The notes below the pieces were generated by a model. It searched no databases, was not told the origin of the DNA, and saw only the letters and a list, made by a program, of their open reading frames with translations. A stretch of DNA of 64,000 nt, taken from NCBI RefSeq assembly GCF_002260525.1, contig NZ_MRYI01000003.1:310001-374000 (forward strand). Reading direction: 5' to 3'. Positions 1 through 64,000 of this stretch are shown in pieces. The position numbers and the translations under genes were made by a program. The stretch is from Hahella sp. CCB-MM4. Its GTDB lineage: Bacteria > Pseudomonadota > Gammaproteobacteria > Pseudomonadales > Oleiphilaceae. How positions within the stretch are numbered: position 1 is the stretch's first letter; each line of letters opens with the position of its first letter.

Positions 1-779
1 AGCCCTCTAACCAGACGAGGATTCACCACATAAGCGATTCCCGCCTTATCGAGATAAGCACAGAGTCCGGCAAAGTGTTGTTTGGACTCGTCATCCAGAT
101 AATCTGCAAATTCTGGAGCTTCGACCAAAATGTTCTGGGTCTTAGGATCTTTACTGTCCAGGATACGCAGTGGATTGGTATCCAGGCGCCGCTGGCTATC
201 TTCATCCAGCTGATCTTTATATTGACTCAGATACTCTACCAGCGCGGTCTTGTAAGTTTGCCTTGCATCAGCACTGCCGATGGAGTTCAGCTGTAGCTCC
301 ACATGCTCGGCCAGACCAAGCTTTTGCCACAATCTGGCAGTCAGGATAATGAGTTCCGCATCAATATCAGGACCGACAAAACCAAAGCATTCCACACCGA
401 TTTGATGGAACTGGCGGTAACGCCCCTTCTGGGGACGCTCATGCCGAAACATTGGGCCGGTGTACCACAGCCGTCGGACCTGATTGAATAAAAGACCATG
501 CTCTTCACCCGCGCGAACACAGCCAGCAGTCCCCTCAGGACGTAACGTCAAGCTATCGCCATTGCGATCGTCGAAAGTGTACATTTCCTTTTCAACGATA
601 TCGGTGACTTCACCAATGGAACGCTTGAAAAGCTCAGTCTGTTCCACAATCGGCATTCTGATTTCTTCAACGCCATATTGTTCAAACAGCGTTCGTGCTG
701 TGTCCTCCAGGTAACGCCATACAGGCGTCTGCTCCGGTAGGACATCATTCATACCACGAATGGCTTGAATGCGTGCCAA
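1..779 (-). CDS. hisS: Histidyl-tRNA synthetase (3' end cut by window edge)
   Basis: Charges tRNA-His with histidine in the cytoplasm. About 259 N-terminal residues of the usual 420 or so are present. The start is a TTG at 779, giving [17 protein letters not shown], the usual HisRS N-terminus; a GAGGTG ribosome site lies four bases upstream. The first ATG in frame lies inside the conserved RGMNDVLP block and would remove it. Class II motif 2 is visible as [17 protein letters not shown], preceded by the typical [12 protein letters not shown]. It is the last gene seen of the minus-strand run rodZ-ispG-hisS, a standard gammaproteobacterial order. The family call is very secure; only the non-ATG start is inferred. 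Confidence 0.95.
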
Positions 780-968
780 GTTTCACCTCAATAATCTAGT
801 TACATATCGCACTGCCGACGGCCCAAATGGAGCAGGCGGCAGAAGGTTTATTCAAACTGGATTTTGGAAACAACACGGGAAGTCCTCCCAAGCTGCATCC
901 ACTTCGCTGTATCGCCCACTCAATCAGAGATCTGGAGAGCAAATCGATAAGGGCTTTTTCTGCGATGA

Positions 969-2087
969 TCAGGCTTTAACAATCAGATCATCCAACTCTT
1001 TCTGCCTGGCAGTCGCCTTCTCCCTGATCAGAGCTTCAAAACGATCAACCAGTTCGTCATTAGCCAGTTTGTGATCTGGCTTACCGCCCACATAGATCAA
1101 GTTGCTGGGACTACCTCCCGTCAAGCCAATATCCGCTTCCTTGGCTTCTCCAGGACCGTTAACAACACAACCGATCACCGCCACATCGATCGGCGTTGAG
1201 ATATCCTCCAAACGACTTTCCAGCTCATTCATGGTCTTGATGACATCAAAGTTCTGGCGGGAACAACTCGGGCATGCAATGAAATTTATGCCTTTCGAGC
1301 GCAGATGGAGGCTTTTAAGTATATCGTACCCGACCTTGATTTCCTCCACTGGATCGGCTGCCAGGGAGACCCTGATGGTGTCACCAATACCGTCCATCAA
1401 CAGCATGCCAAGACCAATAGCGGACTTCACTGCCCCTGACCTGAAACCACCGGCTTCTGTTATCCCTAAATGCAGAGGCTGCTCTATCTGATCAGCAATC
1501 AATCTATAGGCGGCAACCGTCATAAAAACATCGGAAGCTTTCAGGCTGATTTTGTAGTTTGAAAAATCATGGCGATCGAGAATGTCAATGTGTCGCATGG
1601 CAGACTCGACAAGAGCAGCCGGCGTCGGCTCACCGTATTTTTTCTGCAGATCTTTTTCCAGAGACCCGGCATTGACCCCGATACGGATGGGTATTCCTTT
1701 ATCCTTTGCGGCACTGATCACGGCCTGAACGCGATCTTCCCTACCGATATTGCCGGGATTGATACGCAAACAATCAACGCCGACCTCTGCAACTCTTAAG
1801 GCAATTTTGTAATCAAAGTGAATGTCTGCCACCAAGGGCAAGCTGACCTGCTGTCGAATGCCGGCAAAAGCTTCCGCGGCCTCCATCGTCGGTACAGAAA
1901 CCCTCACAATATCGGCACCAGCATCCTGAAGCCTTTTGATCTGTGCAACAGTTGCATCGATATCACAGGTATTGGTATTCGTCATGGATTGGACGGCAAT
2001 CGGGGCGTCTCCGCCGACCGGTACATTGCCGACCATAATCTGGCGTGACTTGCGCCTCTTTATAGGAGATTCATGAAACATGGACAT
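969..2087 (-). CDS. ispG: 4-hydroxy-3-methylbut-2-en-1-yl diphosphate synthase (flavodoxin)
   Basis: Converts methylerythritol cyclodiphosphate to HMBPP, the penultimate step of the non-mevalonate isoprenoid pathway. The 372-residue protein has the normal bacterial length. The [4Fe-4S] ligands are visible as ACPSC (Cys272, Cys275) and [10 protein letters not shown] (Cys307, with Glu314 as the fourth ligand). The N-terminal TIM-barrel part carries AVQSMTNT and VADIHFDY, both typical of the family. It follows rodZ by five bases and precedes hisS by about 190 bases. It is a [4Fe-4S] enzyme, so the cell must still build Fe-S clusters even though the local isc scaffold genes are missing. Confidence 0.97.
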
Positions 2088-2092
2088 TTTGC

Positions 2093-3130
2093 CTACTGCT
2101 CCAAAACTAACTCGACCCGGTTGTTACGCACTTTATACCGGGAAAAATCCAAGGGCTCACCATTGACGTCAATAGACACGGCATTTACCGCACCTACCAC
2201 GAATCTCAAAGGATAGAACCCTGTAAAATCAACGACATCGCCGGAACGATATAGCCCGACCGTACGGCTGTTATCCCGGTCTCGCAAATCGAACCAGCAA
2301 TCACCGGAAAACACGGCCTTGATGGCAACTCGAGCAGGATCAGTAACACTATCATCCGCAGCAGAGCTTACCCGGCTCTCTGTAAAATCAGCTTCAGAAA
2401 TAGCAGGAGATTGCTCTTCAACTACCGCTGGCTGGCTCTCGATTTCAGCACTATTTGAAGTAACGCCGGTATTTGAGGTAAGGTCGGTTTCGTCAACAGC
2501 AACCTCGCTATCTCCTGCAACCTCAGCCTCAGGTTGCACCTTCCCTTCACTTTCGATGGTCGCTTCTTCCGGGGGTATATTGAGAGCTGACTGGTCAGAG
2601 GGCGCAGTTTCGGGCTCCGGTTTGATTTCTGCATCTGACTCAAATGCTGAGCCATCCGAAGAACCTGTTGTTTCTGTGGCAAGGGGCGCATCGGTCTCCC
2701 CTTTTAAGCTTTCATTGAAGTTCTGCCAACCAAAATATCCAATACCTGCAAGAACAACCAGAATAAGCAATACAGCCCATTTCCGTCCGCCTTTATCAGC
2801 ACTTTCGCTGAATCCCGCAGGTGAAGTCGCAGCACCACTGGGCTCAATCATCGGATCGCTGGACATCAGCAGTTCCTGTTCAAGGTCCTCAATGAGGCGA
2901 TCTTCTGACAGGCTGACCAGACGCGCGTATGAGCGTACATATCCTTTAAGAAAAACCAACCCGGGCAATTGCCCATAGTCACCGTCTTCGATAGCGCGAA
3001 CATAACGTGGAATTACGTGCAACTTCTCCGCGGTCTCTGGAATACTCCATCCCCGGTCTTCTCGGGCCCGCTTCAGTCGGCTTCCGGGTCGGTTATTGGT
3101 TTTCTGTGGTACTGCATTTTCAGAAGACAT
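2093..3130 (-). CDS. rodZ: Cytoskeleton protein RodZ
   Basis: Bitopic membrane protein that links MreB filaments to the elongasome and helps set rod shape. Residues 16-85 form an N-terminal helix-turn-helix ([19 protein letters not shown]). A single transmembrane segment lies at about 118-135 ([18 protein letters not shown]). A long acidic Ser/Thr/Glu-rich linker follows, then a C-terminal DUF4115-type beta domain from about 265 ([10 protein letters not shown]). Its ATG overlaps the pilW stop codon (TGATG), so the two are translationally coupled. The linker is longer and more acidic than in E. coli, which is common in marine relatives. Confidence 0.93.
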
Positions 3131-3927
3131 CAGGAAGATTCCTTAATTTTCTGATATTCCGTAGAGTCCGGATACATGTTCTTCAAAAGTAAAGTCAATG
3201 AAGCTTCTTCATTAAGATCTTTCTTATCCCGAGCGATATTGATTCCTAGCGCTAGGCTCTGGGGAGTGTGCCTGGCAGTGCCTGAGCGCACATGATTCCA
3301 ATATGTCTGATAGTATCGATCAGCTTTCTTCAAATTATGCACTTGGTACTGCAGTGTCGCCAGAGAGAGGTATACGCTCGGTTGATCCCTGCGCAATGTC
3401 AGGGCTTTTTCATAGGCCTCAATGGCTTCATCTAGCTGGCCTAGCTTCACATGAATCAACCCCAGATTACTGAAGACCTGAGGTCGCGCTTCATAACGGA
3501 TGTCTTGTGAGGCTAGTTTAAACTGTTCTAAAGATTCCTTAAGTCGCCCTTCTTGAAATAAAAAAGCGGCGTAATAGGTTCGTCCGCGGGTATAACCTGG
3601 ATCATGCTTTAATGCGGTTGTAAACTCGCGCTCAGCATGCTCGGGCTCTGTTTGAGCCTGATAAACCAACCCCAGTGCAGCATGAGCCATCGAGTTAGAA
3701 GGCTCAATCTCCAGTGCACGGGACAGTTTTTCCGTCGCCAGTTCAAATTCCTGATTTTGAAAATAGGCAAGGCCAAGCTGTACATACTGCTCCACAGCCT
3801 TGCTCTTAGAGGCCTTGGCAGTATAAGGCCCCTCAACGGTAGTAACACATCCCGAGAGGGTGGTTACTAAAATGAATGAAAGCAGGCCAGGCCAACGCAG
3901 GCCAACAGCTTTCACCAGTCTGATCAT
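3130..3927 (-). CDS. pilW: Type IV pilus biogenesis/stability lipoprotein PilW (PilF)
   Basis: Outer-membrane lipoprotein pilotin that stabilises the PilQ secretin in type IV pilus assembly. From the ATG at 3927 the product has 265 residues, a signal peptide and a lipobox (TLSGC, Cys27). Tandem TPR helices follow, for example YVQLGLAYFQNQEFELATEKL and AHAALGLVYQAQ. The reading frame stays open to a TTG at 4023 and another ATG at 3963; I prefer 3927 because it puts the lipid-modified Cys at a normal distance, although no strong ribosome site is seen for any of them. The position rlmN-pilW-rodZ is the classic order. The stop overlaps the rodZ start. Confidence 0.88.
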   Translation of the reverse strand: MIRLVKAVGLRWPGLLSFILVTTLSGCVTTVEGPYTAKASKSKAVEQYVQLGLAYFQNQEFELATEKLSRALEIEPSNSMAHAALGLVYQAQTEPEHAEREFTTALKHDPGYTRGRTYYAAFLFQEGRLKESLEQFKLASQDIRYEARPQVFSNLGLIHVKLGQLDEAIEAYEKALTLRRDQPSVYLSLATLQYQVHNLKKADRYYQTYWNHVRSGTARHTPQSLALGINIARDKKDLNEEASLTLLLKNMYPDSTEYQKIKESS

Positions 3928-4070
3928 CTCGAATTTCTGTGAGCTTATTTTCTTGCCAACCATAGTCGGTTCAATGCTTCCGGATAATATACGTCTATGT
4001 ATTCTATACTTATTCTGCCACAACGTTGAGTACCAGGCTGTATCCCTACCTAATTACCCAATCTGCAAAA

Positions 4071-5249
4071 CTAACGGGTAACCTGAACTGCCGGCGTCAC
4101 ATCAGCCACAGGAATATACTTCTGACTTCTACGCGTTCGATCTTCCACGCGGCCAACCAACTGCCCACAAGCCGCGTCAATGTCATCGCCACGAGTGGTA
4201 CGAATCGTGGCGACATAACCCGCTTCATTCAACACTTTCTGGAACCGCATGACAGCATTCCTGGAAGGTCTCTTATAGTCGTTGTTGGGAAACGGATTAA
4301 AAGGAATCAGATTAATTTTACAGGGAAGCGGTCTAAGCAACGCTACCAGCTCTTTGGCATGCTCCACCTGATCATTCACACCTTCAATCAGTGTGTATTC
4401 AATCGTTATACGGCGCTTGTCAGGCAGGTTATTCAAATAACGCTGACAGGCGGCAATGAGATCCTTAATCGGATATTTTTTATTGACCGGCACGAGAACA
4501 TCGCGCAACGGGTCATTAGGTGCGTGCAATGATATAGCCAGAGACACATCCGTGACCTCTCCAAGCTTATCAATCATAGGCACCAGCCCCGAGGTGCTGA
4601 CCGTCAATCTTCTTTTGGAGATACCATAGGCAAAGTCTTCCATCATGATGTCACAGGCCGGAACAACATTGTCAAAATTTAACAATGGCTCCCCCATCCC
4701 CATAAACACCACGTTGGTAACAGAGCGCTCCTTCGAAACATCTCCATTTCCAAATGACCTTGCAGCGATCCACAACTGCCCGATAATTTCTGCACTGGTC
4801 AGGTTACGGTTAAATCCCTGCTTACCTGTTGAACAGAAACTACAGTCAAGTGAACAGCCGATCTGAGAGGAAACACAAAGAGTCCCCCGTCCGCCATCAG
4901 GAATATAGACGGTTTCAATGCTGCTACCGCCCGACATGCGCATGACCCATTTCCGGGTCCCGTCCGCCGAATGGTCTTCGTAAATAATCTCAGGGACAAC
5001 GATTTCAGCGATCGACTTGAGCATTTCGCGCAGCACCTTGCTCATATTGGTCATCTGATCAAAGTCAGTCACACCCAGTTGATGAATCCATTTCATCAGC
5101 TGTGCGGCACGGAACTTCTTTTCACCGAGGGCTTCGAAAAAAACCTCCAGTTGAACGCGACTCATTCCCAGCAGATTGGTTTTAGCCTCTGCGGGATCTG
5201 AATGACGTACAGAACTATCCTGCGATTGATTGACTTGGTTGTCTGTCAT
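4071..5249 (-). CDS. rlmN: Dual-specificity 23S rRNA/tRNA adenine-C2 methyltransferase
   Basis: Radical-SAM enzyme that methylates C2 of A2503 in 23S rRNA and A37 in some tRNAs. From the ATG at 5249 (ribosome site GAGGTAGAA just upstream) the protein has 392 residues; the frame is open to 5297 but that region is an intergenic hairpin. The CX3CX2C cluster motif is [14 protein letters not shown] (Cys132, 136, 139). The two methyl-transfer cysteines are present: Cys125 in TLCVSSQ and the C-terminal one in [11 protein letters not shown]. It lies between ndk and pilW as in most Pseudomonas-type genomes. It needs a [4Fe-4S] cluster. Confidence 0.96.
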
Positions 5250-5284
5250 TTCTACCTCTATGGCAACACGCCATCTATAACGCA

Positions 5285-5310
5285 AAGTGCAGGACATCAG
5301 TCCTGCACTT
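5285..5310. repeat. Intercistronic hairpin between ndk and rlmN
   Basis: Perfect inverted repeat with 11-bp arms (AAGTGCAGGAC / GTCCTGCACTT) around an ATCA loop. On the minus strand it follows ndk and precedes rlmN. There is only a short TTT after the stem, so it is more likely an mRNA processing or stabilising hairpin, or a partial attenuator, than a strong terminator. Confidence 0.75.
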
Positions 5311-5349
5311 TATTATCCTTCGCTGAAACAAAACAAAGGACTGGGCCTA

Positions 5350-5778
5350 TCAACCCCGTGGACAAATTTCGTTTTCGCTAAAGAAGTATGCCACTTCACG
5401 CTCTGCGGATGCTGCAGAGTCAGAACCGTGAACAGCGTTGGCATCGATGGAATCAGCGAAGTCTGCACGAATGGTACCGGCCTCAGCTTCTTTAGGGTTG
5501 GTAGCCCCCATCAGTTGACGATTCAGACCGATTGCTCCTTCACCTTCCAACACCTGAACCACAACAGGACCGGAAGTCATGAATGCAACCAGATCCGGAA
5601 AGAATGGGCGTTCTTTGTGCTCGGCATAGAAACCTTCCGCCTGCTCCTGGGACAGGTGCAGCATTTTAGCGGCTACAATACGCAGACCGGCTTTCTCGAA
5701 ACGAGAGTAGATTTCGCCAATGACGTTCTTCGCCACAGCATCTGGCTTGATAATTGAAAGCGTACGCTCAACAGCCAT
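5350..5778 (-). CDS. ndk: Nucleoside diphosphate kinase
   Basis: Transfers the gamma phosphate between nucleoside tri- and diphosphates through a phosphohistidine. The 142-residue protein is full length. The catalytic His117 sits in NAVHGSDS, the family signature, and the N-terminus [12 protein letters not shown] is typical. A GGAG ribosome site lies nine bases before the ATG. In related genomes ndk follows iscX/fdx at the end of the isc operon; here it follows iscS directly after a 109-base gap. Confidence 0.97.
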
Positions 5779-5813
5779 CGATGTATTCTCCGAATAAATT
5801 GATATGGATAAAT

Positions 5814-5843
5814 TCTGAACACGCGATTATACGCATGTTCAGA
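5814..5843. repeat. Inverted repeat between iscS and ndk
   Basis: Arms TCTGAACA / TGTTCAGA (8 bp) around a 14-base loop. It lies in the 109-base iscS-ndk gap, exactly where iscU, iscA, hscB, hscA and fdx would be expected. No T-run follows, so it is not an obvious terminator. Confidence 0.5.
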
Positions 5844-5887
5844 CTAAAGTTACACTCCAGACTTCCCTTCAGGAATGTTAAGTTTTT

Positions 5888-7066
5888 CTAACCAGCGAAT
5901 TTGGCTTTCCAGGCGGGTGACAGCTCTCGTAATTTGCCAACACTCTTGCAAATACAATCAATTGCCCGCTGAACATCCTGCTCAGTTGTATATCTTCCAA
6001 TAGAAATTCTTATCGAGCTATGTGCCAACACATCATCCAGTCCGAGAGCCTTCAAAACATAGGAAGGTTCTAATGAGGCAGAGGTACAGGCAGAGCCGGA
6101 TGATACAGCAATATCTCGCATAGACATCAACAAGGATTCACCATCAACATAGCCGACTGCAATATTCAGAACTCCGGAAAGTCGCTGAGTTCGATGCCCG
6201 TTTATATAGATTTCACCCAGTCCCTGAATTCCTTCCCATAGCTGCTCACGCAACTTCTTGAGCCGGTCCTGCTCTTCCTCCATAACCTCTCCGGCAAGAG
6301 CAAAAGCAGCCCCCATTCCGGCAATCTGATGGGTTGGAAGCGTTCCGGATCTCATTCCGCGCTCATGACCACCACCATGCATCTGGGCATCAACCCCTAC
6401 AAAAGGATTCTTACGGACATAAAGCGCACCAACCCCTTTAGGCCCGTAAATTTTATGAGCGCAACAGGACAACAGATCTATTTTAGATACCGACAGATTA
6501 ATCGGAAGCTTGCCCACGCTTTGTGCTGCATCCACATGATAGAAAGCCTGATGATCCGACACCACTTCAGCGATACCTTCGATATCGTTGACCACCCCAA
6601 GCTCATTGTTAGCATGCATCACCGACACCAAAATCGTGTCTTCCCGCAACGCCTTGGCAACAGCCTCAGGGGTTATCAATCCATCCGCATCCGGCTTGAG
6701 ATAGGTAATCTCGAAACCCTGCTCTTCCAGATAACCACATGGGTCCAACACCGCTTTATGCTCTATTGCCGAGGTAATAATGTGACGCCCGCGCTCGGCA
6801 TATCTGCTTGCCACCCCTTTGATGGCGAGATTATTGGATTCTGTTGCTCCCGATGTCCAGACAATCTCTCTGGGATCCGCCCCCAGAAGATCTGCCACCT
6901 GCCGACGCGCCTTCTCCACCATCTCCTCAGCTCGCCAACCATACATATGGGAACGGGAGGCAGGATTGGCAAAAATACCATCCATAGTCAGACAACCACC
7001 CATAACTTCAGCGACAGCCGGATCAACAGGAGTGGTGGCGGAGTAATCGAGGTAGACAGGCTTCAT
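5888..7066 (-). CDS. iscS: Cysteine desulfurase IscS (short C-terminal tail)
   Basis: PLP enzyme that takes sulfur from cysteine for Fe-S clusters, thiolated tRNA and other acceptors. PLP Lys205 is in [11 protein letters not shown], His104 in IEHKAV, and the persulfide Cys327 in [15 protein letters not shown], all as in E. coli IscS. The protein has 392 residues and ends [14 protein letters not shown]. As remembered, E. coli IscS (404 residues) continues past this point with a tail ending EWAHH that docks IscU; that tail is missing here. Downstream comes ndk, not iscU. Loss of both the scaffold gene and its docking tail suggests this IscS now serves tRNA thiolation or another scaffold. It lies 153 bases after iscR. 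Confidence 0.95.
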
Positions 7067-7088
7067 GACGGTACAATGTCTCTCTTTA

Positions 7089-7128
7089 TTGAATAAACGT
7101 AGCTTTACTTTGAATAAACGCAGCTTTG
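7089..7128. repeat. 21-bp tandem duplication upstream of iscS
   Basis: TTGAATAAACGTAGCTTTA (7089-7107) is repeated as TTGAATAAACGCAGCTTTG (7110-7128), 17 of 19 identical, period 21. It lies in the iscR-iscS gap, just before the iscS start at 7066. It is one of the short intergenic tandem repeats found across this window. Confidence 0.8.
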
Positions 7129-7219
7129 ATACTGAAATTTTCGGGGATAGGAAGCCGGGAACTTCTCATTGACAGAATTCTCCGTACAGCCCACTAACAG
7201 CGACCTGAACTTACTCTTG

Positions 7220-7702
7220 TCAACCGGTTGAAACCAGCGTCAATTCTGAATCCCCTTTGCCATCCCGGCGCAGGCCCTGCCTTTCGGAAATCTCAATAAC
7301 ACGAGGATTATTCACCAGATCCTGCAGACTGATCCCGCTGAGGAAATCATGAATTTTTACACTTAACTCACTCCAGAGATGGTGCGTCAGGCAAATTTCT
7401 CCCCCCTGACAATCTCCCCGATTTTCACATCGGGTTGCATCAATCGACTCATTCACCGAATCAATGATGTTGGATACAGCCACCTTTTCCAGAGGCTTGG
7501 CAAGAAGATAGCCACCTCCCGGGCCACGAACACTTGTCACGAGGTCACTTCTCCTGAGCCGCGCAAACAACTGCTCAAGATAGGAAAGGGAAATTCCCTG
7601 GCGGGCAGAAATATCAGCCAAACTTACGGGGCCTGCCTTGGAATTCAAAGCAAGATCCAGCATTGCTGTTACGGCATACCGCCCCTTTGTGGTCAACCTC
7701 AT
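7220..7702 (-). CDS. iscR: Fe-S cluster-responsive regulator IscR
   Basis: Rrf2-family repressor that senses a [2Fe-2S] cluster and controls Fe-S biogenesis genes. From [11 protein letters not shown] (7702) the product has 160 residues, with a winged helix at about 1-70. The cluster ligands Cys92, Cys98, Cys104 and His107 are all in place ([20 protein letters not shown]), in the same positions as E. coli. The regulator therefore appears intact although most of the operon it usually controls is absent here. The frame extends five codons upstream of 7702, but [11 protein letters not shown] is the family's normal N-terminus. Confidence 0.96.
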
Positions 7703-7728
7703 TCGCTTACCCTTCAACTTTTTGCGGC

Positions 7729-7761
7729 ATTATGAAATAACCACACAGTTTGATCAACTAT
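7729..7761 (-). promoter_or_regulatory. iscR promoter with IscR-like operator
   Basis: On the minus strand a -35 TTGATC (7752-7757) and -10 CATAAT (7729-7734) are separated by 17 bases. The segment 7737-7761 starts ATAGTTGATCAAA and ends GGTTAT, matching about 16 of 25 positions of the type 1 IscR site. This would be the usual autorepression site. The match is by eye. Confidence 0.5.
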
Positions 7762-7800
7762 TCCTGAAGACAGCCCCCTGATATACATCAACCCACAAAC

Positions 7801-7826
7801 AAAAAAGCCCGGAAATCACCGGGCTC
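7801..7826 (-). terminator. Rho-independent terminator of cysE
   Basis: On the minus strand AGCCCGG, a six-base loop and CCGGGCT are followed by TTTTTT. It lies just beyond the cysE stop codon at 7849, so cysE is separated transcriptionally from iscR. Confidence 0.9.
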
Positions 7827-7848
7827 TTCAATTTTTAATGCTCCGACA

Positions 7849-8613
7849 TTATTTCTCTTCGCTGACGCACTCAAAATCTTCGTTCTTGAGCGGGGGCAAG
7901 TCTCCGTTACGATAATCCTTATCCAGTTTATGCAGAGATCTGCACATCGATTCAAGACGATCATCCACCGCATGCATATGATCAAGAATCGAACGAATAG
8001 AACGAGCAATCGGATCGGGCATTTCTTCGCTCATACCATAAGCATCGAAGCCCATTTTCTCTTCCATCGCTTTGCGGCGCCCTTCAGCTTCATCCTTCGG
8101 ATGCCGGACAACAACCCGACCAGGAATGCCGACAACCGTTGCGTCAGCCGGAACCTCCTTGGTGACCACCGCATTGGACCCCACCTTGGCATTCTCTCCA
8201 ACTTCAAACGGCCCTAAAATCTTGGCTCCAGCCCCCACTACCACCCCGTTTCGAAGCGTAGGATGACGCTTACCTTTATTCCAACTGGTCCCTCCCAGTG
8301 TCACTCCCTGATACAAAGTAACGTCATCACCAATTTCAGCCGTTTCACCAATGACCACCCCCATACCATGATCGATAAAGAAACGTCGACCGATTCTGGC
8401 TCCAGGATGAATCTCAATGCCCGTAAACCAGCGGCTGAGTGTCGACAGGAAGCGAGCAAGCCACTTGAGATCTTTTGTCCACATCCAATGGCTGAACCGA
8501 TGAATTAGCAAGGCATGAAGTCCGGGATAACACGTCAATACCTCAAACGCATTACGCGCCGCCGGATCTCGGTGAAATACACTTCTTATGTCTTCTTTGA
8601 TTTGGGAAAACAT
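7849..8613 (-). CDS. cysE: Serine O-acetyltransferase
   Basis: Makes O-acetylserine, the committed step of cysteine synthesis. The 254-residue protein has the N-terminal helical domain ([20 protein letters not shown]), then the left-handed beta-helix of hexapeptide repeats. Signatures seen are [18 protein letters not shown], the [13 protein letters not shown] loop and VVGIPGRVV. Its position before iscR and iscS is common in Pseudomonas-like genomes and links cysteine supply to desulfurase activity. It has its own terminator. The C-terminal region after about 190 is longer than needed for catalysis and may carry the regulatory tail. Confidence 0.95.
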
Positions 8614-8706
8614 GCTTTGCCTCTATTTTTAATTCCAGTTCCTGAACGTCTTGGCTCAGCCTTCAATACCCACCATTGCCACCAACCTGGCGACAACAGA
8701 GGAGTT

Positions 8707-9495
8707 TTATCGACGGGGACTGTTCTGCTCCTCAGCATTCCATGTTCCCGCCACTTTCTGCACGGACTTCAACATTCCACGCAAAATATTAACTTCCATT
8801 TTATCCAGATTCGCCCTCTGAAAAAGCCTTCTCAGACGGGGCATCAACTGCCTCGGTCGCTCAGGATCATGAAAACGAATATCGATCAAGGCTTCCTCCA
8901 GATGCTGAATCAATCCTTCCACATCCGTTGCTGTTGCCGGCGGCTCATCCCATTGGGACTGCATTGGCCCTGATAAAGTTCCGATATTGGTATCGCTCTC
9001 TTCATTTTCAAGCAATGACTGCAGATAAAGCTCATAACATATCACCTGCACTGCCATGGCTATATTCAATGAGGAATACTCGGGATTTGATGGAATATGG
9101 ACATGAAAGTTGCATCGCTGCAGCTCTTCATTGGTCAGGCCACTGTGTTCTCGACCAAATAGTATGGCAACATCCCCCTGCTCGGCCTTTTCACTGACCA
9201 GACCTGCTACTTCCCTTGGCGCAGCCACCGGCCAGGGAAGATTACGCATCCTGGCGCTGGCACCAACCACCCACACGCACCCATCGAGAGCTTCATCCAG
9301 AGAATCAACCACGCGCGCAGCGCCCAACAAATCATCCGCTCCGGAAGACCGCCTGAGAGCCTCCTCACTGGGAAAGTCCTGCGGCTGAATCAACACCAAC
9401 TGACTCATACACATATTTTTCATGGCGCGAGCCACCGCCCCAATATTCCCGGGGTGGGAAGTATTTACCAATACTATGCGGATACGATCGAGCAT
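8707..9495 (-). CDS. trmJ: tRNA (cytidine/uridine-32 2'-O)-methyltransferase TrmJ
   Basis: SPOUT-class enzyme that 2'-O-methylates position 32 of tRNA with SAM. The 262 residues include the SpoU N-terminal block (RIVLVNTSHPGNIGAVARAM), the central ILFGREHSGLTNEEL motif and the SAM-knot motif IPSNPEYSSLNIAMAVQ. A helical C-terminal tail with many Arg and Leu residues is also normal for TrmJ. It is divergent from suhB across a 515-base gap, as in E. coli where suhB and trmJ are also neighbours. Confidence 0.95.
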   Translation of the reverse strand: MLDRIRIVLVNTSHPGNIGAVARAMKNMCMSQLVLIQPQDFPSEEALRRSSGADDLLGAARVVDSLDEALDGCVWVVGASARMRNLPWPVAAPREVAGLVSEKAEQGDVAILFGREHSGLTNEELQRCNFHVHIPSNPEYSSLNIAMAVQVICYELYLQSLLENEESDTNIGTLSGPMQSQWDEPPATATDVEGLIQHLEEALIDIRFHDPERPRQLMPRLRRLFQRANLDKMEVNILRGMLKSVQKVAGTWNAEEQNSPRR

Positions 9496-9817
9496 ACGAA
9501 AAGTCCCTGACCAACAGCCCCACTGGACTCAATTAACTGAATGGGCCGCACATGTTATCAGAATTATACGAGCCGAACCTATTTATCAGAATTATAAGAG
9601 CCGAACCAATGCCGGTGAAAACTTTCCACCAGCCCCACCCCCAATCCAACATAGCTACTCACATATCTAAAGCCCCCATATCTTGCGAATATAAGCGCCC
9701 CTCTTGAGAAGAGTATGCGCCCCTTTTAAGGAAAATAAGCTACGAGCGCCAAGCATAAGCAGTTTCCCGCATGTGACTCTTTTTAACGTAATTGGTGATG
9801 AGATAATAAAAAGATAC
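9496..9817. other. trmJ-suhB divergent intergenic region, upstream part
   Basis: No coding capacity is convincing here. The stretch holds a nearly perfect 25-base direct repeat (listed separately) and a second weaker pair built around GCGCCCCT at about 9698 and 9719. Promoter elements for suhB follow at 9818. Confidence 0.6.
9555..9607. repeat. 25-base direct repeat (period 28) upstream of suhB
   Basis: Two copies beginning TTATCAGAATTATA and ending GAGCCGAACC lie at 9555-9579 and 9583-9607, differing at one base in 25. The copies are so similar that the duplication must be recent or maintained. No other copy is seen in the window. Confidence 0.9.
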
Positions 9818-9826
9818 TGGTATGAT
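9818..9826 (+). promoter_or_regulatory. Extended -10 promoter candidate for suhB
   Basis: TGGTATGAT at 9818-9826 is an extended -10 (TGn plus TATGAT). No good -35 is seen, which is acceptable for extended -10 promoters. Transcription from here would give a leader of about 175 bases before suhB. Confidence 0.45.
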
Positions 9827-9975
9827 GTCGCACCTTTTTTCCCAGTTCTTTAAACTTCCGATTTTGATCGCCAATACCGGCAGCCAGGAATTCTCCGCTG
9901 CGAAGCTGGCCATGGCTATTTTTTGCCATCAAACGGATTCGCAGAGGAAAAGGGCAAACGAACTGTCAGAGTCTT

Positions 9976-9988
9976 TGCTTTTTAACAA
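9976..9988 (+). promoter_or_regulatory. boxA-like antitermination element in the suhB leader
   Basis: TGCTTTTTAACAA differs by one base from the rRNA boxA TGCTCTTTAACAA. It ends ten bases before the suhB ribosome site AGGGA (9999-10003). In E. coli, SuhB with the Nus factors binds boxA and autoregulates suhB through such a leader; this element has the same layout. What is seen is the sequence match and position; the regulation is inferred. Confidence 0.7.
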
Positions 9989-10010
9989 CTTCTTAGTTAG
10001 GGATGCGACA

Positions 10011-10808
10011 ATGCAACCAATGATCAACATTGCCCTCAGGGCCATTCGCTCAACTAACGAGCAAATCAATCTGGTTATCGAGCGTGAAGAACTCTCCTTC
10101 AATGACCCGGATGCAATCAAGCGTGTTATATCCCGAGTAGACTCCACATTCTACGACAACCTTTCACGCGCCCTGCAAAGAGCTTATCCCACCCATCAGA
10201 TCGCTAAAAAAGGCGACCTGAAAGGCAACCCTAAAGGTATCAGCTGGCATATACTCCCATTGCACAACCCTGCCAGCCTTATCAGAGGTCTACCTGACTG
10301 GTGTTTTTCTGTAGTTTGTAAGAAAAACGATCAGATTGAGCATGCCTTGATCATTTTCCCGCAAAATGGCGACGAATATACGGCAAGCAAAGGCGCCGGA
10401 GCATCACTAAACGGAAAACGCCTGAGAGTCTCCAAGACCAAGGATCTGGAACTAACCCTGATCGCAACCAATATTCTTGATGGGGTCGGCAGCAAAGAGA
10501 ACCCGTCTCCTATCCTGTCCACCTATGCCAACCTGGAGCGCAATTGCTTTGGCATCAGAGGAGCGAACTGCATCCCTGAGCAACTAAGCTGGATTGCAGC
10601 AGGCAAAATTGACGCCATCATTTTACAGAACATCACACCGACAGAGACGGTCGCCGGCCTGATGATCGCAAAGGAAGCCGGAGCACTGTCAGCAGATTTT
10701 AACGGTAACCCGCTGACCGACCGGACCAGCACTCTGGTTTGCTGCAATCCTAAACTGCTAAAAGTGATCACCCCTAAAGCAAAAGAGTTTATCGCCAAGC
10801 CAGAATAA
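10011..10808 (+). CDS. suhB: SuhB-family protein with degenerate phosphatase active site
   Basis: Inositol-monophosphatase fold; in E. coli SuhB the essential role is in the Nus complex for rRNA antitermination, not catalysis. From the ATG at 10011 (AGGGA seven bases upstream) the 265-residue protein aligns along its length with E. coli SuhB: MQPMINIALRAIRS at the N-terminus, YTASKGAGASLNGKRLR in the middle, and AGLMIAKEAGALSADFNG near the end. The catalytic metal ligands are lost: the Glu of TEES is Lys67 (IAKKGD), the DPLDGT motif is LPLHNP (Leu82, His85), and PWD is PTE (Thr211, Glu212). It is therefore predicted to be inactive as a phosphatase while keeping fold and context. The frame is open to 9822, but boxA and ribosome site support 10011. 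Confidence 0.88.
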   Translation: MQPMINIALRAIRSTNEQINLVIEREELSFNDPDAIKRVISRVDSTFYDNLSRALQRAYPTHQIAKKGDLKGNPKGISWHILPLHNPASLIRGLPDWCFSVVCKKNDQIEHALIIFPQNGDEYTASKGAGASLNGKRLRVSKTKDLELTLIATNILDGVGSKENPSPILSTYANLERNCFGIRGANCIPEQLSWIAAGKIDAIILQNITPTETVAGLMIAKEAGALSADFNGNPLTDRTSTLVCCNPKLLKVITPKAKEFIAKPE

Positions 10809-10845
10809 CTCGAAGCTAACTTATATTAGGACGGGTTACAGACCA

Positions 10846-10878
10846 CAAAAAAAGCCAGCTTAATCGCTGGCTTTTTTA
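10846..10878. terminator. Bidirectional terminator between suhB and secF
   Basis: GCCAGC / GCTGGC around TTAATC, flanked by an A-run on the left and a T-run on the right. It can end suhB on the plus strand and secF on the minus strand. Confidence 0.92.
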
Positions 10879-10920
10879 ATGCAGGTCGCCCGGAGAGCGA
10901 CCCTTTAAAACATCTGCCAA

Positions 10921-11838
10921 CTATGGCATATCGTCGGCTTCAACACCTTCCTTCACAGGAATCATCAGATCTTCTTTACTGATACCCATCATCAACAATG
11001 AGCTACTAGCCACATATATAGACGAATAAGTACCCACTACAATACCGATGATCAGGGCTTTGGAAAAACCTTCCAGCGCCTCTCCACCAAACATGTACAG
11101 CGCGACCAGAACCAATAGTGTAGTCAACCCGGTTACAATGGTACGCGACAGCGTCTGAGTCAGAGAAATGTTGATAATCTCTGTTGGCGACTCCTTCCTG
11201 ACCCGGCGAAAGTTCTCCCGAATCCGGTCACTGACAACAATGGTGTCGTTCAGGGAGTAACCGATTACCGCCAGCACAGCCGCCAGGACATTCAAATCAA
11301 AATCCCACTGCAGCACGGAAAAGCAACCAACGGTGATGATGACATCATGAATCAACGCACCAACCGCCCCAACAGCAAACTTGAACTGAAAGCGGAAAGA
11401 GATGTAGATCATGATCATTCCAAGCGCCAGCAGCAAGCCCAGGCCGCCCTGTTCACGCAATTCTTCACCTACCTGCGCACCGACAAACTCTGAACGAACA
11501 AGATCCACCGCCTGCCCGCCACCACGCAGAGTGGTCAGCACTTCTTGGCCGATCTCATCACTATATCCCTGCTGCAACCGCACCAGAATACTGGTGTCGG
11601 CTCCGAATTTCTGCACCACAAAATTCTGGTATCCACCCTGCTCTAGCAGCTGTTTGATCTGCGGCACACTGGGAGCCTGTTCATATTGAACCTCAACCAG
11701 CGTCCCACCAGTAAAATCCAGACCTAAAGACAATCCCCGGTAGGCTATTGCCACGATTGATATAATAATCAACGCCAACGAAAGACCGAGCGCGGCTTTA
11801 GAAATCCCCATGAAGTTATAAATTTTTTCATCAGCCAT
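10921..11838 (-). CDS. secF: Protein translocase subunit SecF
   Basis: Inner-membrane partner of SecD that uses the proton motive force to finish protein export through SecYEG. The 305-residue protein has an N-terminal membrane segment, a periplasmic P1 domain (LDFTGGTLVEVQYEQAP) and a five-helix C-terminal bundle. The conserved AVIGYSLNDTIVVSDRIREN motif is present. It starts two bases after the secD stop with a GGAG ribosome site, so both are one transcript. Confidence 0.97.
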   Translation of the reverse strand: MADEKIYNFMGISKAALGLSLALIIISIVAIAYRGLSLGLDFTGGTLVEVQYEQAPSVPQIKQLLEQGGYQNFVVQKFGADTSILVRLQQGYSDEIGQEVLTTLRGGGQAVDLVRSEFVGAQVGEELREQGGLGLLLALGMIMIYISFRFQFKFAVGAVGALIHDVIITVGCFSVLQWDFDLNVLAAVLAVIGYSLNDTIVVSDRIRENFRRVRKESPTEIINISLTQTLSRTIVTGLTTLLVLVALYMFGGEALEGFSKALIIGIVVGTYSSIYVASSSLLMMGISKEDLMIPVKEGVEADDMP

Positions 11839-11840
11839 GA

Positions 11841-13724
11841 TTATGCTCCCGTTACCGCAACAGACTTGGCACTACCAATTGACAGCTTGTCGATTCGACG
11901 ACCGCCGTATGCAAGATTTACAACCGCCCTGGTCACCACGATCGCAGTAAACATTGAAGTGATAATCCCGATCGAGAGCGTTACCGCAAAACCTTTGACA
12001 GGACCCGTACCAACCGCGAACAGAATCAATGCGGCAATCAACGTAGTAATGTTGGCATCAAAGATCGACACGAAGGCGCGATCGTAACCTGCATGAATGG
12101 CGGATTGCGGCGTCATTCCGTTTCGCAACTCCTCTCGAATACGCTCATATATCAGAACGTTCGCATCGACAGCCATACCAACGGTCAGGACGATACCCGC
12201 GATCCCCGGCAGTGTCAGGGTTGCCGATAATAGGGACATTACTGCAATCAGGATGAATACGTTGGCCGCCAGAGCAATATTCGCCACGAGACCAAAGAAA
12301 CGGTAATAGAAAATCATAAAGACCAATACCAGCGCAAAACCGAGAACGACAGACAAAGTCCCCGCCTCTATATTCTTTTGCCCCAGACTAGGCCCTACAG
12401 TGCGCTCCTCAACAAAATAGATTGGCGCAGCCAATGCTCCTGAGCGAAGCAACAGAGCCAACTCACCTGCTTCCGCCGCTGAGTCCAACCCTGTAATACG
12501 GAAATCAGTACCGAGCGCAGACTGAATCGTCGCAAGACTGATAATTTTCTTTTCCACATAACGATCTTTCTTTTCAACGGGCTCACCGTTGACCTGCACA
12601 TATCGAGTACGCTCTTTATGCTCGACGAAAAGCACCGCCATCTTGCGATGAATCGCATCCACCGTCACCCGATACATTTTCTTACCACCGGCAGAATCCA
12701 GCTTGATATTGACCTGCGGCCTACCGTTCTGGTCAAAGTTCTGGGCCGCGCTGGCGACACTGCTACCCGTGATAATAATATCTTTCTCAAGAAGTGCCGT
12801 ATCCGGACGTGAACGGAACTCATAACGCTCAGTGGAAGCTGAACTTGCATCAGGCTTCGCCTCAAGCCGGAACTCAAGATTCGCCGTGGCACCAAGAATA
12901 CGCTTGGCAAGAGCAGTATCCTGCACACCAGGCAGCTCGACCACGATACGACCACGCCCCTGACGCTGCACCAAAGGTTCCGCCACCCCCAGCTCATTAA
13001 CCCGATTACGGAGCGTACTGAGGTTCTGGGAAACCGCATAATCCTCAATCTCTTTGGCGCGGGATTCCAACAGCGTCAGACGCACGCCGAACATTCCATC
13101 TTTTTCAACGCCTTCAGCCAGAAAATCCGTCAACTGACGACGACTCAAATTAAGCGCGTTATCCCGATCTTCTTCCTTTGGAAACAGAACACTGATTTCG
13201 CGGTCACCGGTCTGCTCAACGGAACGGTAGCGTAGCTTTTCTTCCCGCAGATCCGTTTTTATCTCTCCAAGAGATACCTCCATGGTCTGCTCAATGGCTT
13301 TCTCCAGATCAACCTCCATCAGGAAGTGAACACCACCTCGCAAATCCAACCCCAACTTCATTGGGGACGCCCCCATATTGGCCAGCCACTCAGGAGTTGT
13401 AGGCACCAGGTTCAAGGCCACCACATAACGGTCGCCGAGCGCTTGTTGCACCCGGGGTTGCGCTTTCAGCTGGTTGTCATTGTCGGAAAACCTTACCGTT
13501 AACACAGAGTTTTCTATCGCAGCAGACTTGAATGAAATATCCGCATCATCCAACGCTTTACGAGTTCTCTGAAGTACATCTTCGTCCACCAGAGTGGATC
13601 CTCTGGCTCCGCTGATCTGCAAGGCATAATCATCCGGATAAAGATTGGGAAGAGCATAGATAAAGCCCAGCACCAATACGGCTAATATGAGCAGGTTTTT
13701 CCACAATGGGTTTTTATTGAGCAT
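11841..13724 (-). CDS. secD: Protein translocase subunit SecD
   Basis: Membrane component of the SecDF-YajC complex that helps preproteins leave the translocon. The 627-residue length is normal for gammaproteobacteria. It has an N-terminal membrane segment (LLILAVLVLGFIYALPNLYP), large periplasmic domains with LGLDLRGGVHFLMEVD and NRVNELGVAEPLVQRQG, and a C-terminal bundle with GMAVDANVLIYERIREE, the conserved Asp of proton transfer. It is upstream of and coupled to secF. yajC lies 224 bases further upstream. Confidence 0.97.
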   Translation of the reverse strand: MLNKNPLWKNLLILAVLVLGFIYALPNLYPDDYALQISGARGSTLVDEDVLQRTRKALDDADISFKSAAIENSVLTVRFSDNDNQLKAQPRVQQALGDRYVVALNLVPTTPEWLANMGASPMKLGLDLRGGVHFLMEVDLEKAIEQTMEVSLGEIKTDLREEKLRYRSVEQTGDREISVLFPKEEDRDNALNLSRRQLTDFLAEGVEKDGMFGVRLTLLESRAKEIEDYAVSQNLSTLRNRVNELGVAEPLVQRQGRGRIVVELPGVQDTALAKRILGATANLEFRLEAKPDASSASTERYEFRSRPDTALLEKDIIITGSSVASAAQNFDQNGRPQVNIKLDSAGGKKMYRVTVDAIHRKMAVLFVEHKERTRYVQVNGEPVEKKDRYVEKKIISLATIQSALGTDFRITGLDSAAEAGELALLLRSGALAAPIYFVEERTVGPSLGQKNIEAGTLSVVLGFALVLVFMIFYYRFFGLVANIALAANVFILIAVMSLLSATLTLPGIAGIVLTVGMAVDANVLIYERIREELRNGMTPQSAIHAGYDRAFVSIFDANITTLIAALILFAVGTGPVKGFAVTLSIGIITSMFTAIVVTRAVVNLAYGGRRIDKLSIGSAKSVAVTGA

Positions 13725-13780
13725 GCCGGTAACGGCTCCGTACTATTGTCTGAAACGACCTTCTATTTGAAACAAACTTC

Positions 13781-13838
13781 CTAATATTTCACTTTGCTGA
13801 TCATCAAGTGCACAGGAACCAGTCAAATGAAATATTAG
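13781..13838. repeat. Long inverted repeat between yajC and secD
   Basis: Arms CTAATATTTCACTTTG (13781-13796) and CAAATGAAATATTAG (13824-13838) match except for one deleted base, with 11 uninterrupted pairs, around a 27-base loop. The AT-rich stem has no T-run. It could regulate secDF relative to yajC or act as a protein-binding dyad. Confidence 0.7.
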
Positions 13839-13948
13839 AAAGTCCAACCACAGACGATTATCTAGAATGTAAGGATAATTCCGCCAAATTATGACAATCG
13901 GATAAAACTGAGGCCTGATCGTCGTTTATCAGGCCACAGTTCTTCAAA

Positions 13949-14311
13949 TTAAATATCTTTCAGAGTTCCCTTAGGCAGTGCTGTTGTCACGGCAGCCTTC
14001 TGGACTTTGATCTCAACATTGTCAGCAATTTCGACCACGATGAAGTCATCCTTCACCCGCACGATTCTGCCGGCTACACCGCCATTGATCAGCACCTCAT
14101 CGCCCTTGCCAAGACCGCCAACCAACTCACGGTGCTCTTTGGCACGCTTGCTTTGAGGACGCCATACCAGGAAATAGAAAATCAGTACGAAACCACCCAG
14201 GAAAAGAATTTGCATGATCGCGCTGGGACCCTGTGGCACAGCATCTTCAGCCATAGCGAAAGTAGGCAGCAGCATTGCAAAAATGGCAGCGAAAATACGC
14301 TTGTGTAACAT
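13949..14311 (-). CDS. yajC: Preprotein translocase accessory subunit YajC
   Basis: Small inner-membrane protein of the SecDF-YajC complex. The 120 residues show a hydrophobic N-terminus (IFAAIFAMLLPTFAMA), which may be a signal sequence, and a membrane helix (ILFLGGFVLIFYFLVWRPQ) followed by the conserved KGDEVLINGGVAGRI region. The order tgt-yajC-secD-secF is standard. A GGAG ribosome site lies upstream of the ATG. Confidence 0.96.
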   Translation of the reverse strand: MLHKRIFAAIFAMLLPTFAMAEDAVPQGPSAIMQILFLGGFVLIFYFLVWRPQSKRAKEHRELVGGLGKGDEVLINGGVAGRIVRVKDDFIVVEIADNVEIKVQKAAVTTALPKGTLKDI

Positions 14312-14403
14312 GTGATTTCAACTCCAGTTAAAGTTAAGTTTTTCAACAGAAATTCAATTAATTCCCATTGTGGGCAGAGCTCTCTGATATAGCCCTGCAC
14401 TCC

Positions 14404-14421
14404 TCCGGAACGCTTTCCGGA
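14404..14421. repeat. Hairpin between tgt and yajC
   Basis: TCCGGAA-CGCT-TTCCGGA gives a 7-bp stem with a four-base loop in the 139-base tgt-yajC gap. No T-run follows on either strand, so it is better read as an mRNA hairpin than a terminator. Confidence 0.5.
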
Positions 14422-14450
14422 TCATGGCAGAAGCCCTATAACCTATTGAA

Positions 14451-15608
<1,158 letters not shown>

Positions 15609-15651
15609 TTATCCGGACAGACCATTTTTAAAGCAATAGGACAATCCGGTA

Positions 15652-16671
15652 TCAGGGGTGCAGCAACATGGCATCGCCGTAACTGAAAAAACGATACTCG
15701 CGGGCTATGGCGTCCTGATACGCCGCCAATATATTTTCCCTGCCGGCAAATGCCGATACCAACATCAGCAGAGTCGACTTAGGCAGGTGAAAGTTGGTGA
15801 TCAAAGCATCCACCACCTGAAACTGGTAGCCGGGATAAATAAAGATCTGGGTATCCCCTACATAGGGCTTTATTCCCCCCGAAGCTGCAGCCGTCTCCAG
15901 CGACCGCACCGCGGTGGTTCCAACCGCTATCACTTTATTTCCGTTGCCCCGGGCTTTCACAATCCGGTCAACACATTCTCTGTTAACCTCAAGATATTCC
16001 TTGTGCATCTTGTGGTCATTTATCGACTCCACACGCACAGGCTGAAAGGTACCCGCTCCTACATGGAGGGTAACGTATGCAAATTCAACCCCTTTGGCAG
16101 ACAAACGAGCCAATAACTCTTCATCGAAATGCAATCCCGCAGTGGGTGCCGCAACGGCGCCGGGATTTCGATTGTATACCGTCTGATAGCGTTCTCTGTC
16201 CGAGACTTCATCTTCTCTATCTATATAAGGAGGCAGTGGCATATGGCCATGAGACTCCAATATGTCTGAAATAGAGGCGGCTCCCAATGAACGGACAAAG
16301 AAAAGCGCATCATCCCGGCCAGTGACTTCCAGTACATTGTCACCTATATGAATCTGAGCGCCGGGCTTCGGGGCTTTACTGGAACGAATATGCGCCATGG
16401 CTTCATGGCTACTGATGACCCGCTCGATCAATACTTCCACTTTTCCGCCAGTGGCTTTTTGCCCGAACATTCTGGCGGGGATCACCCGAGTATCATTAAA
16501 CACCAGCAGATCACCCGGATTAAGGTAATCTTCAATATCCTGGAACTGTCGGTGTTCTACTTTCCCGGAGCTTTTATCCATACATAGAAGACGACTGGAG
16601 CTTCTTTTGGATAATGGATACTTGGCAATCAGGGATTCGGGTAAATCAAAGTCGAAATCGTCTACACGCAT
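15652..16671 (-). CDS. queA: S-adenosylmethionine:tRNA ribosyltransferase-isomerase
   Basis: Converts preQ1-34 in tRNA to epoxyqueuosine using the ribosyl part of SAM. The 339 residues are full length and show [48 protein letters not shown] and [14 protein letters not shown], all strong family signatures. It sits directly upstream of tgt on the minus strand. queF, an earlier enzyme of the pathway, lies elsewhere in the window at 32239-33087. Confidence 0.97.
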
Positions 16672-16884
16672 TAAGGCTGGCTTAGGTCAAAAAAAGGCCG
16701 CATAGCTTAGCCGAATTTGAGGCTCAAAGCCATATAGAGCGGGACTTTTCAGGGTATTATCAAGGATAAAACAGGTACTGAATTCACAAAACACCCATGC
16801 ACAAATAGCTGCCTCCGGCTATTTTTTCACCAGACATATCAATAACCTGGAGACTCACAAATTACCATTCAATTGATAAAAGAG

Positions 16885-16912
16885 TTGACCGATGTAACAA
16901 AAGCAGTATAAT
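16885..16912 (+). promoter_or_regulatory. Promoter of tRNA-Leu
   Basis: -35 TTGACC (16885-16890), 16-base spacer, -10 TATAAT (16907-16912), followed by a GC-rich discriminator CGCGGGCC. Such discriminators are typical of stringently controlled tRNA and rRNA promoters. It lies about 45 bases before the tRNA. Confidence 0.85.
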
Positions 16913-16958
16913 CGCGGGCCTGTAATCACTTGGGGCATCTTCCCGGGTATTACAAAGT

Positions 16959-17043
16959 GCCGGAGTGGCGGAACTGGTAGACGCGCACGACTCAAACTCG
17001 TGTTCCTCCGGGAGTGGGAGTTCGATTCTCCCCTCCGGCACCA
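16959..17043 (+). tRNA. tRNA-Leu (anticodon CAA)
   Basis: An 85-base class II tRNA. The acceptor stem GCCGGAG pairs with CTCCGGC, followed by A and an encoded CCA. The anticodon stem CACGA/TCGTG carries the loop CTCAAAC, so the anticodon is CAA, reading UUG. The long variable arm (TTCCTCCGGGAGT) and T-loop GTTCGATTC fit leucine tRNA. I see no attachment-site duplication or integrase next to it. Confidence 0.96.
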
Positions 17044-17209
17044 CTTTTCTTTCTTCTAAAGTTTTTTCCAGACTCTCAATCGACTTTCTTTCTAGCAATA
17101 AGTCTCTGGCTAACCAGCGGCCCTCAGACAAATTAACAACATTTCTCCAATAGGCGTTAATCAGCCCAATAATACTTTTACTGAGCTGATATCACGTCGT
17201 AATGGCGTG

Positions 17210-18448
17210 CTACAGCAAATCAAAGAGAGACAGGTTCGTTACCTGGGTATAGGATTGCTGCGCAGCCTGAAGGATCAGGTTCTGAAAACTCAGACGACTG
17301 ACAGCTTCCGCCATATCAACATCCTGCAGCTCGGACAGCACTTCTTTGGTATGAACCTCAACATCTCCCTGTAACGCATCAATGCTTTCGATCGTATTTA
17401 AACGGGCTCCCAGCTCTGACCTTTTTTCCAACAGCTTGGTTTCTGCATTGGTTAGATTGGCCAGCGTGGAATCGATCAGATCCGTCAATATCTGACGCCC
17501 TTCAGGAGTATCCTGATAATCCTCCAAACCGGCCGCCAGACGTTCTACCGTCGTCAACAGCCCCTGCTTTTCAGAGGACTGAACAAAGAACACATCCCCC
17601 GGCTGCGGCGAACCGATGATTTCAACCTGAATACCGTTCGCCGAGATAGGATCACCACTGGTATACACCTGATTACTTAATACCGGTTTACCGTCGGACT
17701 TTTGCACGATGCTGTAATTCGGACGCGCCGGGGTTACATCGGTTTCATCATTGAAAACAATCACCATGTCTTCAGGATAGAACTCGTCATAGAGCTCCTG
17801 ATCAATCATCTGCCCCTGGGTGATAACCGCAGGAGGCTCAGAGGTATTACGCGGACTGGCCTGGGTGTAGAAAGTATTGTTCTCACTCGCGACGTTAACA
17901 AAAATATCCTTGCCGTTATCACTGGCAGCCACCGTCACGGCAGCATCAATCTGCACCAGACGCTGACCTTCATCCCCCACATAAACATAGGCGCCAGCCT
18001 CATTAAGCTGAAACGGCTCCTGCTTACCCTGATACCCCCCAAAGATATACTCCCCACTGGGATCTTTGGAGTTCATGATTCCAACCAGCTGACCCAGACG
18101 CTGCTGAACTTCCTCAGCAATAAACTTTTTATCGTCAGCATTTTGCGACCCATCACCCGCCTGGATCGTCAGCTCCTTGAGTCGCTGTATGACATCACTC
18201 ACGCTACCCAGCAGCCCATCCTCCAGCTCCAAACGGTTTTGCGCCAGATTGATATTGCTCTGGTATTGCCCAAGCAACGCCAATTCCTGATTTATCTGCA
18301 GGATTCGCGTAGACGCTACAGGGTCGTCTGATGGCGTTAGCACCCTCTTACCACTGGAAATCTGCAACTGAGTTTTCTGCAGCTGCGCATTCACATCGAG
18401 AATGTTGTCCAGACCGCGATTAAAAAGCTGATGGGTTGATATGCGCAT
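17210..18448 (-). CDS. flgL: Flagellar hook-associated protein 3 (hook-filament junction)
   Basis: Forms the second junction ring between hook and filament, outside the cell. The N-terminus MRISTHQLFNRGLDNILDVN and C-terminus (QNLILQAAQQSYTQVTNLSLFDLL) are the coiled-coil ends shared with flagellin. At 412 residues it is normal for Pseudomonas-type FlgL. It is the last gene of the flg run, 46 bases after flgK. The middle shows the IQVEIIGSPQPGDVFFVQ beta module that also occurs in FlgK. Confidence 0.94.
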   Translation of the reverse strand: MRISTHQLFNRGLDNILDVNAQLQKTQLQISSGKRVLTPSDDPVASTRILQINQELALLGQYQSNINLAQNRLELEDGLLGSVSDVIQRLKELTIQAGDGSQNADDKKFIAEEVQQRLGQLVGIMNSKDPSGEYIFGGYQGKQEPFQLNEAGAYVYVGDEGQRLVQIDAAVTVAASDNGKDIFVNVASENNTFYTQASPRNTSEPPAVITQGQMIDQELYDEFYPEDMVIVFNDETDVTPARPNYSIVQKSDGKPVLSNQVYTSGDPISANGIQVEIIGSPQPGDVFFVQSSEKQGLLTTVERLAAGLEDYQDTPEGRQILTDLIDSTLANLTNAETKLLEKRSELGARLNTIESIDALQGDVEVHTKEVLSELQDVDMAEAVSRLSFQNLILQAAQQSYTQVTNLSLFDLL

Positions 18449-18494
18449 CTTATATACCTCTTGGCTCTTACCTGCCGTTTCCAGCTATCAGCGC

Positions 18495-21167
18495 CTAACT
18501 AAAAGTCCCCAACAAAGTGTCAAACAACTGGCGGGCCACCGAAACCACCTGAGCGGATGCATTGTACGCCGCCTGAAATTGAATAAGCCTCCCGGCCTCT
18601 TCGTCCAGGTTCACCCCGGCCTGTTCCAGCCACCTGTTTTCAGATTGCGTCAATAAAGCTTTTGAAGTTTCCGAATCCAGGGTCGCCTGACTGGCCGTGG
18701 ATCCAACCACCTCAACCAGCTGAGAATATGACTCACTATAGGTACTGACCCCGCCCCCAATGGTACCCGTTACTTCGAGCTCTGCCATTGCGAGGACGTT
18801 ACGGTTATCGGAGATCCCTCCCTCGTTATATTCAATGGTAAAGCTATCGCCCTGCTGAGGAGTTCCCGTAATGAATGACTGATACCCCTTGAAAGTGGAT
18901 TCCGCCACCGGGGCCTGCTCAAACAACGTGTTGTTGTTCGCTGTAATTCTTACCCCTTCGTCCAGCCGGACATCAACAAACCCTCCAACAGCGGTCCCCT
19001 GCCCCCCAGCAATCGTGACCGGAGCCCCCGCATTGGCTGTATTGATATCTACCGAATCAGTGGCGTCCCCCACCACTTCCACAACAATATCCTTACCGGT
19101 TAACGACCTGATTGTCAGCGTCGATCCATCACTGAAGGCGATGATGTCATCATCGGACAAGGTAGAGTTGGCGTTAATCAAGTCCGCCATATCATCGGGA
19201 CCGAAACTTCCTCCCGCTGGAATCGTCAGAGTCTCACCATTGATGGTGAGTGTGGGCGAGATACCCGCACCATCATCAACAAAGTTGTCCACTTCCACGA
19301 TGGTATAAGCACTGACTGATACACCATTGCGACTTGACAGCGCTGCCGCGATATCCTCAGCCGAAGAGTTGGCCGCAATATTCAGCGCAGACTGAGTGGT
19401 CACGACCCCCGTTTCCAGATCACGACTCTGGATCGTCAGGGTCTGGGCGCTGTACCCGTTAACAAAAGGACCGGGGGAAGCGGAAGTGGCAGGGATTTGT
19501 GCAATATCAGTCCCTTCGGCACTGACACTTGTTTGCCCGGAATCCGCAGTAAAAATGTAATTTTTGATTCCCGGAATATAGAGCTCGTTATTCATCGGCG
19601 GATCCAGCGGAACGGGATTGGCCGGATCGGAATTGTCCAGGATTTCGTAATAGTTATCAGTCAGAAAATGAATCAGAATTGGAGGACTCAACTCCCCCTC
19701 TACCTCAAATGTCGGCAGCAGACTATCAGTGGAAGTTTGATTAACCGCCAACATTTCACCAGGGCTGATTACTGCATTTCCCACATTACCAAGATCAGCC
19801 TCAGTACGGATCGGTGAAGCGAAAGCGATCTCCTCCACCCGACTGATAGACAGGTCGATATCTCTCGCGCCAAACCGGGTCGGCGCGACAATAAAACTGT
19901 CTCCCGCTTGAAAGCTACCGGATTCAAAGGTGATTTCCACACCATCAAACTCAAAGGTTGAGGGGAAGAATCCGGTTAACTGCCCACGGGTTATCACTTC
20001 TCCGGTGGCAGCGTTGGTGACCAGAATATCGTTGTCAGTCGGTCCGGTGAATTCCAACTCATAATCGAGTGTCGTCAAATCCCCGGTATCTACAATCTTG
20101 GCATAGATAACCCGGTCATCCGGAGTTGCATTATTGTCATTGGCGATGACCCGGTTGAACATATTGTCTTCGGAGTTAATATCCTCAAAGAACAATCCGC
20201 CAAGATTATTTTCCAGATCCATCCCCAGCTGATGCTGTTCATTGATGGTGTCGGCCAATGTCCAGGCAATACGCCCCATAGAGTTATAGGAATCCTGCAG
20301 AATGCCATCCCGAAACTCCAGAATACCGCCCAACTGACCACCATCGATCTCGGAGGTAATCGCATTACTCTTACCCCCGGTAATCATCACAATATCCATC
20401 TTCGTTGGATCTTCATCGCTGGCCGCCACCTCTAGACTGTTGGCAGTAGATCCGATCACCAGCGACTGACCATTACCAATCAGAATGTTGTACTGCCCAT
20501 CCGTCTGCTCAACCACGGTTACCGAAACGATTTCGGACAACTCCCTGATCAATTGATCCCTTTTGTCGAGCAAATCGTTCGGCTCCACACCTGAAGCCCG
20601 CCCCGTAGAGGAGATTATCGCCTTATTAACCTGGGCGATTTCCTCAGCTAACGCATTCAGATCCGTAACCTGCGCCCGCATGTCCTGATTGATGCTGCCG
20701 GACAACGCATCCAACCGTCCGTACAAGACATTAAACCGGTTGATCAGACCGTCTGCCTGAGTCAACACCAGCTGCCGCTCAGGAATTGACGAAGGATCGT
20801 CGGAAGAACTCTGCAGTGATTCAAAAAAATCACTCAATCCAGGCGACAGCCCGGTGGCCGAATCTGCCAGCAGACTGTCTATCTGACTAACATTGGAACG
20901 GAGTTTCTCTATCTGGTTATAAAGGGAAGAGTCACTTCTGACCTGAGCGATCAAAAACTCATTAGTCATACGGGTAATACTGGCAACATTAACCCCAGTT
21001 CCCATATATCCAGCGCCAGTGTACTGAGAAGGTGTCGTTTCAAAGTCCACCCGTTGACGGGTATAGCCTTCCGTATTGGCATTGGTGACATTGTTACCAG
21101 TTGTGGAAAGCGCTGTCTGATTAGCTTTTAGCCCTGTCAGACCAATATTGATAAGACCGCTACTCAT
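18495..21167 (-). CDS. flgK: Flagellar hook-associated protein 1 (long form)
   Basis: First junction protein between hook and filament. N-terminus (LINIGLTGLKANQTALSTTG) and C-terminus (FQAAYNASAQVVSVARQLFD) are standard. At 890 residues it is several hundred residues longer than E. coli FlgK (547 aa). Much of the extra length is in the middle: residues about 568-752 form a module NGYSAQTLTIQ ... VDVRLDEGVRITA that is collinear with an insert in FlgE (see findings) and resembles flagellin hook-IN-type repeats. Part of the segment 380-560 is also unusual. It starts 11 bases after flgJ. Confidence 0.93.
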   Translation of the reverse strand: MSSGLINIGLTGLKANQTALSTTGNNVTNANTEGYTRQRVDFETTPSQYTGAGYMGTGVNVASITRMTNEFLIAQVRSDSSLYNQIEKLRSNVSQIDSLLADSATGLSPGLSDFFESLQSSSDDPSSIPERQLVLTQADGLINRFNVLYGRLDALSGSINQDMRAQVTDLNALAEEIAQVNKAIISSTGRASGVEPNDLLDKRDQLIRELSEIVSVTVVEQTDGQYNILIGNGQSLVIGSTANSLEVAASDEDPTKMDIVMITGGKSNAITSEIDGGQLGGILEFRDGILQDSYNSMGRIAWTLADTINEQHQLGMDLENNLGGLFFEDINSEDNMFNRVIANDNNATPDDRVIYAKIVDTGDLTTLDYELEFTGPTDNDILVTNAATGEVITRGQLTGFFPSTFEFDGVEITFESGSFQAGDSFIVAPTRFGARDIDLSISRVEEIAFASPIRTEADLGNVGNAVISPGEMLAVNQTSTDSLLPTFEVEGELSPPILIHFLTDNYYEILDNSDPANPVPLDPPMNNELYIPGIKNYIFTADSGQTSVSAEGTDIAQIPATSASPGPFVNGYSAQTLTIQSRDLETGVVTTQSALNIAANSSAEDIAAALSSRNGVSVSAYTIVEVDNFVDDGAGISPTLTINGETLTIPAGGSFGPDDMADLINANSTLSDDDIIAFSDGSTLTIRSLTGKDIVVEVVGDATDSVDINTANAGAPVTIAGGQGTAVGGFVDVRLDEGVRITANNNTLFEQAPVAESTFKGYQSFITGTPQQGDSFTIEYNEGGISDNRNVLAMAELEVTGTIGGGVSTYSESYSQLVEVVGSTASQATLDSETSKALLTQSENRWLEQAGVNLDEEAGRLIQFQAAYNASAQVVSVARQLFDTLLGTFS

Positions 21168-21178
21168 CTCCTCCCTCC

Positions 21179-22315
21179 TTATATCTGCTCACTGGCACCT
21201 GAGACATCCTTTATCAGGGCCTCAATATCAACGGCCGGCAATCCTTTTCCGCTCGCTGACTCCGACTGCTTCACCGGCTTCACTGTTTCAAACCAGCCAC
21301 TGCGGATGATTCGATTGATCTTGTCCGCATACTGAGGATCTGTGGCGTAACCGGCCTTTTGCAGAGCCTCTGTATACATTTCCGGGCTCTCAGCCAGCTT
21401 TAACGCCTCCTCATACCGGGGATTACCTTTCAAAAAGCGCAGGTAATCAGTAAAACTTTCCTCGTAACTGTTGTAGGCACGAAACCCTGCCCGCTCCTTC
21501 ATCGCAACACCATCACGGTATTCCGTTGTATTGGTCCAGACGACATTGCCATCCCAACGCTGATCAGCCTTGATACCGAACAGGTTAAAACTGGCCTGCT
21601 CCCCATCCTGGATCATGTGTTGACCCCAGCCGGTTTCCAAGGCTGACTGTGCAAGTAGAACCCTGGGATCCACTCCCATTTCTTTTGCCACTTTCTGTGC
21701 TATCGGCATCAGTGTGGCAATAAAATCCTGCGGTGATTCAAAGCCTTCAGATTGCGGAGAGACTAAACCACCTTCATCGCTGACATTATCTGAGGCCGCT
21801 TCTGCCACCTCATTACTTCCCCCTAACTGCTCAGCGTAATAAGCAACCTGCTCCAGTGTTTCAACTTCTTCCTCTGTCAGGCTGCCCAGTTCAGAAGACT
21901 CCTCCCCCTGATCGACTGACGGCAGAAGCTTCGGCATCACTGCCTGGGAACGAGGATAATCAGCAAGTGATTTATACAAAGCAGGAACACTTTCGCCCGA
22001 TTCACGGCGCGTCAGCTGCTTCACCAGCATATCGGCCAACCCCATTCCCTTATCCCGGGTCATGGTCAGACTCAACTGATGATCCAGCATATCCTGGTAT
22101 ACCTCTGTCGCCGGCTCATGAAACATATTCCCCTCGGCAAATACCGAGTTTGCCTGACGCATGGATTTCAGCATCAGATTGACCATCATTGACTCAAACT
22201 GCCTGGCTACGCCCTCTATAGCTTGGGAACGATCGATCCCCGGCCCCTTCAGCTTTTGCAGAGCGGTCAGGTCGGTGTAGACATGTGCCTGATCTAAGGG
22301 AGTAGAGGTTTTCAT
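21179..22315 (-). CDS. flgJ: Flagellar rod assembly protein / peptidoglycan hydrolase FlgJ
   Basis: Caps the growing rod and cuts peptidoglycan in the periplasm so the rod can pass. The N-terminal rod-binding domain (GVARQFESMMVNLMLKSMRQA) is followed by an acidic linker and a C-terminal glucosaminidase domain from about residue 205 (DPRVLLAQSALETGWGQHMI), where the Glu of ALETGWG is the expected catalytic acid. The two-domain form is typical of gammaproteobacteria. It is five bases downstream of flgI. Confidence 0.95.
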   Translation of the reverse strand: MKTSTPLDQAHVYTDLTALQKLKGPGIDRSQAIEGVARQFESMMVNLMLKSMRQANSVFAEGNMFHEPATEVYQDMLDHQLSLTMTRDKGMGLADMLVKQLTRRESGESVPALYKSLADYPRSQAVMPKLLPSVDQGEESSELGSLTEEEVETLEQVAYYAEQLGGSNEVAEAASDNVSDEGGLVSPQSEGFESPQDFIATLMPIAQKVAKEMGVDPRVLLAQSALETGWGQHMIQDGEQASFNLFGIKADQRWDGNVVWTNTTEYRDGVAMKERAGFRAYNSYEESFTDYLRFLKGNPRYEEALKLAESPEMYTEALQKAGYATDPQYADKINRIIRSGWFETVKPVKQSESASGKGLPAVDIEALIKDVSGASEQI

Positions 22316-22319
22316 AACG

Positions 22320-23441
22320 TTAGATCACAATCAGATCAGCTTTCAGTGCGCCGGCCTGTTTAAGCGCCTCAAGCACCGCCATCACATCGCCCGGGGCCGC
22401 CCCTACCTGGTTGACCGCGCGCACGATATCATTCAATGTCGCTGCCGGCCCGAACTTGAACATATGGGCCGGTTCACTCTCCACATTCACATCACTTTGC
22501 GGAACCACAACGGTTTGCCCATCGGACAAAGGATTAGGCTGACTGACGCCGGTATTCTCAGCGATAGTGACAGTAAGATTCCCATGCGTAACCGCCGCCG
22601 GCAGCACCTTAACGTTCTGACCGACCACAATGGTTCCTGTGCGGGAGTTAATCACCACCCTGGCTGCTTCAATACCTGGCTCAACCTCCAGGTTTTCGAG
22701 AATCGATAAAAAGTTAACCCGCTGGGACGGATTCCGGGGCGCCAACACCCGGATACTGGTCGCATCGAGGGCTTCTGCCGACTGCGGCCCTAACAGGTTG
22801 TTGATACGATCCTGAACCCGTTTTGCCGTGGTAAAGTCCGGAGAGTTAAGATTCAGAGTCAAGGTGTCGCCATGACCAAACGCATTGGGAACAGTGCGCT
22901 CAACGGTTGCCCCATTAGGTATCCGCCCCACACTGGGAACGTTAACCGTAATGCTGGAACCATCTGCGCCTGAAGCACCAAAGCCTCCAACCACCAGATT
23001 CCCCTGCGCCATGGCATAAACGTTTCCATCAGCACCTTTCAAAGTGGTAAGCAGCAGACTTCCTCCGCGAAGGCTTTTGGCATTGCCGATGGATGAAACC
23101 GTGATATCAATTTCCTGACCCGGCTTGGAAAACGGTGGCAACTCCGCATGAACCGAAACCGCCGCCACATTCTTAAGACTGAGATTCGTGCCTGTAGGTA
23201 TGGAAATACCAAAACGGTTCATCATGTTGCGAAAGGTCTGATCGGTATAGGGAGCCTTGTCTCCGGTTCCATCCAGACCAACCACCAGACCGTAACCCAC
23301 AATCTGGTTACTACGTACGCCGGCAACAGAGGCAATATCCTTAATCCTGTCAGCCATGACCTCCATAGCCGCCCCCATCATCAAGACTCCCATCAGGAGA
23401 GCAATGATTTTGTTTCTGATTTCGGGATACATATACTTCAC
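22320..23441 (-). CDS. flgI: Flagellar P-ring protein
   Basis: Builds the P ring in the peptidoglycan layer. A Sec signal peptide ([19 protein letters not shown]) precedes [20 protein letters not shown], the usual mature start. Internal motifs [17 protein letters not shown] and the C-terminus [24 protein letters not shown] are signatures of the family. 373 residues is the usual length. It lies between flgH and flgJ. Confidence 0.97.
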
Positions 23442-23450
23442 CCAAGTCCT

Positions 23451-24149
23451 CTAGAGAGGAAACCATTCGCTGTTAAAGAAGCGGGACAGCCACCCCTGAC
23501 GATTCACGTCCGCCAAATCTCCGGTACCACTATATGAAAAACGTGCATCGGCAATTTTGGTGGACAGAATAGTATTATCGATACCAATATCCTGAGGCCT
23601 GACCAACCCACTCACCCGGACATACTCATCACTTTCGGTCAGTGTCAGCCATTTTTCCCCACGTATTCTAAGCAAGCCGTTGGGAAGCACTTCAGAAACC
23701 GTCACACTGATATTGCCTGTCAGACTGTTACTCTGGTCAGCCCCGGAAGATCCGGAAAAGTCCCGCTCAAATTTCGGGTTGGTGGCAAGACTCAGGTTGG
23801 CTGCCGACACCGATGTTCCCAAAATCGTGGGCTCATCGATGGTCGCCTCAGAATCCTTGGTCATGTTTGTGGCAGCACTTTTGGAAGACTGTGTACGCTC
23901 CTGCAGCACGATGGTCAGAATGTCGCCCACCTGATGCGCCGTTCGATCGCCATAGAGGGAAAAACCCGGGCTACTGGAATAGATCGAACCATCTACCGGC
24001 GCTGGCGGCACCAGTGAGTTAGGCGGTACCGGGGCAAACATCGGATCACCAGGCAAAGGCCGCTCTCTGGTCAGGGGTGCACAGGCCGTCGTTACCACAA
24101 CGGCACCGACCACAGCCAATTTGCACAACTTAACAACCAACGAATTCAT
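23451..24149 (-). CDS. flgH: Flagellar L-ring lipoprotein
   Basis: Outer-membrane lipoprotein that makes the L ring. A lipobox TTAC (Cys23) ends the signal peptide. [20 protein letters not shown] and the C-terminus [18 protein letters not shown] are family hallmarks. The 232-residue length is normal. Confidence 0.97.
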
Positions 24150-24207
24150 AACTTTCAGCTCCCGCTCAGTTTAACCGGCGACTATGCACCCGCACTGAAC
24201 TCACGAC

Positions 24208-24993
24208 TTATAGATTTTGCGTTACGTATTGCAGCATTTGATCTGCAGTCGTAACCACCTTGGCATTCATCTCATAAGCACGCTGAGTCGTGATCATATC
24301 GACCATTTCCTCGACGATTTCCACGTTGGAGGTTTCGATCATGCCCTGCTCAGTACTTCCCAGGCCGTCAAGCCCGGGGGTACCCTCCTGCGGATCGCCG
24401 CTGGAGCCAGTCTGCACAAACAGGTTATTGCCCGTTGCTTCCAGGCCGGCGGGATTGACAAAATCAGCGAGGGAAATGGTACCTATCTGAGTAGGAGTGG
24501 CAGTGCCGGGCACTGTGACACTGACAATTCCGTCGGTACTGATCGTAATATTGGTAGCGTTATCAGGAACGGTAATCGAGGGCTCGAGCGGATAACCATT
24601 CGCCGTGACGATATTGCCTTCAGAATCCATGTGAAACTGACCGTCACGGGTATAGCTGATCGTGCCGTCAGGCATCAGGATCTGAAAGAATCCACGCCCA
24701 TTGATTGCCACATCCAGCGGCTGTTCGGTGACTTCCAGATTGCCTTCGGTGAACACCTTTTGTGTTCCTACCACACGCACACCGGTCCCGAGCTGTAAAC
24801 CACTGGGTATTTCTGTGTTCTGGGATGACTGGCCGCCCGGCTGTGTCTTGATCTGATAAAGAAGATCCTGAAACACCGCCCGATCACGTTTAAACCCGTT
24901 AGTGTTAACGTTAGCCAGATTATTGGAAATGGTCTTCAGCGCCGTATCTTGCGCCGCCAGTCCCGTTTTGCTTACCCACAAAGCACCGTGCAT
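24208..24993 (-). CDS. flgG: Flagellar distal rod protein
   Basis: Distal rod subunit. The ATG at 24993 gives MHGALWVSKTGLAAQDT and has AGGAG upstream; the frame extends nine codons further but without a better site. The N-terminal LKTISNNLANVNTNGFK and C-terminal VDMITTQRAYEMNAKVVTTA match the rod-hook family. Product length is 261 residues. It is separated from flgF by 140 bases that hold a hairpin. Confidence 0.96.
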   Translation of the reverse strand: MHGALWVSKTGLAAQDTALKTISNNLANVNTNGFKRDRAVFQDLLYQIKTQPGGQSSQNTEIPSGLQLGTGVRVVGTQKVFTEGNLEVTEQPLDVAINGRGFFQILMPDGTISYTRDGQFHMDSEGNIVTANGYPLEPSITVPDNATNITISTDGIVSVTVPGTATPTQIGTISLADFVNPAGLEATGNNLFVQTGSSGDPQEGTPGLDGLGSTEQGMIETSNVEIVEEMVDMITTQRAYEMNAKVVTTADQMLQYVTQNL

Positions 24994-25102
24994 AAAATGT
25001 CTCCTATTCAGGTCAGGCAATATCCGGAGTCTTCAGACTGCCGGCTATTCGCACCCGAACTCACCTTTTCAAACACATCACAAAGGTTTGTGAACCTGAA
25101 CG

Positions 25103-25125
25103 TATGGCGGAAAATTGCCGCCATA
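25103..25125. repeat. Hairpin downstream of flgF
   Basis: TATGGCGG / CCGCCATA (8 bp) around a seven-base loop, ten bases after the flgF stop on the minus strand. A second perfect dyad, TCACAAA-GG-TTTGTGA, lies at 25078-25093. Without a T-run these look like mRNA stability elements inside the operon or a protein-binding dyad, not a terminator. Confidence 0.6.
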
Positions 25126-25134
25126 ACGTCTATA

Positions 25135-25890
25135 TCAGGAGATCTGCAATAAGCGTGCCGCAGCTTCGGTATTTTGATCAGCTGCACGCATTACCTTCAC
25201 TTGCAGCTCGAATTGGCGGGAGAGAGAAAGGATTTCCGTCATTTCTTCGACGGCATTAACATTGGAAGCTTCCAGGTAGCCCGGCTCAAGACTGACGAAA
25301 GCGTCAGCCGGCACAGGCTGCCCGGCATTCTGGGCATCAGGCCGAATCCTAACCAGACCATCTTCACCTTTGGCAAGCTGATCTGCAGCCGGATTGACAA
25401 GTTTAATCCGGTCGATTTCTGCGATTCCCTGGGCCGTTTCACCAAGAGCCACAACAGAAATCGTTCCGTCACCACCGATCTGCACTTTGGCAGCAGGCGG
25501 AATGGCTACGGGACCGCCATTGCCGAGCACCGGCAATCCGGAGCCGGTGCGCAGAATGCCGTTCACATCAATCTGCAGCTCCCCCTCTCGGGTATAGGCC
25601 TCAGTGCCATCCGGCGCTTGCACGGCAATCCATCCTTCACCGGCGATGGCTACGTCCAGGTCGCGCCCGGTCTGAATTAACGACCCCTGCTCAAAGTCCG
25701 TGGCCGGACGCTCAGTCATGGCATATGCGCGGCTGGGATAATAATCACCAAACACCGGCATGGCCCGAGCCTGCATCCAGTCGGACTTGAACCCAGTGGT
25801 ATTGACGTTGGCCAGGTTGTTGGCGTGACCACGCTGCGACAGCATATTCTGCGCAGCACCGGTCATCGCAATGTACAACGCTTTATCCAT
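25135..25890 (-). CDS. flgF: Flagellar proximal rod protein FlgF
   Basis: Proximal rod subunit. MDKALYIAMTGAAQNM and ANNLANVNTTGFKSD at the N-terminus and LSRQFELQVKVMRAADQNTE at the C-terminus fit the family. At 251 residues it is the usual size. It starts 18 bases after flgE. Confidence 0.96.
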   Translation of the reverse strand: MDKALYIAMTGAAQNMLSQRGHANNLANVNTTGFKSDWMQARAMPVFGDYYPSRAYAMTERPATDFEQGSLIQTGRDLDVAIAGEGWIAVQAPDGTEAYTREGELQIDVNGILRTGSGLPVLGNGGPVAIPPAAKVQIGGDGTISVVALGETAQGIAEIDRIKLVNPAADQLAKGEDGLVRIRPDAQNAGQPVPADAFVSLEPGYLEASNVNAVEEMTEILSLSRQFELQVKVMRAADQNTEAAARLLQIS

Positions 25891-25908
25891 AGACTAATAC
25901 CTCAGCGG

Positions 25909-27843
25909 TTACCTCAGATTGATAATGGTCTGAGTGATCGTATTGGCCGTCTCAATGGTTTTCGCATTGGCCTGATAGTTGCGCTGGGCAATTATCAGAT
26001 TCACCAATTCGTCTGACAGATCCACATTGGACTCTTCCAGCGAACTGGCCTGTATGGAACCAAGCGAGGCGGTACCCGGAGCACCAATGATCGGATCACC
26101 CGATTCAAAGGTTTCCACCCAGGTCGTCTCCCCTACGGGAGCCAAGCCATTAACATCATTGAAATTTGCTAATGCCACCTGACCCAACACCAAGGATTCA
26201 CTATTGGTGAATCTGGCGTAGATAATACCTGAGTCATCCACTTCCAATCCGGCCAATCGACCCGTCGTATACCCGTTCTGCTGCAGGTCATTGACAGAGA
26301 AGTCACTGCCGAACTGAGTCATTTGAGAGATATCGATTTCAAAGTTGGAACTGGTGGGGGGATCCGGAATCGGCAGTATGCCCCCATCAACCACGTTCAA
26401 AGGACCATCCGCCCCATTGGGATTACCATCGGCATCCGAAGGCACCCAGTTTGATATCAAAATATCATCCGACAGGGTTGAATTCAGGGTGCCATCCTCA
26501 TTAAACACCAAACTGTATGATGCCTGGTTCGGCGTACCACCACTGACAAGAGGATCGCCCACGTCTTCCCCGTCAATCTGCACATACATGGTCCAGAGGT
26601 TATCCACTCCCGTTGATGTCAAATCCTCTTTAACAAAATAAGAGGTCATGACATGAGCATTACCAAGGCTGTCATAAATGGTTGTGGAGGTGGCATGGTT
26701 ATAAGTATTCTCATCGGTCGGATCGAAAGCGTTGTTAACGAACGGCGTTCCGGTAAAGGTCGCAAACAAATCCGTCGTACCACTGGCAACCGTCACATTC
26801 TCGTCGATGGTCATGGTGACGGAACCACCGACAACCACCTGAGTATTACCGGTATTCAGCGTCTGCGTACTTGCACCTGCATCGCTACCGTTCACCACAA
26901 AACTATCACCAGGGTCGCCGCTGAAATTAAAACTGAGATCTCCGCCGCGACTGTCAATGACCACCAGATCAGTTCCATTCAGCACGGCACTGACCCCAAC
27001 CAGCGAAGGCGAGGCATTAATGGCATTACCCAGACTGGTCAAATCTGTGTAGCCGTCAAAGGAGACACCATCAATCGTCACCACCATGTTTCCAGAGGCA
27101 TTGTTGAATCCGGCACTGGTAATCGTTGCAGTAGTAGTGGCCGCCGCTTCGACGTTGTCCACATTGTTAAGCAGTGCTGCAATAGCTCCGGCGGTACTGT
27201 CTGCCGGTATAGTGACCGTCGAAGTGGTTCCATCCGCCTGGGTAATGGTCAGCGTCTGAGAGGTATAGCCGTTGGTGGTGCCCGCAACCGCCACTCCAAT
27301 ATCGGTACCGTCCGAGCCAATGGTGAACCCCCTCTCCACCAACACCTCTTCCGAGGCATCAAGATTCAGCTCCGCATTGATCAGTGTTGTCCTGGTCGGT
27401 GGAATACTGGTGATATCAATCAACAGATCATCAAGCACACCGCCAATCTGTCCGTTGTCGTTAGCCAGGAATCCCTGCAAGCGCATGCCGTTGTTATTGA
27501 CGACATAGCCATCCTTATCGACACCAAACTGACCGGACCGGCCATAACGCCTTTCACCGTCATTATCCAGGACAAAGAACCCCTCACCGTTTATCGCCAG
27601 ATCCAGGCCATTATCGGTGAATGAAATATTCCCTTGAGCGAAAGTCTGACTGACACTCAGCACCCGAACCCCGTCACCGACAGGATTTGTTCCCAGGCTC
27701 AGAAAGCTGTTGGCATAAAGATCACCAAACTCCGTGCGCGACTTTTTGTATCCCGTCGTACTGGCATTGGCAATGTTATTCCCTGTAACTTCCAGATCCA
27801 CAGATGCTGCTCGAATACCTGTTAAGGCGACATTGAACGGCAT
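25909..27843 (-). CDS. flgE: Flagellar hook protein (long form)
   Basis: Main subunit of the flagellar hook. The N-terminal MPFNVALTGIRAASVDLEVT and NIANASTTGYKKSRTEF, and the C-terminal VDLSDELVNLIIAQRNYQAN, are typical. At 644 residues it is about 240 longer than E. coli FlgE. Residues about 189-362 form an inserted module (TNGYTSQTLTITQ ... VTMTIDENVTVASGTTDLFA) with the same order of motifs as residues 568-752 of FlgK. The insert would be on the outer hook surface. Confidence 0.95.
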   Translation of the reverse strand: MPFNVALTGIRAASVDLEVTGNNIANASTTGYKKSRTEFGDLYANSFLSLGTNPVGDGVRVLSVSQTFAQGNISFTDNGLDLAINGEGFFVLDNDGERRYGRSGQFGVDKDGYVVNNNGMRLQGFLANDNGQIGGVLDDLLIDITSIPPTRTTLINAELNLDASEEVLVERGFTIGSDGTDIGVAVAGTTNGYTSQTLTITQADGTTSTVTIPADSTAGAIAALLNNVDNVEAAATTTATITSAGFNNASGNMVVTIDGVSFDGYTDLTSLGNAINASPSLVGVSAVLNGTDLVVIDSRGGDLSFNFSGDPGDSFVVNGSDAGASTQTLNTGNTQVVVGGSVTMTIDENVTVASGTTDLFATFTGTPFVNNAFDPTDENTYNHATSTTIYDSLGNAHVMTSYFVKEDLTSTGVDNLWTMYVQIDGEDVGDPLVSGGTPNQASYSLVFNEDGTLNSTLSDDILISNWVPSDADGNPNGADGPLNVVDGGILPIPDPPTSSNFEIDISQMTQFGSDFSVNDLQQNGYTTGRLAGLEVDDSGIIYARFTNSESLVLGQVALANFNDVNGLAPVGETTWVETFESGDPIIGAPGTASLGSIQASSLEESNVDLSDELVNLIIAQRNYQANAKTIETANTITQTIINLR

Positions 27844-27933
27844 ATCACACCTCGCTTTGAATCAACTGTATCGCTTAATCACTGTCTGACGGCACGTCGG
27901 CGAAAGCTTCAGCATCCATCATTCCCCGGATCA

Positions 27934-28608
27934 TTAAAAAATCTGTTTCACATCATTTATGCCGACAGATCCCATGTCAGCCAGGTTCAGAACAACACTC
28001 CCGGTCGTGCCGATGGAAACGCTGTCCACATTGGCTGCCAGATAAGAGGCCACTTCTTCGGTCTCTCCCCCATAACGGGCTTCAGCCACAATTTCATACT
28101 TACCGGCCGGCAAGGTTTCGCCCTTGCTGTTGGTTCCATCCCATGAGAACGGTACGTCACCGGCAACTTGTTGCCCCATATCCATCTTCTTAACCAACTC
28201 ACCAGACAGGTTATACACACTGACCGTCAGACCCGAGGTGGACCCTGGAAGCTCAGCAACACCATTCACGCCCCCGGCGGCCGTTTTGACTGCATAATCC
28301 GCCGATACCAGCACATCCCTGCCAACCATGGCAGAAGCCTGCAAGGCCTGGGTACTGCGATATTGGGAAGCCATGGTATCAACGGTACCATTCAACTTCT
28401 CAATACCTTCGACCGAACTGAACTGCGCCAATTGGGCCACAAACTCTGCATTGTCCTGAGGATCCAGAGGACTCTGGTTATTCATCTGGGCAATCATTAA
28501 TTCCAGGAACTCATTTTGACCGAGTTCGTTACTTTTCTCTTTTTCCTCAGATTTGAGAGTGTAATTACTCAGCACATCGCTGGAATTTACTGAACTGACA
28601 TTGCTCAT
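27934..28608 (-). CDS. flgD: Flagellar hook assembly (capping) protein FlgD
   Basis: Scaffold cap that allows hook subunits to polymerise. The conserved N-terminal block FLELMIAQMNNQSPLDPQD is present, and a FlgD Tudor/FlgD_ig region follows (SGLTVSVYNLSGELVKKMD ... PFSWDGTNSKGETLPAGKY). 224 residues is the normal length. It lies between flgC and flgE. Confidence 0.96.
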   Translation of the reverse strand: MSNVSSVNSSDVLSNYTLKSEEKEKSNELGQNEFLELMIAQMNNQSPLDPQDNAEFVAQLAQFSSVEGIEKLNGTVDTMASQYRSTQALQASAMVGRDVLVSADYAVKTAAGGVNGVAELPGSTSGLTVSVYNLSGELVKKMDMGQQVAGDVPFSWDGTNSKGETLPAGKYEIVAEARYGGETEEVASYLAANVDSVSIGTTGSVVLNLADMGSVGINDVKQIF

Positions 28609-28634
28609 TTAACTATTCCTCGCCTGGCCGGTTT

Positions 28635-29072
28635 CTATTGCCCTAACGTCAAAAGACGCTGCATCATGGTTTTGGCGCTGTTCAGCACTTCGGTATTGAT
28701 CTGAAAACTGCGTGTAGCGGACATCATGTCAGCCATCTCTTCCACCACATTAACATTCGGGTAGAACACATATCCCTGCTCATCCGCCATCGGATGATCC
28801 GGCTCGTACCGGCGCTGCAACGGATCCTGACTCTCCACAATTCCCAACACTTCCACTCCACGGGAAGCCTCCTGATTGATATCACCACGAACAGCATCTG
28901 CCAGCGCATCCTGCTGAATAGCGGCGAACACAGGTTTTCTGGCGCGATAGGTTTCATCAATACTGGAACTGGCTGACTCAGCATTTGCCAGATTACTGGC
29001 GGTGGTATTCAGCCTTACAGACTGCGCAGAAAGGGCCGAGCCCGCGATATCAAATATGCTGTTAATAGCCAT
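28635..29072 (-). CDS. flgC: Flagellar basal-body rod protein FlgC
   Basis: Proximal rod protein. SIFDIAGSALSAQSVRLNT and ASNLANAESA at the N-terminus and VNVVEEMADMMSATRSFQIN at the C-terminus are typical. The 145-residue length is normal. It starts two bases after the flgB stop, so they are coupled. Confidence 0.97.
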   Translation of the reverse strand: MAINSIFDIAGSALSAQSVRLNTTASNLANAESASSSIDETYRARKPVFAAIQQDALADAVRGDINQEASRGVEVLGIVESQDPLQRRYEPDHPMADEQGYVFYPNVNVVEEMADMMSATRSFQINTEVLNSAKTMMQRLLTLGQ

Positions 29073-29074
29073 GA

Positions 29075-29476
29075 TTACTCCCCTCTAATCGCGTTCACCA
29101 AGCCTTTCATCCGGTTATTCAAAAGCATAAAACTGGCCTGAAAGTCGAGAGCATTCTTGGTGTATTCAACGATTTCTGTCTGAGATTCCACAGTATTTCC
29201 ATCGATAGAAGGCTGCGAAGGATTCCGGTACATCATCTCTCCGTTTGCGCCACTGGCAGAGAGAGACATATGCCCTTCATCAGTGGTTGCGACTTCCAAC
29301 TGGCTTTGCTGCTGACCAAGCTGCTTTTGCAATACAGCCTTGAAATCAATATCCCGAGCCTTAAAACCAGGGGTATCTGCATTCGCCAGATTGTTCGCCA
29401 AAACCTCGGCTCTTTGGGTTCGCAGCTTCAATGCCTGCTCATGAATCCCTAGAGCTTTATCAAATGAAATGGCCAT
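29075..29476 (-). CDS. flgB: Flagellar basal-body rod protein FlgB
   Basis: First proximal rod protein and first gene of this flg operon. It shows LRTQRAEVLANNLANADTPG and C-terminal FQASFMLLNNRMKGLVNAIR. Ribosome site GAGG is seven bases upstream of the ATG, and a sigma-54 promoter is about 35 bases upstream. The flgA/flgM/cheV/cheR genes that often lie upstream in Pseudomonas are not here. Confidence 0.97.
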   Translation of the reverse strand: MAISFDKALGIHEQALKLRTQRAEVLANNLANADTPGFKARDIDFKAVLQKQLGQQQSQLEVATTDEGHMSLSASGANGEMMYRNPSQPSIDGNTVESQTEIVEYTKNALDFQASFMLLNNRMKGLVNAIRGE

Positions 29477-29509
29477 TCGCTTACCTCATCATTCATTTCC
29501 TCTTGATAC

Positions 29510-29525
29510 AGCAAGACCGATGCCA
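29510..29525 (-). promoter_or_regulatory. Sigma-54 promoter of the flgB operon
   Basis: On the minus strand TGGCATCGGTCTTGCT matches TGGCAC-N5-TTGCW with correct spacing of the -24 GG and -12 GC. The predicted start of transcription is about 22 bases before the flgB ATG. Hook-basal-body genes of polar flagella in Pseudomonas and Vibrio are controlled by sigma-54 with FleQ/FlrC activators, so this is expected. Confidence 0.8.
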
Positions 29526-29680
29526 TCAATATTTTCTTTCTATTTTTCAGTTAGTTAAGATTTTTGCACAAATAAAATGCGGCAATTTGCTACCGCTGCT
29601 TGCCGATAGTATTTCCGCTTAATTGAAACGATGGGAGAACGGGGAAATAGAACAGACAGTGCATGCCTGATCAGTCAAAG

Positions 29681-29740
29681 CCGAAGAAAGGACAGAGAAG
29701 CGGAAAAAGGGATAGCAAAACGAAAGAAAGGATAATGAAA
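29681..29740. repeat. Three 20-bp purine-rich tandem repeats upstream of flgB
   Basis: Three consecutive units of exactly 20 bases start at 29681, 29701 and 29721 (CCGAAGAAAGGACAG..., CGGAAAAAGGGATAG..., CGAAAGAAAGGATAA...). They are degenerate but keep the register. The region 29526-29823 has no convincing gene; a 73-codon plus-strand frame here is only a product of the purine-rich repeat. Confidence 0.75.
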
Positions 29741-29823
29741 CAGAGGAACCCGAGGGCGGCATACACCCTATTGTCAGGATTGAGGCTGCCGAAGTCTTTT
29801 CTCCGGCACCCCATCAACACCAA

Positions 29824-30387
29824 TTATTCGGTAATAAATTGCACTCGCTCATCAAACGCCGGCGCATCAACGGTTTTCACCTGACGCTCCACCGGAGTTC
29901 CCACATAGACAAAACCGACAAGCTTTTCATTATCTGCCAGCCCCATATCCTTGCAGGCCTGAGGATCGTAGGCGATATCACCGGTCCGCCACATTCCGCC
30001 ATACCCGAGCGCATCGAGCCCCAGCAGCAATATATAGGCACTGCAACCGGCACTGACGATCTGCTCAACTTCCGGCACTTTGGGATGCTCTTCAATTCGG
30101 GCAATAACAGATATCACCATCGGCGCCCTCAACGGACGTCCCCTGGCACGCTCAACAGCCTCCGGAGTTGCCTGAGAATCCTTCCTCAAAGTGTAATCAA
30201 CAAACACCTGCCCCAACTTGCCCAGACCATCCCCCTGCCATACCTGCAGCCTAAGCGGCCGAAGTCTTGCGTGATCAGGAGCCCGCATCATTGCGTCATA
30301 TACGGATTCAAGCTCTTGTTTCGAAGGAGCGGGAGATTCCAGCAATGGTGAGGAGTAGCGTGCTGACAATATGCTGAGCATATCCAT
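29824..30387 (-). CDS. Nitroreductase family protein, YdjA-like
   Basis: FMN-dependent NAD(P)H nitroreductase fold. The ATG at 30387 (AAAGGAATC upstream) gives MDMLSILSARYSSPLLESPA and 187 residues. Visible are the FMN-binding APDHARLRPLRLQVWQG region, GCSAYILLLGLDALGYGGMWRTG and VGFVYVGTP, all as in E. coli YdjA. The physiological substrate is unknown. The frame runs 20 codons further upstream, but that part is made by a 16-bp tandem repeat and is Lys-rich, so I leave it out. Confidence 0.88.
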   Translation of the reverse strand: MDMLSILSARYSSPLLESPAPSKQELESVYDAMMRAPDHARLRPLRLQVWQGDGLGKLGQVFVDYTLRKDSQATPEAVERARGRPLRAPMVISVIARIEEHPKVPEVEQIVSAGCSAYILLLGLDALGYGGMWRTGDIAYDPQACKDMGLADNEKLVGFVYVGTPVERQVKTVDAPAFDERVQFITE

Positions 30388-30825
30388 AGAGATTCCTTTT
30401 AATTTGCTTTGTCGCTTTTTAGCTTTGACACTTTTTAAATTTGTCACATTGATGATTCGTAGGACAGGACTACAGGGAATAATACCAAAGACGTATAGAC
30501 TTTTTGGCTTGGACTATATCGTTTTTACTGATACCCTGAGGGCGCTTGCGGCCGCCCCTGTTTTCAAATTTAACGCATAACGCCGAATTTTCTGCATTAT
30601 ACTTATTAAACAAGGCACATCGGAGTTTACCTGAATTATCGGTCTGGCAGACTCAGTCCAAAACAGCAGACAAAAATACCTGCCACTCAGGCCTGATAAC
30701 TCAAGCCCCGCCTGAATGCCGATAACACACACGAGCGAAGTAACATACCGTATTGAAATGCCTATAAAAAAGACTCTAACAAACAGAAATCACAATTGCC
30801 GCCAAGCACCATGGACGAGGTCGTT
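30388..30825. other. Divergent intergenic region, nitroreductase to cyclase
   Basis: 438 bases without a supported gene. Close to the nitroreductase start are tandem 16-bp repeats (listed). Nothing else distinctive is seen apart from short AT-rich stretches that may carry promoters for the two divergent genes. Confidence 0.5.
30406..30447. repeat. 16-bp tandem repeats upstream of nitroreductase gene
   Basis: GCTTTGTCGCTTTTTA (30406-30421) and GCTTTGACACTTTTTA (30422-30437) differ at two or three positions, and a partial third copy AATTTGTCAC follows. They end about 18 bases upstream of the nitroreductase start, so they may lie in its promoter or leader. Confidence 0.8.
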
Positions 30826-32229
30826 ATGAACCAACCGTTGACCAATGCGCCGGTCGTCAGAACCGGACAGTCTGTGTCACCGGTTACCATCCCTCCGATG
30901 CCGGACTACAACGCCCGGGTATTAGGATATCTTGCTCTGGCAGCCATTGTTGTCTCAGGCATTCTGGAAAAGCATTTTAATGAAAACCTGATCTGGCTTG
31001 TACCCGCCGCCATGCTATGGCCTCATATTCTTTACTTTGCCTTGCGTTACCTGGGACAGGAAAAGAATATCAAAGTGCGTCAGAGCATGCTGCTTTTTGA
31101 CTGCACACTGGGCGGCATTTTATTAGTATTGATAGACCTCAGCCTGACCCCCACCCTGTTTCTGTTATTGATGCTCAATTTCAGCCTGATTATTGTTGGC
31201 GGAGTGCGCAGCTGGGGGCTGGGAAATGTCGCGTTTCTTGGAGGCTTTACCCTCGCCTCCCTTTATTTCGGAATCAACATCGCACCACCAACCCCCATCA
31301 GCGTGAGTATTGTGGCGGGCTTTAGTTGCTCTATTTTCGTTTCGGTGACGGCCTACTATACACACCAACAAGCACGCGCACTGGTCAGCGCCAAGTCCCA
31401 GATCCAGTTCCAACGAGAGCAATCCATTACCCTATCGCACAAACTGGCAAAATACCTGTCCCCTCAGGTCTGGCAATCCATATTTACCGGCGAGCGCGAT
31501 GTCCGCCTGGAAACACAACGCAAGAAGCTGGCAGTATTCTTCTCTGACATCAAAGGTTTCACAGAACTTGCTGAGGAAATGGAACCCGAGAGCCTGACAG
31601 AGCTTTTAAACAATTACTTCAACGAGATGTCGCAGATTGCTCTCAAATATGGCGGCACCATCGATAAATTTGTCGGCGACAGCATCATGATTTTCTTCGG
31701 TGACCCGACCAGCCGAGGTTCTAAGGAAGATACGGTTGCCTGCGTCGCGATGGCCATTGAAATGCGCAAACATATGAAGATTCTGCGCCAGAAATGGACC
31801 AGCCAGGGCATTAGAACTCCCCTTGAAATCCGCATGGGAATCAGCACCGGATTCTGCACCGTAGGTAACTTCGGCGCAGAAAATCGTATGGACTACACCA
31901 TCATCGGCAAAGAGGTAAACCTCGCCAGCCGCCTGGAAACTCTGGCAGCTCCCGGAGAAGTGTTGGTTTCCTATGCCACTTTCTCTCTCATCAAAGACAC
32001 CATCATGGTAAGAGATAAAGGAGAGATTTTGGTGAAAGGATTTGCCCGGCCCGTACCCATTTATTCCGTCGTCGATTTCCGACGGGATATCGGTGTCCAC
32101 CAAAGCTTTATTGAGCACGAAAGCGAGGGATTCGCCATGTATCTGGATGCGGGAAAAGTCAACGTCGAGTCCCGGGATAAGGTACTTAAAGCGCTGGAGT
32201 CTGCCGCAGAGAAACTCAGAAACAGCTAG
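30826..32229 (+). CDS. Class III adenylate cyclase, membrane-anchored
   Basis: Makes cyclic nucleotide, most likely cAMP. From the ATG at 30826 (GAGGT upstream) the protein has 467 residues. The first 170 or so contain about five hydrophobic segments (for example VLGYLALAAIVVSGILE and LFLLLMLNFSLIIVGGV). A linker ending near the conserved KLAKYLSPQVWQSIF follows, then the catalytic domain from about 230. Metal-binding Asp241 is in FFSDIKGFTEL and Asp285 in VGDSIMIFFGDP. The substrate pair Lys (TIDKFVGD) and Asp (MDYTIIG) favours ATP over GTP. It converges on queF with a shared hairpin. Confidence 0.9.
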   Translation: MNQPLTNAPVVRTGQSVSPVTIPPMPDYNARVLGYLALAAIVVSGILEKHFNENLIWLVPAAMLWPHILYFALRYLGQEKNIKVRQSMLLFDCTLGGILLVLIDLSLTPTLFLLLMLNFSLIIVGGVRSWGLGNVAFLGGFTLASLYFGINIAPPTPISVSIVAGFSCSIFVSVTAYYTHQQARALVSAKSQIQFQREQSITLSHKLAKYLSPQVWQSIFTGERDVRLETQRKKLAVFFSDIKGFTELAEEMEPESLTELLNNYFNEMSQIALKYGGTIDKFVGDSIMIFFGDPTSRGSKEDTVACVAMAIEMRKHMKILRQKWTSQGIRTPLEIRMGISTGFCTVGNFGAENRMDYTIIGKEVNLASRLETLAAPGEVLVSYATFSLIKDTIMVRDKGEILVKGFARPVPIYSVVDFRRDIGVHQSFIEHESEGFAMYLDAGKVNVESRDKVLKALESAAEKLRNS

Positions 32230-32251
32230 GGCCAGGCTTTATTGCCTGGCC
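32230..32251. repeat. Convergent hairpin between cyclase gene and queF
   Basis: GGCCAGGC-TTTATT-GCCTGGCC, a perfect 8-bp stem. The cyclase stop and the queF stop both lie at or in it. There is no T-run beyond the stem, so it is a weak or factor-assisted terminator for both genes. Confidence 0.65.
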
Positions 32252-33087
32252 AGCTTGAAGTTAGCAGCCGTTTCCGGATAGTTCGATCGCAGAGGATTAA
32301 TATCCAGCCCTCCACGCCGGGTATAACGGGCATAGACCGCCAATTTTTCCGGCTGACAACGCTCCATCAAAGCCATGTAAATGGATTCCACACAGTGCTC
32401 ATGGAAATCCTGATGGCCTCTCATTGAAACGATATATTGCAACAGTCCCTGATGATCGATAGCTTTTCCCTTATAGCGGATGTAGACCGTCGCCCAGTCA
32501 GGCTGACCGGTTACCGGACAATTGGATTTCAGCAAATGCGAGCAAAGCGTCTCTGACACGGTTTCGCTGCGTTCGTCAGTCTCGCCCTCATCATGACCAG
32601 CCAACACAAGAAGATTAATATCCGGCGTATAGTCCGTGCAGGTAACATCGAGATCATCCAGACACGTCGACTGCTCCCAGTCTGATTTTTCGTCTTCCCA
32701 ACGACCGGGAGCCAGAATCTCAACCTTGACGGTCCCCTCAACAGCCCGCGACAGATCCACTTCCATCACTGAACGGACTTCTTCCTGATCAGCAAAAACC
32801 GTTTGATTGAACGAGTTCAGATAGAGCTTGAATGACTTGGATTCGACAATGTTCGCACTGTCTGCCGGAATCCTGAACACCCCGATCGCCACGACCGGCT
32901 TTCCCTTCGTATTCAGCCAGGACAATTCATAGGCATTCCACAAGTCCTCACCAACAAAGGGCAACTCTCCTGAGATGGCCAGCTTTTCGCGGTTCGGCGA
33001 GCGAGGAATAGGCGTCAGCAACGCAGCATCATAATGTTCAGGGTATTCAGTTGCCTGCCCCAGCTTAGTGGTTTGCTTCAGATCCAC
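32239..33087 (-). CDS. queF: NADPH-dependent 7-cyano-7-deazaguanine reductase
   Basis: Reduces preQ0 to preQ1 in queuosine synthesis. The 282-residue bimodular (YqfA/QueF long) type is seen. Cys190 and Asp197 (KSNCPVTGQPDW) are the thioimide and acid residues in the same positions as E. coli QueF. VESKSFKLYLNSFNQT and HEHCVESIY are family motifs. tgt and queA, the following enzymes, lie at 14451-16671. Confidence 0.97.
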   Translation of the reverse strand: MDLKQTTKLGQATEYPEHYDAALLTPIPRSPNREKLAISGELPFVGEDLWNAYELSWLNTKGKPVVAIGVFRIPADSANIVESKSFKLYLNSFNQTVFADQEEVRSVMEVDLSRAVEGTVKVEILAPGRWEDEKSDWEQSTCLDDLDVTCTDYTPDINLLVLAGHDEGETDERSETVSETLCSHLLKSNCPVTGQPDWATVYIRYKGKAIDHQGLLQYIVSMRGHQDFHEHCVESIYMALMERCQPEKLAVYARYTRRGGLDINPLRSNYPETAANFKLARQ

Positions 33088-33145
33088 AGTTCACCTGCAT
33101 ATTTGTCAAAGTTAGATCCAGCCTTGAAATGTCCGGCCGTAATTA

Positions 33146-33163
33146 ATGAGGGCAGGCCCTCAT
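33146..33163. repeat. Hairpin downstream of the YadH-like gene
   Basis: ATGAGGGC-AG-GCCCTCAT, a perfect inverted repeat located five bases past the permease stop on the minus strand. There is no long T-run, so termination strength is doubtful. Confidence 0.55.
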
Positions 33164-33167
33164 AGCA

Positions 33168-33938
33168 TCAGTTTCGAATGCCTACACCACGATTCAGCAG
33201 AGACAGACTAAAAGTAAAGAGTATTGCTATAAACAACAGGATCATGCCGTATGCCACACCAATATTGATATCACTGACTCCCAACAAGCCATAGCGAAAG
33301 GCATTGACCATGTAGAGAATCGGATTCACCAGAGAAACATCCTGCCAAAATGACGGCAACAGGCTGATCGAGTAAAACACTCCGCCCAGATAGGTTAAGG
33401 GGGTCAACACAAAGGTCGGCACGATGGAAATATCGTCAAACTTGTTGGCATATACCGCATTGATGAATCCACCCAGCGAAAACAGGACCGCCGTCAACAC
33501 CACCACACTGATAACCACTCCCAGATGGTGGATCTGCAGATCGGTAAACCACAGAGAGACAAGTGTTACGATAAAACCAACGGCCAGGCCGCGGGCAACA
33601 CCTCCTCCCACATAGCCCAATAAAATGATGTAGTTGGGAACCGGCGCGACCAGCAGCTCTTCAATGCAATGCTGAAATTTCATCCCGAAAAATGACGACA
33701 CCACATTCGCGTATGCATTGGTAATAACCGACATCATGATCAGCCCGGGCACTATAAAATCCATATAGGCGTAACCACCCATCTCACCAATGCGAGGACC
33801 GATAAGATTGCCAAAAATCACGAAGTACAGCGTCATGGTAATGGCAGGGGGAAGAATGGTCTGCGGCCAGATCCGGGTAAACCGGCGAACCTCTTTGATC
33901 ACAATCGTCTGAAAGGCGACCCAGTTAGCACTAAGCAT
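33168..33938 (-). CDS. ABC-2 type exporter permease, YadH-like
   Basis: Membrane half of an ABC exporter. The ATG at 33938 is preceded by AGGAGG and overlaps the end of the ATPase gene; product 256 residues. About six hydrophobic helices are visible, for example FIVPGLIMMSVITNAYANV and LAVGFIVTLVSLWF, and the FPLTYLGGVFYS-type motif appears as LTPLTYLGGVFYSISLLP. E. coli yadGH is the closest pair that I recognise; its substrate is not known. Confidence 0.9.
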   Translation of the reverse strand: MLSANWVAFQTIVIKEVRRFTRIWPQTILPPAITMTLYFVIFGNLIGPRIGEMGGYAYMDFIVPGLIMMSVITNAYANVVSSFFGMKFQHCIEELLVAPVPNYIILLGYVGGGVARGLAVGFIVTLVSLWFTDLQIHHLGVVISVVVLTAVLFSLGGFINAVYANKFDDISIVPTFVLTPLTYLGGVFYSISLLPSFWQDVSLVNPILYMVNAFRYGLLGVSDINIGVAYGMILLFIAILFTFSLSLLNRGVGIRN

Positions 33939-34884
33939 CAGCCATATCCTCCTGCCGCTTATTCGCTTTCTTTTCCTCACTGACCAGGCGAATAAACAAC
34001 TCCTCCAGGCGATTGGTTTTGGTCCGCATGCTATTTACTTTTACCCCAAGAGAATCTAACTGACGGAAGGCATCATTCAGACTCAGATCACTGGCGACAT
34101 CTATTTCCAGCTGGCCGTCTCCCGTCAATCTGGCCGGATATCCTTGCAGCATGGGCGCTTGATCAAGGTTACCAGCGATATCCAGTACAAAGGTTTCGTT
34201 ATGCAGTTTACGCAGCAAATCCCGCTTATTGGCATGCTCCAGGATTTCACCCTGATCAATAATGGCAATATTGCGGCAAAGCGCTTCCGCTTCTTCAAGG
34301 TAATGAGTCGTCAGTATGATGGTACGACCTTCGCGGTTTACATTAGTCAGGAAGGTCCACATCGAACGCCGAAGCTCGATATCCACCCCGGCGGTAGGTT
34401 CATCCAGGATGATCAGTTTAGGGTCATGAACCAACGCCCTGGCAATCATCAGTCGTCTTTTCATACCTCCAGAGAGCATTCGGGCGGGCTGGTCGTGCTT
34501 CTCCCACAACCCCAATTCCGTGAGGTACTTTTCAGCATTGCTCCGGGCGACCTTGGCGGGAATACCATAGTACCCGGCCTGGGTGACAACGATGTCAAAC
34601 ACCTTTTCGAACTGGTTAAAGTTAAACTCCTGAGGAACCACCCCTAGATTCAACTTAGCCTTGACCAGATCGGTGTCGATGTCGTGACCAAATACACGCA
34701 CCTTGCCGGAGGTTTTATTCACCAGTGAAGAAACGATACCCAAGGTGGTCGACTTGCCAGCACCGTTGGGCCCGAGCAAGGCAAAGAAATCACCTTCCTC
34801 CACGTCCAGATTGATACCTTTTAATGCTTCAAAACCGTTGCCATATACCTTGCGCAACGACTCTATTGCCAGTGCAGTAGACAT
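33931..34884 (-). CDS. ABC exporter ATP-binding protein, YadG-like
   Basis: ATPase partner of the downstream permease. Walker A GPNGAGKS, Q-loop VPQEFNFNQ, signature LSGGMKRRL and Walker B LIILDEPTAGVD are all present, with the switch His in LTTHYLEEAE. At 317 residues it is slightly longer than a bare ATPase; the extra C-terminal part is the DUF4162-like tail found in the YadG/DrrA group. The last eight bases overlap the permease start. Confidence 0.93.
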   Translation of the reverse strand: MSTALAIESLRKVYGNGFEALKGINLDVEEGDFFALLGPNGAGKSTTLGIVSSLVNKTSGKVRVFGHDIDTDLVKAKLNLGVVPQEFNFNQFEKVFDIVVTQAGYYGIPAKVARSNAEKYLTELGLWEKHDQPARMLSGGMKRRLMIARALVHDPKLIILDEPTAGVDIELRRSMWTFLTNVNREGRTIILTTHYLEEAEALCRNIAIIDQGEILEHANKRDLLRKLHNETFVLDIAGNLDQAPMLQGYPARLTGDGQLEIDVASDLSLNDAFRQLDSLGVKVNSMRTKTNRLEELFIRLVSEEKKANKRQEDMADA

Positions 34885-35038
34885 GATTATCCATTAGTTG
34901 TGAGCTCAGCTCTTCTAAAATTGAGGCTACCACCCCGAATTTCAATCCCCAACCCGGGTTATTCCTTCGCAGCACAGGACCGATAGTCCGTTTTTCAGAA
35001 ACTGGGATCGGTTTCCTTTTTATGAACCTGCGAGTCGA

Positions 35039-35044
35039 TATAAT
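35039..35044 (+). promoter_or_regulatory. Candidate -10 for the lipoprotein at 35099
   Basis: A perfect TATAAT lies 55 bases upstream of the start codon. The -35 region 17 bases upstream (CTTTTT) is poor, so the promoter would need an activator or is weak. Confidence 0.35.
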
Positions 35045-35098
35045 CCGGTTAATTTCAGTATAAAAAATGCATCTTTACGTAAAGGACTGTATTCCTGT

Positions 35099-36118
35099 AT
35101 GAAACAAACGCTTGCAGTGATTCTGGCACTCTTCCTGGTTGGTTGCGGAGGCAGTGAGGACAGTGGCGGATCAAATGGAACCAAAACCGGTTATCTGACC
35201 TTTGATGGAATTGCAGGACTCCCCTATCGTACGGCCAGTCAGTCCGGCGTCACAGATGAGTTGGGCCGCTTCCATTACCTCGAGGGCGAAACCATCTCCT
35301 TCTATTTGGGCGACATTGTCTTTGCCCAGGATATTCCAACCAAACCCTACCTCACCGTGATCGACTTCGATCAGGATGTGGTAGATCAGATAGATGAAGG
35401 CAGCCAGGTCAGGGGTATGACCGATCACACCGAGCTGGTGGAAGCGGCATCCAAAGAGCAGAACATTGTCAACATGACACGCCTTCTGTTTGCTATTACC
35501 GATCCCCCTGAAGACAAAGATTCAGATGACATTGCCCTCATTTATATTTCGGGTGATGTGCGGGCCGCTGCAAAGGCTTACAGTTTCAGCTCCCCCATTA
35601 TATTTGACCAGGATGTCGGGAACTTCGGCAGTGAAGACCTCCCCGACAACCAGGAAAACCTCTTCATAAACTACATCTGTGAAAAGCTGGGACAGGCAGC
35701 CTGCCTGAATGGCGGTGTCAAGGAAATGCCGGCTTCGGAGCAAGCAGAAACATTTGGCAAATCACAGTCTGAAGACATCACCAGCACAATCGCCAGCAAA
35801 ATTTTTCTCAGCCCAAGAGTCTTCGAAATCAATGCCACCGATACCCGGGTATATGATGTATCGATTACAGCCGTCAACCTTGACCTGAACATTGCTGAAC
35901 TTGAAGTCAAAACAATTGATGAGTTACCAGACAGTGAGGGCAACTTTCCCGACGACCCTCGATCAGTGGTCGCCATTCAGTATGGCTCAGCCAGCAATGC
36001 CCGGTTCGGATTCTATGCTACAGGTGAATCCGGCCAAGAAACGTCAATCATTGCGAATATCAAGCTAAAGGGCGACTATCGCTGGTACAAAAAGTCTCTC
36101 AGGGTGCGGCTACGATAA
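35099..36118 (+). CDS. Uncharacterised lipoprotein
   Basis: I cannot assign a function. The 339-residue product has a short signal peptide with lipobox LVGC (Cys16) followed by a Gly/Ser-rich spacer. Residues 30-75 (GYLTFDGIAGLPYRTASQS, then VTDELGRFHYLEGETISFYLGD) match a module I have seen at the start of many marine gammaproteobacterial lipoproteins. The remainder is acidic, has an IYISGD and a C-terminal beta-rich part, and contains two Cys (ICEKLGQAACL) that may form a disulfide. It is divergent from the ABC exporter and convergent with the HD-GYP gene. Confidence 0.75.
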   Translation: MKQTLAVILALFLVGCGGSEDSGGSNGTKTGYLTFDGIAGLPYRTASQSGVTDELGRFHYLEGETISFYLGDIVFAQDIPTKPYLTVIDFDQDVVDQIDEGSQVRGMTDHTELVEAASKEQNIVNMTRLLFAITDPPEDKDSDDIALIYISGDVRAAAKAYSFSSPIIFDQDVGNFGSEDLPDNQENLFINYICEKLGQAACLNGGVKEMPASEQAETFGKSQSEDITSTIASKIFLSPRVFEINATDTRVYDVSITAVNLDLNIAELEVKTIDELPDSEGNFPDDPRSVVAIQYGSASNARFGFYATGESGQETSIIANIKLKGDYRWYKKSLRVRLR

Positions 36119-36130
36119 ACAAACAAAACA

Positions 36131-37459
36131 CTAACTCAGGACGCTTTTCGCCCGCCAGCGCCCGATCACTTCAGGAAGCACATATTCCGCGGGGTTAATA
36201 TCATAGGCGCCAAACGGCAGACTTCTGGAAACCTGCAGATAGTCTTCCTGGCGCTTCTTCTTGTCATTGTACTCCCGCAAGTTCACCACCTTCCCTTTTT
36301 TGAGCGGCCGCTCATGCTCATCCATCAATACCATGACGGTTGGCCAGAGCTTTCTTTCGGGGTTATTGGCCAGCACCACACCAATTTGATGGTTACTTAG
36401 TTCAACCATAGTACCCGTGGGGTATACACCAATAGCGTTGATGAAGCGCTCAATAAGATCTTCCTGGAACTCGATGTTTCTGACCTGATACAGCCGTGCC
36501 ACCGCCTCTGAAGGCTTCATCGGCTCCACTCCTGGGCGAGGCTCAATCATTTCCTGATAGTAGTCCACTATTCCGGCGATTTTGGCCAGCAGTGGAATCT
36601 TGTCGCCATTCACACCCTTTGGAAATCCCGATCCGTTATGGCGCTCACGATGATACTCAACAATTGTCACGACCTGGGGTGGGATAGCAGCATCCGATTT
36701 AAGGATGGCGACACCTTCATCAACGTATGTCTTGTACTCCCTGAACTCTTCTGCTGTGAGGTAGTGATTGTCTCTCAGCAGGTCATCAGACAGTCTGGCC
36801 TTACCAATCTGACTCAATAACAGTCCGGATGCCAAAGTATTCAGAACATTGGGAGCAAGCCCCAAATGACGACCAAGAACCAATCCCCAGATACTTGCTG
36901 ACACTGCGTGGGAGTAGCTGTACTCGTCTTTACGCTGCACCCGGGAAAGCCATAACAAGGCGTCGGGATTCTGGATCACGCTCTGAGTCATACTTTGAGC
37001 GAGATCTTCTGTCATCGTGATATCGACAGGAAGGCCCGCATTCACTTCTTCCAGAATACGGCCCAATGTCTGATCAATGTCCTTGATCAATCGACGCGCC
37101 TGGCGAATTCCTTTTTTGAGGCTAACCTTGGTTTCATAATGAATAGGCTGGCGTATCACAATCGGCGTATGAGGAACCCTGAGCCGGTGCTCTGCATGCG
37201 TGCTGCCGGATTGAATCAGATCATTCAGTCGGGCCTGCATTCCAGAAGGGGTTTCCAGCTGTTCATACCCTGTACGGGCCAGCGGGCGGTCGATGTAAAC
37301 ATGACGACAATATGACTGCAGGGCGCGGATATCATCGCTGCTCCTGATATAAAACCCTTGCAATGGAAAAGGAGTCTGACACCAGGGTCTGTCGAGGTCT
37401 GCCACGAACATGCCGATTGACAGCTCGGACACCGACATTTTGATACTTTGTGCAGCCAC
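36131..37459 (-). CDS. DUF3391/HD-GYP-like protein with degenerate active site
   Basis: N-terminal DUF3391 domain (residues 6-130) followed by an HD-GYP domain (about 175-345). Active HD-GYP proteins cleave c-di-GMP; here the HD of HDIGK is replaced (LLSQIGK, Ser216-Gln217), GYP is GFP (residues 278-280) and the second Asp of the DxxxDA region is Gln (VDYYQEM). His184 and the EYHRERHNGSG motif remain. The product is thus more likely a c-di-GMP-binding or protein-protein module than an esterase. The GTG at 37459 has AGAGG nine bases upstream; 442 residues. Nearby flagellar and GGDEF-EAL genes fit a motility/biofilm role. Confidence 0.85.
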   Translation of the reverse strand: MAAQSIKMSVSELSIGMFVADLDRPWCQTPFPLQGFYIRSSDDIRALQSYCRHVYIDRPLARTGYEQLETPSGMQARLNDLIQSGSTHAEHRLRVPHTPIVIRQPIHYETKVSLKKGIRQARRLIKDIDQTLGRILEEVNAGLPVDITMTEDLAQSMTQSVIQNPDALLWLSRVQRKDEYSYSHAVSASIWGLVLGRHLGLAPNVLNTLASGLLLSQIGKARLSDDLLRDNHYLTAEEFREYKTYVDEGVAILKSDAAIPPQVVTIVEYHRERHNGSGFPKGVNGDKIPLLAKIAGIVDYYQEMIEPRPGVEPMKPSEAVARLYQVRNIEFQEDLIERFINAIGVYPTGTMVELSNHQIGVVLANNPERKLWPTVMVLMDEHERPLKKGKVVNLREYNDKKKRQEDYLQVSRSLPFGAYDINPAEYVLPEVIGRWRAKSVLS

Positions 37460-37749
37460 CGCTAAATACCTCTGAATTCAAGCTTTAAAGCAAGTTAAGT
37501 GACAATCCGAAAGTCTTTCGCGTCCCTCAAGCCTTCCTCTTTCTCTTTAAACTGAAGCCTCATGAAGCCTTTTTCTATTGACTTACATTTTCCACGACCG
37601 CTCTCAAGGCTCCACTACAAATTGAAGTGATTGGGTAACATAAAGACAGACTTTCTTTACTGTGTGTACAAACGCGGACAAATTTGCACACACTCCGTGA
37701 ACAGGTTCACACCCAAAATGAGCACATCTCAGAATCAGGATAAAGCAGG

Positions 37750-38325
37750 TTAGTTTGGACAGGCTTTGCTATTCAGCACGGGCGGTCTATCCTCCCCGCT
37801 TCCCTTCACCACTTTTTTAACAGCCACCACATAAGGAACCACCGAGGCCTTCAGATAGTCCACGTTTTGTTTTTCCTCACCGGAATCGACTGTCGTTTCC
37901 GCAGGAAAGCAGAAAATATTCAGTTCTACTGTCTTGCCGAAGTTTTCCGGTCGGGTGATGTTATTCTCTCCGCGAATACTGCCACATGGCATGCTCCCAT
38001 TGGTGACAGGCCGACCCTCCATTGTCAGATCCAGATCCGGCTGTGCGCACAATAGCACTTCACTACCATCTGTTGCTATACACCCTTTTTCCTGATCCAT
38101 TTGGCTCATAAACACCAATGTCCTGGCACTACATTGAGTTTTCAGAGTGAAGTTTGAACTGGCTTCCCCCCCCATCCCTTCAGTGGTTTCCCACTCCAGC
38201 AGGAATTCCCTCGCCTCCCCGGCAGAGTTTTCCGCGTGAAAACGTCCGAAGTGCGAATAGGTCGTAGAACATCCGGTAACCAGCACCAACAAAGCGGCCA
38301 CCACACCACCTGCAATAGACTTCAT
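37750..38325 (-). CDS. Uncharacterised lipoprotein, Cys-rich
   Basis: No family recognised. The 191-residue product has a signal peptide with lipobox VTGC (Cys19) and seven further Cys residues (for example SARTLVF-flanking TQC, KGCIAT, LLCAQ, MPCGS, IFCFP, SKACPN) that could form disulfides in the periplasm. It is divergent from fbpA across the Fur box region, so iron control of both is possible but not shown. Confidence 0.7.
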   Translation of the reverse strand: MKSIAGGVVAALLVLVTGCSTTYSHFGRFHAENSAGEAREFLLEWETTEGMGGEASSNFTLKTQCSARTLVFMSQMDQEKGCIATDGSEVLLCAQPDLDLTMEGRPVTNGSMPCGSIRGENNITRPENFGKTVELNIFCFPAETTVDSGEEKQNVDYLKASVVPYVVAVKKVVKGSGEDRPPVLNSKACPN

Positions 38326-38436
38326 TGTTATTGCATCTCCTCAAAGTCAACCCAGATCCAGAAAACCAAAACGGCCATTCTATCGAAAAAGTAAGGATCT
38401 CTCGAACTGAATCCAATGCCTAAAGCCAAATTACGC

Positions 38437-38472
38437 TTGACAATCTCGCTCATAAACTGAGAATTATTATCA
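38437..38472 (+). promoter_or_regulatory. fbpAB promoter with Fur box
   Basis: TTGACA (-35) at 38437-38442. The segment 38458-38472 reads TGAGAAT-T-ATTATCA, one mismatch from the 7-1-7 Fur core TGATAAT-N-ATTATCA, and lies where the -10 is expected. This predicts repression by Fe-Fur. Confidence 0.8.
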
Positions 38473-38531
38473 TTCATATTTTTATACACATTATTTAATA
38501 ATCCTCTCTGCAATATCGCTAAGGAATTACT

Positions 38532-39560
38532 ATGAAGGTCCCTTTCGCTAAACGTCTGGCTTGTCGTCTGCTGATGGTGACCGCTGGTCTTGTCTCTGGC
38601 CAGCAGGTAATGGCTGCCGACGAAGTTAATATCTATTCCAATCGCCAGCCGTTTCTGATCCGCCCGATTCTGGATACCTTTACCCGCCAGACGGGGATTG
38701 AGACCAACGTGGTATTCACCAAAACAGGTGTTGCTGAACGCCTGAAGACCGAGGGTGCCAACAGCCCGGCAGACCTCGTACTGACGGTCGATATCGGCCG
38801 ACTCCAGGAACTGGTCGAAGCTGATGTGGTTCAGCCAGTGGAAAGCAAAGTCCTTGACACCAACATTCCCGCCCAATACCGCTCCAAGGAAAATCTCTGG
38901 TTCGGCCTGACCCTGCGGGTACGAAATATCTATGCCTCTAAAGAACGTACTGACATTAAAGCGATTTCCTATGAGGACTTGAGCAAGCCGGAGTGGAAAG
39001 GCCGCGTATGTACCCGCTCAGGCAAGCATCAATACAACATCGCCCTGATTGCCTCCATGATCGCCCATCATGGCGAAGCGGAAGCTGAGAAATGGTTAAG
39101 GGGCGTGAAGGCCAATCTGGCTCAGAAACCCCAGGGGAACGACCGGGCCCAGGTGAAAGCCATCAAAGAAGGAATTTGTGACCTGGCGCTGGGCAACAGC
39201 TACTATTACGGGGTCATGCTGACTGACGAAAACCAGAGCGAATGGGCACGCTCGGCCAATATTCTGTTCCCCAACCAGGACAACCGTGGCGCCCATGTAA
39301 ACATCAGCGGTGTTGCACTGACCAAAGCGGCTCCCAACAAGGCTAATGCGATCAAACTGATGGAATTCCTGTCCGGTGAACTCGCTCAGAGAATGTACTC
39401 AGAGCAGAACTATGAATATCCAGTCAAGCCGGGTGTACAACCTTCAGGGCTGGTATCTTCGTGGGGTAGCTTTACAGCAGACCAGATCTCCCTGGATGAA
39501 ATTGCCAAGTATCGGGAACAGGCGGTCAAGCTGGTTGATAAAGTCGACTTTGACGGTTAA
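38532..39560 (+). CDS. fbpA: Iron(III) ABC transporter substrate-binding protein
   Basis: Periplasmic ferric-iron-binding protein (FutA/FbpA class). Signal peptide ends near QQVMAA; the mature part begins DEVNIYSNRQPFLIRP. The double tyrosine of ferric binding is in GNSYYYGVM, and GRVCTRSGKHQYN is typical. 342 residues. Start at 38532 has AAGGAA upstream. fbpB follows by 13 bases; the ATPase subunit gene is not next to it. A Fur box lies upstream, consistent with iron starvation induction. Confidence 0.95.
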   Translation: MKVPFAKRLACRLLMVTAGLVSGQQVMAADEVNIYSNRQPFLIRPILDTFTRQTGIETNVVFTKTGVAERLKTEGANSPADLVLTVDIGRLQELVEADVVQPVESKVLDTNIPAQYRSKENLWFGLTLRVRNIYASKERTDIKAISYEDLSKPEWKGRVCTRSGKHQYNIALIASMIAHHGEAEAEKWLRGVKANLAQKPQGNDRAQVKAIKEGICDLALGNSYYYGVMLTDENQSEWARSANILFPNQDNRGAHVNISGVALTKAAPNKANAIKLMEFLSGELAQRMYSEQNYEYPVKPGVQPSGLVSSWGSFTADQISLDEIAKYREQAVKLVDKVDFDG

Positions 39561-39573
39561 GGAGTCAATCTGA

Positions 39574-41247
39574 ATGGAAGCCATCACGGCTCCTGATTTT
39601 GACGCATCCACCCACCATCAGGCCGACCCGGTCCGATGGTGGCGGTGGCTGACCTGCAGCCTCGCAGTACTCGTTCTGATTCCGCTGCTGTCAGTACTCT
39701 ATCTTTCGTTTTTTCCGGATGAGAATATCTGGCCGCATCTGATAAATACGGTGCTGCCGCGTTATCTCACCACCACCGCGTGGCTGATGCTGGGTGTCGG
39801 TCTTCTTTCCACCTTTTTCGGGCTTACCAGTGCCTGGCTGGTGGCACACTACCGGTTTCCCGGACGCCGGATATTCTCTTGGGCACTGTTGCTGCCATTT
39901 GCGGTGCCTGCCTATGTGATCGCCTACGTATACACGGATTTGCTGGAATACTCCGGCACCTTTCAGGCAACACTGAGGGCTCTGTTCGGCTGGTCTTCTC
40001 CGAGAGATTACTGGTTCCCTGAAATTCGAAGCCTGGGGGGTGCCATCCTGATGTTCTCCCTGGTGTTGTATCCCTACGTATATCTGACATGTCGGGCAGC
40101 CCTGCAGGAACAGTCCGAGAGCCTCATCCTGGCCAGCCGCTCACTGGGAGCAGGAACCTTGAAGACCCTATTCAAGGTGATTCTTCCCGGTGTCCGCCCC
40201 GCGCTGGCAGTCGGCCTGGCCCTTGCGCTTATGGAGACGCTGAATGATTACGGCACCGTCAGCTACTTTGCCGTACAAACCCTGACAGCAGGGCTCTATG
40301 ATACCTGGCTGAATCTCAGTAACCTGGGTGGCGCTGCGCAGATTGCCGGACTAATGGTGGGTATCGCCCTACTGCTGCTATATCTGGAACGCTCCAGTCG
40401 GCGTCAGGTAAAAACCTATCAAACCGGCATCAAAGTGCGTCCACTGGAGCCAACCAGGCTCTCCGGCAAGTACGCTGTCGCCGCGGCGACGTTCTGTTTC
40501 CTGCTGATACTGGCGGGCTTTCTGGTACCCGCGGGGTTGCTTACCTACTATGCGGTGCTCTACTTCGAGCAAAGCTGGACCAATGACTTTGTCGAGTATG
40601 CGCTGAACTCACTCAAGCTGTCTTCGCTGGCTGCGCTGATTCTGATCATCGTGGGAACTCTGCTGGCATACTCCCAACGCATCGCCCCTTCGAAGTTCAA
40701 TAAAACTATGGTCAGGCTGGCATCCGTGGGCTACGCCATGCCCGGGGCCGTACTGGCGGTAGGTGTTATTGTTCCATTAGGGCGATTTGACAACTGGTTC
40801 GACGGAGTGGCCAAAGCCTGGTTCGGTACCGGCACGGGCCTGCTGTTGAGTGGAACCGTTGTAGCAATTCTCTATGCCTATTCTGCACGCTTCCTGACGG
40901 TCTCTCTGGGCTCCGCTGAAAGTGGCCTGGCCAGAATCACCCCAACCATGGATCAGGCTGCCAGAACCCTGGGACACGGCCCCTGGACAAGTTTGAGAAA
41001 AATTCACCTGCCGTTGCTGAGACGAAGTCTGCTGGCAGCCGCGATCATTGTCTTTGTGGATTGCATGAAGGAATTACCCGCCACCCTGATCCTGCGGCCG
41101 TTTAACTTCGAAACCCTGGCCACATTTGTCTATCAGTATGCCTCTGATGAGTTACTGGAGCAAAGTGCCCTGGCTGCTCTCATGATCGTTATTGTGGGCC
41201 TGCTCCCCGTCCTGCTGCTGAATAAAGCCAGCAATAACGGGCAATGA
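39574..41247 (+). CDS. fbpB: Iron(III) ABC transporter permease
   Basis: Fused two-domain permease of the FbpB type, 557 residues, with about twelve hydrophobic helices. Two EAA-like loops are visible: ESLILASRSLGAGTLKTLFKVILPG in the first half and DQAARTLGHGPWTSLRKIHLP in the second, each binding the ATPase. An AAGGAG ribosome site precedes the ATG. No fbpC follows before the bidirectional terminator, so the ATPase must come from elsewhere. Confidence 0.95.
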   Translation: MEAITAPDFDASTHHQADPVRWWRWLTCSLAVLVLIPLLSVLYLSFFPDENIWPHLINTVLPRYLTTTAWLMLGVGLLSTFFGLTSAWLVAHYRFPGRRIFSWALLLPFAVPAYVIAYVYTDLLEYSGTFQATLRALFGWSSPRDYWFPEIRSLGGAILMFSLVLYPYVYLTCRAALQEQSESLILASRSLGAGTLKTLFKVILPGVRPALAVGLALALMETLNDYGTVSYFAVQTLTAGLYDTWLNLSNLGGAAQIAGLMVGIALLLLYLERSSRRQVKTYQTGIKVRPLEPTRLSGKYAVAAATFCFLLILAGFLVPAGLLTYYAVLYFEQSWTNDFVEYALNSLKLSSLAALILIIVGTLLAYSQRIAPSKFNKTMVRLASVGYAMPGAVLAVGVIVPLGRFDNWFDGVAKAWFGTGTGLLLSGTVVAILYAYSARFLTVSLGSAESGLARITPTMDQAARTLGHGPWTSLRKIHLPLLRRSLLAAAIIVFVDCMKELPATLILRPFNFETLATFVYQYASDELLEQSALAALMIVIVGLLPVLLLNKASNNGQ

Positions 41248-41300
41248 TGATCACCTTCAAAGAACGATTAGCATCTCCAGAGAATGATTAGCACCTCCAA
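41241..41300. repeat. 20-bp tandem repeat at the fbpB stop codon
   Basis: Units of 20 bases start at 41241 (overlapping the fbpB stop), 41261 (AGAACGATTAGCATCTCCAG) and 41281 (AGAATGATTAGCACCTCCAA). The second and third differ at about three positions; the first is more degenerate. The array ends just before the terminator. Confidence 0.75.
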
Positions 41301-41324
41301 AGGAAGTGATCTTAGATAACCAAT

Positions 41325-41352
41325 AAAAAACGCACCTCTCGGTGCGTTTTCG
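41325..41352. terminator. Bidirectional terminator between fbpB and acyl-CoA ligase
   Basis: AACGCACC-TCTC-GGTGCGTT with AAAAAA on the left and TTTT on the right. It closes fbpAB on the plus strand and the ligase gene on the minus strand. Confidence 0.9.
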
Positions 41353-41362
41353 GTGACCAGGC

Positions 41363-43036
41363 TTATTGCCAGATAACTTTTTTCCGCGCGGCGTACCATT
41401 CTTCCATCAGAGGATTATAGGTATCTTCGATCACGTTGCGCTTCATCTTCATGGTGGGTGTCAGAAACTCGTTCTCAATCGTCCACTGATCTTTGACCAC
41501 CACCATAAACTGCAGTTGTTCATGGGGATCCACGGAAGCATTAATGTCGTTCAGCTTGGTCATCAGCTCTGCCTCCAAATCCTTCTGAAACTCCGGATCG
41601 CTGCGCTTTGGATAGGCATCTTCAGACAACATCACCAGACAGCATGGCTGAGGATAATCGGCACCGGCAACACAAGCCATATCGATCCTCGATAGAGATA
41701 CCACCCGATTCTCAATCGGAGCTGGTGCCACATACTTCCCTTTGCTCGTTTTAAACAGCTCCTTGGTGCGACCGGTCAGTTTCAGCCGCCCCATCTCGTC
41801 AATTTCCCCGCGATCCCCTGTTTTCAGCCAGCCATCATCAGAGAATGCTTCGGCAGTTTTTTCTTCATCCTTGTAATAGCCCATCATATTGGCGGGGCTC
41901 TTGATCTGAACCTCCCCTTCTCCACTGATACGCTGCTCAACACCAGGCATCGGTTCACCAACATAGCCGACGCGGGTTCGACCAGGCTTGGTGATATGTG
42001 AATAGGCAAAGTTCTCAGACATGCCGTAGCCTTCCAATAGCTCAAGTCCGAGATTGCGGTACCAGTTCAGAATGTCCTGGGACAAGGGTGCAGAACCACT
42101 GCCCGCTATCCTGGCGTGCTGAAGCCCCAGGGCTGTGAGAACTTTCTTCTTCACCACTTTGTTCAGCAGGGGAATCTTCAACATTCTGTTGAGTTTCTTT
42201 TCCGGCATTTTTGCCAGTACACCTGCCTGAAACTTGGTCCACAAACGCGGCACCGAAATGAATACGGTTGGACGGGCTCTCTGCAGATCCTGAACAAAAG
42301 TGTCCAGGGCTTCCGCAAAATAAACGTGAAAGCCGATTTGAAGGGAGGTTGATTCCACACAGAACCGCTCAAATACATGAGACAGGGGCAAATAAGATAA
42401 CATTCTGTCTTCGCGGCTGATATTCAACTCTTTCACAGCACCTTCAGCGCCAACACAGAAAGAATTGAAGGAAGTCATAACCCCTTTTGGCATCCCTGTA
42501 GAGCCAGAGGTGTATATAATAGTCGCCAACTCTTCGTGAGAACGCTCGGGACTTTCTTTCATCGGCGAGGTTTTTTCAACGATTTCATTCCAGCCGATAA
42601 AATCGTTAGGCGGACTTAACGGATATGAAATACAGTGCATTTCAGAGGATACGCCATCCTTCATGGTATCCCAGTCATCCAGCTTACCGACAAAAAGCAC
42701 CTTGGTTTCACTGTGATCCAGAATCTGTTTGACGCTGTCCGCATGTAACGTCGGGTACAGAGGGACCGATATATGGCCGGCCATCCAGATCGCCAGATCT
42801 GACATGATCCAGTGGGCACAATTCTTTGAGAGGATCCCAATTTTGGATTTTTCAGGAAGATCCAGTGACTTCAGGTAATTGGCCATCCGGCGGACTTCCT
42901 GAGCTGTTCTGGCCCAGGTGAACTCTTCACAAAGTCCTTCCCCCATTGGCTGGGTCATATAAACATCGCTGGGGCGGGATTTTTCCCAATGGTAGAGCCG
43001 CTGAAGTGGGGTTGGTATATGGGTGTGTAGCTCCAT
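41363..43036 (-). CDS. AMP-dependent acyl-CoA synthetase (FadD/FACS-like)
   Basis: Adenylate-forming ligase that probably activates a fatty acid to its CoA ester. The P-loop IIYTSGSTGMPKGVM, motif YLPLSHVFER, the A5 motif LLEGYGMSENFAY, A7 WLKTGDRGEIDEMGRL and A8 region are present; the C-terminal Lys is in TPTMKMKRN. The 557 residues resemble the long-chain group with a large variable region around 310-345. The exact chain length specificity cannot be told from sequence. Confidence 0.9.
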   Translation of the reverse strand: MELHTHIPTPLQRLYHWEKSRPSDVYMTQPMGEGLCEEFTWARTAQEVRRMANYLKSLDLPEKSKIGILSKNCAHWIMSDLAIWMAGHISVPLYPTLHADSVKQILDHSETKVLFVGKLDDWDTMKDGVSSEMHCISYPLSPPNDFIGWNEIVEKTSPMKESPERSHEELATIIYTSGSTGMPKGVMTSFNSFCVGAEGAVKELNISREDRMLSYLPLSHVFERFCVESTSLQIGFHVYFAEALDTFVQDLQRARPTVFISVPRLWTKFQAGVLAKMPEKKLNRMLKIPLLNKVVKKKVLTALGLQHARIAGSGSAPLSQDILNWYRNLGLELLEGYGMSENFAYSHITKPGRTRVGYVGEPMPGVEQRISGEGEVQIKSPANMMGYYKDEEKTAEAFSDDGWLKTGDRGEIDEMGRLKLTGRTKELFKTSKGKYVAPAPIENRVVSLSRIDMACVAGADYPQPCCLVMLSEDAYPKRSDPEFQKDLEAELMTKLNDINASVDPHEQLQFMVVVKDQWTIENEFLTPTMKMKRNVIEDTYNPLMEEWYAARKKVIWQ

Positions 43037-43304
43037 TGTGTACTTTAGCCTTCTCTCTTATTGAAATTATGGTTGCTCGAGCCTTTTATTAACGAAAGTT
43101 TACATTGTTAGTAATGCCACGTACTGTGCGTACTTCGCAAAATCAAAGCACACAAAACCCGCGGATTCAACGGTATTGCAGTGGCTGCGCATTCCGGAAA
43201 ACCAAAATCCGCGTGAATTAACGTCCTGCTTCATAGATATTGCCACGAGCATCACTATAATGCTGGTGAAAAATTAATTTCCCGCGACAATCGGGCCAAA
43301 CAAC

Positions 43305-43724
43305 ATGACCAAATACCTCTGCAGAAAATGTAAAAAAGGTGTCCTCAAACCGATCGTCGTGGACGAGCACGAAACAGAGCTGAGTGAGCTATTTATCTGC
43401 AGCCACTGTCACCACAAAGCTAAGATTCCGGCAGCCATGATCGTATTCAGCCAGATCGTCAGTAGTCTTGCCGGCGGTTTGGTCACTGCTTACCTGTTCA
43501 TCGAACAACTTTCAATACTGGTCACTTCCATTCAATTTGGTATAGATGCCAACTTGACCAAAAATGTTTCTCTGCTCATCATATCGCTCCTGTTTCTGCT
43601 GGGGTTCGGCTACACCCTTTTTATAGGATTCCAGGGGTTCTCAAGGAGACAGATTTACCTTAACTCTGATTTGCAGGTGGAAGATCACCCCCAGTCGCCA
43701 AACAGTTCTTCCAATACCGGTTAA
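43305..43724 (+). CDS. Small zinc-ribbon membrane protein
   Basis: I do not recognise the gene. The 139-residue product begins with a probable zinc ribbon of two CxxC pairs (LCRKCKKG at 5-12, ICSHCHH at 31-37). It continues with two hydrophobic helices (about 45-75 and 88-112) and ends in a polar tail rich in Ser, Asn and Pro. Such an N-terminal zinc ribbon with two C-terminal helices could be a membrane adaptor, but no function is inferred. It lies between the ligase and the SBP gene on the opposite strand to the former. Confidence 0.7.
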   Translation: MTKYLCRKCKKGVLKPIVVDEHETELSELFICSHCHHKAKIPAAMIVFSQIVSSLAGGLVTAYLFIEQLSILVTSIQFGIDANLTKNVSLLIISLLFLLGFGYTLFIGFQGFSRRQIYLNSDLQVEDHPQSPNSSSNTG

Positions 43725-43864
43725 CGCAGATCCCATAAAGGAATGCGTCAGCGAAATCGAGCAAAAGAAATAAAGCAAAATCGGAAAAGTAAAAAACAAC
43801 GGGCTGAAAAACCAGGTAGGCCGCGGCCAGATCTGCGGATATCAATAAGAAATGAGGAAACTCC

Positions 43865-44824
43865 ATGATTAAACAAGTATTTACTGCGAGCCTGCTGATG
43901 CTGGGCCTGGCAGGATTCAACGCCCAGGCAGAAGATAAGTTTGTTGCCATCACCCAGATCGTCGAACATCCCGCTCTGGATGCCTGTCGTCAGGGTGTAC
44001 AGGATGAACTGGCCGAACATGGTTATGTCGTAGGTAAAAACCTGAAGTGGATGTATGAAAGCGCCCAGGGTAACCCGACAACTGCCAGCCAGATCGCCAA
44101 GAAATTTGCCGGTGAAGAACCGGACGTTATCGTCGCAATCGCCACACCGTCTGCGATTACCGCAGCCGCTGCAGCCCGTAATACCCCTATCGTTTTTTCC
44201 GCAGTCACCGACCCTGTGGGTGCCAAACTGGTGAAATCACTGGATAACCCTGGTGGCATGGTAACTGGAACCACCGATATGCTGCCTCTGGCGAAGCACA
44301 TGGAGCTGATCCAAAAGATCCTTCCGGGGGTTAAAAATATCGGCACGATCTACAACCCGGGAGAAGCCAACTCGGTCTCCATGGTGAACCGCCTGAAAAC
44401 AGAGCTTCCAGAGGGCATTACGCTTCATGAAGCGGCCGCTACCAAAAGCTCTGAAATCCTGAATGCAGCCAGATCCCTGATCGGTAAGGTTGATGCCATT
44501 TACCTGCAAACCGATAACACTGTCATTTCAGCTGTTGAAGCCGTCATCAAAGTGGGCGAGCAGAACAAAATTCCCGTCATTGCAGCTGATACTGACACTG
44601 TGAAGCGCGGAGCAATTGCAGCTTACGGCTTTAACTACTACGATGTCGGCCGCCAAACCGGTGCGATTGTATCTGAAGTGCTGTCCGGCAAGGCTCCGAG
44701 TGAGATTCCTGTTGGGCAGGTAGAGAAACTTGAGCTGTACCTGAATCCTGGTGCAGCAGAGAGAATGGGCGTGACGTTTTCCAAAGAGCTGCTTGATGAA
44801 GCCAAGGAAATCGTAGAAAGCTGA
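43865..44824 (+). CDS. ABC transporter substrate-binding protein, tryptophan/tyrosine type
   Basis: Periplasmic binding protein of the PF04392 family (TrpX-like). Signal peptide MIKQVFTASLLMLGLAGFNAQA; the mature part shows FVAITQIVEHPALDACRQG and VIVAIATPSAITAAAAA, typical of the family; 319 residues. AGGAAACTCC ribosome site upstream. The following permease and ATPase genes complete the importer. The ligand is probably an aromatic amino acid or a related small molecule, by family only. Confidence 0.9.
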   Translation: MIKQVFTASLLMLGLAGFNAQAEDKFVAITQIVEHPALDACRQGVQDELAEHGYVVGKNLKWMYESAQGNPTTASQIAKKFAGEEPDVIVAIATPSAITAAAAARNTPIVFSAVTDPVGAKLVKSLDNPGGMVTGTTDMLPLAKHMELIQKILPGVKNIGTIYNPGEANSVSMVNRLKTELPEGITLHEAAATKSSEILNAARSLIGKVDAIYLQTDNTVISAVEAVIKVGEQNKIPVIAADTDTVKRGAIAAYGFNYYDVGRQTGAIVSEVLSGKAPSEIPVGQVEKLELYLNPGAAERMGVTFSKELLDEAKEIVES

Positions 44825-44832
44825 TTTTTCTT

Positions 44833-44874
44833 CGGGTCGCATGAAGCAAGACACCGTCTGCCCCATGCGACCCG
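44833..44874 (+). repeat. Intercistronic hairpin after the binding-protein gene
   Basis: CGGGTCGCATG / CATGCGACCCG, an 11-bp perfect stem with a 20-base loop, nine bases after the stop. Hairpins here are common in ABC operons and protect the binding-protein mRNA, raising its level over the permease. No T-run follows. Confidence 0.75.
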
Positions 44875-44943
44875 CTTTGCCTTTCAGAAATATCCCTAAC
44901 CCTACATCTTCACCTCAAATCCAAGACACATTTGGAGGATGTT

Positions 44944-45840
44944 TTGAGTCAAATTGCCTTTTTAGGCGCCATTGAAACCGGGCTGATTTTTGCGCTGGTG
45001 GCTTTCGGTGTTTTTATTTCATTCAGAGTACTGGATTTTCCAGACCTGACAGTCGATGGCAGCTTCCCCCTTGGGGCAGCAGTTTCAGCCACCTTGATTG
45101 TCAGTGGCGTCAATCCATGGCTGGCTACGCTGGCTGCCATGCTCGCCGGTGGCTGTGCCGGTTGGTTGACCGCCTGGATGAACATCAAACTGAACATTCT
45201 GCATTTGCTCGCCTCCATACTGACCATGATTGCACTGTACTCAGTCAACCTCAGAATCATGGGCAAGCCGAATACGGCGTTACTGGGTGAAGAAACAGTA
45301 CTGACTCCCTTCGAGAGTCTGGGACTACCCTATTACTACTCAACCCCACTGGCTTTTGCTGTGGTGGTACTGATAGTCGTTACTCTGATGTACTTGTTCC
45401 TGACCTCAGAAACAGGTCTTGGGATGCGTGCAGCCGGGGCTAACCGCAATATGGCCAGAGCCCAGGGAATCAACACCGGGGGCATGATCATGCTCGGTAT
45501 GGCAATCTCCAACGCACTGGTCGCGCTGGCCGGCTCCATGTTTGCCCAATCTCAGGGGGCAGCGGACGTCACCATGGGAGTCGGTGTTATTGTTGTTGGT
45601 CTTGCCTCCGTGATTGGTGGAGAAGCAGTAATGCCACCCAAAACCATCCTGTTGGCGTTACTGGGATGTATTCTGGGTTCCATTCTGTATCGTCTGGCCA
45701 TCGCCGCCGCACTCAACGCAGACTTTTTAGGTCTCCAGGCTCAGGATCTCAATTTGATTACCGCGGCTCTGGTGGCTTTTGCTATTGTCCTGCCTGGAGC
45801 CAAGAGATCCGTGTTCCGTAAAAGTGGGGTGACCAAATGA
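44944..45840 (+). CDS. ABC transporter permease (branched-chain-type)
   Basis: Inner-membrane permease of the BPD_transp_2 family, with about eight helices in 298 residues. LTVDGSFPLGAAVSATLIVSG and GLGMRAAGANRNMARAQGIN are the signatures of the TrpY group. The TTG at 44944 has GGAGG five bases upstream; a further upstream TTG at 44932 lies inside the ribosome site and is rejected. The stop overlaps the ATPase start (ATGA). Confidence 0.92.
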   Translation: MSQIAFLGAIETGLIFALVAFGVFISFRVLDFPDLTVDGSFPLGAAVSATLIVSGVNPWLATLAAMLAGGCAGWLTAWMNIKLNILHLLASILTMIALYSVNLRIMGKPNTALLGEETVLTPFESLGLPYYYSTPLAFAVVVLIVVTLMYLFLTSETGLGMRAAGANRNMARAQGINTGGMIMLGMAISNALVALAGSMFAQSQGAADVTMGVGVIVVGLASVIGGEAVMPPKTILLALLGCILGSILYRLAIAAALNADFLGLQAQDLNLITAALVAFAIVLPGAKRSVFRKSGVTK

Positions 45841-46631
45841 TCAGTATTAAGGATCTCCATGTTTGTTTTGGTCGCGGCACTCCGCTTGAAGTACATGCTC
45901 TCAGAGGCATTGATCTGAACATCCCCCAGGGTCAGTTCGTCACCGTTATCGGCAGCAACGGCGCCGGCAAGAGTACACTTTTGAACGCCCTGTCCGGTGA
46001 AATCGCCCCTGAAATGGGTCGTATTATTATCGGGCACCAGGACGTCACCCGCTGGCCGACACACAAACGTGCAAAGTCAGTCGCACGCGTATTCCAGGAT
46101 CCCAAAATGGGCACCTGTGAATCTCTTACCCTCGAAGAAAATCTCGCACTGGGACTATCAAGGGGACAACGCCGCAGCCTTCGACCTGCGCTAAAATCAA
46201 GCAAGGTCAAAGAGCTGAAAGAATTGGTGGCCAGCCTCGGACTGGGTCTGGAGAACCGTCTGAAAGATAAAATCGGACTACTTTCCGGAGGTCAACGACA
46301 GGCTCTGAGTTTGTTGATGGCCACACTTCAGCCCATTGAAATCCTTCTGTTGGATGAGCACACGGCGGCATTGGACCCCAAGACGGCCAGCTACGTACTG
46401 AAGTTGACGGCAGAAATTGTCGAGGCTGATCAACTGACCGTCATGATGGTTACCCACAGCATGCAGCAGGCTCTGTCATACGGGCATCGCACCCTGATGC
46501 TGCATGAAGGCCAGATTATCTTCGATATTCATGGCGAGGAACGTGCCTCCACCACGGTGGCTGATCTTCTTAATCTGTTTGAGCGTAAGCGGGGTGAAGT
46601 TCTCGCTGACGATGCACTCCTGTTAGGCTAG
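45837..46631 (+). CDS. ABC transporter ATP-binding protein
   Basis: ATPase of the preceding importer (264 residues). Walker A GSNGAGKST, signature LSGGQRQALS and Walker B ILLLDEHTAALDP are present, with His switch MVTHSMQQAL. The Walker B has EHTAALDP rather than EPTAALDP, as is common in this TrpZ group. The array of duplications and a GGCGGC/GCCGCC hairpin follow. Confidence 0.93.
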   Translation: MISIKDLHVCFGRGTPLEVHALRGIDLNIPQGQFVTVIGSNGAGKSTLLNALSGEIAPEMGRIIIGHQDVTRWPTHKRAKSVARVFQDPKMGTCESLTLEENLALGLSRGQRRSLRPALKSSKVKELKELVASLGLGLENRLKDKIGLLSGGQRQALSLLMATLQPIEILLLDEHTAALDPKTASYVLKLTAEIVEADQLTVMMVTHSMQQALSYGHRTLMLHEGQIIFDIHGEERASTTVADLLNLFERKRGEVLADDALLLG

Positions 46632-46663
46632 GCATATTCCTTTTTCCTCAGGCGGCTATGTCG

Positions 46664-46697
46664 GCCGCCTATCCTTCCCAGCCGCCTATCCTTCCCC
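46664..46697. repeat. 17-bp tandem duplication after ABC operon
   Basis: GCCGCCTATCCTTCCC is present twice, at 46664-46679 and 46681-46696, identical over 16 bases. The first copy also pairs with GGCGGC at 46651 to give a hairpin with loop TATGTCG, a possible weak terminator. Confidence 0.85.
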
Positions 46698-46759
46698 GCT
46701 ATAAATTGGTATATTTTTCCCAAATTTAACAAATAACCACTAGGCAGCACTCCAAAGCC

Positions 46760-46856
46760 TTAGCTATATTTAAGGTTAGTTTCTAGATTTAAGATGACTT
46801 TCTATAATTAGGATGGTTTTCTAGATTTAAGATGGCTTTCTAGATTTAAGATGGCT
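46760..46856. repeat. 19-bp tandem array before the GGDEF-EAL gene
   Basis: Four units of exactly 19 bases start at 46781, 46800, 46819 and 46838 (TTCTAGATTTAAGATGGCT type); the last two are identical, and a degenerate fifth unit precedes them at about 46760. The array occupies most of the 325-base gap between the ABC operon and the GGDEF-EAL gene; apart from it and the duplication at 46664 I see nothing in that gap. Confidence 0.88.
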
Positions 46857-46956
46857 ATCCAGGTCTTCTATCTAGGATTGCCACGCTGTTGCAGGAAGCT
46901 TACAGGCTCTAAATTTTCGGTCAACACGCCTGACTGGCGTCCAAAAACAGAACTGT

Positions 46957-48879
46957 ATGCATAAATTATTAAAGAAGCAGATAAAAGAACTGTTGCCCGA
47001 CGGGGCTGATCTTGAATCACTCACACCATTTATAGAGGCCGTCGAAAAGACCTACCTTTCGTCAGAAAGCGAACTGCAGGACCTGAGGTATAAACTCCAG
47101 GATACGAGTAGCCTACTCAATAAGCGGTTTCAGCAACTTACCTACCACCTGAAACAGACAGAAAACACCAAGCTGGAACTGGAACACTCTCTTTCACTGC
47201 TCAACGCAACCCTGAATGCCACATATGACGGCATCGTAGTGATCGATGAGAATAACAATCCCGTTACCTGGAACGACATGTTCCTCTCCATGTTTTCCCT
47301 TGACGATAGTCAAAGCACGATCGTCATCAGCAACAAAGCCATCAAAGACAAATTGATGCTTCTGGTGAGAAATCCGGAAGAGTTCGAGCAATCCTGGACT
47401 TTCAACCAAACCTATCCCGACCAACCCAGCTATTGCGTACTATCAATGAACGACGGGCGCTTCATCGAATGCAATACCAACCCCCGCTACCATCAAGGAC
47501 GGAATGTGGGAAGGGTCTGGAGCTTTAGTGACATTACTGAAATCCGGATACGTGAGCAGCAGGCTATCCACAAGAACTATCATGACGACCTGACCAGACT
47601 ACCCAACCGGGCATTGATTTATGACCGCATCAATCATGCTATCCAGGGCGGCGGTGCGCAGAAAGAGGAACATGCCATCCTGTTCATCGGTCTCGATGGC
47701 TTTAAATATATCAATGAGGCACTGGGACTGGAGGTTGGCGACGAGCTCCTGGTTGCCGTAGCCAAACGGTTACACGAAGACATTCCCCCGAAATCGACAC
47801 TGGCCCGCTACGGTGGCGATGAATTTATCCTCTTTCTTGAAAATATCCGGAGTTCCTTTGAGGCCAGCCTGGCTGCAGAGAAGCTACGACTGATCATCGA
47901 GAAACCGTTTGAAGTCAAAGATCAGACGCTGCATCTGACAACTTCTACCGGAATCGCTCTGTACCCCACCGATGGGGCCGACGCCGAGACCCTGATCCGA
48001 AAAGCGGATATGGCGATGTATCATGCAAAAAACAAAGGCAGAAACAATGTGCAGTTTTTTGCCCGGGAACTGGAGCTGCTCACCAGTCATCGCATGAACA
48101 TCCGCAACAGCTTGAAACGTGCCATCGACAACCAGGAATTCCACTTGCTTTACCAACCCAAGGTGGATTTAAAAACGAGGAGCATTATTGGTGTCGAAGC
48201 GCTGATACGCTGGAAGAAACCTTCGGGGCAAGTCATTTCACCCATGGATTTTATTCCCGCAGCCGAAGAACACGGATTTATCGTGGACATTGGAAACTGG
48301 GTGTTAGAGGAAGCTTGCAGGCAAATGACACAATGGCGACAACTTTACCACACCCCGTTTGATATAGCGGTCAACATATCAGGGCAACACTTCCAGAAAG
48401 AGCGGATTTTACACACGGTGGATCACCTCTTCAGCCGCTATCATCTACCACCGGACAGTCTGGAAATTGAGATTACCGAGAGCGTCATCATGAATGACAT
48501 GGACGAGGCCATCATGACCTTGCAACAACTCAAAAAGATGGGGGTCAACGCCTCGATAGACGACTTCGGCACTGGCTATTCCTCTCTTAACTATCTGAAG
48601 CGTCTGCCGGTCAACACACTGAAAATTGATAAAATCTTCGTGGATGATATTACCAAGTCCAGAAGGGATATGGCGCTGGTAGATACCATGATCAGCCTGG
48701 CTCATCACCTTAATATGAAAACAGTCGCCGAGGGCGTTGAAACCCGCGAAACCCTTGAGCTACTCACCCAACTGGGCTGCGACATCGGTCAGGGTTATTA
48801 CTTCAGTCATCCGGTGTCCGCAGATGAAATTACCCATCTGCTACAGCAGGACTCTTCCCTGGAAACGGTGAAGAGCTGA
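46957..48879 (+). CDS. PAS-GGDEF-EAL c-di-GMP turnover protein
   Basis: Cytoplasmic two-domain c-di-GMP enzyme (640 residues). A coiled-coil N-terminus (1-75) precedes a PAS domain (about 78-190, LNATYDGIVVIDENNNPVTW). GGDEF (about 205-370) keeps the site RYGGDEF at 284-290, so cyclase activity is possible; no RxxD inhibitory site is seen before it. The EAL domain (about 390-640) keeps EALIRW and DDFGTGYSSLNYLK, including the catalytic residues for hydrolysis. Direction of net activity cannot be told. No transmembrane helix is present. The start has only a poor ribosome site. Confidence 0.93.
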   Translation: MHKLLKKQIKELLPDGADLESLTPFIEAVEKTYLSSESELQDLRYKLQDTSSLLNKRFQQLTYHLKQTENTKLELEHSLSLLNATLNATYDGIVVIDENNNPVTWNDMFLSMFSLDDSQSTIVISNKAIKDKLMLLVRNPEEFEQSWTFNQTYPDQPSYCVLSMNDGRFIECNTNPRYHQGRNVGRVWSFSDITEIRIREQQAIHKNYHDDLTRLPNRALIYDRINHAIQGGGAQKEEHAILFIGLDGFKYINEALGLEVGDELLVAVAKRLHEDIPPKSTLARYGGDEFILFLENIRSSFEASLAAEKLRLIIEKPFEVKDQTLHLTTSTGIALYPTDGADAETLIRKADMAMYHAKNKGRNNVQFFARELELLTSHRMNIRNSLKRAIDNQEFHLLYQPKVDLKTRSIIGVEALIRWKKPSGQVISPMDFIPAAEEHGFIVDIGNWVLEEACRQMTQWRQLYHTPFDIAVNISGQHFQKERILHTVDHLFSRYHLPPDSLEIEITESVIMNDMDEAIMTLQQLKKMGVNASIDDFGTGYSSLNYLKRLPVNTLKIDKIFVDDITKSRRDMALVDTMISLAHHLNMKTVAEGVETRETLELLTQLGCDIGQGYYFSHPVSADEITHLLQQDSSLETVKS

Positions 48880-48969
48880 TTTCCTGCTATCGGGTTTCCT
48901 GCTGTCTGGTTTCCAACTAACAGATTTCCTGTTGCCGGATTTACTATTACTGGATATTCCTCTTACAAG
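48880..48969. repeat. 15-bp tandem array right after the GGDEF-EAL stop
   Basis: Six units in register from 48880, 48895, 48910, 48925, 48940 and 48955, starting one base after the TGA: TTTCCTGCTATCGGG, TTTCCTGCTGTCTGG, TTTCCAACTAACAGA, TTTCCTGTTGCCGGA, TTTACTATTACTGGA, and a degenerate sixth. Period is exactly 15. The array fills the gap before the dehydratase-like gene. Confidence 0.85.
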
Positions 48970-49007
48970 ATCTTGCTTTACCCACTACCCCATTGACTGT
49001 TCTGCGC

Positions 49008-50006
49008 CTAAAAATCATCTGTCGGCATACCGGTTTGAAAGGCCGGTAGAGCGTAGGCCTGCTCCAATTCATCTGGTGAGGCGAAGCTACTGCTCATATA
49101 AAGAACCACCGTTTTTCCAGCCAGTTTCTCTTTCAGATGATAGGCGGCCAGGATCGGAGCAGCACCGGCGGCATCGACCAACTGCCGGCAATGATAGGCC
49201 GCCAGCGCCACGCTTTCATGCAATTGCTCTTCAGTAAGCAGCAGAAAATCCGCAAGTTTTCGGTAGTAGATTGAAAATGGCAGTGAATATGCTGTGTTCA
49301 CCGCAAGCTCAGAGGCAAATGTTTCAGATTCCTGACGGGCAATACCGGCTCTCTGCCAGGACAGGTAGGCCGCAGGCGCCTGCTCGGCCTGCACACCGAT
49401 CACCCTCACTTTGGGAGAGATTGCCGATGTCACGGCAATTGTGGAGGACAGACAGGTACCAAACCCAAGACTGCCAATCATCACGTCCACATCAGGCAGT
49501 TCTTCAAGCACTTCCAGACAAGCGGTACCGCACCCACTGATAAACTGGCTTTCTTCCGCAGGATGCACAAAGTAATGACCGGTACGAGCCTCGACTCCCT
49601 GCGCCAACCGCAGAGCCTCGGCAAATCCGTTACCACTGACACTCACTTCAGCTCCCATATCCTTCAACCGTTGCAACAGCAGAGGTTTAGAGCCCTGACC
49701 TGCCACCACCCTTACCCGCATGGAAAACATATTGGCGGCACAGGCAATGGCCACACTATGGTTCCCGGAAGCAACGGTTACCAGTTCCGTTACACCGTTC
49801 CGGCGCAACTCGGACACCAGATTCACGGCTCCCCGGATTTTTTGGCTTGAGGAAGGATGATGGTTTTCGTGTTTGACATAAATGTCCGCTCCGATAAGAC
49901 GGGACAGAGTCTCATAGCGGATTAACTGGGTCGGTTTAAGGTTTCTGGCAACCGTTTGCCGGGCCTTTAAAACTTCCCTTATGTCGACTGTAGCTTCCTG
50001 GGTCAT
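49008..50006 (-). CDS. Threonine/serine dehydratase-like PLP enzyme
   Basis: Fold-type II PLP enzyme, 332 residues. The Schiff-base Lys is in SSQKIRGAVNL and the asparagine loop is SGNHSVAIA. Two regions are unlike classical threonine dehydratases: the glycine-rich phosphate loop, normally GGGG, is IGSLGFGTCLSS, and the C-terminal SGGN is MSSSFASP. The reaction could be a serine/threonine dehydratase, racemase or a related lyase; I cannot decide. There is no ACT regulatory domain. It is convergent with the GGDEF-EAL gene. Confidence 0.8.
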   Translation of the reverse strand: MTQEATVDIREVLKARQTVARNLKPTQLIRYETLSRLIGADIYVKHENHHPSSSQKIRGAVNLVSELRRNGVTELVTVASGNHSVAIACAANMFSMRVRVVAGQGSKPLLLQRLKDMGAEVSVSGNGFAEALRLAQGVEARTGHYFVHPAEESQFISGCGTACLEVLEELPDVDVMIGSLGFGTCLSSTIAVTSAISPKVRVIGVQAEQAPAAYLSWQRAGIARQESETFASELAVNTAYSLPFSIYYRKLADFLLLTEEQLHESVALAAYHCRQLVDAAGAAPILAAYHLKEKLAGKTVVLYMSSSFASPDELEQAYALPAFQTGMPTDDF

Positions 50007-50039
50007 TAGGCTATCCTAGTGTGGTTATATTTTTTTTGC

Positions 50040-50091
50040 TGGAACCTCAATGGCTCTGGAATCAATGGGCACTGGAATCAATGAGCACTGG
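50040..50091. repeat. 16-bp tandem array before sseA
   Basis: TGGAATCAATGGGCAC (50057-50072) and TGGAATCAATGAGCAC (50073-50088) differ at one position; a degenerate unit TGGAACCTCAATGGCTC precedes and TGGAACGTGAAG follows. It lies in the divergent gap with the dehydratase-like gene. Confidence 0.82.
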
Positions 50092-50175
50092 AACGTGAAG
50101 CTTACTCTTCATTAGTGTCCCGGGCTGTGAAAACCATCAATAATGCCGAATAAACTCAAGTATCAGGGATGCAAA

Positions 50176-51024
50176 ATGCTGACGACCGCACAACATTGTC
50201 TCGAAAACCTGGAGGCCCCCAGCCTTCTTATCGTCGATTGCCGCTTTGCCTTGGATCAGCCGGACAAAGGCCGGCAGGATTATCTGCGGGGACATATCCC
50301 TGGAGCTATCTACGCTGATCTTAATAAAGATCTTTCAGCTCCCGTCATTCCTGGTGTCACAGGCCGTCATCCGCTTCCTGATGTCGACAGCTGGCGAGCC
50401 ACTTTGGAAAAGTGGGGGATCACCCCGGCAACCCATGTCATTGCGTATGATGACGCCGGTTGCGCCTATGCGGCCCGATTATGGTGGATGCTGAAGTGGA
50501 TCGGCCATGAAAATGTCAGCGTGCTGGACGGTGGCTGGTCCGCCTGGATTGGAGCAGGCTATCCCGTATCAGATGACATCCCTGAACCTGAAGGCTCACA
50601 ATACCCCTTCACCGCAAATGAAAAGATGGTTATTTCCGCTAAAGAGCTGCTGGAACAAATCAACGCCCCAGACCTGGTTGTGATCGATGCCAGAGGCGAG
50701 CAGCGTTACAGAGGCGAAGTCGAGCCGATAGACCCGGTAGCAGGACATATCCCCGGCGCTTATTGCCACCCCTTTACCAACAACCTGAACGCGGGCGGTC
50801 AATTCAAGCCGGCTGAAACCCTTCGCGAAGGTCTACAGTCTTCGCTTCCTGATGATTTCGATGCCCAACAGCGAATCGTCTGTTATTGCGGATCAGGCGT
50901 CACTGCGTGCAACAATATTCTGGCTGCCACGTTGGCTGGCCTTCCCATGCCGGTTCTGTATGCCGGTTCCTGGAGTGACTGGATCACCGACAGCAATCGA
51001 CCTGTCGCTGTAGACAATGAATAA
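50176..51024 (+). CDS. sseA: 3-mercaptopyruvate sulfurtransferase
   Basis: Two rhodanese domains (282 residues). The active loop CGSGVTA in the C-terminal domain (CYCGSGVTACNN) is that of SseA rather than thiosulfate sulfurtransferase; the N-terminal domain has DCRFALDQPDKGR and VLDGGWSAW. The ATG at 50176 has AGGGA upstream; the frame is open to 50143 but without a ribosome site. Transfers sulfur from 3-mercaptopyruvate to cyanide or thiols. Confidence 0.93.
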   Translation: MLTTAQHCLENLEAPSLLIVDCRFALDQPDKGRQDYLRGHIPGAIYADLNKDLSAPVIPGVTGRHPLPDVDSWRATLEKWGITPATHVIAYDDAGCAYAARLWWMLKWIGHENVSVLDGGWSAWIGAGYPVSDDIPEPEGSQYPFTANEKMVISAKELLEQINAPDLVVIDARGEQRYRGEVEPIDPVAGHIPGAYCHPFTNNLNAGGQFKPAETLREGLQSSLPDDFDAQQRIVCYCGSGVTACNNILAATLAGLPMPVLYAGSWSDWITDSNRPVAVDNE

Positions 51025-51088
51025 TCCGGGATCTATCAAGGCATTCGTCTAGCCACTCTAGATAACAATCACTTTTCTGTGCAGGTTT

Positions 51089-51111
51089 CGGCTGCCAATG
51101 AACGGCAGCCG
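51089..51111. repeat. Hairpin downstream of sseA
   Basis: CGGCTGCC-AATGAAC-GGCAGCCG, 8-bp stem, 65 bases after the sseA stop. A T-run is lacking, so it is a possible weak terminator. Confidence 0.55.
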
Positions 51112-51224
51112 GTGACTTGTGCCGGTATGACGCAACCCTTCCAGACAGTTATAACGACACATCGTTCTTCTATGTCCTGATACGCAATATATGTGTCATT
51201 TACTCCCATCCTGACGACAACGTT

Positions 51225-51238
51225 CATTCCATAGAATG
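51225..51238. repeat. Small dyad before the metallo-beta-lactamase gene
   Basis: CATTC-CATA-GAATG, 26 bases upstream of the start at 51265. It is short and may be chance, but it lies where an operator could act. Confidence 0.3.
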
Positions 51239-51264
51239 GTCCTTACCAAAATGAGGAGTCGGGA

Positions 51265-52095
51265 ATGAAAATCACACAGCTGAGAAACGCCACAATCATC
51301 GTTGAAACCGGAAACTATCGTATCCTTGTCGATCCGATGCTAGCGCCTAAAGGAGCGATTCCCGCACTAAAGTATGCGACGCGCAATCGACGCAGGAATC
51401 CGCTGGTTGACCTACCGTCAGGCAGTTCAGAGCAACTGAAAAACGTCACCCACTGCCTGATCACTCACTGTCAAAAAGGCCACTTTGACCATTTGGACAG
51501 AGCAGCAGTCAAATGGCTTCGCACCCATAATATCCCCGTTTTCTGTATGCAGGAGGATGCAGAATTTCTCAGCAAAAAGGGATTACAGGTGCATCCGATC
51601 AATGAACAACTGACACAAGGCTTTTTGTCCGGAAGCATTACCCCGATTCCCTGCCTGCACGGCAAAGGCCTGGTGGGACGGATGATGAGCCATGGTCACG
51701 GATACTTGCTGGAGCTACCCGACGAGCCTACGTTGTATATTACTGGCGATACCATACTGACCGAGCCGGTTAAAAAATGCGTTTTGGAGAAAAAGCCGGA
51801 AATCATTGTGATGCCTGCTGGAGGAGCCAGATTCGACATTGGCGACGATATCATCATGGGCGCAAAAGACGTATCGACGATCACCCGAATGAGCGCAGGA
51901 AGCGTCGTGGCAAATCACCTGGAAGCCCTGGACCACTGCCCGGTGACAAGAAAAGAGCTTGAGGATCTCCGAAAGCGTGAAGGATTCCAGGGTCGTTTGT
52001 TGATTCCCCTGGACGGTGAAACGATCCAATTTCCACACACACTGACAACGCAAGCAGCTTGTCACCAGGATGCGCAAACCTCGATGCCTACATAA
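51265..52095 (+). CDS. Metallo-beta-lactamase-fold hydrolase
   Basis: UlaG/YtkL-like member, 276 residues. The first metal site is THCQKGHFDHLD, an HxHxDH motif with an insertion; a second His is in IPCLHGKG; the bridging Asp is in YITGDTIL; the last His is in VVANHLEALDH. The substrate is unknown. AGGAG ribosome site precedes the ATG. The C-terminus LLIPLDGETIQFPH is typical of this subgroup. Confidence 0.88.
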   Translation: MKITQLRNATIIVETGNYRILVDPMLAPKGAIPALKYATRNRRRNPLVDLPSGSSEQLKNVTHCLITHCQKGHFDHLDRAAVKWLRTHNIPVFCMQEDAEFLSKKGLQVHPINEQLTQGFLSGSITPIPCLHGKGLVGRMMSHGHGYLLELPDEPTLYITGDTILTEPVKKCVLEKKPEIIVMPAGGARFDIGDDIIMGAKDVSTITRMSAGSVVANHLEALDHCPVTRKELEDLRKREGFQGRLLIPLDGETIQFPHTLTTQAACHQDAQTSMPT

Positions 52096-52182
52096 AAGGG
52101 CTCTCATATATACCTGCCCCAAACAAAACAGTACATCAGCAATTACCATTTCTTTATTTAGCTGCCTCATTTTTTGGTAGAG

Positions 52183-52218
52183 TTGACGCCCCTGCGCAGA
52201 AGTCTATCATTCTGCGCA
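52183..52218 (+). promoter_or_regulatory. yceI promoter with dyad operator
   Basis: -35 TTGACG (52183-52188), 16-base spacer, -10 TATCAT (52205-52210). A perfect 9-bp inverted repeat TGCGCAGAA-N8-TTCTGCGCA covers 52193-52218 with the -10 in its centre, so a repressor binding here would block the promoter. Confidence 0.6.
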
Positions 52219-52260
52219 TAAACAAGGGCAACCAATCCCAAATCACATTGAGGTGAATAA

Positions 52261-52836
52261 ATGAAAGCAAAGTACTTATTAATTGGTCTGTGTTGCATCA
52301 GCAGCTCAGTATTCGCGAGCTGGAAACTGAATAACGACGAATCCCGTTTGAGTTTCATTTCCATCAAGTCTACCGATATTGCAGAAGTGCATCGTTTCGG
52401 CAAACTTGAAGGCAGCATCAACGATGCCGGTAAGGCAGTACTTGAAATTGACCTGGGCAGCGTTGCCACCAATATCGATATCCGGGACCAACGCATGAAG
52501 AAGGAATTGTTCCAGACTGAGCATTTCCCGAAAGCAACCTACAGTGTCCAGCTGGACCCCGCGTTGATCAAGCAAACTGCCCCGGGTAATACCATAACAA
52601 CAAACCTGAAAGGCACCCTCGAGCTGCATAATGTCAGCAAAGAGGTATCCGCGGACGTGGTGATCAATCGAGTTTCCGATAATCAGGTCGTCGTCTCGAC
52701 ACTTCAGCCTCTGGTGATCAACGCTGCAGACTTCGCCCTGAATGACGGCGTGAAGAAACTGCAGGAAATCGCCAAACTGCCTTCCATCAGCATTGCGGTA
52801 CCCGTCAGCTTTAATCTGACATTTGAAACCGAGTAA
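52261..52836 (+). CDS. YceI family periplasmic lipid-binding protein
   Basis: Lipocalin-like barrel that binds a polyisoprenoid or other lipid. Signal peptide ends at SSVFA; the mature part starts SWKLNNDESRLSF. ELHNVSKEVSADVVINRV and SVATNIDIRDQRMKKELF are family hallmarks; 191 residues. AGGTGA ribosome site. It lies alone between convergent hairpins. Confidence 0.93.
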   Translation: MKAKYLLIGLCCISSSVFASWKLNNDESRLSFISIKSTDIAEVHRFGKLEGSINDAGKAVLEIDLGSVATNIDIRDQRMKKELFQTEHFPKATYSVQLDPALIKQTAPGNTITTNLKGTLELHNVSKEVSADVVINRVSDNQVVVSTLQPLVINAADFALNDGVKKLQEIAKLPSISIAVPVSFNLTFETE

Positions 52837-52848
52837 TTCCTGACCATT

Positions 52849-52873
52849 CCCCGGCCACGATGACGGGCCGGGG
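52849..52873. terminator. Hairpin terminator candidate after yceI
   Basis: CCCCGGCC / GGCCGGGG with a nine-base loop, twelve bases after the yceI stop. It is very GC-rich but is followed by ATATATC, not a T-run. It could serve yceI (plus) and urtE (minus). Confidence 0.55.
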
Positions 52874-52953
52874 ATATATCCCCTTGTCGTCGAGCTGCAC
52901 CCTAGTTGTCGAGTGAAGGTTATCGCGCCCGACCTTAACTATCGAGCCCTGCC

Positions 52954-53649
52954 TTACACGGTCATGTAGCCACGAACTTCTTCCTTGTCCATGGTTTCAC
53001 CGGTTCCACTAAGCACCACACTGCCCCGGTCCATCACGACATAGGAATCCGCCAGTTCGTAGGCAAAATCGAGATACTGTTCGACCAGGACAATTGCCAT
53101 TTCTCCGCGGTCCCGCAATTTGGCAATGACGTTCTGAATATCCTTGATGATAGAAGGCTGGATTCCCTCAGTCGGCTCATCCAGCATCAGTAGTTTGGGC
53201 CGGGTGACAAGAGCCCTGGCGATGGCCAATTGTTGCTGCTGCCCTCCAGAGAGGTCACCGCCTCGGCGTTTCAGCATCGCTTTGAGAACGGGAAACAGTG
53301 TGAAGATTTCCTCGGGAATATGCCTTTGGCTGCGGGGAAGCGCCGCAAATCCGGTTTTAAGATTTTCCAGTACGCTCAGTTGGGAGAATATTTCCCTGCC
53401 CTGAGGCACATAGGCAATGCCCATGCGAGCCCGGTCACTGGGACTGAGCTTGTTGAGCGGACTTCCCTCCCAAGCGATATCCCCGTTTTTGATCGACTGA
53501 TGACCGGATAATGCCCGCAACAACGACGTTTTACCCACACCGTTGCGTCCCAGGATACAGGTGACCTCACCGGGCTTAGCTTCCAGATTGACGCCATATA
53601 AAGCCTGACTGGCTCCATAATATAAATCTACATTTGCTACCTGTAACAT
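52954..53649 (-). CDS. urtE: Urea ABC transporter ATP-binding protein UrtE
   Basis: Second ATPase of the urea uptake system (231 residues). Walker A GRNGVGKTSLL, signature LSGGQQQQLAIARALV and Walker B LMLDEPTEGIQPSII; the EGIQ sequence is typical of UrtE. The start is one base after the urtD stop. Convergent with yceI. Confidence 0.96.
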   Translation of the reverse strand: MLQVANVDLYYGASQALYGVNLEAKPGEVTCILGRNGVGKTSLLRALSGHQSIKNGDIAWEGSPLNKLSPSDRARMGIAYVPQGREIFSQLSVLENLKTGFAALPRSQRHIPEEIFTLFPVLKAMLKRRGGDLSGGQQQQLAIARALVTRPKLLMLDEPTEGIQPSIIKDIQNVIAKLRDRGEMAIVLVEQYLDFAYELADSYVVMDRGSVVLSGTGETMDKEEVRGYMTV

Positions 53650-53650
53650 G

Positions 53651-54409
53651 TCACCGCCCCAAATATACTTCGATTACCTGTTCATTTTTCTGCACCTGAT
53701 CCAGGCTGCCTTCAGCCAGTACCCGGCCTTCATGCAATACTGTCACTTTGCATTCCAGGGCACGAACAAAGTCCATATCATGTTCGACCACAACCAAAGA
53801 GTGCTTTTGCGAGACTTCCTTAAACAATTCAGCGGTTTTCTCGGTCTCAACATCTGTCATCCCGGCGGCGGGTTCGTCAATCAGCAGTAACTCAGGTTCC
53901 TGGATCAACAGCATGCCGATCTCCAGCCATTGTTTCTGGCCGTGGGACAGTGCCCCCGCCTGCTCGTTTGCCCGTTGGGTCAGGTCGACCAGCGTCAGAA
54001 TCTCATCGATTCTCTCCCGCTGTTTTGTCTGTAGCTTATGAAACAGGGAAGCGATCACCCCCCGTCCACCGGCCAACGCCAATTCGAGGTTCTCAAACAC
54101 CGTCAGCGATTCAATTACTGTCGGCTTCTGAAACTTCCGCCCCACCCCCATATTGGCGATAGCAGCTTCATCATGTTGGGTCAGGTCTATCGAATTGTTG
54201 AATATGACGTCGCCTTCATCCGGGCGGGTCTTGCCCGTGATAACGTCCATCATGGTAGTCTTACCGGCCCCGTTGGGACCGATGATGGCTCTCAACTCAC
54301 CTGGTTTGAGATCCAGAGACAGGCTGTTCAGTGCTTTAAAACCATCAAAACTGACAGAAACACCGTTCAGGTACAGAATAGATGATTGTGGTATGTGCTT
54401 CGTTTGCAT
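53651..54409 (-). CDS. urtD: Urea ABC transporter ATP-binding protein UrtD
   Basis: First ATPase of the system (252 residues). Walker A GPNGAGKTTMMDVITGK, signature LSHGQKQWLEIGMLL (SHGQ is the UrtD form) and Walker B LLLIDEPAAGMTD are seen. A 136-base gap from urtC holds the 18-bp tandem array. Confidence 0.96.
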   Translation of the reverse strand: MQTKHIPQSSILYLNGVSVSFDGFKALNSLSLDLKPGELRAIIGPNGAGKTTMMDVITGKTRPDEGDVIFNNSIDLTQHDEAAIANMGVGRKFQKPTVIESLTVFENLELALAGGRGVIASLFHKLQTKQRERIDEILTLVDLTQRANEQAGALSHGQKQWLEIGMLLIQEPELLLIDEPAAGMTDVETEKTAELFKEVSQKHSLVVVEHDMDFVRALECKVTVLHEGRVLAEGSLDQVQKNEQVIEVYLGR

Positions 54410-54440
54410 GGGGTTATGCCCTATCCGTTCGCCTGAAGTT

Positions 54441-54545
54441 CTTGATTGATCGAGTTCACATAGTTGCTCGAAAATTCTTAGTTGATCAAAAGCCCTTAGT
54501 TGATCGAAAGCCCTTAGCTGATCGCGGGCTCTTAACTAATACTCC
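54441..54545. repeat. 18-bp tandem array between urtC and urtD
   Basis: Five units of exactly 18 bases start at 54441, 54459, 54477, 54495 and 54513 (CTTAGTTGATCGAAAGCC type). The unit at 54477 and that at 54495 differ at one base. A sixth degenerate unit runs up to the urtC stop at 54546. The array nearly fills the gap between the two urt genes. Confidence 0.88.
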
Positions 54546-55778
54546 CTAGTTGGTTGATAGTTCGATTTCGGATTCTTTGGATGACTTGGAATCGTCAGCC
54601 ACGGCAGCCTGAGGAGATTCCACTGGCGTTTCCGGTTCGGCTTGAACCGAAGCACCCCCACCAGCTCCGAGGCTTCGCCTCTTTTCCAACAAATCTGCCG
54701 CCAGTCCTACGACACCACGGGGCAAATATAAGGTCGAGATCACAAACAGAGCGCCTAAAAAGAACAACCAGAGTTCAGGGAATGCGGCGGTGAAATAGGT
54801 CTTGGCATAGTTCACCAGTACAGCCCCGACGATTGCTCCATATAAGGTGCCGCGCCCTCCAACTGCTACCCAGATGATGATTTCAATCGAGTTGATAGGA
54901 GAAAACTCACCAGGATTAATAATTCCCACCTGAGGAACATAGAGGGCGCCGGCAATTCCGGCCAGGACTGATGAGACGACAAAAACAAACAGCTTGAATT
55001 TATCGACCCGGTAGCCCAGGAAACGGGTACGGGCTTCGGCATCCCGCACGGAAATCAGTATCCGCCCCAGCTTGGAAAGCACGATGGAGCGGCACAGGAT
55101 ATAACCAAGCATCAAAGCTACTGCGGAAGAGAAAAACAACACTGCCCGGGTAGAATCCGACTGCAGGTTAAAACCAAGCAGGTCTTTGAAGTCGGTTAAC
55201 CCATTATTTCCGCCGAAGCCCATGTCGTTACGGAAAAATGCCAGCATCAAAGCATAGGTCAGCGCTTGGGTGATGATGGAGAGATACACTCCCGTCACCC
55301 TGGAGCGGAAGGCAAGCCAACCGAACACAAAGGCCAGAAATCCCGGCACCAACGCCACCATCACCATGGCAAAGAAAAAGTTATTGAATCCTGACCAGTA
55401 CCAGGGCAGCTCCTGCCAGTTAAGGAAAACCATAAAGTCAGGCAGCAGTGGATTGCCGTAGACACCCCGCTCCCCGATCTGGCGCATCAGGTACATCCCC
55501 ATGGCATAACCACCCAGGGCAAAGAAAGCTCCGTGCCCAAGACTCAGGATACCGCAGTAGCCCCAGATTAGATCTACCGCCAACGCCAATAATGCGTAAC
55601 AAAGATACTTACCCAACAATGTCAGGGTGTAAGTGGACACGTGCAGCGCCGAACCTTCCGGAACGGTCAGATTCATCAAAGGCACCAACACCGCAACCGC
55701 CAACAGGATTGACAGAAGGTATTTGCCGGCACGGTCGTTCATTAGAAATTGGGTCACAGGTCCTAGTTTCATATTCAT
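54546..55778 (-). CDS. urtC: Urea ABC transporter permease UrtC
   Basis: Membrane permease of the urea importer, LivM-like, 410 residues. Helices such as LLSILLAVAVLVPLMNL, then GYCGILSLGHGAFFALGGYAMG and IEIIIWVAVGGRGTLYGAIVGA are typical of UrtC. The C-terminus is polar (Glu/Ser-rich). An ATG at 55778 is chosen; an ATG at 55772 has a somewhat better GAG spacing, and both fit. It lies between urtB and urtD. Confidence 0.95.
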   Translation of the reverse strand: MNMKLGPVTQFLMNDRAGKYLLSILLAVAVLVPLMNLTVPEGSALHVSTYTLTLLGKYLCYALLALAVDLIWGYCGILSLGHGAFFALGGYAMGMYLMRQIGERGVYGNPLLPDFMVFLNWQELPWYWSGFNNFFFAMVMVALVPGFLAFVFGWLAFRSRVTGVYLSIITQALTYALMLAFFRNDMGFGGNNGLTDFKDLLGFNLQSDSTRAVLFFSSAVALMLGYILCRSIVLSKLGRILISVRDAEARTRFLGYRVDKFKLFVFVVSSVLAGIAGALYVPQVGIINPGEFSPINSIEIIIWVAVGGRGTLYGAIVGAVLVNYAKTYFTAAFPELWLFFLGALFVISTLYLPRGVVGLAADLLEKRRSLGAGGGASVQAEPETPVESPQAAVADDSKSSKESEIELSTN

Positions 55779-55803
55779 CACTCGTTTTCATCCCCCCTCT
55801 TCA

Positions 55804-57468
55804 TCAGTCTTCTGCTGCCCGGCCTTTCAGTGCAAACAGGCCTCGCGGATATTTCTGGATGAACAGGATGATCACCACCAGAACCAGAATCTTCGCCAGC
55901 ACAGCACCAGCAAAAGGTTCCATGAGTTTGTTGGCAATCCCCAGAGACATTGCCCCCACAAAGGTGCCAACCAGATTACCAACCCCGCCGAACACCACCA
56001 CCATGAATGAATCGATGATATAGGCCTGCCCAAGATTGGGACCCACATTGGTTAACTGGCTTAAAGCGACTCCCGCGATACCTGCAATACCGGATCCCAG
56101 TCCGAACGTCAGGGCATCCAGCCAACCGGTTCGAATCCCCATGGAACTGGCCATCCGCCGGTTTTGGGTAACAGCACGCATCTGCAATCCAAACAGGGTT
56201 TTGCGCAGTAGCAGCGCCAGAGTAAACAGCACCACCAGACTAAAGAGAATGATATAAAGACGGTTATAAGTCAGCGATAAAGCCCCGTTGATTTCCAGCG
56301 ATCCCGACATCCATGCGGGTGTTGTCACCGACTGGTTTAGAGGACTGAAAATTGTTCTCACTGCCTGTTGGAGGATCAGGCTGATACCAAATGTGGCAAG
56401 AAGGGTTTCCAGTGGGCGGCCGTACAGGTGACGGATGACTCCCCGCTCAATGACCACTCCAACGGCACCGGACACCAGGAACGCCGCCGGAATCGCCACG
56501 AATAATGAATAGTCAATATAGTTGGGCATTAACTGCTGGATCACATAGGTGGTATAGGCCCCCAGCATGATCATTTCCCCATGCGCCATATTGATCACAC
56601 CCATAACGCCAAACGTGATGGACAGACCAACAGCCGCCAGTAACAACACCGCCCCGAGGCTGATGCCGAAGTAGACATTCTCAATCCCTTTATTGAACGC
56701 AACCAGATCCTCAATGGATTCGAGCACATCGGCAGCGGCCTGGCGGACATCCGCATCCGGTTCCTGGAATTCACCGTTACGCTGTATCAGGAATCCCGCC
56801 AATAACGAACGCACTTCCGGATACAATTCACCTTTAAGCTTACCTATCGCGGCCACCCGTTCCTGGCTCTCACCATGACGGGCCACCAGCATTGCCTCAG
56901 ATACCGCGAGCAAGTGCAGGACAGTCTCGTTTTGCTCTTTTTGCAAAGCCTGACGCAGAGGCTTGATATTGCCTTCGTCATCAGATTTCATCATGGCCCG
57001 GGCAGCCTCAATCCTGGTATCCAGATTCGAGGAACGGAGCTGCAAAGAGGCCAGCGTCTCGCGTAACAGTCTACGCAGAGAATTATTCACACTGATCTTT
57101 TTGTAATCCCGTTTACTGATATCAGGCGTGGACTCAGCCGTCATGACATTGAATGCCTGATACCCCGATTCAATGGAGCTGAGCACGACAAATACATCCG
57201 CCGCGTTCTTGCTGTAATAGAGGTCGCCCTCCAGCATGCCGCTCAAAATGGGAATGACCCGATCATCATCCAGGTTACTTAAATCGGTAACCACTTGTTC
57301 TTTCTTGGAAAAGTTTGCAGATTTGAGTTCAGCCAGGGGAGTCAGAAGTTCACTGTCAGGAACTGCCGCCATGACATTGCGGGCGAATAACAGGGTGTTT
57401 ACCGTGAGAATAAAAATAACGGCAGTGACATGCAGCAGACGTGTAAGCCATACCGACGACATGCGCAT
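55804..57468 (-). CDS. urtB: Urea ABC transporter permease UrtB
   Basis: LivH-like permease with the long N-terminal domain that marks UrtB. From MRMSSVWLTRLLHV (57468, AGAGAACC upstream) it has 554 residues: signal/membrane segment 1-35, a helical domain to about 255 (LNLDDDRVIPILSGMLEGDLYYSK-type repeats), then eight or so membrane helices with GLSITFGVMGVINMAHGEM and VFGGVGNLVGTFVG. Follows urtA by a gap with a hairpin. Confidence 0.95.
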   Translation of the reverse strand: MRMSSVWLTRLLHVTAVIFILTVNTLLFARNVMAAVPDSELLTPLAELKSANFSKKEQVVTDLSNLDDDRVIPILSGMLEGDLYYSKNAADVFVVLSSIESGYQAFNVMTAESTPDISKRDYKKISVNNSLRRLLRETLASLQLRSSNLDTRIEAARAMMKSDDEGNIKPLRQALQKEQNETVLHLLAVSEAMLVARHGESQERVAAIGKLKGELYPEVRSLLAGFLIQRNGEFQEPDADVRQAAADVLESIEDLVAFNKGIENVYFGISLGAVLLLAAVGLSITFGVMGVINMAHGEMIMLGAYTTYVIQQLMPNYIDYSLFVAIPAAFLVSGAVGVVIERGVIRHLYGRPLETLLATFGISLILQQAVRTIFSPLNQSVTTPAWMSGSLEINGALSLTYNRLYIILFSLVVLFTLALLLRKTLFGLQMRAVTQNRRMASSMGIRTGWLDALTFGLGSGIAGIAGVALSQLTNVGPNLGQAYIIDSFMVVVFGGVGNLVGTFVGAMSLGIANKLMEPFAGAVLAKILVLVVIILFIQKYPRGLFALKGRAAED

Positions 57469-57529
57469 AATGGTTCTCTTTATATGTTGTGATTTGGAGT
57501 TGTCGAGAGTCTTGACCGTAATCGGCAAA

Positions 57530-57547
57530 GACCTCTTCCGTGAGGTC
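57530..57547 (-). repeat. Hairpin between urtA and urtB
   Basis: GACCTC-ACGGAA-GAGGTC on the minus strand, followed by TTTGCC. Thirty bases after the urtA stop. It probably raises urtA mRNA over urtB, as is common for binding-protein genes. Confidence 0.55.
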
Positions 57548-57575
57548 GCCTTCAGGTGTTTAAATCACACCAGGC

Positions 57576-58865
57576 TTAGTAGTTCTGACCTGAACACTTA
57601 CCGGTTTTAACGTTATAGTTACCGCATACCAGAGGGGCGGTCCAATCTGCCGTGATATCCTTGCTGCCTTCCAGATAATCTGACCAGGCATCTCCCATGA
57701 CCGCACCAGCAGTTTGCCATACGGTTTCAAACTGACCGTCTTCCTGGATTTCACCAATCAGTACCGGCTTAGTGATATGGTGGTTCGGCATCATAGTGGC
57801 ATAACCGCCGGAAAGATTAGGAACCGTGACTCCGATAATGGCGTTTGAAACCTTATCGACGTCAGTGGTACCGGCTTTTTTCACTGCCTCTGCCCACATG
57901 TTGAATCCAATAAAGTGAGCTTCCATCGGGTCGTTGGTTACCCGCTTGGAATCTTTGATAAAGGCTTTCCAGGAATCAATAAAGTCCGTATTTACATCTG
58001 AATCGACGCTCATGAAATAGTTCCATGCCGCCAGGTGGCCTACCAGTGGCTTGGTATCCAGTCCGGACAATTCTTCTTCACCTACAGAAAACGCGACAAC
58101 TGGAATGTCTTCAGCAGAAATGCCCTGGTTGGCAAGTTCCTTATAGAAAGGTACGTTGGCATCGCCGTTAATCGTCGAGACTACCGCGGTCTTGGCGCCT
58201 GCTGAACCGAATTTCTTGATATCGGATACGATGCTCTGCCAGTCGGAATGACCGAAAGGTGTGTAGTTGATCATGATATCCTTCGCAGCGACCCCTTTGG
58301 CCTTCAGATAAGCTTCCAGAATCTTGTTGGTGGTACGCGGATAGACATAGTCTGTTCCAGCCAGTACCCAACGCTTAACCCCGACTTCATTCATCAGGTA
58401 GTCGACGGCTGGAATGGCTTGCTGGTTGGGAGCTGCGCCGGTATAGAATACATTCTTGGAAGACTCTTCACCCTCATACTGAACAGGATAGAACAACAGA
58501 CCGTTGAGTTCTTCGAAGACTGGCAGTACGGATTTGCGGGAAACAGAAGTCCAGCATCCAAACACCACGTCAACTTTATCTTTCTCCAGAAGTTCACGGG
58601 CTTTCTCAGCAAACAGCGGCCAATTGGATGCGGGATCAACGACCACGGGTTCTAATTTCTTTCCTAACAGGCCACCCTTTTTGTTCTGCTCATCGATCAG
58701 CATCAGCACGGTATCTTTCAAAGTGGTTTCACTGATGGCCATGGTTCCACTGAGACTGTGCAACACACCTACCTTGATGGTATCCGCTGCCTGAACCAGG
58801 GATGCGCCGATGGAGAGCGCCAGCGCGGTAAATCCTACCCCGATGTTTTTAGTATATTTTTTCAT
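57576..58865 (-). CDS. urtA: Urea ABC transporter substrate-binding protein UrtA
   Basis: Periplasmic urea-binding protein, 429 residues from MKKYTKNIG (58865, GGAG upstream). Signal peptide ends SLVQAA; mature part DTIKVGVLHSLSGTMAISET. VFGCWTSVSRKSVLPVFEE and LLFYPVQYEGEESSKNVFYTG are UrtA signatures. It is the first gene of the minus-strand urtABCDE operon, divergent from ureD. A sigma-54-like element is upstream. Confidence 0.96.
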   Translation of the reverse strand: MKKYTKNIGVGFTALALSIGASLVQAADTIKVGVLHSLSGTMAISETTLKDTVLMLIDEQNKKGGLLGKKLEPVVVDPASNWPLFAEKARELLEKDKVDVVFGCWTSVSRKSVLPVFEELNGLLFYPVQYEGEESSKNVFYTGAAPNQQAIPAVDYLMNEVGVKRWVLAGTDYVYPRTTNKILEAYLKAKGVAAKDIMINYTPFGHSDWQSIVSDIKKFGSAGAKTAVVSTINGDANVPFYKELANQGISAEDIPVVAFSVGEEELSGLDTKPLVGHLAAWNYFMSVDSDVNTDFIDSWKAFIKDSKRVTNDPMEAHFIGFNMWAEAVKKAGTTDVDKVSNAIIGVTVPNLSGGYATMMPNHHITKPVLIGEIQEDGQFETVWQTAGAVMGDAWSDYLEGSKDITADWTAPLVCGNYNVKTGKCSGQNY

Positions 58866-58918
58866 TTTTGGAACTCCGGTGTTGGTTGTTTTGTGTGAGT
58901 TTCTCCCGCCTAACAAAC

Positions 58919-58934
58919 AGCACAGGTTATTCCA
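58919..58934 (-). promoter_or_regulatory. Sigma-54-like promoter of urtA
   Basis: On the minus strand TGGAATAACCTGTGCT has GG-N10-GC with the spacing of -24/-12 promoters, about 55 bases upstream of the urtA ATG. Nitrogen-regulated urea uptake would use NtrC and sigma-54. No strong NtrC site was found, so confidence is moderate. Confidence 0.4.
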
Positions 58935-59251
58935 TGCACTTTTTTTCCTTTAAAATTCATAGTATTACAAAAATTTCACGTTGATATCGCCTACGATCGC
59001 AACGCCCAGGCAGCGCCTAACGCACCAGTTAAGAGCACACCCATTTCCAGTCCGCTTCATTTTAGTGCCTTGATAAAGATCATTTCGCAGATAATGATTC
59101 CCAGGAACAGGGACAGTCCCATTTCGGTGCAAGCCGATAATTCACTAAGTCCAGTAAATTAAAGGGGTTCAGCCATATCGATGAGCGTCACGGGCCGCCG
59201 TGCCTCATTCTGGCACGCGATTCGCTAGTTGTTATATGGTCAAGCGATTAG

Positions 59252-59299
59252 TTAGCCGAATAGTCAGGCCAATCGTTAGCGGAATAGTCAGGAGAACGA
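59252..59299. repeat. 24-bp tandem repeat upstream of ureD
   Basis: TTAGCCGAATAGTCAGG starts at 59252 and TTAGCGGAATAGTCAGG at 59276, period exactly 24; a degenerate third copy TTAGCCTGGCAACA begins at 59300. Further CGATTAG/CGTTAG units border it. Confidence 0.82.
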
Positions 59300-59424
59300 T
59301 TAGCCTGGCAACAAGACTTACAGCAAGACCAATGTCACGACACCAGCGCACTATCGGGTTCCTTTATTCGCTGATCTATGACTGATAGAACATACCGTTG
59401 CCGAACAAGAAGAATTCACCGCCA

Positions 59425-60438
59425 ATGAATATATCCGAACAGGTACAGACCACAGATGACAACCAGACGCTAAACGCCGTCCCCTGCACTCGAGACCCTG
59501 TTGATACGGCAAGCCGGACCGAGAGTACGACAAGCGACAACAACCAGAAACCGACCGGCGCCAGAAACTGGCCCGCCAGACTTGAGATATCAGCTTGCGC
59601 CAACCAGGGTCGAACCAGCATTTCCCGGGCCCGCCACGAAGGCCCGCTGCGTATTCAACGTCCGTTCTATCCTGAAGGTACTGAGAGGCCTCACTTATAT
59701 TTGCTGCATCCCCCGGGGGGCTTGGTCTGCGGGGATCATTTAAAGATTGATATTGACCTGGAAGAACAGGCAAAACTACTCATCACCACCCCTTCCGCCG
59801 GAAAGATTTATCGGACTGATCAACAGGGTCACGCCCAAAAGCAGGACATCAACATAGAGTGCACCAATAACGCACATATCGAGTGGCTGCCCCAGGAGAA
59901 TATTATCTATGATGGTGCAAACGGGGAGCAGAATCTGACCTTGTCGACGACTTCCGACAGTTCCTTTCTCCTTTGGGATATCACCGCCATGGGTCGCCCC
60001 GCCACGAATGCACCATTCAGGCGGGGATGCTTTATCCAGAAGCTGAATATTGTGAAAAACGGCCTGCCCTATTTCCACGAAAGAGTTCATTTGCAGGATG
60101 CTGGGGCTAACTTCACCTCCCCTTGGGGACTGAATCATTATCCGGTCTACGGTTCGTTATTTGCCGGATATATCAAAGATAGTCAGGCGGCACTGGAAGC
60201 GTTAAGAGATCATCTGGATTCTGTGATTTCAGGTAGTGTACCGCCAGCCCTGTCTGCCATAGAGATATCCAGGTCCCCAATACAGTGGTCCGCCACTCGC
60301 AGGGACGACCTCATCATTCTCAGGGCTCTGGGACAGCAGTCAGAACCCATTAAAGCCCTGTTTATGGAAGCCTGGCATCTGTTAAGGCCACAAATCCTTG
60401 GCGTCGACGCCTGTCCTCCAAGAATCTGGGCGACCTGA
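59425..60438 (+). CDS. ureD: Urease accessory protein UreD
   Basis: Chaperone that binds apo-urease with UreF and UreG for nickel insertion. The ATG at 59425 gives 337 residues; a TTG at 59398 and other starts are possible and no strong ribosome site is seen. LYLLHPPGGLVCGDHLKID, TTPSAGKIYRTD and WLPQENIIYDGA are the usual signatures. The first 45 or so residues are not conserved and Thr/Asn-rich. Confidence 0.92.
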   Translation: MNISEQVQTTDDNQTLNAVPCTRDPVDTASRTESTTSDNNQKPTGARNWPARLEISACANQGRTSISRARHEGPLRIQRPFYPEGTERPHLYLLHPPGGLVCGDHLKIDIDLEEQAKLLITTPSAGKIYRTDQQGHAQKQDINIECTNNAHIEWLPQENIIYDGANGEQNLTLSTTSDSSFLLWDITAMGRPATNAPFRRGCFIQKLNIVKNGLPYFHERVHLQDAGANFTSPWGLNHYPVYGSLFAGYIKDSQAALEALRDHLDSVISGSVPPALSAIEISRSPIQWSATRRDDLIILRALGQQSEPIKALFMEAWHLLRPQILGVDACPPRIWAT

Positions 60439-60493
60439 GCAAGGATTATGGAACAAAAGATGGCACAGACAAAAGAATGAAAAAGCCAACTGA

Positions 60494-60535
60494 CTATTTA
60501 GCCCGATCTATTTAGTTCGTTTATTTACTTCGGTT
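60494..60535. repeat. 14-bp tandem repeat between ureD and ureA
   Basis: CTATTTAGCCCGAT, CTATTTAGTTCGTT and TATTTACTTCGGTT follow one another at 60494, 60508 and 60522. It lies upstream of the ureA ribosome site (ATGAGG). The rest of the ureD-ureA gap is A-rich. Confidence 0.7.
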
Positions 60536-60580
60536 ATCCACCTGGAGCACCGCAAAGAAGAACATAATGAGGATTCTTCA

Positions 60581-60883
60581 ATGGAATTAACCCCCAGAGA
60601 AAAAGACAAGTTACTGCTTTTTACCGCAGCCCTCCTGGCGGAAAGAAGAAAACAGAAGGGTCTAAAGCTGAATTACCCCGAGGCCATTGCCTTACTCAGC
60701 ATGGAAATTATCGAAGGGGCCCGCGAAGGACGTACCGTCGCTGACCTGATGGATTACGGAAGGACATTGCTATCCCGGGATGACGTGATGGAAGGAGTCC
60801 CGGAAATGATCCCGGAAGTTCAGGTTGAAGCCACCTTTCCCGACGGTACCAAATTGGTCACCGTCCATAACCCCATTCCATAA
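60581..60883 (+). CDS. ureA: Urease gamma subunit
   Basis: Smallest structural subunit. [22 protein letters not shown] and [20 protein letters not shown] are family signatures; 100 residues. GAGG ribosome site upstream. Followed by a gap of 153 bases containing a tandem repeat array before ureB, longer than the usual few bases. Confidence 0.98.
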
Positions 60884-60982
60884 CGCTTATCGATTCCCTT
60901 GGCTAACGGCTATCAAGCCTTGGCTAAAGGCTTTCGATTGCCCTGGCTGACGCTATAGATTGCCCTCACTGACATAGGGCCA
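60884..60982. repeat. 21-23-bp tandem array between ureA and ureB
   Basis: Starting at the base after the ureA stop, five degenerate units follow, each close to GCTATCGATTGCCCTGGCTGA: about 60884, 60908, 60929, 60951 and 60973. The pattern TTGCCCTGGCTGA is well kept in two of them. The unit is 21-23 bases. Confidence 0.7.
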
Positions 60983-61036
60983 TTGCCCTGATAGATAAAC
61001 ATAGGGCTGTTGCAGATAACGACAAAGGAGCATCCC

Positions 61037-61342
61037 ATGATACCGGGAGAAATAAAGTCCGTTCCTGGCGATATAGAACTGAACAAAGGTCTGCCCACTG
61101 TGACGGTGGCAGTCACCAATACCGGAGATCGTCCTATTCAGGTTGGTTCTCACTACCATTTTTTTGAAACCAACCCCGCGCTTGATTTTGACCGCACGAA
61201 ATCCCGTGGATATCGATTGAATATAGCGGCCGGAACCGCGGTCCGCTTCGAACCCGGTCAGACAAGGACGGTTGAACTGGTCGGTATCACAGGGGAAGGA
61301 AAAGTATACGGCTTCCGCGGAGAAATCATGGGCAAACTCTAG
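61037..61342 (+). CDS. ureB: Urease beta subunit
   Basis: Structural subunit (101 residues). [16 protein letters not shown] and [17 protein letters not shown] are typical, with the ATG at 61037 preceded by AAAGGAG. The frame is open nine codons further upstream but those have no ribosome site. Confidence 0.98.
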
Positions 61343-61379
61343 CCCGGTATCTGCACAAAAGAATTCAGGAGACATGACA

Positions 61380-63083
61380 ATGGCAAAAATTTCCCGGGCG
61401 GCCTATGCGGATATGTTCGGTCCTACTGTTGGTGACCGAGTCAGGCTAGGTGATACTGAGCTTTGGATCGAGGTCGAAAAGGACTACGCGCAATACGGTC
61501 ACGAAGTAAAATTTGGCGGCGGCAAGGTGATACGCGACGGCATGGGACAATCCCAGGCGACCAGCAAAGATGCGGTGGACACAGTCATCACCAATGCCCT
61601 GATATTGGATTACTGGGGAATCGTAAAAGCCGATATCGGCATTAAACACGGGAGAATTGCTGCCATCGGTAAGGCCGGCAATCCTGATAATCAGGATCAT
61701 GTCGATATTATTATCGGCCCCGGAACCGAAGTGATTGCGGGCGAAGGAACCATCGCTACCGCAGGGGGTATCGATTCCCATATCCATTTCATTTGCCCAC
61801 AGCAGATCGAAGAAGCCCTGATGTCCGGCGTCACCACCATGCTTGGTGGAGGAACCGGACCCGCAACCGGCACCAATGCCACCACCTGCACACCAGGTCC
61901 CTGGCACTTGAGCCGGATGCTGCAGGCAGCCGATGCGTTTCCCATGAATCTGGGTTTTTTGGGCAAAGGCAACGCCAGTCTTCCAGGGGGTCTGGAAGAG
62001 CAGATTGTGGCCGGCGCCATGGGTCTGAAGCTCCATGAGGACTGGGGAACCACGCCTGCGGCAATCGATAACTGCCTGAACGTTGCAGAAAAGTATGATG
62101 TTCAGGTCGCGATTCACACCGATACCCTCAATGAATCGGGTTTTGTTGAAGACACCCTGGCGGCCTTCAAAGGCAGAACGATTCACACCTATCATACCGA
62201 AGGTGCCGGTGGCGGCCATGCTCCGGACATTATCAAGGCCTGTGGCGAATCCAACGTATTACCCTCTTCGACTAATCCAACTCGCCCCTACACGATCAAC
62301 ACTGTGGACGAGCACCTGGATATGCTGATGGTATGCCACCACCTGGACCCCGACATCCCGGAAGACGTCGCATTCGCCGATTCCAGAATTCGTAAGGAAA
62401 CCATAGCCGCCGAGGATATTCTTCACGACCTGGGTGCGTTCAGTATGATCGCATCAGACTCACAGGCAATGGGACGGGTGGGAGAAGTCGTCACCCGTAC
62501 CTGGCAGACGGCTCACAAAATGAAAGTCCAGCGTGGCCCTTTGTCACCGGACTCCGACCGACACGACAACTTCCGGGCCAAGCGCTATGTAGCCAAATAT
62601 ACGATCAATCCGGCCATTACCCACGGTATTGCTGACGAAGTGGGTTCCCTGGAAGTCGGAAAACTGGCAGACATCGTTTTGTGGAAACCCGCTTTCTTTG
62701 CCACCAAGCCGGCCGTCATCATTAAAGGCGGCATGATCGCCGCTGCTCCGATGGGCGACCCGAACGCCTCCATCCCTACCCCTCAACCCGTCCATTATCG
62801 TCCTATGTTTGGGGCCTTTGGTGGGGCGCTGCCACAAACAAGGATTACCTTTGTCAGCCAGGCTGCCCTGGCAAATGACATCAAGGGCTCTCTGGGCCTG
62901 ACGTCCATGGTTGCCGCCTGTCGTAATACCCGCTCAGTTACGAAAAAGGACATGCTGCTAAATGACCTGATGCCCAGAATGGAGGTGGACTCGCAGACTT
63001 ACGAAGTGCGGGCCGACGGCGAATTACTGGTTTGCGAACCGGCAAAGGTATTACCCCTTGCGCAACGTTATTTCCTATTTTAG
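61380..63083 (+). CDS. ureC: Urease alpha subunit (catalytic)
   Basis: Nickel-dependent hydrolase of urea, 567 residues from [15 protein letters not shown] (61380; AGGAG is eight bases upstream). Nickel ligands are at canonical positions: His134 and His136 (DSHIHFI), the carbamylated Lys217 (MGLKLHED), His246 (AIHTDTL), His272 (TYHTEG) and Asp360 (IASDSQAM). The flap Cys319-His320 (MVCHHLD) is intact. All active-site residues match Klebsiella urease numbering, so the enzyme should be active once nickel is inserted. Confidence 0.98.
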
Positions 63084-63120
63084 GCAATGAATTCTGGAGA
63101 GCTCCAAAAGAGGTAACACG

Positions 63121-63741
63121 ATGTTAAAAGTCATTGAACGCCTGACGGCCAGTAAGACCGGCGAACCGACATTAGAAATCGCAGCGGAAATTGAACTGAC
63201 CTATGACGAGCGCAAACGGGGCCGCTTCAAAACCCAAAGCCGTTGCGGCAAGGAAGTCGGGCTGTTTCTGGAGAGAGGTAAATGCCTCCTCGACGGCGAA
63301 CTGCTGGTGACCGACACCGGAGAGTTCGTCAAGGTAGTGGCAGCTCAGGAGTCAGTCGTTACCGCACGGGCACAAGAGCCGATGCAGTTTGCCAGAATCG
63401 CCTACCACCTGGGTAACCGGCATGTTCCCTTACAGATCGGAGAATTTTGGGTGAGGATGCAGCCCGATCATGTACTTGAAGATCTCTGCCGCCTGTATGG
63501 TCTGGAGGTCACATCGGAACAGGCACCGTTCCAGCCGGAAAACGGCGCTTATGGTCAACATGGGGGTCATGCCCATGGGCATCATCACGGGCACTCTGAG
63601 CACCATTCACATGAGGAGCATTCACATGAGCGCAATCTTGGTCACGAGAACAGTCATGGTCACGAGCACAGTCACGGACACCGTCATGGTCAAGAGCACT
63701 GTCATGGCCAGGAGCACCACAATCATGAGCATCAGCACTAG
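63121..63741 (+). CDS. ureE: Urease accessory protein UreE with His-rich tail
   Basis: Nickel metallochaperone for urease. Residues 1-145 are the UreE core ([32 protein letters not shown]). The C-terminal tail of about 62 residues has 26 histidines in HGHEHSHGH-type repeats, longer than in many relatives, suggesting nickel storage. 206 residues in all. AGAGGT ribosome site. A strongly biased reading frame inside the tail in frame +2 is not real. Confidence 0.96.
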
Positions 63742-63754
63742 GATTTAATCGGCG

Positions 63755-64000
63755 ATGAATACGATTCCCATGCTCAGACTGTTCAACCTGATCAGTCCAG
63801 CTTTACCGGTGGGCGCTTTCGCGTATTCCCAAGGCCTGGAGTGGGCTATCGAGGAAGGCGGCGTCGATTCACCGGAAGCAATCAGCGACTGGATCGCCAA
63901 CATCCTCCGCTACAACATCAGCCACACCGATATTCCGGTAATGGCCCGAATGATCAATGCCCTGGCAGCACATGATCGGGAAATGCTGTTGTTCTGGAAT
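63755..64000 (+). CDS. ureF: Urease accessory protein UreF (3' end cut by window edge)
   Basis: GTPase-modulating chaperone working with UreD and UreG. The first 82 residues are visible: LRLFNLISPALPVGAFAYSQ and GLEWAIEEGGVDS match the family. The ATG at 63755 follows the ureE stop by 13 bases; a second in-frame ATG at 63770 is less likely. ureG is expected beyond the window. Confidence 0.95.
   Translation, partial: MNTIPMLRLFNLISPALPVGAFAYSQGLEWAIEEGGVDSPEAISDWIANILRYNISHTDIPVMARMINALAAHDREMLLFWN

Follow-up and report, generated by a model that had tools for sequence, protein, structure and literature searches.

SuhB orthologues that have lost their metal site in Hahella sp. CCB-MM4 and its relatives, probably retained as Nus factors

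The window (the whole stretch of DNA analysed here, 64 kb in length) contains an orthologous suhB gene in its canonical place. The genes and protein segments relevant to the analysis are these:

8707-9495, minus strand: trmJ, the canonical divergent neighbour of suhB, recognized by sequence reading and by tblastn to relatives
10011-10808, plus strand: suhB orthologue encoding 265 amino acids, predicted from its sequence to be catalytically dead; assigned by Pfam, NCBIfam, tree and motif reading
10203-10214, plus strand: A65-K66-K67-G68, the remnant of ITEESG, where a two-residue deletion removes the Glu67/Glu68 metal site
10254-10271, plus strand: LPLHNP (residues 82-87) in place of DPLDGT, with loss of the ligands D84 and D87 and of T89
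10638-10646, plus strand: PTE (residues 210-212) in place of PWD, with W211 lost and D212 changed to Glu
10749-10772, plus strand: the C-terminal segment PKLLKVIT, in which Lys248 and Lys251 are kept and Leu254 is replaced by Thr
10921-11838, minus strand: secF, the downstream neighbour, followed by secD, yajC, tgt and queA

The gene order is iscS-iscR-cysE-trmJ on one side of suhB and secF-secD-yajC-tgt-queA on the other, with names that we take from our own reading of the sequences; trmJ, cysE, iscR, iscS, secF and secD were also matched to the loci of relatives by tblastn. The suhB gene of E. coli likewise adjoins trmJ, iscR and iscS. Relatives align to the start at 10011 (MQP...). An ATG at 9822 opens the suhB frame 63 codons earlier, and the upstream part (9822-10010) is probably not translated. 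Farther downstream, a tRNA-Leu(CAA) at 16959-17043 adjoins queA on the strand opposite to tgt-queA, and a short ORF overlaps this tRNA.

The encoded protein scores 66 bits against the Pfam model Inositol_P (PF00459), for which the cut-off is 27, and its best matches in the PDB are SuhB. Its best NCBIfam model is PRK10757, at 109.5 bits, below the equivalog cut-off of 332 bits; because that model was built from catalytic members, the miss makes the protein a less typical SuhB without weakening its orthology. In a tree of 70 rows, from which the catalytic columns were dropped and the genomes G252, G554 and G450 were left out, it groups with E. coli SuhB inside the SuhB clade and not with the inositol monophosphatase (IMPase) paralogues. 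An AlphaFold2 model made from the window protein and 42 relatives (pLDDT 91.2, pTM 0.89) takes the IMPase fold. The best Foldseek match of the model is P. aeruginosa SuhB (TM 0.86), followed by E. coli SuhB; TM by query length is 0.79-0.87 across the SuhB chains listed, and the SuhB matches include copies in the AR2 complex and in the rrn antitermination complex.

None of the four carboxylates that serve as metal ligands (Glu67, Asp84, Asp87 and Asp212 in E. coli numbering) is unchanged in the window protein. D84 is replaced by Leu, D87 by His and D212 by Glu, and Glu67 lies within a two-residue deletion. The preliminary description had read DPLDGT as LPLHNP, PWD as PTE and the Glu of TEES as Lys67; the first two readings are exact and the Glu is indeed gone, but Lys67 is not a one-to-one replacement for it. 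Where E. coli has HTIITEESG the window protein has HQIAKKG, and if the two are anchored on the next Gly, Glu67 aligns to Ala65. A sequencing artefact was considered and is ruled out by equal loss of the site in 7/7 genomes of the genus. With these residues gone, the window protein would be expected to lack catalytic activity. SuhB proteins are called live or dead below according to the four ligands.

In the GTDB family of the window genome (f1), all 59 complete suhB loci read are dead (40 and 19 from two sets, with one genome, G012, counted twice), and they represent 16/16 sampled genera, including Marinobacter and Oleiphilus. Nearly all rows of this family have lost ligands 67, 84 and 87, and T89 is lost too, with no consistent replacement. 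In one f1 genome, G118, from a Marinobacter-like genus, suhB (L163) is split over two frames by a frameshift, which may be a sequencing error or a real loss. Other families of Pseudomonadales are dead in every genome read: f6 (6 genomes), f7 (2), f26 (3), f36 (5), f37 (11) and f38 (6). Mixed families are f39, with three dead and six live, and f44, with five dead and three live; the other families read are live. The pattern in f37 is intermediate, with D84 lost in 11/11, D87 kept in 11/11 and Glu67 kept in 7/11, and it suggests stepwise decay of the metal site. In genus g93 of f39 (L231, L113, L376 and L371), SuhB is dead and very divergent in three genomes. The NusA of G252, in the same genus, is also very divergent, with 41% identity to E. 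coli in a split match, and it may be that the Nus machinery is diverging in this genus.

Among 80 named loci, 44 are not EDDD at the ligand positions and 42 lack Glu67, D84 and D87 all; those 42 come from Marinobacter, Oleiphilus and MAG records that bear different names. L299 and L310, both named MAG loci, have one or two ligands changed (EDND, EESD) and are possible recent independent losses. A search across the class covered 370 genomes. Motifs were read in 26 chosen among the weaker-scoring genomes, a choice that gives no class-wide rate, and otherwise in the window genome plus a small number of Pseudomonadales genomes; G161, a partial match, was left out of the reading. At least two ligands are changed outside Pseudomonadales in G678, G651, G450, G554 and G659, all among the 26 read, and in the first four of these suhB adjoins trmJ and/or secF. 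In G435, also outside the order, a partial SuhB-like match beside secF (L141) is without D84; it is uncounted here and is perhaps a further dead SuhB.

Two trees, both of a single gene, bear on the number of losses. In the NusA tree (54 rows, leaving out the long-branch or distant G319, G252, G678, G651, G450, G554 and G659), the dead/live state needs three changes, with a 5-95% range of 3-3 over 200 bootstrap trees, of which 0% need only one change. The dead rows form a clade of 29/29 from f1, f6, f7, f37 and f38 (support 99/97), a separate G366 (f44), sister to the live G385 (97/97), and a pair consisting of G221 (f36) and G213 (f26) (93/88). In the SuhB tree, by contrast, all 36 dead Pseudomonadales rows supplied fall together (support 99). 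That grouping may be long-branch attraction; since decayed SuhB sequences have long branches, the NusA tree is given more weight, and one common loss behind all dead SuhBs is considered less likely. Dead SuhB is clade-wide, and the loss probably recurrent, rather than particular to the window genome.

The residues that survive in dead SuhB were identified by comparing 34 live SuhB, 61 dead SuhB and 24 IMP2 rows, at one preset threshold and then at 27 settings, with G319, G252, G678, G651, G450, G554 and G659 left out. IMP2 designates proteins of the type of L001, another IMPase of the window genome, at least about 45% identical. Ten residues are common to live and dead SuhB and not to IMP2 (P3, R10, R13, E124, R139, R141, G232, K248, K251 and L254). 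The set common to live SuhB and IMP2 and lost in dead SuhB consists of K34, D38, D44, E67, E68, D84, D87, T89, T155, G156, P158, A188, W211 and A214, of which E67, D84 and D87 are included partly by the definition of dead. Position 184, whose Arg has been studied in E. coli SuhB as an interaction or dimer residue, is Arg in 24/24 IMP2, 28/34 live SuhB and 0/61 dead SuhB, and in these alignments it behaves like an enzyme-site residue. The variability of the pocket was also compared, the pocket residues being those usual for IMPases. Across 94 sites conserved in live SuhB, pocket entropy in a dead clade of 33 rows is 2.40, versus 1.38 elsewhere (permutation p 0.0005), and the excess persists at the 90 sites left without the four residues that define live and dead (2.48 versus 1.38, p 0.0012).

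According to Huang et al. 2019 (PMC6614801), a double change of K251 and L254 reduces the affinity of E. coli SuhB for NusA AR2 by a factor of more than 1000. K251 belongs to the SuhB-specific set at 27/27 threshold settings and L254 at 12/27, and L254 is absent from the set when f1 or the genus alone serves as the dead group. At the settings that find both AR2 residues, the chance that a set would hold the two is 0.009-0.023; at the other 15 only K251 is found, and the chance of 0.16-0.21 is not significant. Position 251 is K/R in 59/61 dead rows, and position 254 is L in 30, V in 15 and I in 7. The four genus genomes read have Thr, Ala, Ser and Thr at the Leu254 position, where the window protein has Thr, and with this change the NusA contact in the genus may be weaker or shifted. 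NusA itself was found in 60/60 genomes searched, with the AR2 stretch readable in each, the divergent NusA of G252 being partly matched. In the window genome, in which one 16S copy was found, the rrn leader carries GATCTTTAACAAG and the rrn spacer carries GAGCTCTTTAACAATTT, both boxA-like on comparison with the E. coli boxA. Two papers (PMC6614801, PMC4807359) state that SuhB of E. coli takes part in rRNA transcription and that complementation does not require its IMPase activity.

A gene in this state could be a dispensable, decaying paralogue that drifts while another SuhB does the work. The window genome does encode three other IMPases, L001, L002 (CysQ, over its cut-off) and L003, each with an intact DP(I/L)DGT motif, and the frameshift-split suhB of G118 would also fit such decay. 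The preliminary description had named a second full suhB as the finding that would make this copy dispensable; none of the three is SuhB by the tree, however, and L001, the closest of them, has 0/10 of the SuhB-specific residues. The window protein moreover finds matches in 151/151 f1 genomes, with a best E of 7e-37 or better in 149, the two weaker matches being G118 and G040 (68% complete, E 4e-13), and the gene occupies the canonical locus. Purifying selection acts on it as on the genes beside it. For four genus pairs, dN/dS (Nei-Gojobori) is 0.043 (dS about 2), 0.040, 0.040 and 0.015 for suhB, and 0.037-0.057 for trmJ and 0.023-0.034 for secF in the same pairs; six of the 21 possible genus pairs were run, and two suhB pairs were saturated. 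Presence throughout f1, the tree, dN/dS and an L001 without SuhB-specific residues lead us to reject a pseudogene or dispensable paralogue, which we consider very improbable and the least probable of the accounts weighed here.

It is also improbable, if not to the same degree, that dead SuhB remains enzymatically active, through a reconstructed metal site or on a different substrate. Position 212 is acidic in 42/61 dead rows, and 11/61 keep two of the four ligands, including most of f37 (E-N/S-D-E), so weak metal binding is possible in some. Against this stand the near-complete loss of the other three ligands and T89 in f1, with nothing consistent in their place, and a pocket that is more variable than the other sites conserved in live SuhB. 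A role outside the Nus complex, such as another scaffold or a pocket re-used for binding, would accommodate the changes at L254 and R184 in the genus, but K251 of the AR2 contact is among the SuhB-specific residues that survive, and both NusA AR2 and boxA are retained; we judge this possibility to be about as small as that of a surviving enzyme.

The best reading, which the comparisons make likely, is that catalysis was lost and the Nus role kept. Strict preservation of SuhB after loss of the parts needed for the enzyme suggests that its work for the ribosome is the only thing that maintains it. The preliminary description had proposed that selection dropped catalysis and retained the Nus role, and pocket variability, dN/dS and the SuhB-specific residues all bear this out; its view of the protein as a natural separation-of-function SuhB is likewise favoured by comparison, except that the separation is not this genome's own. 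We infer a Nus function for the window protein, and the likely mechanism would be as follows. SuhB would have turned into a pseudoenzyme that retains the fold of IMPases and serves solely as a Nus factor, joining the rRNA antitermination complex with boxA RNA, NusB/E, NusA, NusG and RNA polymerase. It would dock on NusA AR2 via its C-terminal helix, and other SuhB-specific surfaces may also engage the complex, with R10, R13, E124, R139 and R141 as candidates.

IMP2 occurs in 29/60 genomes of a first set and in 16/43 resolved genomes of a later one, with two genomes, both live, in both sets. Absence in the later 43 means that no second match to the SuhB profile lies in the IMP2 score range (about 130-175 bits); the weak second matches of live genomes score 44-63 bits, and their sequences were left out of the IMP2 reading. 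Among 24 sequences read from the 45 carriers, 23 have the full active site. In L382, the IMP2 of G251, the first Asp of DPxDGT is Ala in the alignment (EADD). Combining the sets, intact IMP2 is present in 45/67 genomes with dead SuhB versus 0/34 with live SuhB, leaving out G205 and G351 (f15), in which no syntenic SuhB was resolved. The 22 dead genomes without IMP2 comprise 10/11 of f37, three of f39, five from outside the order, and one each of f6, f7, f26 and f38. The overall pattern suggests a division of labour. However, independent pairs give no significant association (2-3 pairs, almost all in the same direction), and with so few pairs and 22 dead genomes without IMP2, division of labour is put forward as a hypothesis and not as a result. 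It is conceivable, and to us slightly more doubtful than convincing, that catalysis was lost from SuhB several times over in Gammaproteobacteria, in many cases after a dedicated IMP2 became able to take the phosphatase task.

SuhB of E. coli and P. aeruginosa is both a Nus factor and an inositol monophosphatase. The window protein resembles it in orthology, in the trmJ neighbour, in fold and in the SuhB-specific residues of the N-terminal helix, the R139/R141 stretch and K248/K251; it differs in the absence of the metal-binding and catalytic residues and in the changes at R184 and, in the genus, L254. A catalysis-defective E. coli SuhB made in the laboratory, reportedly the subject of Chen and Roberts 2000, has the same Nus-type role without catalysis, whereas the separation here would be natural, old and clade-wide. 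Certain pseudophosphatases (myotubularin-related, PHLPP2) reportedly show the same loss of catalytic motifs with a non-catalytic role kept; unlike them, dead SuhB would be a bacterial transcription factor of IMPase fold. Among the matches listed from the open-licence literature, no title or abstract opening mentions a natural catalysis-dead SuhB, a weak sign that none has been described; the single match to SuhB in a Marinobacter paper proved to be guidance on pronunciation. Annotation pipelines probably still label dead SuhBs as inositol monophosphatases.

The IMPase site is mostly kept in SuhB proteins, even though the E. coli Nus role does not need it, and a natural separation-of-function set makes this puzzle testable. 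Live sister genera would aid such a test, for example in f44, where g127 can be set against g59 and g78. Besides K251/L254, the residues R10, R13, E124, R139, R141 and K248 are candidates for the Nus surface. If the division of labour is true, a protein that is at once enzyme and transcription factor would have been separated into one that is purely a Nus factor and another that is purely an enzyme, and the surface specific to the Nus role could be read straight from SuhB sequences.
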